This document shows, in pieces, positions 1-39,527 of a stretch of DNA of 39,527 bases. Positions within the stretch are counted from its first letter, which is position 1. Each line of letters starts with the position of its first letter. This DNA comes from Scytalidium lignicola (taxonomy: Eukaryota; Ascomycota; Leotiomycetes), in assembly GCA_002812745.2 (NCBI GenBank), contig NCSJ02000374.1:1-39527 (forward strand), written 5' to 3'. A program made the position numbers and the translations under genes. The notes under the pieces were generated by a model that was not told the DNA's origin, made no database searches, and saw nothing but the letters and a program-made list of their open reading frames with translations.

Positions 1-66
1 GAGCGGCTAGGACTCAGACCCCTATCCTTCCTCCCTTCACGTGATTAGCCTACTAAGGACCTGACA
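1..66 (-). repeat. 3' LTR of element A, terminal 66 bp
   Basis: This stretch is identical to 7342-7407, the matching end of the 5' LTR. It ends in CCTGACA at 60-66, the complement of the TGTCAGG that begins the LTR on the minus strand. The other ~199 bases of this LTR lie before the window. Confidence 0.93.
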
Positions 67-85
67 ATATCTCCTCCCTTCTAAG
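67..85 (-). other. polypurine tract of element A
   Basis: On the minus strand, bases 82-67 read AGAAGGGAGGAGATAT and abut the TGTCAGG start of the 3' LTR. A purine-rich tract directly upstream of the 3' LTR is the usual plus-strand DNA primer of LTR retrotransposons. Confidence 0.8.
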
Positions 86-1058
86 CTCCTGTCCTCAGGA
101 GCTACTGTCGAACCACCCGCTAAGATGCGGCGACGGAACGTAGCATTCTCCCATTTTACAATTAGACTCTAGACAAAGAGCGCTAAACTTAGCACTCCCG
201 GCCTTAGCGCCTTGGTGTATTTGTCGTTTCGGCAAACACAAAACACCTCTCAGTATTGACCTCACAGTGAAGCTCTAGCAAACCTCCTGCTAGGCTCTGG
301 AGATCTTTCTTTGTTCTTTCAATTCAACATTGCAAGCCACAGTGGGGTCAACAGTCGAACGTCTTGCTCTTATTGCAAACTTCCTTTCTAGACTGTAACT
401 TGCTCGCAGCTAAGTAGCCGCGAATAACACTAAGCTTTGCAGCGAGGATGCTATTGCTCTTGTTCTTTCAACGCAGCTTCATTGTGCCAAATATATCTAT
501 TGAGAAAAGCCTCAATAGCAATATTCTCTGAACCTCAGGCCACCGCATACGTCTATTTAAGTAGGTGTTCTCTCCTTCGATTCTACTTCTTTTTCCAAGC
601 ATCAACTGACGATCGTTAGTACTACCTTTCTTTTTGAAGAACTCCACTGCGTTCTCATGGCTTTCTACTAGCATAGCTCTTGCTAGGCTGTAGCTTTCTC
701 GTTGTCCTTCCTTCTATCACACTTCCTCTTCTTTCACTTTCGTTCGTCGAGATTCCCCAAGCAGAATTGTCTTTTGTTGAGCTACAGCTCACTCTCTGCT
801 ATACTCCTCCTTGATCTTCTAATTCAGCTTGTTTTCCCACCTTCACCTTTGTTCAGTTATTACTTCTTTTCTCCAGGAATTACATAGTAGAATTGTCTCT
901 TGCTGAGCTACAGCTCGCTCTCTGCTACACTCTTTCTTGATTCTCCAATTCAGCTTGCCTTGCATCTTTCACTTAGCTCTAGGATATCTTTTCTTTCTTC
1001 TTATACTCTTGCTTGGCTCTAGTTATAACACTTGTTAACTTCCTGCTAAGCTCTTGCG
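86..1058 (+). promoter_or_regulatory. non-coding 3' region of A; likely promoter and leader of the antisense gene
   Basis: No convincing coding frame is seen on either strand. The plus strand is rich in C and T, with long CT tracts at 560-730 and 950-1020, as is common upstream of filamentous-fungal start codons. Short motifs of the form GCTAGG, GCTAAC or GTTAGG recur between about 280 and 1980, many resembling branch-point plus acceptor signals (for example GTTAACTTCCTGCTAAG at 1034-1050, just before the ATG at 1059), so a 5'-UTR intron is possible. No TATA box could be assigned with confidence. Confidence 0.4.
763..957 (+). repeat. 69 bp direct repeat pair
   Basis: Bases 763-831 and 889-957 are two diverged copies of the same sequence, each beginning AGAATTGTCT and ending in CAGCTTG, with a 57 bp spacer. 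They lie upstream of the antisense gene inside element A. Most differences are transitions. Confidence 0.8.
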
Positions 1059-1855
1059 ATGGCACCAGTAAACGCTGAACCCTTTGTTCTTATTGATAGA
1101 GAAGTACTATGTCAACGATGTCTTTATAGCTTGTCTAGGTGGAAAGCTGGTGTTCTACAATAATGTGCAGATGATACCAGTAAGTCATGACTATTGTTGT
1201 ATAACTGCTTTGTTGCTGTTATGCAATTGCTTGGCTAATGTTCTGTAGGCCAATCTTCAAAATGTTCATACTGTAAGCAGAACAATAAGGCTTGTCTTCT
1301 GGTAAGTATATTTTTTCTTCTTTGTTCACTCCTGTGAACTGATGGCTAGTCACTTGCTAACCTCCTGTTAGCCAACTGGTTTGTTAAAGGCGTGAAGCAA
1401 AGCATTCTATACTGCCATTATCATGTGTAACGGCATTCCTGACGTAAGTTTCGATGTAATGGTTATTGCTAGTGCTAGACTCTTGTTAACCTGGTGCTAG
1501 GATAATGTCAAGGTAGCATAGGTGGCCATTTCGAAAAGCCTTCAATTTATTAAGAACTCCAAAAGTATGCCTTCCTTATATCTTCAAGAACTCAAGCAAG
1601 AAGAGTCGGCCGAGCAGAAAGAGAGAAGTATCCTAGTATTAGAGTCGTTAGGTCGTTCATTGGAGAAGATGTCTAAGGATGTGGCAAGTCTCTCTAAAGA
1701 AGTGGAAGGTCTTCGTACAGATTATAATAGAGTGGTGAGTTACTTGCATGGCTATTGCTAGGTGAGTGTTAATCAGAGGATAGCATCCTGAGGTAGAAGA
1801 GCCCTTTGATAATGAAGGTAATGATGAAGATGATAGCGATGATGGTGGGGCGTAG
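1059..1855 (+). pseudogene. antisense spliced gene inside element A: six-Cys (Zn2Cys6-like) + coiled coil + acidic tail
   Basis: Five exons can be read: 1059-1179, 1249-1301, 1372-1443, 1501-1734 and 1784-1855 (183 residues plus stop). All four introns (69, 70, 57 and 49 bp) are GT-AG, with donors GTAAGT (three) or GTGAGT (one) and a CTAAY or TTAAY branch site near the acceptor; the frame is kept across all of them. Residues 18-56 have cysteines spaced C-X2-C-X14-C-X9-C-X2-C-X6-C, the order of a fungal Zn2Cys6 cluster with one longer loop. Exon 4 encodes a charged heptad-like helix, probably a coiled coil, and exon 5 an acidic tail rich in Asp and Glu. Three in-frame stops interrupt it: TAA 1161-1163, TGA 1393-1395 and TAG 1519-1521, explained by C-to-T change of CAA, CGA and CAG. 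It lies opposite gag-pol, between the chromodomain and the 3' LTR. DNA binding is inferred only; this copy is presumably inactive. Confidence 0.72.
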
Positions 1856-2094
1856 CTCCTGCTCTTCTCTTGCTCACCCCTCGCAGGGTTAGAGCTTAGG
1901 CGTCCAGTTTCTCTCTTTGCTTGCCTTGCAGGGCTGAAGCTAGTCTCCTACTTGGTTGGTGTTAGGTTGGTGCTAGGTTCTCGGCTGGGTGTATTTTAGA
2001 TGAATTCAGACCACTGTCTTGTGGTGTTTCCTTTCCTGCAATTATGTTCTGTGCTATGCTTGGTGAAAAATTACTTGAAGTACATTAATCACCC

Positions 2095-5000
2095 TCACTG
2101 TGAGGTAGCTGCTAGCCTTCTAGGTCTTCCCCGCTTTCTCCTAGCTTTGAGGTTGCTCAGATCTAGGTTATGTTTTTCATTATACTCTTCTAGCATTTCA
2201 CCATCATTAATATTTTCTCACGGCTCCTAAGAATCTTCCTCGCTAGTGTATCCCTTCTAGCTAATGAGGTATTTGAAAATTCCTCTTTGCTATCCATGGT
2301 CTAAGATTGCTTCTACTTCATATTCATTGTCTGGGTTGATAGCACTTACCTCCCCTGGTTCTGGGTCGCCGCTCTCTTGCTTCTTGTACAACTTAAGGGC
2401 AGAGATAGGGAAAACAGGGTGGATGCGAATTTACTTTGGCATATCTAGCTCATAGGCAAGGCCATGGCCTCTTACCACCTTCGTTATTTTCCAAGGCCCT
2501 AAGTATTTGTCGGCGAACTTGCGGCAGGGTCGTTGTTGCTTGATATGGGCGGTAGAGACTAATACCCAGTCTCTAAGGTTAAAAGACTTCAGCTCTTGAC
2601 GTTGGTTATACCATTTCTCATAAAGTTTCTGAGCATGTTGAAGTAGACTTGCGATCTTGCTGCGACTCTCTTGCAGCTCTTCAGCTCTCTTAGTTGCTGC
2701 TGGTACCTTAAAAGGAGGCTCTCCGCTGGCTAGCCCTAACTCTGCTGGTCCTTGTGGTTTGTATCCCATGAGGGCCTCCGCAGGGGACGTCTGTATAGCG
2801 GAATACCATGAGGTGTTGTAAACATGCTCTGCTAGGTACAGCTTGGTTGCCTAATCATCCTGAGTGAAGGAGCAGTAGACTTGCAGGTAGTGTTCCAGGT
2901 TCTGGTTTTGATGTTCAGTTTGGCCGTTAGTCTGGGGATGCTATGCAGTACTCATCTGCCTCTTCATTGCTAGGTAGTAACAAAGGGACGCCTAGAACTT
3001 GCTCCTGAATCGGGTATCTCGATCAGATATTACATCCTTAAATAGACCAAACGGTCGGACGATGTGACGTAGTAGCAACTCAGCAACTCTATCAGCACTG
3101 ATACGCTTGGTGGTAGGGATATAAATCGAGTATTTGGTGAACCTGCAGACTACTACTAGAATAGTATCGCATTCCTTACCCTCGAAGGAAGTAGAAGGTG
3201 GTAATTTAGTGATGAAATCCATTGAGATTTCTTCAAAAGGTCTAGTTGGTATCAGCAAAGGTGTTAGCTTGCTGTAAGGTAGATGGTGTCTTGGCTTGGT
3301 TCTTTGGCAAATAGCACAAGTAAAGATGTACTTCTTGACGTCTTTCCGCAAACTATTCCAATGGTAACAGTTAGCTAGTCGTTTCAAAACTTTAGTAATA
3401 CCTAGATGTCCGCTAGTAGGAGCATTATGGAAAGCATCTAGTAATTCAATCTTTAATGGGTGGTTATCAGGGATGTAGACATGTCCTCGATACCTCAGAA
3501 GCTCATCGTCTCCTAATGCCCAGAGGTTACGCCTTGAGACTCTAGCAATGGATCGTTTGCTATGTCGTTGCTTCCATTCTTCGTTGACAACAAAAGCGTC
3601 CTTCTGCTGTGCCTTACGAATAACATCTGCAAAGCTAGGTAACAAGTCCTCTGGCGCTGTTGCGGCTTCGGCCCTTCTAGCTTGCGCCGAAAGAACATAC
3701 GATTTGCGACTCGTAGCTTTAACAGTAGCATTATCCTGGAAAGACATAATGCTCTGAGCACCTTCAAGTTCAGTTGCCGCAGAGCTGTTAGGCTCTTGCG
3801 ACCGACCAGCAAGGTCCTGACCGTCTGGCAAAACGAGTTCAGTTGTCAGGGAATCTACTTCCTTTGACTGGTCAACAAGACCCTGACCTAACAAGCTCGC
3901 AGGTTCCTCACTGCCTACATTCGGCGTCTGTGAGAACCTACTAAGAAAACTCGGCAACAACTCCTGACATGCTGCTACAGCGCCAGTCGTATCTCGCAGA
4001 TCAGGTCTTCTCGACAACCCATCAGCAAGGTTCTGGGAGCCTGGTCTATACTCAATCTTAAAATCATATCTAGACAATTCTTGTAACCAATGAGCTTGCC
4101 TGCTGTTCAGCTGTGGCTTAGAAGCGAGGTAGCGATGGTTTAAGTGGTCAGTCAAAACTTTAACAGGGTATTGTACATACGACAAGTAATGTCTCCATGT
4201 CCTGAAAGCCTCTACGATAGCTAGCAACTCAGCATCTGGGGTGCTGTAGCGTAGCTCAGCCCCTTTCAACTTCTTCGACATGTATGCAACAGGGTGCCAG
4301 TGCCCTTCCTACAATTGGGTCATAATCATGCCAACCGCAAAATCCGAAGCATTTGTCTCCAACCTGGTAGGTAGTTTCGGGTTATAATGACGTAGTAGTG
4401 GAGCAGTTGTGAACAAGACATGCATCTTCGTGAATGCTTCTCGTTGCAGGAGAGTTAGCTGGAAGGTCGACGGGTGTCCCTTCTTCAGCGTATCTGTTAA
4501 TGGTGTAGCAACCTTTGAATAACCTTTGATAAACTGGCGATAAAACCCAGTGAAGCCAAGAAAGATCTGCATGTCTTTTACGCTTCTAGGTTCTGGTTAC
4601 TCAACAATAGTTATAACACGTTCTTTCTCCATGCTCGTGCCTTCAGGGATAATCACAAAGCTTAAAAAGGTGACTGTTTGAGAATGGAATGTACATTTCT
4701 CTAGGTTTGCATAAAGGCCTTATTGTTGTAACCTAGCTAGTACATCGTGAACAGTTTGCACATGTGACTCCTCGTCCTCTGTGTAAATTAAGATATTATC
4801 AAGGTATACAATGCAGATGACGTCGACTAAACCTGTTAGTGCTTGGTTGATATATGTCTGGAAGGTAGTTAGTGCATTCGAAAGTCTGAATAGCATGACA
4901 AGATATTCAAAGTGTCCATACTTAGTTTTGAACGCTGTCTTCTACTCATCTCCCTTGTGAATGCGTATCCAGTGGTAAGCATCTTTCAAATCCAACTTAG

Positions 5001-7092
5001 TAAAGTATTTAGCCTTAGATAATCGACCAATGATTTCTGAAATTAAGGGTAATGCAGTGTAGTTTTTCTTAGTAATCTTGTTCAGTCCTTGGTAGTCAAT
5101 GCAAAGTCGTAGCTTGCCTCCTGGCTTGGGTACGAACAATATAAGAGCTCCTGCTGGACTGATCAAGGGTCGGATCTATCCCTTCTGTATAGCAGCTTCC
5201 AAGTAGTCATGAAGTACTGCAAGCTCATCTTCGGTTAAGGCATAAATAAGTCCTCAAGGTGGAGTCTGTCCTTCTTCTAGGTCGATGTGATGCTCTAAAG
5301 AGGTATGAGGGAGCAGAATTCTAGCTAAGTCTGTATTAAAGACATTCAAGTAATCATCATATTCTGATAGTATGACAAGTTGCATTCTACCAGCTTCCTC
5401 GCTAGTATCCTCCTGCGTATCTGAGGGAGTAGGGATTGTTCCAACCAAAACCACAGTACACTTAACTGCATAACTAGCTTTTCGAAGTTGTCTTTTTGTA
5501 ATGATCAGTGATAAGTGCTACTCTTGGAGAGGAAATACCTAAGTGTCTTCTTTGTAATAGATAACTCACAGCTTTACATCGTCATGCCATGGCTTTCCTA
5601 ATACAATTTCATATCTATTAGACTTAATTACCACGAAGTTGTAGTGCTCCATCCTCTCAAGTCCTTAGCTATTAGTAATACGAGTTACAATATCCAAAGT
5701 TCCATAGGTAGGAACGTTTTGTCCGTAAAGTTGTCCTACTGTTAGGCACTAGCTAACCTCCTTCATTGCTTCGTCTGACAAGAGGCGACGATGTACAATA
5801 TTCAAATCTGACCTTGTATCTAATAAGGCTGTCCTCGTTACCTATTTCCTTTCAAGTTGGAGAGAAACTCTTGCTTCTAGCCATCCTGAAAGGTGTTTGT
5901 CTTCCTATTGGGCAGCTGTTACTCTCCTACCTAATAGCGTGGTATTCACATCGGATGTCTGAGGGCAACTACTAGCATAGTGGCCTAATTTCTTACACTG
6001 ATAGCATTGGACCTCAGAAAGCAGCGGTCTAGCAGTTCCTCCTCTCTTTGCTGCTGGTTGGTCGCTAGGAGGGATGGCATTGACAGTCGTTGCTTTTTGT
6101 GCTGAAGGAGTCTGGTTTGCTTGAGACATGCTTGAAGTCTCACTCGTCTGACTCATTCGTCCGCCTTGGTTTCCTAGCTGATTGGTCACAACTACACTTC
6201 CTGTCGCGATGCCTCTTCCCTGGGTTGCAATCAACGTTTCAGCCCTTCGTGTCGCACTGATCAGCTTCGTCCTAGTGGTTGGTATGCCTTGAGACACAAT
6301 TTGCTTTCTCAACTCCGGTCGAAGTTTGTCCAAGAGGCTACACATCCGATACCCCTCAGGTAGGTGCTTTGGTAATTCCGACTCAATATTCTCGTAATTG
6401 TCCAGGAAAGAATTGAATTTCTGGTCTGGTTTCTGTTCAAGGTGATGTAGCTTCGTGACAGCTTCGAAGGTGCGGGTAGGGCTATCTGAGATGTTACTCT
6501 TCAAGAATTCCTCCATTTCGTCCCAACGGATGCGGTCATAACGATTTTGCCAGGTGTCCATAACATAAGTGATCCAGCGTCTTTTGATGGTGCCTTCCAG
6601 CGTACTACCAGCGTACATAACTCTTTGAAGCTCAGTGCTCAATTCCTGGATTGTAGCAAATCAGGAGTGTAATTCGAAGAGGAAAGTATGGAGTTCATTC
6701 CAATTAGTCCCCTTGTATTTCAAGGCAGGGAGCTGCAATTTCCCCCAAATCTCGTTGCTAGGTTGTTGGTAGGGTTCAGCATGGCGATTTGTCCTAATAG
6801 CTGGTGCATCCTATGCAGAATCATAAATAGGAACTTCTCCCCTCTTAAGAGCTTGTAAGTAAGTTCTCTTCTTTTCAAGGCGGTCCTGTTGCTGCCTAGC
6901 TGCGATTCTCCTGTCTAGCTCTTCCTCCGACAATGAAACAAAACTCCTCGAAATGGGTGCTGGAGGAGAAGGCAAAGGTGGATCAGGCAACGGTGACTCC
7001 TCTTGTTGTAGTGTTGCTGAGCCGGTAGAGGGGAACTGCGACCCTTCTGCTTCTCCTTGTTGTGAAGCTTGAGTTCGACGGGTCTCAACCAT
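2095..7092 (-). pseudogene. gag-pol polyprotein of element A, one frame with RIP nonsense codons
   Basis: From the ATG at 7092 to the TGA at 2097-2095 there is a single uninterrupted frame of 1665 codons apart from nonsense codons; no frameshift was found. In order: Gag with zinc knuckle C-X2-C-X4-H-X4-C near 6010-5970; protease with a DTRS motif in place of DTGS near 5810; RT with YLDN at 4806-4795 instead of YLDD; FLGFTGFYRQFI after it; RNase H around 4450-4050; integrase with an HHCC finger and catalytic Asp, Asp, Glu between about 3450 and 2900; GPY/F-like module; chromodomain about 2370-2210; and a C-terminal RGRP AT-hook-like motif. Most stops are TAG where the family has Trp (for example 6808-6810, 4939-4941, 4306-4308, 2989-2991 and two in the chromodomain), which is CCA to CTA on the plus strand, a CpA-type RIP change. 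Several Trp codons survive, so the mutation is light. Confidence 0.92.
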
Positions 7093-7133
7093 CCTGATTC
7101 TCAACGGTCCACGTGCCCTTTGTTGGGAGAGAG

Positions 7134-7141
7134 AGATCAAT
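7134..7141 (-). other. candidate self-priming primer-binding site of element A
   Basis: One base inside the 5' LTR the minus strand reads ATTGATCT. It is fully complementary to AGATCAAT at 7280-7273 inside the LTR, about 41 bases after the TATA box, close to where the transcript should begin. No match starting TGG, as expected for a tRNA 3' end, is seen. Tf1-type Ty3/Gypsy elements prime from the folded 5' end of their own RNA, and this fits, although eight bases is short. Confidence 0.45.
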
Positions 7142-7142
7142 A

Positions 7143-7407
7143 TGTCAGGGGTATCCGTACGCAGAGTGAAGAGAGACCAGGAGGCTGAAACATAATAGGA
7201 GACTAGCAGTGAGATAGCAGTTGGTTAGGTGTAGATTTGCTCTAAAACTCGGTGCTCTTCTAAAATTACAAGATTGATCTTTGACTCCTGTCAAAGAGAA
7301 GGGGAAAACCCCCTCTTTATAGACGGGAGTCAGCAGCTAAGGAGCGGCTAGGACTCAGACCCCTATCCTTCCTCCCTTCACGTGATTAGCCTACTAAGGA
7401 CCTGACA
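7143..7407 (-). repeat. 5' LTR of element A (265 bp)
   Basis: On the minus strand it begins TGTCAGG at 7407 and ends CCTGACA at 7143, a perfect 7 bp terminal inverted repeat with canonical TG...CA ends. A TATAAA box sits at 7321-7316, so transcription should begin near 7290-7280. The RIPped counterpart in copy B is 14906-15172 (267 bp). Confidence 0.93.
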
Positions 7408-9195
7408 TTGTACAAAGCTTATAAATATAGTTATTCTTAAAAGGATATCTTTAAAAAGCTTAAAATACAAGTTGTAAAGATTATAAAAGTGTTTAATATT
7501 AATGTTTTTACAATTACTCCTCCAGGTTATAATAAGCATAATTATACTATTATAATTATAAATAATATTATAAATATTATATAAGGTTATACTTACAAGG
7601 AGAAGAAAAGAGTTTATAATGTTATTATTTACTATATTACCTTAATAAAGAATTAATATAGAATTATTCTCAAATGTCTTCATATTAACAGAAGGAATAA
7701 GTTTAGTAGTGAAAAGCTTGATAAATATATTCAAAAGAATAGTATAGAAGTTATTATTACTACTTTGTATACTCTATATCAAGGAGGATACTCTGAATGT
7801 ACTGAACATGTTGTATTCATGTAAATGTATACTATAATGATTATGAACAATATATCATAGTATTTATAGTTAAAGTGTTATAAAACAGTTGTAATAGTTG
7901 GAAATTGATTAGTAATACTAATATTAAAGAATAGTACTTTATACACTAAGTTTATAAAATAAGTTAACTTTAAAAGCAATTGTATTCTGGATATATCCAA
8001 CTTATAAGTAATTAATTTTAAAGTATTAGTTTATATTAATGCTAATTAACATATTAAATTACAAAAGATAACTCTTAAAGTTAAAGAAGAAATCCTTCTT
8101 AACTTTAAAAGCAATTTAATATATTGTTGTTAAGTGTTAATATACTCTCATAAGCTTATATAATCATTACATATTACCTTTATAAAAGGAAATACTAGAC
8201 TTAAAGATTTAGAAATACTTGTAAGTCTTCTTAAAGCTTTAAATATTGAATTAATACTTAAAGATATTATAATTGTTAATATTAAGACTTTTATAATATT
8301 AAATCTTGTTAATATAAAGACTTTTACAATATTAAATCTTAATATAACATTTGAAGAAGTCCTTAAATTATTTATGGTAAGGGAAATAGAAGATGATAAT
8401 AATACTTTGAATATAATTCAAGAAATGCTTATTATTCAAGCTCTTAAAGGCTATAATAAGCTTAAAGGTTCTAAAAACAAGAAACCTAACATAATTATAC
8501 TAAATATCAACCTCTTAAGTTTATAGTCAACTAGAGTAAGAATTGTTACATTATCTTAATTATCAAATACACTTATAGAATACTCTCTAAGGATGTTTAT
8601 TATAGATAACAAAATTATAAGCTAGCTTACAAGCATTGTAATAACTTATAAATACTGTCTTTTTGTAAGGTAAGCCTTAAATATAAGTTATACTTTAATT
8701 GTATTTATAGATTTGTTAAAGTTAAATACAGTCAAAGAAGCTTATAATTCAATACATTACAAAAGGTAAGATAATGCTATAAAGGCTGAGTTAGCCTCCT
8801 TAATAAAGTATAATACTTTTAAGTTATTAACTCTCTTAGAAGAAAAATACACTTTTTGTAATAAGTAAGTATTCAAGGTTAAACATAACTCTAATTATAA
8901 AATCAAGTGTTTTAAGGCTAGATTTGTAATTAAAGGCTATGAACAACGTTATAGTATTGACTATAACTAAACTTAAACAAGTATAGTTAAGTTTACTACT
9001 TAAAAGGCCTTATTAACTTTAGTTGCTTACTTTAATTAGAAAGTTAACCAAATGAACATAATTATAATATTCTTAAATAATAATATAGATATTAAAATCT
9101 ATATTAAACTTCTTGAAGATATTACAGTTAAAGACCTTTTAAAATTAAGTATTAAAACTAATAGTATAAACATTAAATATATAAGTTCAAAAACC
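7408..9195 (+). pseudogene. Ty1/Copia pol fragment J (integrase to RT), heavily RIPped
   Basis: Plus-strand translation with many stops shows Copia-type integrase in the first 600 bases, including a late-core piece recognisable as TPYTPYQGGYSE in degraded form near 7760-7800. From about 8690 to 9190 it shows the start of Copia RT: an N-terminal block with VFKVKH, then KARFVIKGYEQ followed by a YSIDYN-like piece, then a degraded QMDV-like block. This order (integrase before RT) is diagnostic of Copia. Gag, protease, the RT active site, RNase H and both LTRs are missing: element A's LTR begins the fragment and copy B ends it. Base composition is strongly AT-rich. Confidence 0.78.
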
Positions 9196-11150
9196 ATTAT
9201 TTNACAACTTTAAAAGTATACTTTTCTTATATCTTCAAGAACTTAAACAAGAAAAGTCAGTTAAGCAAAAAGAAAGAAATATCCTAACATTAAAGTTATT
9301 AAGTTGTTTATTAAAGAAGGTGTTTAAGGATATAATAAGTCTCTTTAAAAAGTNAAAAAGTCTTCACACAAATTATAATAGAATAATAAGTTACTTATAT
9401 AATTGTTGTTAAGTAAATATTAATCAAAGGATAATATCCTAAGGTAAAAGAGCTCTTTAATAATAAAAGTAATAATAGAGATAATAATAATGATAACAAG
9501 ATGTAACTCTTGTTCTTCTCTTGCTTATCCTTTATAAGGTTAAAACTTAAGTATCTGGTTTCTTTCTTTGTTTACCTTGTAAAGTTGAAGTTAGTCTTTT
9601 ACTTAATTAATGTTAAGTTAATGTTAAGTTCTTAGTTAAATGTATTTTAGATAAATTTAAACCATTGTCTTATAATGTTTTCTTTCTTATAATTATATTC
9701 TATGTTATACTTTGTGAAAAATTACTTAAAGTACATTAATCACCTTCATTATAAAGTAATTATTAACCTTCTAAGTCTTCTTTACTTTCTCTTAACTTTA
9801 AGGTTACTTAAATCTAAGTTATGTTTCTTATTATACTCTTTTAACATTTTATCATCATTAATATTTTCTTACAACTCTTAAGAATCTTCTTTATTAGTAT
9901 ATCCTTTTTAGTTAATAAGGTATTTGAAAATTCCTTTTTGTTATCTATAGTCTAAGATTACTTTCACTTCATATTCATTGTCTAGGTTAATAATACTTAT
10001 CTCCTTTGGTTTTAAGTTATTATTCTCTTGTTTCTTGTACAATTTAAGGGTAAAGATAAGGAAAACAAAGTAAATGTAAATTTACTTTAACATATCTAGC
10101 TTATAAGCAAGATCATAATCTCTTATTACCTTTATTATTTTCTAAAGCCTTAAGTATTTATTAACAAACTTATAACAAGGTTATTATTACTTAATATAAG
10201 TAATAAAGATTAATACTTAGTCTTTAAGGTTAAAAGACTTTAATACTTAATGTTAGTTATACTATTTTTCATAAAGTTTCTAAGTATATTAAAGTAAACT
10301 TATAATCTTGTTATAATTCTCTTATAATTCTTTAACTCTCTTAGTTGTTGTTAATACCTTAAAAGGAAGCTTTTTACTGACTAGCCTTAACTTTATTAGT
10401 CTTTATAATTTATATCTTATAAGAGCTTTTATAAAGGACATCTGTATAGTAGAATGTTATAAGATATTGTAAATATACTTTGTTAAGTATAACTTAATTG
10501 TCTAATTATCTTAAGTAAAGGAGTAATAAACTTGTAAGTAATATTCTAAGTTCTAGTTTTAACATTCAATTTAGTTATTAATCTAAGGATGTTATATAAT
10601 ACTTATTTGCNTTTTTTATTGTTAAGTAATAATAAAAGGATATTTAGAACTTACTCTTGAATCAAGTATCTTGATCAGATATTATATTCTTAAATGAACT
10701 AAATGGTTAGACAATATAATATAACAATAACTTAACAACTTTATTAACATTAATATGCTGGATGATGAGGATATAAATTAAGTACTTAGTAAACTTGTAA
10801 ATTATTATTAAAATAATATCATATTCTTTATCCTTAAAGGAAGTAGAAGATAATAATTTAATAATGAAATCTATTAAGATTTCTTCAAAAAGTCTAGTTA
10901 GTATTAGTAAAGGTATTAGTTTACTGTAAGGTAAATAGTGTTTTAGCTTAGTTCTTTAACAAATAATATAAGTAAAGATATACTTCTTAATGTCTTTTCA
11001 TAAACTATTCTAATAATAACAATTAACTAACTATTTTAAAACTTTAATAATATTTAAATGTTTGTTAATAAGAGTATTATAGAAAGTATTTAGTAATTTA
11101 ATCTTTAATAAGTAATTATTAAGGATATAAACATATCCTTAATACCTTAA

Positions 11151-11267
11151 ATATTAAGAATACTATATATAGTAGAATAACTATTAACGAGTAACCGCTA
11201 ATATTGTGCCTTTTTAGCTAGTTTAGTCGAGTAGTAAAGCTATTCAATTACTTGTTCTTAACATTAA
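11151..11267. mobile_element. MITE-like insertion in copy B
   Basis: Alignment of B with A shows about 117 extra bases between the B equivalents of A 3495 and 3496. The insert begins with TTAAGAATAC (11154-11163) and ends with GTTCTTAA, giving short inverted ends. A related sequence occurs at about 32290-32395; shared blocks include AGTAGAATAACTA, TGTGCCTTTTTA and AGTAGTAAAG. No coding capacity is seen. Exact ends and the target duplication are uncertain. Confidence 0.5.
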
Positions 11268-14200
11268 AAGCTTATTGTCTCTTAATGCCTAAAGGTTATG
11301 CCTTAAGACTTTAATAATAAATCACTTATTACATTATTACTTCTATTCTTCGTTAATAACAAAAGTGTCCTTTTGTTATACTTTATAAATAATATTTACA
11401 AAGTTAAGTAATAAATCCTCTAGTGTTATTATAACTTTAGCCNTTTTTAACTTATGTTAAAAGAATGTACAATTTATGATTTATAACTCTAATAACAGTA
11501 TTATCTTGAAAAGACATAATGCTTTAAACACTTTTAAGTTTAGTTATTATAAAGTTGTTAAGCTCTTGTAATTAAGCAACAAGGTCTTGATTATTTAGTA
11601 AAACAAGTTTAGTTGTTAAGGAATTTACTTCCTTTGATTAGTTAACAAGACCTTGACTTAATAAGTTTATAAGTTCTTTACTGCTTATATTCAACGTTTA
11701 TAAGAACTTATTAAGAAAACTTAATAACAACTCTTAATATACTGTTATAATACTAGTTATATCTTGTAAATTAAGCTTTTATAACAACTTATCAACAAGA
11801 TTCCAAGAGTTTAGTTTATACTCAATCTTAAAATCATATCTAAACAATTCTTACAACTAATAAGCTTACTTATTGTTTAGTTATAACTTTGAAGTAAAGT
11901 AATAATAATTTAAGTAATTAGTTAAAACTTTAACAAGATATTGTACATATAACAAGTAATGTCTTCATGTCTTAAAAGCCTTTATAATAACTAATAACTC
12001 AACATTTAAAGTATTGTAATATAACTTAACTCCTTTTAACTTCTTCAACATGTATATAATAAGATGTTAATACCCTTCTTATAATTAAGTCATAATCATA
12101 CTAATTATAAAATCCAAAGCATTTATCTCTAACCTGGTAAGTAGTTTCAAGTTATAATAATATAATAGTAAAGTAATTGTGAATAAGATATACATCTTCA
12201 CAAATGCTTCTCATTACAAGAGAGTTAATTAAAAGGTCAAAGGATATCTCTTTTTCAGTATATCTATTAATAATATAATAACCTTTAAATAACCTTTAAT
12301 AAACTAATAATAAAAAATCTAGTAAAGCTAAGAAAGATTTATATGTCTTTTATACTTTTAAGTTCTAACTACTTAATAATAACTATAACATATTCNTTTT
12401 TTTATACTTATGCTTTTAAGGGTAATCATAAAGCTTAAAAAGGTAATTGTTTAAGAGTAAAATATATATTTCTTCAAGTTTATATAAAGGCTTTATTATT
12501 ATAACTTAACTAATACTTTGTAGATAACTTGTATATATAACTCTTTGTCTTTTATATAAATTAAGATATCATCAAGATATATAATGCAAATAACATTAAC
12601 TAAACTTGTTAATACTTAGTTAATATATGTCTAGAAGGTAATTAGTACATTTACAAGTCTGAATAGTATAATAAGATATTCAAAGTGTTTATACTTAATT
12701 CTAAACGCTATCTTCTACTTATCTTCTTTATAAATATATATTTAGTAGTAAACATCTTTTAAATCTAACTTAATAAAGTATTTAACCTTAGATAATCAAC
12801 TAATAATTTCTGAAATTAAGAGTAATATAATATAATTCTTCTTAGTAATCTTATTCAATCCTTAGTAATTAACACAAAGTTATAACTTATCTTTTAACTT
12901 AAGTATAAACAAGATAAAAGCTCTTGTTAAACTGATCAAAGGTTAGATTTATCCTTTTTACATAATAATTTCCAAGTAATTATAAAGTATTATAAGCTTA
13001 TCTTCAGTTAAAGTATAAATAAGTTCTTAAGGTAAAGTTTATCCTTCTTCTAAGTTAATATAATACTCTAAAAAGGTATAAGAGGATAAAATTCCAATTA
13101 AGTTTATATTAAAAACATTTAAGTAATTATCATATTCTGATAGTATAACAAGTTACATTTTACTAACTTCCTTGTTAGTATCCTCTTATATATCTAAAGA
13201 AATAAGGATTGTTCTAACCAAAACCATAATATACTTAACTATATAATTAGCTTTTCAAAGTTGTCTTTTTATAATGATTAATAATAAGTATTACTCTTGA
13301 AGAGAAAATACTCAAATATCTTCTTTGTAATAGATAACTTATAACTTTACATCATTATATTACAGTTTTCCTAGTACAATTTCATATTTATTAAACTTAA
13401 CTATTATAAAGTTATAATACTCTGTCCTCTTAAGTCTTTAGTTATTAGTAATACAAGTTATAATATTCAAAGTTTTATAAGTAAGAATGTTTTCTTTGTA
13501 AAACTATCTTACTCTTAAGTATTAACTAACTTCCTTCATTACTTTGTTTAATAAAAAGTAATAATGTATAATATTCAAATCTAACCTTGTATTTAATAAG
13601 GCTATTCTCATTACTTATTTCCTTTTAAGTTAAAGAGAAACTCTTACTTCTAACTGTCTTAAAAGGTATTTACCTTCTTATTAAGTAATTATTACTTATT
13701 CTCTTAATAGTATAATATTTGTATTAGATGTTTAAAGGCCATTACTAGTATAATAACTTAATTTCTTATACTGATAACATTAAATCTCAGAAAGTAATAG
13801 TCTAACAGTTCCTTCTCTCTTAGTTATTAGTTAATCATTAAGAAAGATAATATTAACAATTATTGCTTTTTATGTTAAAGAAGTCTAGTTTACTTAAGAC
13901 ATACTTAAAATCTTATTTGTCTAACTTATTTATTTACTTTAGTTTCTTAACTAATTAGTTATAATTATACTTCTTGTTATAATGTCTTTTCTTTAAGTTA
14001 TAATCAACGNTTTTAGCCTTTTATACTATACTGATCAACTTTATCTTAATAGTTAATATACTTTAAGACATAATTTGCTTTCTTAACTCTAGTCAGAGTT
14101 TGTCTAAGAAATTGCACACTTAATACTCTTTAAGTAAGTACTTTAGTAATTCTAACTTGATATTCTTATAATTGTTCAGAAAAGAATTAAATTTCTAATT

Positions 14201-14905
14201 TAGTTTTTATTCAAGGTAATATAACTTCATAACAACTTTAAAGGTGTAAATAAAGCTATTTAAGATGTTACTCTTCAAGAATTCCTTTATTTTGTCTTAA
14301 TAAATATAATTATAACAATTCTGCTAAGTGTTTATAACATAAGTAATCTAACATCTTTTAATAATACTTTTCAACACATTATTAATATATATAACTTTTT
14401 AAAGCTTAATACTCAATTCCTAAATTATAACAAATTAAGAATATAATTTAAAGAGGAAAGTATAAAGTTTATTTTAATTAGTCCTCTTGTATTTCAAAGC
14501 AAGGAGTTATAACTTCTTCTAAATCTTATTACTCAGTTGCTGATAAGATTCAGCATAACAATTTATCCTAATACATCTTATACAAAATCATAAATAAGAG
14601 CTTCTCCTCTTTTAAGAGCTTATAAGTAAGTTCTCTTCTTTTCAAAGTGTTTTATTATTGCTTAACTATAATCCTCTTGTCTAACTCTTCCTTTGACAAT
14701 GAAGTAAGACTCCTTAAAATAAGTACTAAAGAAGACAAAAGTAAATCAAATAATAGTAATTCTTCTTGTTATAATGTTATTAAGCTAGTAAAGAGGAATT
14801 ACAATTCTTCTACTTCTCCTTGTTATAAAGCTTAAGTTCAACAAGTCTTAACCATCCTGATTCTTAACAGTTTATATACCCTTTGTTAAGAAAGAAAGAT
14901 TAATA

Positions 14906-15172
14906 TGTTAAGGTTGTTCATATGTAAAGTAAAGAAAGACTAGGAAGTTAAAACATAATAAGAGATTAACAATGTAATAACAGTTGGTTAAGTGTAGATT
15001 TACTTTAAAACTCAGTATTCTCTTAAAAGTACAAGATTAATCTTTAACTCTTGTCAAAGAGAAGAGGAAAACCCCTTCTTTATAAACAAGAATCAACAGT
15101 TAAAGAACAGTTAGGACTCAGACCTTAATCCTTTTCACCCCTTCACATGATTAGCACATTAAGACCTTAACA
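14906..15172 (-). repeat. 5' LTR of copy B (RIPped)
   Basis: It aligns end to end with 7143-7407. Both former TGTCAGG termini are recognisable as TGTTAAGG (14906-14913) and CCTTAACA (15165-15172). The candidate priming site and TATA region are also recognisable but mutated. Confidence 0.88.
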
Positions 15173-17990
15173 TATACTTAGATGATATTCTTATTTTCTT
15201 TTAAAGTAAAGAAGATTATAAGTAACATATATGATAAATCCTTAACAAGTTATACAAATACTAACTATTTGCAAACTTGTTTAAATACGAATTTCATATA
15301 AAAACAGTTAAATTCTTAGAATATATTATTAGCTTAAACAAGATCTTGATAAAGTAAAGCTGAGTAAAAACTGTTAAAGAATAACTTATACTTAAGTTAT
15401 ATAAAGATATTTAAATATTCTTAGGATTTACCAATTTTTATAAAAGATTTATTAAAAATTATTCAAAAATTATAATAAGTTTTATAAACTTATTTAAAGG
15501 AATAAAGAAGGGAAAGAAGATNAAAAGCTTTTGAATTTTTAAAGATAATACNAAAAAGTGTTTGAATAATTAAAGATAACCTTTTTATTAATACTAGTTT
15601 TAATATATTATATACTAAGACTACTAATTATACTTGAAACAAATGCATTTAAATTTGTAATAGAGGAAGTATTGTCTTAACTTATAATTAGTCTTATAAG
15701 AGTAGTATAACATTTTATAACCTTTTACTTAAAGAAATTAGACTTAATTTAATAGGCTTATAAGATATACAACTAAGAATTATTAGTTATTATTTTAGCT
15801 TTTAACTAATAAAAGTACTATTTAGTATATATTTTAACATTAATTATTATTAAAATAAATTATAATAATTTAAAAAAAGTTTATAAATAAAAAGAAACTG
15901 AATAGTAAACAAGTATATTAAATCCAGAAACTAGTAGAATTTGATTTTAGGATTAAATATAAGCTAAGGAAAAACAACTTTACAAACAGCTTATTAAAAT
16001 GTTTAAACTATAAGTTACAATCAGATAAAGTAATAAGAGACTTAATATTTACTTTAAAAGAAAAGTTATAGTATATTTTTAGTTTATATGTAGAAAATGT
16101 AGTTAAATAGTATAAAAACATCTTAATTAATAAAGTATTAGATTTAGAAAAATCCTTAAAAGGTAAGAACTTTAAGTTTAGTTAATTGTTAGAACTTATA
16201 CAGTTATAAGCAGTTTTAGACTAAACAAGATGTTTAAAGGTTATAAGTATATATAACATAATTATAAAGCTTAATTTTATTACTAAAACTAGTAATTGTA
16301 AATGCTTTGTTTTATAAGTATTAGCCTAAAGTATTAAAGTGTTCAAAAAAAACAAAAAAAACTTTTAACCTAGTTAATAATTAATTTAATCTAGAATTTA
16401 TAACAAGAGAATACTTTTATCTATGAAGAAAAGTAAGAATTAATTGGAAAAGGAAAGAATAAGGCTAAAGTTACTTAAAAGAAGTTTAAACATTATTAAA
16501 ATAACAATTCTCAAAGTAGATTAATCTTTAAGAATAGCTTAGTAAATGGAGAGAATGCTAAGAATAGTAAACTTCAAGAATAAACATTTNAAAAAGAAAG
16601 TATAAAGTATAAATAATATTAACTTATTAAAGTACAAAAATAAAATTTATATACTTAAGGATAAAATAGTCAAGACTAAGATTTTAACAATAAATTATAA
16701 TAATAAGATTATAAAACACTTAAGAGTAATTAAAACTTTAGAATTGTTAAAGTNAAAAATACTTTTAGAATAGTATACNAAAAAGATATAAAACATTAAG
16801 TCAAAACTTATATAATATACTAATAAGCAACAATAAGAAAGTACTGATTATATAGATTACTTGTATTACTTTTATAGTTATAAGCTTTATAAAAGAAGAT
16901 ATTAATAGACTTTATTATAAACTTACTATTAAACAAGTAAAATAATATAGCTTATAATTTGTACTTTATAATCTTAAACAGATATATTAAAGTAGTATAA
17001 TATATTTTGTATAAGAAAACAATTATAACTTTAAAACTAGTAAAGCTTTTTATATAATATATAATAAAAGACTTTAAAATATTAAAAAGCATTATATCAA
17101 ATAAAAGTTTTTAATTTATAAGCAAATTTTAGAACTTTTTATGTTTTTACTTATAAGTGTGCAAAAAGCTATTAATAGTATTTTACTTTTAAACAAACAA
17201 GCAAATAGAGGTTTAGAATTAAATTTTAGAATATTACCTTTAAGTGTTTACAAATTATAAATAAAATAATTAAATTTCAAAGTTAATGTTAGTAAAATTT
17301 ACTTATAATAATAATGTTTACTTTATAACAAAAGTAATTTTCTTTTATGTTTTATATAAATTCTACTTNAAAAATCATTATAAACGTTAGTAAAGAGGAG
17401 GAAGNAAAAGAAAGTAATNAAAAGTATAAAAAACAAATTTAAGCATTGTAAAAAAAAAAAAGTATTACAATAATATTAAGCTTATACTATTAAAGTATAG
17501 NAAAAGGTTTTATAATAAAAAAACGAAAATCTATAAGCTTTAAAATAAAAGATGAAGTTATGTTATTAACAAAGAATTTACAATAACAAAGACTTAATAA
17601 AAAGTTGTTTAACTAATATATTAAACCTTTAAAAATAATTAGAATATTTAGTAATAGTTTATTTTATAAAGTAGAATTACCTTTAAGTTATAAGATATAT
17701 TTTGTATTTTATGTTTTCTTATTAAAACTATACTATCAGAAAGCTAGTATAATGCTAAATATAATGCTAGAACTAATTGATAAAGAAGAAGAATAAGAAG
17801 TGAAGATTATTTTAGACTATAAAGATAAAGTTTCAAAAAAGCAATACTTAGTAAGATAAAAAGGATTTTCCTTAGCTAATAATAGTTAAGAGTTAATAAA
17901 ACACTTAAAGAACACATAAAAAGAAATTGAAGAATATACAAGAAAAGCAAGATTAATATTAAAATAATTACATAATAATAAAAAAGTAAA
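15173..17990 (+). pseudogene. chromovirus pol fragment G (RT to chromodomain), heavily RIPped
   Basis: The plus strand reads YLDDILIF from 15175, followed by recognisable FLGFTNFYKRFIKNYSKI pieces near 15415-15470, then RNase H and integrase remnants. Near 17550-17720 it shows the integrase C-terminal GPY/F-type module (pieces such as KDEVMLLTKNL and YIKPLKIIRIF) and at about 17795-17965 a chromodomain (EVKIILDYKDK, QYLVR, KGFS, then an EIEEY helix) in which both conserved Trp codons are stops. Everything upstream of the RT active site is cut off at the end of LTR B. The sequence differs clearly from the A family. Its 3' LTR is probably 19717-19921. Confidence 0.82.
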
Positions 17991-19070
17991 AGAAGATTAA
18001 AAACATAAAGATTATAATTAGAAAAGTCTAATTATGAAAATTAACTAAAAAACATTNAAAAGATCTTTAATAAAAGAGTTAACACATTACTAACTGTTAT
18101 CTTTTACTTTACTATTACTACTTTTATTATTATTTATATTATTACTAAGACTTTTATCATTATTATCTACTTTATCCTTATTATTGTTTTTCTCTTCTAC
18201 TTTTAAGGCAAAGAAGTTAGCTTAAAAGACACATTAACAAGTATAAAGTTAAAAAAAGAAATAACTTATATTAAAGTACAGAATATTAATAACTATACAT
18301 AATCTAATCTCCTTAGTAGTTCGAAATTAGCTTATTATACTATATTATACTTTCTAATGTNAAAAAAAGCTTTACNTTTTTTTATATATTACTTTTAAGC
18401 TACTTTTAAATGAAAAATAAGAATTGCTTTAATAGGAGAACTAGTAATAGCTTGAGTAAGTTTAGTTTGCAGAGTTAATAGCTTATTAAGACAAGTAAAC
18501 ATAACTTGAAGGATAAGAAGACATTTTTTACTTTTTGTTAAATACTTATTATAATAAAAGTTACTTACTTTCTTTTTGCACTTTAGATTAAACTTAGTAT
18601 AAAGTTACTTTGAATAATACAAATAACAATATTAAAATAATTTTTTAAAGGCCTTTAAGACTTAATAATAATAATAACATACAATACAAACAAAGTTATA
18701 ATTAGAATAATTAATAAAGGAAATCAAATGTTAAGGGCAAGAAAAAACTAGAATAGAATATATTAAGAATAGNAAAAAGGCTAAATNAAAAGAATGCTTA
18801 TCAATATCTTAACAGAGAAAATGTAATGAATATAAACTAATAATATAAAACATAAGTATTATAATAGTAATAATTATAATAGTAGTAGAAGAAGATAACG
18901 AAGAAAGAAGAAAGAAAGAAAAGAAGAAGAAGGAAATATTTATAAACATATCAAAGAAGTATAATAATAATAGATTAAACAAATCAAACAATTGATTTGA
19001 AGAATTGATTTTAATCTGAAATTATTATCTTGTTAATAAAGTAACATTTCCTTGTTAATATTATAACAAT
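17991..19070. other. AT-rich 3' region of element G, no gene seen
   Basis: No frame gives a recognisable protein. The stretch has low-complexity TTATTA-type tracts (18095-18200) and a purine-rich tract of GAA/AGA units at about 18885-18940. Its position between the G chromodomain and the candidate G 3' LTR suggests that it is that element's 3' non-coding region. Confidence 0.5.
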
Positions 19071-19491
19071 GAAATCTTTATTGTAGATTTATAACTTTAA
19101 CAATATTAAAATTTTAGCATTATATTATTATACAAGAGTAATAATGTTTTATATACTAAGAAAATAAAAAATAAAATCTTTATTGTATATTTAAGGCTTT
19201 AATAATATATATAGTAGATATAATATTATTTACTTATTATAATATAACTAATAACATCTTTGTATAAAAGGAAAGACAAAGCTAAGAAAGTTAGAATTGT
19301 TAAAAAGACATTATACAAAAAATCTAAAAGGAGAATCTTTATTGTATATTTAAGGATTAATAATACATATAGCTGATATAATACTACTTACTTATTATAA
19401 TATAATTTAATAACAGCTTTGTAAAGGAAGAAAGATAAAGCTAAGAAAGTTAGAATTGTTAAAAGAATATTATACTAAGAAGATTTAAGAA
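19071..19491. repeat. tandem repeat, ~159 bp period, about 2.6 units
   Basis: Units at 19174-19332 and 19333-19491 each begin AATCTTTATTGTATATTTAAGG and share AAGCTAAGAAAGTTAGAATT near their ends. A shorter diverged unit at 19071-19173 begins GAAATCTTTATTGTAGATTT. The array lies in the 3' region of element G. No coding potential is seen. Confidence 0.72.
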
Positions 19492-19716
19492 GTCAACTTT
19501 AAAATTCTAGAAATNAAAAAGTAAAACTATAGTATACTTTAGTAAAAAAAGTTATAAAGATAAAAGACAAACTTTAGTTAAAACTTTGAATAGGAAAAAA
19601 GTGCAAAAAACAAGTATAAAAAAAAGTTAAACACTATTTATAAGTAAGAAAACTATATTAAGCTTTATCTACTTAAACTACTTTTAAGAACAAGAGTTCT
19701 AAAAAAAAGAAAATGA
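19492..19716 (+). other. AT-rich spacer ending in a purine tract (PPT candidate of G)
   Basis: No gene is seen. The last 16 bases, AAAAAAAAGAAAATGA at 19701-19716, are purine-rich apart from one T and directly precede the TG of the candidate LTR, as a plus-strand primer should. Confidence 0.4.
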
Positions 19717-19921
19717 TGTTAAGAGTTAAGTAATATTAGTATATTAACTCGAAAAAGCTTTAGTTATAATAAGTTACATGAATATACTATGTATATATAT
19801 ATAAGAGCAAAAGGGAAAGTAAAGAGTAAGAGTTAGTTTATATAGAAGTAAACACTTATTATAGCTTACTTATCACTCAATTTGTAATTCATTATCTATT
19901 ACCTGTCTTAGGTTTATAACA
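19717..19921 (+). repeat. candidate 3' LTR of element G (205 bp)
   Basis: It begins TGTTAAGAGTTAAG and ends GGTTTATAACA, giving TG...CA ends with a TGTTA/TAACA inverted pair. A TATATATATATAAG box is near 19790-19803, and a purine tract precedes it. No second copy is in the window, so the boundaries rest on signals alone. Confidence 0.55.
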
Positions 19922-20234
19922 GATAAAGCTTAAATGATTGACTTTACAACTTATAAATATATAACATAATTCTTTATAAAATCAACATATATAATATTAA
20001 AGTTAATATATTTTTATTTAAGCTTCTTATTCTTTAAGCTTTTTAAATAACTATAACTGTATTTAATAAGTATAACTACTTGAAAAAGCTCATCTTCAAC
20101 CATCTCCTCCTCTTCTTCAATAAGTTATACAATTTCCTCAAACATAAAGTTTAATTATAAAAGAAAATTTATATCTTATAAAGTAAAAGATAAAAATAAT
20201 AAAGAATATAAAAAACTAACTTTAATAATAGTTT
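19922..20234. other. AT-rich stretch between LTRs, no recognised gene
   Basis: The minus strand encodes a short acidic run (IEEEEEMVEDEL-like, near 20095-20130) surrounded by stops. It may be internal sequence of an element that uses LTR I, or chance in a purine-rich tract. Nothing else can be supported. Confidence 0.3.
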
Positions 20235-20555
20235 TATTATAAAACCCTTAAACATTAATATATAATGTAAGTTTAGTCACTTTATAAGTTTATTTATGGA
20301 ATAAGCTGACTAAAGTTTTCTAAAGTAATAAGTATATTATAAAGTTGTAACTTAAGTTGAATATAAGGTTTCTAATTAAAGCTTAAAGAGTATATTCTTA
20401 TATAAACATTTGTAATTCTATTTATATAAACTAGTATAAACTTATATAGTTATATACCCTTATATACCTTTATATACTAAGACTTGTTATATAACTTAAT
20501 ACTTGTTAATCTACTAACATTTTATAAGTTATTCTTTTAATTTATTAAATTGTGT
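20235..20555 (-). repeat. LTR I, minus orientation, related to LTR H
   Basis: The reverse complement of about 20235-20530 matches 33880-34190 over most of its length, for example the block around TAAAGCTTTAATTA and the terminal TAAGGGTTTT. The left edge is set by the RIPped terminus GGGTTTTATAATA (GGGTTTTGTAACA in LTR H). The right edge near 20555 is approximate because the first bases are too diverged. Confidence 0.65.
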
Positions 20556-20726
20556 AAATAAGATTTATAATATTATCTTTTTCCTTTTCTAATATTATCT
20601 TAATACTTAACTTATAATATTAAATAATTTTCATTATTCTTTAANTTATACTTCTTATCTATTATGTTATATAACTACTAAACTCACCTTTATAAAGTAG
20701 AAAAGATAAAAACAATAAATTTTAAA

Positions 20727-21067
20727 ATGTTCTCCTTTTGTTATTATTATAAAAAGAACAAGAAATCTTATTATTATTTTCTTGATTCTTTAAAATACTC
20801 TAAATACACTTATTATAATAATTATTATAAACTTCTTAGGCTATCTCTTAAGGAAATCGATTATTACTTTCAAAAAGAGTAATACTTAGAACAAGAAGAA
20901 GAAAAAGCTCTTACTAAAGTCCTTTAACTTAAGAAACTTTGTCATTGCATAAAAAACAATACTTAGCTTATGAATTTTAAAGGTATTTTTACTATAGAAG
21001 AATTAAAAGAAATTNAAAAAAAGAGAAAAGTTAAAAAAGGAAAAGCTAAACTTCTTAGTCTTTATTA
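20727..21067 (+). pseudogene. RIPped Zn2Cys6 + coiled-coil gene beside LTR I
   Basis: From an ATG at 20727 the plus strand reads a Cys and then Tyr residues spaced X2, X6, X8, X2 and X6, exactly a fungal Zn2Cys6 cluster if those Tyr codons (TAT/TAC) were Cys (TGT/TGC) before G-to-A RIP. The first Cys survives at 20739-20741. A charged helix follows with EQEEEKAL and a later FTIEELKEI piece, typical of a coiled coil. In-frame stops are TAA (from CAA or CGA) and TAG, and an N at 21015 may break the frame. The gene is antisense to LTR I and next to it, the same geometry as the antisense gene of element A. Which element it belonged to is not proven; DNA binding is a family inference. Confidence 0.55.
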
Positions 21068-21129
21068 AAAGTTTATTATGTCTTTCTGATAAAAATAAAT
21101 AACATTTTTCAGTTAATCCTTTTATGTTA

Positions 21130-22557
21130 AGTATTAATATCATCAATTTTTACCTGNTTTTATAAGCTTTATTAANTTTTCTTTTCTAAGAATCTTTTTT
21201 AACTAAATTTAATAATAATTTTTTATTATCTTTTTGATGTTCTTTAAATATTTTGTAAATTCCTACAAATTATTTAATTCTGGAAATCCTTTTTATTTAA
21301 CCAAATACTGAATTTTCTTATACTAATATTTATAATCTAAAATTTTCTTAATAACTTATTTTTTGTTAAGNTTTTAACTCAACTTTTATACTTAATATTA
21401 ATAATGTATTCATAAGTACAAGCTTTAGTAATATTATATAGAATACAAGATATACTTGTATTTTCCTAAGTAATTTCAATTTAATTATTATTAGTTTATA
21501 AACTTCTTCAACCTTAAATAGTTTTAATTTTACAAACTTAAGTTTATTATTAAGTTATAATTCTTAGAATATATTATATTTTAAGACAAGTTAAGAACAA
21601 TTAAGGAGAAAACTAAAGCTATTAGAGAATAAGTAATACTTAGAATAGTTAAGGAGTTATAAAGCNTTTTTAGGATTTACGAATTATTATTGAAAATTTG
21701 TATAAAACTATTCAAGAATAATATTATCATTAATTAAGTTAACTAAGAAAGATGTATTTTATAAATGGAAAAAGGAATAACAAGATGTTTTTGACTAAGT
21801 TAAAAAAAGTATTTAAAAAAAGACTAAAGTTTTAAGATTTTTAACTTAAATAAACTTGTTTAAATTAAAAAAAATGTATTAGATTATATTTTAAACATAG
21901 TCTTAAACTAGTAAGATAAGTAAAAAAAAGTAAAAAACTACTTGTATTCTATTCAAGGAAGTTTAACTTAGTAGAATAAAATTATCTTATTTATAATAAA
22001 GAATTATTAGTAATAGTAAATGTGTTAAAGAAATAGATGATATATATAATAAAAGCTAAAGAATAAATTAAAATACTAATAGATTATTAAAATCTAAAGT
22101 ATTTTATAATATTTAAAGAATTAAATATAAGACAAGTTAGATAAGCAAAAACTCTGTTAGAATATAATTTTAAGATTTAACATATTAAAAGGATTAATAA
22201 TAGAAGAGTAAATACTTTAAGCTAAAAACCAGAGTATATGAACAAAGAAGAGTTAAGTTTAAAGTAAGTAGTCTTAACAGATNAAAAAAGGAATTACTTA
22301 TAATCAAAGACAATTAATATTTATATTAACAGTAGTGAATAAAACTTAGATTGACAAAATTTATAATAAATTGGATAATGACAATNAAAAAGAATAAAGA
22401 GTTTTAAGCAAAGAGTAAGTAGTAAGAGTTAATTGATAAACTATAGTATAAAGACAAGAAATTGTATATTCTTGAAAAACTGTTAAAGGAATTCATAATA
22501 GAATAATATACCTTATTACAAAATAAACATTTTAAAGTTGAAAAGACTTATTATAAG
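21130..22557 (+). pseudogene. Ty3/Gypsy RT-RNase H fragment F, heavily RIPped
   Basis: The plus strand shows late RT near 21490-21620 (FLEYIIF, then KTKAIRE), FLGFTNYY from about 21665, a KDVFYKWKKE block near 21745, then RNase H pieces (RVLRFLT-like, YNKELLAIV-like) and an ADALSR-type junction region near 22170-22240. The RT active site and everything upstream are not recognisable; the right end is cut by the Copia LTR at 22558. From about 22400 to 22557 only degraded sequence is seen. It is a different family from A and G by sequence. Confidence 0.75.
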
Positions 22558-23349
22558 TGTCAGTAGAATAGTGGTTACGTACACGTGATATTCACGTGCC
22601 CTTGTAAGCTAGTCCTGATTAGGTAGTGGGAGCGAGCAAAGCTCTTACAACTTTGCTCTCCTACCTTTAATCGTACAATAACCATGGAATAGCATAACAA
22701 GTATATTACATATAATTGCATACTGTACTTCATGTTACAGGTGAACTAACACTGATTAGTTTGTACATACAGATCAAGAGATTATTGTTTAATCAGTAAG
22801 ATATTCAGTAGTCCCCTTTTAAAGTTAAATCTCAGGAGATTACAACCTGTTCAGTAGGACATTCGGTAGTCCCCTTACAAAGTCGCAATTTACCTTAGTC
22901 GAAGGGGGAAACAACCATTCAACAATTACAGCTTGATCAGTAGGATGTTCAGTGGTCCCTTTTCATAATTGTTGTTGTTGAACTTGTTTTTGCCAAAAAC
23001 AACATATTCGGTTGGACATTAAGCAGTTTACTTACAGAGTTACATAATTAGCTAATTGACTAATTCTATGCAAAAAACCACTCTTCTACCTTTCATTTTC
23101 ATCAATTTCTATTCAAAAACTACCACTTTCTTTACATCTTTCATTTCAGACTAGAAACAACATATCAAGTTACCAAAACCACAATCTTTCATCTTACTTT
23201 CACTTTTATTATAGAATTACAAGCTTCTACAAGCATACAAGAGAACTTTAAGAGCTTGTAGAACTTTACATTCAAGAAGACTAAGAAGTTATTATATCCT
23301 TGAAAAACTTCTGTTCAAGCCTTTATGATTACAGAGTTTACTACTTGCA
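22558..23349 (+). repeat. 5' LTR of Copia element E (792 bp)
   Basis: It begins TGTCAGTAG and is read to CTACTTGCA at 23341-23349, imperfect inverted ends (7 of 9). It is much less AT-rich than its flanks. It carries a palindrome CACGTGA-TAT-TCACGTG at 22583-22599, a stem built from GAGCAAAG and CTTTGCTC near 22635-22660, and four diverged ~45 bp repeats at 22780-23041. The right border is the weaker one, since CAG/GTAAAT just there could also be a splice donor. No second LTR copy lies in the window. Confidence 0.6.
22780..23041 (+). repeat. four interspersed ~45 bp repeats within the Copia LTR
   Basis: Units at 22780-22825, 22838-22884, 22924-22971 and 22998-23041 share the core TCAGTAGGAYRTTCRGTRG followed by a TCCCCTT-like run; the fourth is the most diverged. 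Spacing is uneven (12, 39 and 26 bases). Their place near the 5' part of the LTR suggests regulatory repeats, but that is inference. Confidence 0.7.
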
Positions 23350-23429
23350 GGTAAATACTCTCTGTACTTATGTGTAACTAGCTTTATTTTATAGTTAATC
23401 AAGTACCTTATGCTAATACTAGTAGACTA

Positions 23430-26400
23430 TACATGTACAGCTTAAGAACAACAGGAAATATAGTNAAAAACAAGAGATACAGTAGAGAATACAAGGGAAA
23501 ACAGACTAGAAACTGTTACAAGGATGATGAAGAACATCATAAAAGTAAATTAAGAGGCATGAATCAAGAAATAGAAATGGGGAATAACGACTAGACCTAC
23601 AAAGAACAACTGGCTTGAATTCTTAGAAACTAAGGTTTACAAATACTATCTTGACAAGAGAAGTAACATAGACCTTTAAGACTTGTTTCAAGACAATTTC
23701 AAGGACTTTACTATTAACCACTTCAGAACAATTCCCTAGAAAGAGCTATAAGGCTTATACAATTGCCTTTATTATAATAGTGTACAAGTAATGCATAACA
23801 ACAAGAACATTACAATCACTTAAACCCTTGTAAATGTATTACAAGAGAAAGAACAATATATATAAGATGAAGAAGACTTCAAGGATACTCTTTATGATCT
23901 TCAAAAGGGACTTATCACTTTTATGGTTATTATACTCCTTGAAACTATTCAACTTACAAACTCTTGAATTAGCCTTAAAGTTCTTAACTCAATGTTTGTA
24001 AGTTAAGAATTAAGTATTATCAGAACTCTTTAAAACAAACAACAATTTTACAAATTACAATAACATCATAACTTTAACCACAAGCTTAGCCTATCACTAT
24101 TACTTTCAACTTGACTTATGTATATGAAATAAGTTTTTGATATCATTAAAATGTACATAAAAGACTAGAAGTACAACAAGATAACTAATAGCTTTAAATA
24201 CAAGTTGATGATCTTCAAGAGTTATTATGAATAAGTAGAATTGTTAGAGGAATTTTATATTAAAGCATTTTTTACTATGTTAATAAGGCTAGCAAAAGGC
24301 TATTTCATTGTTAACAACCTTGTTAAATGCATATTTGAAAAGGCATATACTTACTTATATAACTTTTATGAAGGACTTATATATTATTGTTAAATTTACA
24401 TTGAATAAGAAGGTATAACGTTAGCATTAATCACAGTTGTAAACCTCAGGAAAACAATGCTTGAGAATGTATAATTGCTTATTAACAAGCTTCAAGAGCT
24501 TTAATATAGCTTTTAACTAGCTTACAAGATGATTAATATTCTTTATGAGAAGTTGATTATTGCTTGTTAAAGATCTCCAGTATATAGATATGCCATTTTA
24601 AACTTACTAAGAGACTTAAGGCAACTTATTAACAAACTCTATTCATTTATTATATCATATGAAAAAGAAAAGGAGTAAGAACACAATGGTGAAACCTACT
24701 TTACAAACTGTTGTTATTATACTAATTGTAATATAAGTTAATGATTTAATTTGCAAGGCTTTAAGTATATTACTCTATACTCTTAAATGTAAGGAAGATG
24801 CTTTATATGCAAAAGGGAAGGGTATTGATCTTGGAGATATCCTTAAGAAGACTAAGATATAGAGAAAGTATATTTCAAAGCTAGAAATATAAGTAAATTT
24901 AACCTTAATGTCTGTAATTCTGAACAATGTTTTAACGAACAATTCAAACAATATATTGTTAATTGTGAAGGAAATAACTTTGAAGAAGATGAATTAAGCT
25001 TTACTTTCAAGACTTTATTTGCTTATAACAATGTAAAAACAAACCTTAAAGAACTTGATTAACTTAAAACTACATTCTTTATTATAATTATGTTCTTTAT
25101 CTTATGTAGAAGTTTCTTAGTAGAATTAACTATACTAATTATTATAGAATTAGCTAATAATACTTTCTTATACTAACTAACTACTAAAGTGTTAATAACT
25201 GAGAATTACCCTTAAGAACTTAACCTAAAAACCTTCACAGTAATTATAATAGAAGTGTACAACATAAAAAGCTTAACAAGGTATAATTCAAGACAATTTT
25301 ATAGAATCTTGATTGATATAAGAGTTATAAAGCACTTTACAACTGGTTATAGTCAATTTGAAGTTTTATAATAAGTAGACTAAACTATAACATTAAATAT
25401 TACAACTAAAAGCATAATAACAATACAATTCAAAATCAAGAGTATAACTTTAATAAGTTTTATATTAGTAAATATACTAATTGAGTAAATTGAATTTTAT
25501 GTAATTGAATTAACTATTCCCTTTTTGCTATGCTTAACGGATATAGACTAATTAAATGTGTATTTTAACAACCTTATAAATTTACTTATTATATTATAAA
25601 GAAGTATTCTGGTTATATAACAATTTAGCTATAACTTTCTACTTTAAGACATATCTTTACATATCTTTATTTTTGATTTATTGAAGGAAAACCTTTGTTT
25701 CTTGACTAACGTAGAATTACAACGTTTATACTAACGTTTTAACTACTTGTTAATAATTAGATTATAATGCATATTAAACTATACAAGTTATAATGTTAAC
25801 AAGGATACATTAGAATACCTTATTAAGTTTTATACTCATTACTAATACTATAAGAAGTCTTCAAGAAGGTTTAGATTCAACTTACAAGATAATGTTAACT
25901 TTAATTACTTTATTATTATTAACATCTTTTACATTGACAACAAACTTATACTTTACATCATCAACAAAGGAACATACTACCAAGCTAGTAAATAACTTCA
26001 AAATATTAGTATAAAGTATACTTAGGACACTTTATAAGCTTATTAAATTAACATTTACTTAAGACTTCTAGACTAGATTATAACTAATACCAAAAAGAAC
26101 TTTGTTAGTAAGGAGTTCTAACAAAGCATTACAACCATAAGAACAACCTTAAAAACAATCTTAGTAAAAGCTTATAATTTAATTAACTATATTGAATAAT
26201 ATTATATACTTGTATAATGTGCTTACTAGATAATTACAATTAAAATCCACAATCTTGATAAGGATATAACTTTACAAATAGTATTCAAAGTTGTTAACAA
26301 TTCTATAAGACTTGATGGACTTATCCTTATATTACTAGTTTATAACACTTACTTATATATGTTAGAACTTAACATTCTAGCCTTAACTATTAGTTAAAGA

Positions 26401-26935
26401 GTTATAGTAATTAAGAAGGTTATAAAGGAAATTAGTAAAATCAAGGTAAAATAACAAGTACAAGATATAATCAACATGTGTAATAGCCTTAATATAAGTA
26501 CTATTCATGACTTATTGTTAAATTCAGATGTTCTTATGTAAAAAGCAAGAAATACAAGCTAGAACAGAAGTTAAGAAGGGTTATACAAGCTTATAAGTAT
26601 AAACAGAGAAACATACATATTAACATTACCATGTAAGAACATACTATTCAAGTTAACAATTATAAAACTATACCTTATACTTATAAAAGGAATTAATAAA
26701 ATCAAATTACTAAAACTAGAACTGAAAACTACAAACACTAAAGAGCACTAAGAGGAGCTTAACAAGTCGATTATAATTGTTATTCTACTACTAATACTAT
26801 TAATAAAGTGTAAACATAAAAGACCTTGTAAATACCTTGAAATTATTGCTTTCTTATAAGAGGAAGAACTAGAACCTTAATTTACAACTTTATATCAAGT
26901 TAAAATATCAAGATTACTTAAAAAGNAGTATTTTC
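23430..26935 (+). pseudogene. Copia-type gag-protease-integrase of element E, RIPped
   Basis: This belongs to a fungal Copia lineage. Gag spans about 23480-24900 and ends with a zinc-knuckle variant, CFICKREG at 24799-24822, followed by a W-R-Y-P piece. A protease-like block (ILIDIR, from IDTG by G-to-A) is near 25308. A block with PFLLCLTDID and VYFNNL lies at 25515-25580, and CFLTNVELQRLY (pre-integrase) starts near 25697. The integrase core follows at about 25870-26360, including FNYFIIINIFYID and VVNNSIRLDGL, then pieces of the integrase C-terminus (INRETYILTLPC). RT and RNase H, which should come next, are absent: the sequence passes into copy C at about 26936. Stops are frequent and mostly at former Trp, Gln or Arg codons. 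Confidence 0.75.
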
Positions 26936-29090
26936 AANACTATAAACTCTTAAAACATACTTAAATGATATATATATATTCAATGTTAAGTTANTAACTA
27001 TTGTAAAGGCTTTCAGAACATGAAGACATTACTTATTATATGTATAATACTTTGTTAAAGTTTTAACTAATTACTTAAATTATTGCTATCTTATTTCTAA
27101 GTTACAACTGAACAATAAGTAAGCTTATTAATTATAAGAATTATTTAAATATAATTTTAAGATTAAGTATAAATTAAGCTTTTAGAACCTTACTAATAAG
27201 TTGTTAAGAAGACCTGATTTATAAGATATAATTAATATTATAATAATATATTAAGAGTTGTTATTAAGTTTTCTTAGTAAGTTCTTACAAACACTAAATA
27301 TAAGTAATAAGGAACTTATAAACTTGTTAGGTTAAAGTCTTATTGACTAGTCAGAGGAAGTAGATTCTTTGACAACTGAACTTGTTTTACTAGACAATTA
27401 AGACCTTGTTAATCAGTCACAAAAGCTTAACAACTTTATGACAATTGAACTTGAAAGTACTTAGAGTATTATGTCTTTCCAGGATAATATTACTGTTAAA
27501 ATTACAAGTTATAAATTGTATATTCTTTTAGTATAAGCTAAAAGGGTTAAAGTTATAATAATACTAGAAGACTTATTACTTAACTTTGTAGATGTTATTT
27601 ATAAAACATAATAAAAGAACACTTTTGTTATTAATAAAGAATAAAAGCAATAACATAACAAGCAATCTATTACTAAAGTCTTAAAGCATAACCTCTGAGC
27701 ATTAAAAGACAATAAACTTCTAAGGTATTAAGGACATGTTTATATCCTTAATAATTATCTATTAAAGATTGAATTATTAGATACTTTTTATAATACTTTT
27801 ACTAATAAACATTTAAGTATTACTAAAGTTTTGAAATAACTAGTTAATTGTTATTATTAAAATAGTTTGTGGAAAAANCATCAAGAAGTACATCTTTACT
27901 TATACTATTTGTTAAAGAACTAAGTTAAGACATTATTTACTTTATAACAAGTTAACACTTTTGTTAATACTAATTAAACCTTTTGAAGAAATCTCAATGA
28001 ATTTCATCATTAAATTACCATTTTCTACTTCTTTTAAGGATAAAGAATATGATACTATTTTAATAATAATCTACAAGTTTATTAAGTACTTGATTTATAT
28101 TCTTACTACTAAGTATATTAATGCTAATAAAGTTATTAAGTTATTGTTATATTATATCATTTAACTATTTAGTCTATTTAAAGGTATAATATCTGATCAA
28201 GATACTTGATTCAAGAATAAGTTTTGAGTATTCCTTTGTTATTACTTAACAATAAAGAGGCAGATAAATATTATATAATATCCTTAGATTAATAGTTAAA
28301 CTAAATGTTAAAACTAGAACTTAGAATACTACTTACAAGTCTATTACTCCTTTACTCAAGATAATTAGACAATTAAGTTATACTTAATAGAGTATATTTA
28401 TAACACCTTATAACATTCCATTATATAAACATCCTTTGCAAAGGCCTTCATAAGATACAAACCATAAGGATTAGCAAAGTTAAGGTTAGTTAATGAAAAG
28501 CTTCCTTTTAAGGTATTAACAACAACTAAGAGAGTTAAAGAGTTATAAGAGAATTATAATAAGATCACAAGTTTACTTTAATATACTCAGAAACTTTATA
28601 AGAAATAGTATAATCAACATTAAGTGTTAAAGTCTTTTAACCTTAAAGACTAAATGTTAGTCTTTACTACTTATATCAAGTAATAACAACCTTGTTATAA
28701 GTTTACTAACAAATACTTAAGGCCTTAGAAAATAACAAAGGTAATAAAAGATTATAACCTTGCTTATAAGCTAGATATGTTAAAGTAAATTCATATTTAC
28801 CTTGTTTTCCTTATCTTTACCCTTAAGTTGTATAAGAAGTAAAAAANGTAATAACTTAAAACCAAAGGAGATAAGTATTATTAACTTAGACAATAAATAT
28901 AAAGTAAAAGTAATCTTAGACTATAGATAATAAAAAGAAATTTTCAAATACCTTATTAACTAAAAAGGATATATTAACAAGGAAGATTCTTAAGAGTTAT
29001 AAGAAAATATTAATAATGGTGAAATGCTAGAAAAGTATAATAAAAAANCATAATTTAGATTTAAACAACCTTAAAGCCAGGAGAAAGTAA

Positions 29091-30308
29091 CGAACCGAGC
29101 GTCATAAGTCTGTGTACACCCCATCCTTAATAATTACACCACCAAAATGGAACCTACAACACCTCCAAATCCAATGCCAGAGCATGAATTAGGATATGAA
29201 ATACTTACAAAGCATAAAGAAGCTATCCGACAGCTTCGATTCCTTGCAAATTGGGGTCCTTCACAACTTGCAAAAGTGTATAGGATTGGTCGATCGACGG
29301 TTAATCGAATTTTGAAATATACTGCGCCTGAGAGGATACGACCTATTCGTATAGGAAAACCACGATTACTCACTCAACAAGCTGTTTTGGATATTATCAA
29401 TTATATTTGTTTATCATACGAGCATAGATGTCTTGATTATTTTCAATTAAAGGCAGAATTACACCTTGAATGCTCTGCACAAACAATTGAAAGGCGTTTG
29501 AAGGAAGTGGGGTATTATCGGTGTGTAGCATGCTAAAAGCCATATTTAACCAAGTTACAAGCTATTCAACGATGGTTATATGGATTACAACACTTGTTTT
29601 GGATGATACAATGGTTTTCAGTTCTCTTTTCTGATAAATGCACTTTTTTGATTGGTGATCATTCTTCTAAAACTAAAGTTACATGCAAACATGGTGATTG
29701 ATTTTGTTCAACTTGTATTCAACATCAATTTCATCAAGGACATACAACACCAGTTAATTGTTAGGGAGCAATTGGGTATAATTATAAATCAGAATTGATT
29801 ATTATACATGGCCATGGCAAACATGGAGCATTTATACAAACAGATTACTTGAATCAAATCCTGGAGCCAGCAATTGAAGTTATTCTAGAGGATTTTAGAG
29901 TAGTTACCTCAGAACTTGGATATACACCTATATTCATGGAAGATGGCAACTCTGCTCATGGTCATAAGTCTATTACAAATCCTTGTGCAATATTCAGAGA
30001 GAAACATGGTATTCAACTATTAAATCACCCTTCTACAAGTCCTGATCTTAATCCAATTGAAAAATGTTGGAGAGCTATAAAACAGTCGCTTCACCGTCGC
30101 AAAATCCAACCTACAAATGAAATCGAAATGGCCAACGCAATCATAGAAGAATGGAATGCACTTGATCAGGAATGGATTAATGGATTGATTATAGATCAAA
30201 AGCATTGGATATGGGAAGTTGTAGCATGTCAAGGATAGATGACATCAAATTAAGTAGCAATTTATCAATTTAATAAGGGGTGTACACAGACTTATGACGC
30301 TCGGTTCG
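29091..30308 (+). mobile_element. Tc1/mariner element L with perfect 32 bp inverted repeats
   Basis: Bases 29091-29122 and 30277-30308 are perfect inverted repeats of 32 bp, beginning CGAACCGAGCG. The element is 1218 bp and is flanked on both sides by TAA (29088-29090 and 30309-30311). Removing it restores copy C in line with copy A, so the empty site is known from the paralogue. GC content and codon use contrast with the RIPped host copy. The only gene is a transposase on the plus strand. Confidence 0.95.
29147..30238 (+). pseudogene. Tc1/mariner (DDE) transposase with three nonsense codons
   Basis: One frame of 363 codons runs from the ATG at 29147 to TAG at 30236-30238, broken by TAA 29534-29536, TGA 29699-29701 and TAG 29762-29764 without a frameshift. 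The N-terminus has a helix-turn-helix (about residues 35-57, GPSQLAKVYRIGRSTVNRIL) and a basic RIGKPR linker. The DDE core has SDKCTF as the first Asp, MEDGNSAHG as the second and STSPDLNPIEKCW with the Glu. The second Asp and the Glu are separated by 38 residues, not the 34 of classic Tc1. The stops fit C-to-T changes (Gln, Arg or Trp codons), so the copy is probably dead, but it is far fresher than its surroundings. Alternative: an unsequenced functional copy elsewhere drives it in trans. Confidence 0.9.
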
Positions 30309-31005
30309 TAAGGAAAACTTAAAAAGTTAATAGTTACCTTATAATAAGAGTAATCAATTTACTTTAAGTAATTTTTTACAAAGTATAGTACAGAATATAA
30401 TTATAAGAAAGGAAATACTATAAGACAACAGTCTAAATTCATTTAAAATACACTTAGCCAAGAACTTAACACTAACTTAACAGAAGACAAGCCAGAACAA
30501 GAGTAAGAGATTAACTTCAACCTTACAAGGTAAGTAAAGAGAGAAACTGAATGCTTATACTCTAACCTTACAAGGGGTGAACAAAAGAAGAACAAGAGTT
30601 ACATCTTACTATCATTGCTATTATCTTTATTATTATCTTCATTATCAAAAGGCTTTTCTACCTTAAGATGTTATCCTTTAATTAACATTCACCTAACAAT
30701 AGTTATATAAGTAACTTATTACCTTATTATAATTTGTACAAAGACTTTCTACTTCTTTAAAAAGACTTATTATATCCTTAAACATCTTCTTCAATAAACA
30801 ACTTAACAACTTTAATACTAAGATACTTTTCTTTTTCTGCTTAACTGACTTTTCTTACTTGAGTTCTTGAAGACATAAAGAAGGTATACTTTTAAAGTTC
30901 TTAATGAATTAAAGGCTTTTTAAAACAATTATTTATACTACCTTAATATTATCTTAACACTAGGTTAACAAGAGTATTAAATATAATAACTATAAGTCAT
31001 TAGTA

Positions 31006-31149
31006 TAATTCTTCTTTAATAGAATCCTTAAATCTAGTCTTATACTAGTATATATATACTTCTTCTCCTTAGTTGACTAATATTATATACTAATAATAAA
31101 GCATTGTATATTCATTAAAGCTCTTAGTTTGTCTAAGGTAAGCTAGTCA
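31006..31149. other. junction between copy C and gag D, unassigned
   Basis: AT-rich sequence with two Ns and no recognised protein. It probably holds degraded gag D sequence on the minus strand, but I could not match it. Confidence 0.3.
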
Positions 31150-31870
31150 TCTCNTTAATGTTCNTTTTTCTTGTCAACATTACCATACAAGCATTTAAGT
31201 TCTCTTGTATAGTTTTCCCAACTTGTAAGGATGTTGATTATTCCTTGGTTTGTTGTCCTTTTGTTTATTGTGAACTATTCATCCTTAAAAGGTTGAAACT
31301 ATATTTTAATTACTTTTCTTAAGTATGTTAATACTTACAAAACCTTATGTATATCTCCAAGCAACAAGTGATCATTCAATACTAAATAAGTTCTTGTCTA
31401 AGCAAGATATACTTTTAACTTCTTTCTATTCTTATAGAACAAATCCAGTCAAGTAATCTTAACTTCCTTAAATATTATTATTAGGACTTGTTCAACGTTG
31501 CTCTCTAGCTTAAAGTCTAGATCAAGGTCTAGACTTGGAACTCTTAATACTTAAGCTGGTTCTGGATTAGGTTTGAGTAATAAAGGTATTAACTTCTTTC
31601 TTGTAATTCTTAACAATTCTTTAACAGTTGATTTTTCTGTTGATTTAATAAGTTGTTTTAGTAGTATAATAACTTCCTCTAACATTCCTTATTAAATGTT
31701 AATTTCCTTGATAATCTGATTCTTACTTAGGTCTTCTTCAAAGTTATTTTCAGAACTTTCCTTAAATACTTCCTCAGATCCCTCTTCAGATTCTTCTTCA
31801 AAGTCTTCTTCAGAATCTTCTTCAGGTTATTGTTCATTGTTATTATCTATTGGTATGTCTGTTTTCAAAT
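31150..31870 (-). pseudogene. Ty3/Gypsy-type gag of element D, RIPped
   Basis: The minus strand starts with a long acidic section (repeated EEDSEE-like pieces, about 31820-31740), then LEEVIILLKQLI, a KPNPEPA linker, and the conserved gag core: KVYLAQTRTYL-like, LNDHLLLGD, LTYLRKVI, QPFKDE and LTSWENYTRELKCLYGNVDK in degraded form (31430-31150). This resembles the capsid-type Gag of fungal Gypsy elements. It follows LTR D in the same orientation. Pol is missing, since copy C begins near 31005. Confidence 0.68.
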
Positions 31871-31901
31871 CCTGATTTATCAAGATAAGAAGTGTTCAAA
31901 A

Positions 31902-32253
31902 TGTTATAAAACTATGTTATCTAGGTCACTAGATAGCCAAGAGTAAGGTAAATGTTCAAGGATAGTAGAAATGTATAACACAAGCAATTAAGTCAAAGGT
32001 AAGATCCAATAATGTATTTAAGTTGAACATGAGAAGTTTACTCTCATGTTCTTATGGTATGCTTATATAGATAATGAAATATAATTAGACCTCTTAAATC
32101 TCCTAGGTCCCCCAGGTCCATAGACCCCTTGGACCTCCCAGGTCCCTTGGGTCCCAATCATGTCACATGATCATTAGGTTCTCTATATACACTCTGCTGT
32201 ATATCAAGCCTCAGGCTTACACCAATCACTATGTTACAGTAAAACCCATAACA
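31902..32253 (-). repeat. 5' LTR of element D (352 bp), weakly RIPped
   Basis: On the minus strand it begins TGTTATGGG (32253) and ends in ATAACA (31902), with a perfect 6 bp TGTTAT/ATAACA inverted pair. A TATATAAG box is near 32072-32065. About 15 bases downstream is a perfect 9 bp inverted repeat, GAACATGAG and CTCATGTTC (32051-32043 and 32033-32025), around a 9 base loop. The stretch 32100-32170 is GC-rich with repeated GGTCC and GGACC motifs, unlike the AT-rich sequence around it. Confidence 0.72.
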
Positions 32254-32490
32254 TTTTTACATGTTTTTACGTGTTTTTTATACATTTTTATGTTAAAGAC
32301 GACTATTATATAAAGTAGAATAACTATATTTGCGGTGATTACAAATATAATGTGCCTTTTTAAGAATATAACTAAGTAGTAAAGTTATTCAACTTTATAT
32401 ATTATAATAATTATAATACATTAATAATCAAATTAATAAACGATAAAAGATTAAGCTAATCTTAAATAAGATTAGTATATATTATGTACG
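32254..32490. repeat. AT-rich stretch with a second copy of the MITE-like sequence
   Basis: About 32290-32395 is related to the insertion in copy B (11151-11267): shared blocks are AGTAGAATAACTA, TGTGCCTTTTTA and AGTAGTAAAG in the same order and spacing, with a GCGGT block between the first two. No gene is seen here. Confidence 0.55.
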
Positions 32491-33814
32491 TAAAGAGGTG
32501 TTAGAAATGAATTACTATCTTATGTAAAGCAGTATAACCAAAATGTTACTATAATAATAATCATTGTTTACATTCCTTTCTTCTTATAATACTATTACTA
32601 CTACTATTATTTCTACTTTAATAGCTTGAGATATACTTATATATATGTGATATAAGACTAAAGTTGNAAAATGGTTATTTTAAAAGAGATACTATTATGG
32701 ATTTGAATATTTTTTATATTACAACTTAAGAATAGCTTAAAAAGGGAAATCACATTTACAAATCTACTAGTAAACTACTTAAGCTTTCTGATTTAACGGT
32801 TTTAACAATTATTTAATGGTTTATTAATTATTATGAATATTATATTATGTCTTCTAAACAGATTNAAAAAGGAATTCAATCTGAATATATTTAAGAATAC
32901 ACTTTTAAAAGCTTTAACTTAATTTGGATATTATTATTATATTCTTGATTATAAGTTTAGAATCTTAGCAAAAAACAAGCTATTACACTGGANTTTTTAG
33001 TATTATAAACTAGGATAAGCTACTTTAGTATTAGAGGAATAGAATATACATAGACAAAACTATTATATATACAAATATACTTAGACGTTAATAATTATTT
33101 AAAGTAAGAAGTAAATAGTAAAAGTTTAATTGTATTTAATTTACCTTTTATTCTAGTTATAAGTTTATTATAATATAAGTTGTTATTAGATATAATTATA
33201 AATTAGAGCTTTATTTTGTTTTATATAAAGGAGAAGATAAAGGATTTACATAACAAAAGTATATAAAGCAAATCCTTCAAAGGTTATTAAAGGAGATATT
33301 TGAGAATCTGGAAAAAGGATATAAAATATTAAGGATATACTAGTATGTAAAAAATAACAACTTAGTATATAACAAGAAAAATACAGTTAGAAATAAGGGA
33401 ATATACAATAAGATTCAAATAGAGTACTATATCAAGTTAATTGAATAGTTACCTTAATCCTTGGATTTGAATCCAATTAAGAATATATAACAAGTTCTTA
33501 AGCAATTACTCAGAAATCATAAGTTATTTAGAAGGTAAAAGTTAGAGGACCTTAAAGTAATTATACAAGATATATAAGAGAATAAGATATTAATTGAACA
33601 GTATATTAACCAGTTTATTGATATTATACCTGAAAGGATAACAAAGGTCAAGATGTAAAAGGGAAGCTTTTTAGGGTAATAGTAGTAGTAGTAATAGTAA
33701 TAGTAATAGTAACCTTGTATAATAGTAATAAAATAATAATATGAAAATGCTTTTTTTAAGTAGCAGAATTCGCTTGCTTACAAGGGGTAGCAATTCATTT
33801 CTGATACCCTCTTA
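32491..33814 (+). pseudogene. heavily RIPped Tc1/mariner element K
   Basis: The ends are imperfect inverted repeats of about 40 bp: 32495-32531 and the reverse complement of 33771-33813 share AGAAATGAATT and neighbouring bases. Between them the plus strand reads a decayed Tc1-type transposase; the clearest part is SLDLNPI near 33460-33485, then pieces like FRRQKLEDLK and a closing ERITKVKM near 33640. At the position of the conserved Glu after NPI the codon is Lys, as G-to-A change would give. Stops are dense. It is unrelated in detail to element L. The LTR of element H begins 15 bp to its right. Confidence 0.68.
33676..33720 (+). repeat. trinucleotide microsatellite (TAG/TAA units)
   Basis: Consecutive TAG and TAA triplets at about 33680-33712 form a short simple repeat, inside element K downstream of the transposase remnant. 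Confidence 0.8.
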
Positions 33815-33828
33815 TGTATATAAGAAGG

Positions 33829-34190
33829 TGTTAAGAAATACTTACTCCTGTTACAAGTCTTACTGTTATAGCCTGATAAGTACCAAGTAATAACTTATAG
33901 AACATTAGTAACCAACAAGAGTATTGAGTTACATAACTTATGTAATAGGTATACATTAGTATAAAGGGTATAAGGCTATACTAGGTTAGACTAGTTAAAC
34001 TTAGGAAATGTAATTGTTTATATAAGAACATATTCTTTAAGCTTTAATTAAAAACCTTATATTCAATTTAAGTTATAACTTTACAATATATACTTGTTTA
34101 TTATAATTATAAACGATTTACTTTTATATAAACCTTATAAAAGTAATTAGCCTAAGCTTATATTATTATATCCTTAAGGGTTTTGTAACA
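33829..34190 (+). repeat. 5' LTR of element H (362 bp)
   Basis: It begins TGTTAAGAAATAC and ends GGGTTTTGTAACA, giving TG...CA ends with a TGTTA/TAACA inverted pair. It is related in inverse orientation to LTR I (20235-20555). A TATATAAG box lies near 34020. A gag remnant follows on the same strand. Confidence 0.72.
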
Positions 34191-35180
34191 TTTTGAATAT
34201 CCTTATATAAAAGCAGATTATGTTAAACTTAAACAAGTATATGATAGAGATACAAAAATTAGTTTAGAAGAAAACTTTAAAGAAAGTTTAATAAGTGAAG
34301 ATTTAAGTGAATTAGTTAACTTAAAGAATAAGACTATGAACTTAACATAAATAAGATTATTAACAAGATTAATAGTTAAAAGACCTTCAAGAAGACTTTT
34401 ACTAAGACTATTAACTCTACTATTTAAATTAAGACTAATAATTGTTATAAGTAGTATAAGAAGGTTATTAAGCAAAAAGATAAGAGTAGTTAAACTAGAC
34501 NTTTTTTTATAAAGATAAAAACAAGCTTAAAGTATATTTAATATAAATAAGAACATATTTAGTGTTAAACAAGCAAGTACTTATAAATAACATATAAAAA
34601 AGGTTATAAGTAATATTATACTTTAAAGGAATTATAATAAATTGATTTTAATTATTCTTAAATAATTACTTTAATTATATAAGAGAATTAATCAACAAGG
34701 AAATTTAGAAACTTCTTAACAATTATAATAAATATATAAAAGAACTTAACAAGTTATTCAAGGACATTAATAAGGAAAGGAATGTAAAACAACATCTTTA
34801 TTATCTTAAATAAACAAGGATTATCAATAATTATACAACTTTATTCAGATAATATTCAATAAGAATAGATTAGAATAAGAAAGCTCTTATTACATGATAT
34901 AAAAGAGAATTAAAGGATAAGATATATAATAAACTATATTAAAAGATATTAGTCTTAAACTTAAAGACTTTAATTAACTAATGTATTAAAATTAAAAATC
35001 AATTGTATAAAAAGAAATTAGATAAGAAAGGATTATTTTACTTTATAAGTGAAAATTATAATCAAACAAAGAAATCTTAATTATAAGAGAATCTTATAAA
35101 CCTTGACATAATTAGAAAAGAGAAATCCTAGAAAGATAAGACTTAGAAGCTTAAAAGAAGAGGAAATTCGTTTAGAATTA
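34191..35180 (+). pseudogene. Gypsy-type gag of element H, RIPped
   Basis: The plus strand from about 34735 to 35090 reads a typical fungal Gypsy gag core: ELNKLFKDINKERN, HLYYLK, then TRIINNYTTLFR, IRIDQNKKALIT-like, KRELKDKIYNKL and later KNQLYKKKLDKKG. Trp and Gln codons appear as stops. Bases 34191-34735 contain a decayed N-terminal part I cannot place. No zinc knuckle or pol was found. An open stretch on the opposite strand at 34218-34475 is low-complexity Leu/Ser-rich and not considered a gene. Confidence 0.6.
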
Positions 35181-36505
35181 ACCTTAAAAAGTTAAAGGAT
35201 TACAAGGAAAAAAATTTATATTTTAAGTATAAACTTCTTAAGTATTTTATTAACAATTACAAGGATAAAGGAAAATAAACAACAATTATAAGTATAAGTG
35301 TTATAAGTATTCTTAAGCAAGAGAGTTTATTATTAAGTTATAAAAAAACTAAGAAAGATATATTTAATATAAGAGTATTTGTAAACTTAATATGCTTAAG
35401 AGAAGATATAACTGAAGAAGTACTTAATATTAAGGATTAACTTCAATTACAAACATATTATTACATTAGTTATAAGTATTTAAGATGTTAACATATTATA
35501 TAACTCTTTAAGTAAAGTAAAAGTAAAATCTTCTAGTAAAAGATTAAAACAATTAATAAATTACTATTTGAATAAGATAACTTGATTATAATTATTAAGA
35601 AAAGTTGGAAAATAATTACATTTACTTAGAATAAGTTATAAATAAATATAATACTTTAATTATTAAAGGTTAAACAATAAGATTACTTATTAAGATTTAA
35701 TTAGTAAATATTAAATNAAAAAGAACTTTAATTAACTAATTTAGAAAAGGTTTAAATTAATAAGAGGAATTATAACATTCAAACAAAAGCTAGAGGTGTT
35801 GGTGTAAAGGAGTTTTTTCTAGTATAGAAGAGCATTTTATAAAGGTACCTAATTTGAATACAGTAATCGTCGGGCCTCAAGTACGTACATTGCCTGACTT
35901 TAGTCGCATGCGCTCCTTATTGAAATGAAGGCAATTTAATTGAAAGTTTTAAAGTAGGAAAAATCTATTACATTTAAAGTTACACGGTTATTATAAGATA
36001 AAGAGGTTGAAGTAGTTAGCATATAAGTCTATTCGTTAACAGTATAACTATGATATAACAATTTTACGTGTAGTTTACATATTGTTTAAGCAATTAGCTA
36101 TTTAAATATTTATTTAATATATTATTACTATAAAAATATACTATATATAACATTTAATTTATTATAATAATTTAAAGTTAGATAATTTAGATATTAACAT
36201 TTAATCATACCTGAATAAAGGTTTAATAATAACAAAATCATTAACTAAGATAAATAAGCATACCTTTTAATCCACGTCCGAAAGCGGCTAGCAGCTGAGG
36301 CTAAGCTCTGGTAGATGAGCTGTTAAGTTTAAAATAACAAGAAGAAAACTTCTTCTCTTATTAGAACTCTTTTACCCAAAATAACGTTAAACTAGAAGAA
36401 TACAGCTTAATCACTATGCTATACTCATCTTCCTCGTTAAGAGAGGTACTTAACATAAAGGGTAAAATAAAGGAATGTTTACAACTCTCTTAGCTAGTAT
36501 ACTTA
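35181..36505. other. transition from RIPped DNA to GC-balanced DNA, no gene seen
   Basis: From 35181 to about 35770 the sequence stays AT-rich and may be decayed pol of element H. Near 35790 composition changes abruptly; C and G return (for example 35860-35925). Another AT-rich interval spans about 36060-36260, and from 36265 the sequence is GC-balanced. No frame is convincing. Confidence 0.4.
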
Positions 36506-36529
36506 ATGTGCTTGATCAGTCAAGAATTG

Positions 36530-36700
36530 CAGGTCATGCGCCCAGCCGGCTGGCGACTAGCCATCAACCTCGAAGGGCTTGACGGCTATGGCGGAGCAAC
36601 TCGTCGGCTAGCTTCCGCAATGGGTCTCCGCCATCTCCGCAACCCAAAAATCCTCGATCCTACCATTCCACAATGGGAGATAAAGGAGCTTGGACTCTAG
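36530..36700 (+). pseudogene. isolated 3' exon of an unrecognised gene
   Basis: After a good acceptor (TTGCAG, ending at 36531) the plus strand reads about 55 residues to TAG at 36698-36700: MRPAGWRLAINLEGLDGYGG, then ATRRLASAMGLRHLRN and DPTIPQWEIKELGL. Codon use and GC content look like real fungal coding sequence, unlike the AT-rich sequence just upstream. No start or upstream exon can be seen, so this may be the surviving end of a gene cut by repeat-rich DNA. I do not recognise the protein. Confidence 0.35.
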
Positions 36701-36719
36701 AACCCCAGGTTTACCCCGG
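36591..36719. promoter_or_regulatory. cluster of five CreA/Cre1-like motifs upstream of the MFS gene
   Basis: SYGGRG motifs, on either strand, lie at 36591-36596 (GCGGAG), 36626-36631 and 36635-36640 (both CTCCGC), 36703-36708 (CCCCAG) and 36714-36719 (CCCCGG). All are within 190 bases of the ATG at 36781. In ascomycetes this motif mediates carbon catabolite repression and often occurs in pairs before sugar-transporter genes. The motif is short and degenerate, and three copies overlap the putative upstream exon, so function is inference. Confidence 0.35.
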
Positions 36720-36780
36720 GTTCTTGTCCAAGTTCATCTGGCAAATGTTGTAAATATAAGCCAGCTGTAAGCCTAAGTAA

Positions 36781-38883
36781 ATGCCGGGTCTTTCGTCTCT
36801 TCATGATCCATCAAAGCCTGATACTATAATCAAAGGCTATCACACTATGGGTTTAATTCGCCTTCGCGGTGATAGTCTGGCATGGACCACCATCGCTTCC
36901 TGTAGTGCGGCGATGCTGTTGTTTGGTTATGATCAAGGTGTTATGAGGTAGGAAATTGAGCCATTTGAGTGCCCCTGGTCTGACGCCTCCTCTCAGTGGC
37001 CTAATAACGTCCGACTCGTTCAAACAGGAGATTTTTGGCACCTTAAACCCATCAACCTCAATCTCAGGCCTTGTAGTTGCTATTTATGAAATAGGCGCCT
37101 TTGTGGGTGCTGTGTCAGTGATGGTCTATGGTAGGTCCCTGCCAAGTTTCGAGATTTGACAGTTCAAAGAGAGTTCCAGTAGCTGATGATCAGAACACAG
37201 GTCAACTCTTGGGCCGACGGTGGACCACTGCCATTGGCCAAGTGATCATCATTATCGGTGCTGCTTTGCAAGCAAGTTCGCACGGCCTTGGGCAGATGAT
37301 TACTGCTCGGGTGATCACGGGTGTTGGCATGGGTCAAGTCACAGCTACCGTTCCTGTGTGGAATGTCAGTTGAATATTCCTAACCATCTTGAGGAGGATT
37401 GCTCACAGCTCGTTAGGCGGAAATCGCGCGTGCATCGTATCGAGGTAAAGCTGGCGCCTGTCTCTCACTTTGTGCCGTTACAGGTCTGGTTATTTCGTAC
37501 TGGGTATGTCACTAACCAATTCTCTCCTACTGGATCCAACAACGTTAAGTTCCAATTAGGTTGATTATGCAGCGAGTTTCTACAGCTCAGACTTTTCGTA
37601 TAGGTTTCCTCTGTCGCTTCAGATTCTCTTCTGTCTTCTCCAATTGTCCACTATTCCATTCCTCCCCGAATCTCCGCGCTGGCTGATGGCCAAAAATCGC
37701 GATGCAAAAGCAACGGATATCATATTGGCAATTTCTGACGCAGAGTCGCTTGAATCGAGCGCCGAAGCGGCAGCCATGGTGGCAGACATAAAGTTCGCCC
37801 TTGAAAATGAAAGTGACGGTTTATCTGCGTGGAAAGAGATGTTCACCATGGGACCATTGCAGTATTTTCGAAGAATCTTGCTGGCATTTGGCATCCAGGC
37901 CATGCAACAACTGACTGGTATCAGTAAGTACAAATGATTATTCTGTTTGATTTTAATTCTCCTATTCAGGGTTTTGGCTGACCATTTCCGCAGATGTGAT
38001 TGCGTATTATTCGACTGTCATTTTCAAGCAATCGGTTCACATGAGTGATCATCTAGCCTTGCTCATGGGGGGTTTTGTATCCCTCGCCTTCTTCGCGGGG
38101 ACAGTTATTTCAATTCCCATTATTGACAGCTTTGGCCGTCGACCAGTTAGTCTACCGCTAGTTGTGACTAAACCTTCCACTGATCATTCTGCATTAGCTT
38201 ATAATGTACGGTCTTGCTTGCACATGTATCGGAATGACAATCACAGCAATAGGAACCTCGAAGGATACTTTTTCCTATGGTGTGGCAGCGACGTTTGGCG
38301 TATTCTTCTTTAACTTCAACTTGTAAATCCTTCCCCCAAACTTCCTGATCAAATAATGTGAAGCTAAAGTGTAAAACAGTGGGATTGGCTTCCAAGCAAC
38401 AGCATGGCTATATGGTGTGGAGGTGACGCCATTGAAGCTTCGTCACTTCTCCGGAGCCATTGCAGCCGCATCGGGTACGTTATCTGAAAACTGTCCCCCA
38501 AAACTCACCTTGAGCTAAACATTTCTCAGGCTGGATCTGGAACTACGCCGTCGTGCAAGTAACGCAACCAGGAATCCAGAGTATTGGATATAAGTATTTT
38601 ATAGTCTGGGCAGTTCTCAACTTCACCTGGTTCTGGGTCATATTCTGTAAGTATTCTTATGCACGATACATTGTCTTTCACTGCCGACTTGCAGCTCTTT
38701 GAGTGATATAGAAAAGCTGACCTGTTTCTCCTAATAGTCTTCTACCCAGAAACTGCCAGAAAGACCTTAGAGGAGCTTGATTTTATCTTCATGGACCCTG
38801 ATGATCTACCGCAAGTAAAAGGAGAACATTTTGAGAAAGAAAAAGAGCGCAGAGTGAGTGAAGAGCACATTGAAGTTGTGTAA
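36781..38883 (+). CDS. MFS sugar-transporter family protein, 10 exons, intact
   Basis: Exons: 36781-36947, 36997-37130, 37201-37364, 37417-37503, 37560-37923, 37994-38145, 38198-38322, 38380-38474, 38530-38646 and 38738-38883; 516 residues, the usual length for the family. All nine introns (49-91 bp) are GT-AG and keep the frame. Family signatures: FGYDQGVMSG in helix 1, LGRRWTT in the 2-3 loop, TARVITGVGMG, PVWNAEIARASYRG after helix 4, PESPRWL after helix 6, QQLTGIN at helix 7, DSFGRRP in the 8-9 loop and PETARKTLEELD after helix 12. It should be a 12-helix plasma-membrane sugar/H+ symporter or facilitator; the substrate cannot be told. The first in-frame ATG after a stop is 36781; a second ATG at 36847 would shorten the N-terminus by 22 residues. 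The region 37445-37483 is exonic, since reading through supplies a needed helix. No RIP damage is seen. Confidence 0.9.
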
Positions 38884-39527
38884 TTCCAGTATATGGCGCC
38901 GTTGACTTGAGAGTTTGTCTGGAATGGTGTGCAATATTTGCAATTAACTTGAAAGTTCAGTGCAAGATCGTTTATTTTTCAGCTTTCTAGAGTATAGCCT
39001 AGTCTACCAAGAGGAGGTTCATGCTACTAGGAGGCAGAAAAATCAAGAATCAAACCTGAAATACATTAATTATTCTACTTCTTATTCGATTATAGTTTAC
39101 GTCTAAGGTGTTTGATCCTTTATTCTAAGAGGATTGAGTACTAAATAATATACTTATACTTTATATATATTTGGTTATTATTTTCTAAGTTTGTGTATTT
39201 ATGTTTAAGATTTGATTAATACTCTTGATTATAACGACTATTATGCATAAAACTTACTATAATTATAATGCATTACAAAGTACTTACAGTTTAAAAATCA
39301 CTAAAGTTATAATGTATTTAGTGTTAACGAGGAGATACAGCACATGCAATAAGCGGTACTGGCTTGAACGAGTGTATTTAACCGTTTTACTATACTTATT
39401 ACTATTGTTAACAAGTTATAAGTCTGTAAACTTGTTAGTTAAAAGTATNAAAAAAGAATATACAAAAAAGAAGTTAACAATTATAAGTTGTTAACAGTTT
39501 ATATCATATATATAATTGTATTTTTTT
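38884..39527. other. 3' flank of the MFS gene and start of the next AT-rich block
   Basis: To about 39050 the sequence is GC-balanced and is probably the 3' UTR and terminator of the MFS gene. After that it turns AT-rich with TTATTA and TATATA tracts. A block at about 39315-39375 is GC-balanced; read on the minus strand it contains ACCGCTTATTGCATGTGC, faintly like the MITE-like repeat. An open stretch at 39225-39494 is low complexity with an N and is not called a gene. Confidence 0.5.

Follow-up and report, generated by a model that had tools for sequence, protein, structure and literature searches.

How does a gene with four introns come to lie inside an LTR retroelement, and does its product belong to the element or to the fungal host? 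The question was raised by a window of 39,527 nucleotides from Scytalidium lignicola, which is contig C304 of the assembly searched here (46.85 Mb in 664 contigs). Direct splicing of positions 1059-1855 of the (+) strand joined five exons into 552 nt in a single frame, with GT-AG ends at all four introns (Table 1), and the gag-pol of the surrounding element (element A) runs opposite to it, on the minus strand. The original prediction of five in-frame exons and four introns antisense to gag-pol was thus borne out by the frame, by the splice sites and by the selection described below for a relative of the gene, C20. The product, of about 180 residues, has six cysteines with the predicted spacing C-X2-C-X14-C-X9-C-X2-C-X6-C, all of which the window copy shares with C20. 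A coiled coil follows them, and the tail is acidic. In the window copy, codons 35, 66 and 89 are stops that interrupt the frame.

Table 1. Features of element A, its antisense gene and other remains of the gene in the window. C20 and C410 are solo relatives of the gene elsewhere in the genome; P0001 is the NCBI protein of C20.
Feature	Position	Strand	Basis
Start of 3' LTR of element A, truncated by the contig end	1..66	-	100% repeat of 7342-7407
Pyrimidine-rich leader, presumed promoter and 5'UTR (promoter role inferred)	67..1058	+	Motif matches; recurs at other copies among the matches listed
Exon 1 (first three Cys)	1059..1179	+	Splicing; aligned in 21 copies and C20
Intron 1, GT-AG, 69 nt	1180..1248	+	Splicing and copy alignment
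Exon 2 (last three Cys)	1249..1301	+	Splicing and copy alignment
Intron 2, GT-AG, 70 nt, conserved in C20 and C410	1302..1371	+	Splicing and alignments
Exon 3	1372..1443	+	Splicing and copy alignment
Intron 3, GT-AG, 57 nt, conserved in C20 and C410	1444..1500	+	Splicing and alignments
Exon 4, coiled-coil region	1501..1734	+	Alignment; long helix in P0001 model
Intron 4, GT-AG, 49 nt	1735..1783	+	Splicing and copy alignment
Exon 5, acidic tail and stop	1784..1855	+	Splicing and copy alignment
Pol 3' end, chromodomain-like by eye, broken by stops	2098..2430	-	Pfam, without Chromo
Broken gag-pol of element A (integrase, RNase H, RT, CCHC knuckle)	2434..7224	-	Pfam, six separate pieces
Part of 5' LTR of element A, repeating 1-66	7342..7407	-	Self-comparison
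Antisense gene remains, copy B	9196..9603	+	Sequence matches; RIP index
Antisense gene remains, copy C	30502..30975	-	Sequence matches; RIP index

Element A is bounded by a repeat that is identical at both ends, the copy at 1-66 being truncated by the contig end. Among the pieces of its pol, RVT_1, RT_RNaseH, Integrase_H2C2 and zf-CCHC reached the Pfam cut-offs, SH3_Tf2-1 stayed under its cut-off, and rve was below it in the pieces and at the cut-off in another run. The RT, the RNase H and the integrase zinc domain are thus those at cut-off. The chromodomain was recognised by eye; Pfam did not report Chromo in 2098-2430, which is broken into pieces, and it reported none in two further pieces taken from other copies. 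Judged by eye, element A is likely a chromovirus.

The cysteine pattern had been described as Zn-cluster-like. In fungal Zn2Cys6 regulators, the first half of the cluster is spaced C-X2-C-X6-C. The window protein resembles these regulators in its six Cys, coiled coil, acidic tail and small regulator-like layout, but its first loop is X14 instead of X6 and Pfam Zn_clus gave no match, so that membership of this family was rejected. Neither the window protein nor P0001 matched any Pfam family at cut-off, profile searches of NCBIfam and PDB returned weak unrelated lines only, and a scan of IMG/VR gave eight pattern matches, none of which was confirmed. Protein searches, by a method that sees relatives with short exact words and similar length and with uncontrolled coverage of Botrytis, recovered S. 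lignicola records only. A single-sequence model of P0001 was poor (mean pLDDT 56) except for one long helix at residues 119-157, where block pLDDT reaches 71-84 once residue 121 is passed, which is consistent with the predicted coiled coil; block values in the Cys region (residues 21-60) were 46-65.

The reading frame was compared with two solo relatives. C20, the source of P0001, is a diverged copy with 51% identity in the protein search and has the same Cys spacing, all five exons and four GT-AG introns, with one frame-shifting length difference in exon 4 that is either real or a sequencing error. Compared with the window copy, four of the five exon indels of C20 are multiples of three as aligned (with some doubt about the indel that closes exon 5), and neither of the two intron indels is. 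In-frame pN/pS between the window copy and C20 was 0.35 (bootstrap 0.26-0.46), compared to 0.91 and 1.61 in the shifted frames. The corresponding values were 0.47 (0.37-0.59) against 0.72 (+1 frame; 0.56-0.92) and 1.35 for the window copy and C410, a weaker contrast, and 0.40 against 0.96 and 1.31 for C20 and C410, the whole-gene values for C410 taking in the unrelated ends of its exons 1 and 5. Over exons 2-4, the differences between C20 and C410 amount to 20/109, 4/110 and 62/111 sites at codon positions 1, 2 and 3, respectively. The in-frame ratios and the distribution of differences among codon positions indicate that the protein has been under selection in the past; judged from the aligned sequences, this is a real protein gene.

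Within the family carried by the element, this signal is absent. A DNA search of the genome with the gene gave at least 41 matches; the window accounts for one of these, a single copy appears as two pieces, and copies B and C of the window are missing from the matches listed. When the window copy was aligned with 20 others (n = 21), none was free of stops. These stops fall at 13 codon positions, each of which is CAA, CAG, CGA or TGG in some other copy, and all 13 fit a C-to-T or G-to-A change; the nonsense codons are as RIP leaves them, in agreement with the original prediction. Splice sites are also lost in many copies that are more AT-rich, by the same G-to-A type of change. Of the RIP indices based on dinucleotides, (CpA+TpG)/(ApC+GpT) falls to 0.62-0.92 in 17 of the 21 copies, the other four (the window copy, L009, L010 and L011) having 1.04-1.24, and TpA/ApT was 1.10-1.59 in element copies, overlapping the 0.68-1.45 of solo copies. 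Exon indels were found in 10 of the 21 copies, and in eight of those they are not multiples of three, single-base lengths being doubtful in this Ion Torrent assembly; among the 84 introns of the alignment there is one indel. The window copy and L009 differ at 17, 19 and 20 of 184 sites at the three codon positions, and such a lack of codon signal within the family is expected if the differences are mostly due to RIP.

The gene recurs together with the element. When 41 listed pol matches (two being pieces of one copy on C530) were paired with the gene matches listed from the DNA search plus four further ones, a gene match lay at most 2.5 kb away in 36 of the 41, among the matches listed, and two of the five pol matches lacking a nearby gene are at contig ends. 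Among the matches listed, the gene is a trait of the family. LTR pairs enclose the gene in 12 of 19 loci examined (a set that leaves out L023 and L028), including the truncated 66-nt pair of the window; in the 11 others the LTRs are 227-275 bp long, and six of these 11 pairs are flanked by perfect 5-bp target duplications. Because it is enclosed by LTR pairs with such duplications, the gene travels inside the element, and its presence near 36 of the 41 pol matches listed favours a gene of the element.

The original prediction knew of no described example of such an arrangement, but examples from Boty elements (Botrytis, Sclerotinia) and from plants are already in print. Boty elements of Botrytis (B. 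cinerea, with Boty-like ones also in Sclerotinia) are described as having brtn, a gene on the opposite strand, in the stretch that separates pol from the 3' LTR (Zhao et al. 2011, as cited in PMC8365987, PMC4227169 and PMC7264820), Boty-like elements as having a gag-pol with a CHROMO domain (PMC4227169, PMC7264820), and a Monilinia transcript as similar to Pol and BRTN (PMC5987419). Like brtn as described there, the window gene is an extra gene in an LTR element of a Leotiomycete and lies in antisense in that same stretch; the likeness is one of place and orientation in published descriptions, and any homology to BRTN is putative. By this analogy, the window gene is probably another member of the brtn kind, with unusual extras. 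In plants, the antisense ORFs of Grande (gene23), RIRE2, Retand and PvRetro13 are reported in the same position and orientation (PMC7264820, PMC11963269). According to these accounts, GENE23 is nuclear and has its own promoter and TRP28 of Retand is predicted to bind DNA; some of the plant proteins have TRP28 or SMC domains, neither of which was matched in the window protein. The word 'intron' is absent from the available texts of both papers, the first of which recommends that antisense transcripts with splicing be studied. In nuclear rDNA group I introns, homing-endonuclease genes are described that run antisense and contain spliceosomal introns (PMC9548176), likewise an antisense gene with spliceosomal introns in a mobile element, but of another class and with another protein. 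Rotifer LTR elements with captured ORFs (PMC5408684) were set aside, as the available text mentions neither an antisense gene nor an intron. Among the titles listed from the literature searched, which mostly excludes subscription papers, no further fungal case came up and no LTR element with a spliced antisense gene; this speaks only weakly for their absence.

We consider it fairly probable that the window gene is an accessory protein-coding gene of a Boty-like Ty3/Gypsy family of S. lignicola, placed antisense between pol and the 3' LTR and interrupted by four spliceosomal introns. The leader upstream would act as its own promoter and transcribe the antisense gene. Sense genomic RNA would not present the splice sites, so that introns would survive reverse transcription; we propose that they persist in the element because the gene is antisense to the genomic RNA, and the placement would thereby explain how a retroelement keeps introns. 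The protein is predicted to dimerise through its coiled coil and, by analogy with the plant antisense ORF proteins, may act in the nucleus, its target being either transcription of the element or the integration complex. According to PMC7264820, it is not known what the antisense accessory genes of LTR elements do. The present data offer codon-level evidence of selection on the protein itself, and this selection, the conserved exon-intron structure and the solo relatives make both origin (host or element) and function testable. Against an accessory gene of the element we counted that 0/21 copies are open and 8/21 have exon indels out of multiples of three, that no homologue outside S. lignicola was found in the protein searches, that the Cys region matched no family and was poorly modelled, that the frame contrast between the window copy and C410 is the weaker one, and that the gene also occurred apart from the element, in solo copies with no detectable pol.

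These solo copies keep a host origin possible. Loci of 3.0-8.8 kb were fetched for C20, C410, C187, C22 and C11, C19 being known as a match only. The solo copies sit in GC-normal DNA, and in all five fetched loci no sequence of element A outside the gene and its leader was found at E 1e-3. A host gene family comprising these six copies could be ancestral, one member with its introns having been captured in antisense and amplified with the element. C20 has a complete set of exons and GT-AG introns and lies beside a double-bromodomain gene; nothing else in the genome matches its upstream flank, and its divergence from C410 took place under strong coding constraint, all of which would suit a host gene. 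Also near C20 is a 746-residue membrane-type reading frame on which Pfam is silent and which we take to be PRM1. Its downstream flank and one flank of C410 hold short repeats unlike element A. However, no host orthologue was found elsewhere in the protein searches, C20 has the frame-shifting length difference, all exons are kept in C20 alone among the five fetched loci, and C187 carries, with exon 1, 143 bases of element-type leader at 82%, which points to the element as the source. With three taxa, unrooted, behind the comparison of host and element origin, we regard capture from the host as a serious candidate, if on the unlikely side.

The leader attached to exon 1 in C187 would also be accounted for if the solo copies were left over from older related elements or had been domesticated from them. 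C20, which retains all exons and splice sites, would then be a gene of element origin that the host has kept, for instance to restrain the element. This scenario is compatible with an accessory gene of the element, the two not excluding each other; as neither the 8.8 kb fetched around C20 nor the 7.5 kb around C410 showed traces of pol or LTR, we hold it to be unlikely.

The introns carry a signal of their own. In the interiors of introns 2 and 3, with splice sites excluded, differences were 11/73 between the window copy and C410, 25/72 between the window copy and C20 and 20/72 between C20 and C410, whereas third codon positions differed at 62/113, 67/113 and 62/111 sites (Fisher p 4e-8, 0.0015 and 0.0002, respectively; with transversions alone, p 0.004, 0.045 and 0.065). 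This conservation is in part splice signal, and the intron interior goes beyond that account. A motif built from the intron ends of the family had four matches in the window and none in 100 shuffles; as two of the four are the source introns 2 and 3 themselves, only 1032-1049, just 5' of the ATG, and 276-293 are informative. Both resemble the ends of introns 2 and 3, and by this resemblance a further intron in the 5'UTR may end just before the ATG. Genome-wide, the motif gave 30 matches at up to two mismatches in 46.85 Mb (three for the reversed control), and the idea of a genome-wide intron family was dropped, as 29 of the 30 belong by their coordinates to this gene family or its relics. The shorter YTGCTAR occurs six times in 67-2095, a modest excess over shuffles (mean 1.6, maximum 6).

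The motif TTGCTAACCTCCTGCTAG and its variants, present in introns and leader, are nearly confined to the gene family. Tentatively, and with considerable doubt, we suggest that the gene is a mobile regulatory module in which this motif is held more strictly than synonymous sites, perhaps as a binding site for the Cys-rich protein, giving autocontrol of splicing or transcription, and that C20, as a functional copy, may work for the host and possibly to the detriment of the element. The slower divergence of introns than of third codon positions would also fit a role for the antisense RNA alone, through dsRNA or silencing control, with the reading frame incidental, and non-coding antisense roles are discussed for such elements in the available text of PMC7264820; given the strong codon-position signal and in-frame pN/pS of 0.35-0.47, this is very improbable. 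A chance open frame with chance splice sites, to which the three stops of the window copy and the 0/21 open copies might point, is ruled out for practical purposes by the splice sites common to C20, the in-frame selection and the shifted-frame controls.

Within the leader, positions 780-835 and 906-961 form a partial duplication, 126 bases apart, and both match one stretch of the C187 relic. The NCBI gene models of the family, P0002 (on C648) and P0003 (on the window contig), are partial; in P0002 one exon is read in a frame other than the selected one, and the annotation of P0001 reads the start of exon 4 otherwise than in our alignment. A short repeat at about 4597-4674 of L039, in the downstream flank of C20, is present in many copies, frequently two in inverted orientation at a spacing of about 300 bases, and looks like a small inverted-repeat element. 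At 4563-4649 of L040, a repeat of about 85 bases recurs on many contigs, with several matches near contig starts. Elsewhere in the window, GC is very low (0.17-0.20) over 15001-22000, in a genus that is said to be generally without a sexual state, and 19249-19492 contains two direct repeats of 85 bases, 81% alike and 159 bases apart.
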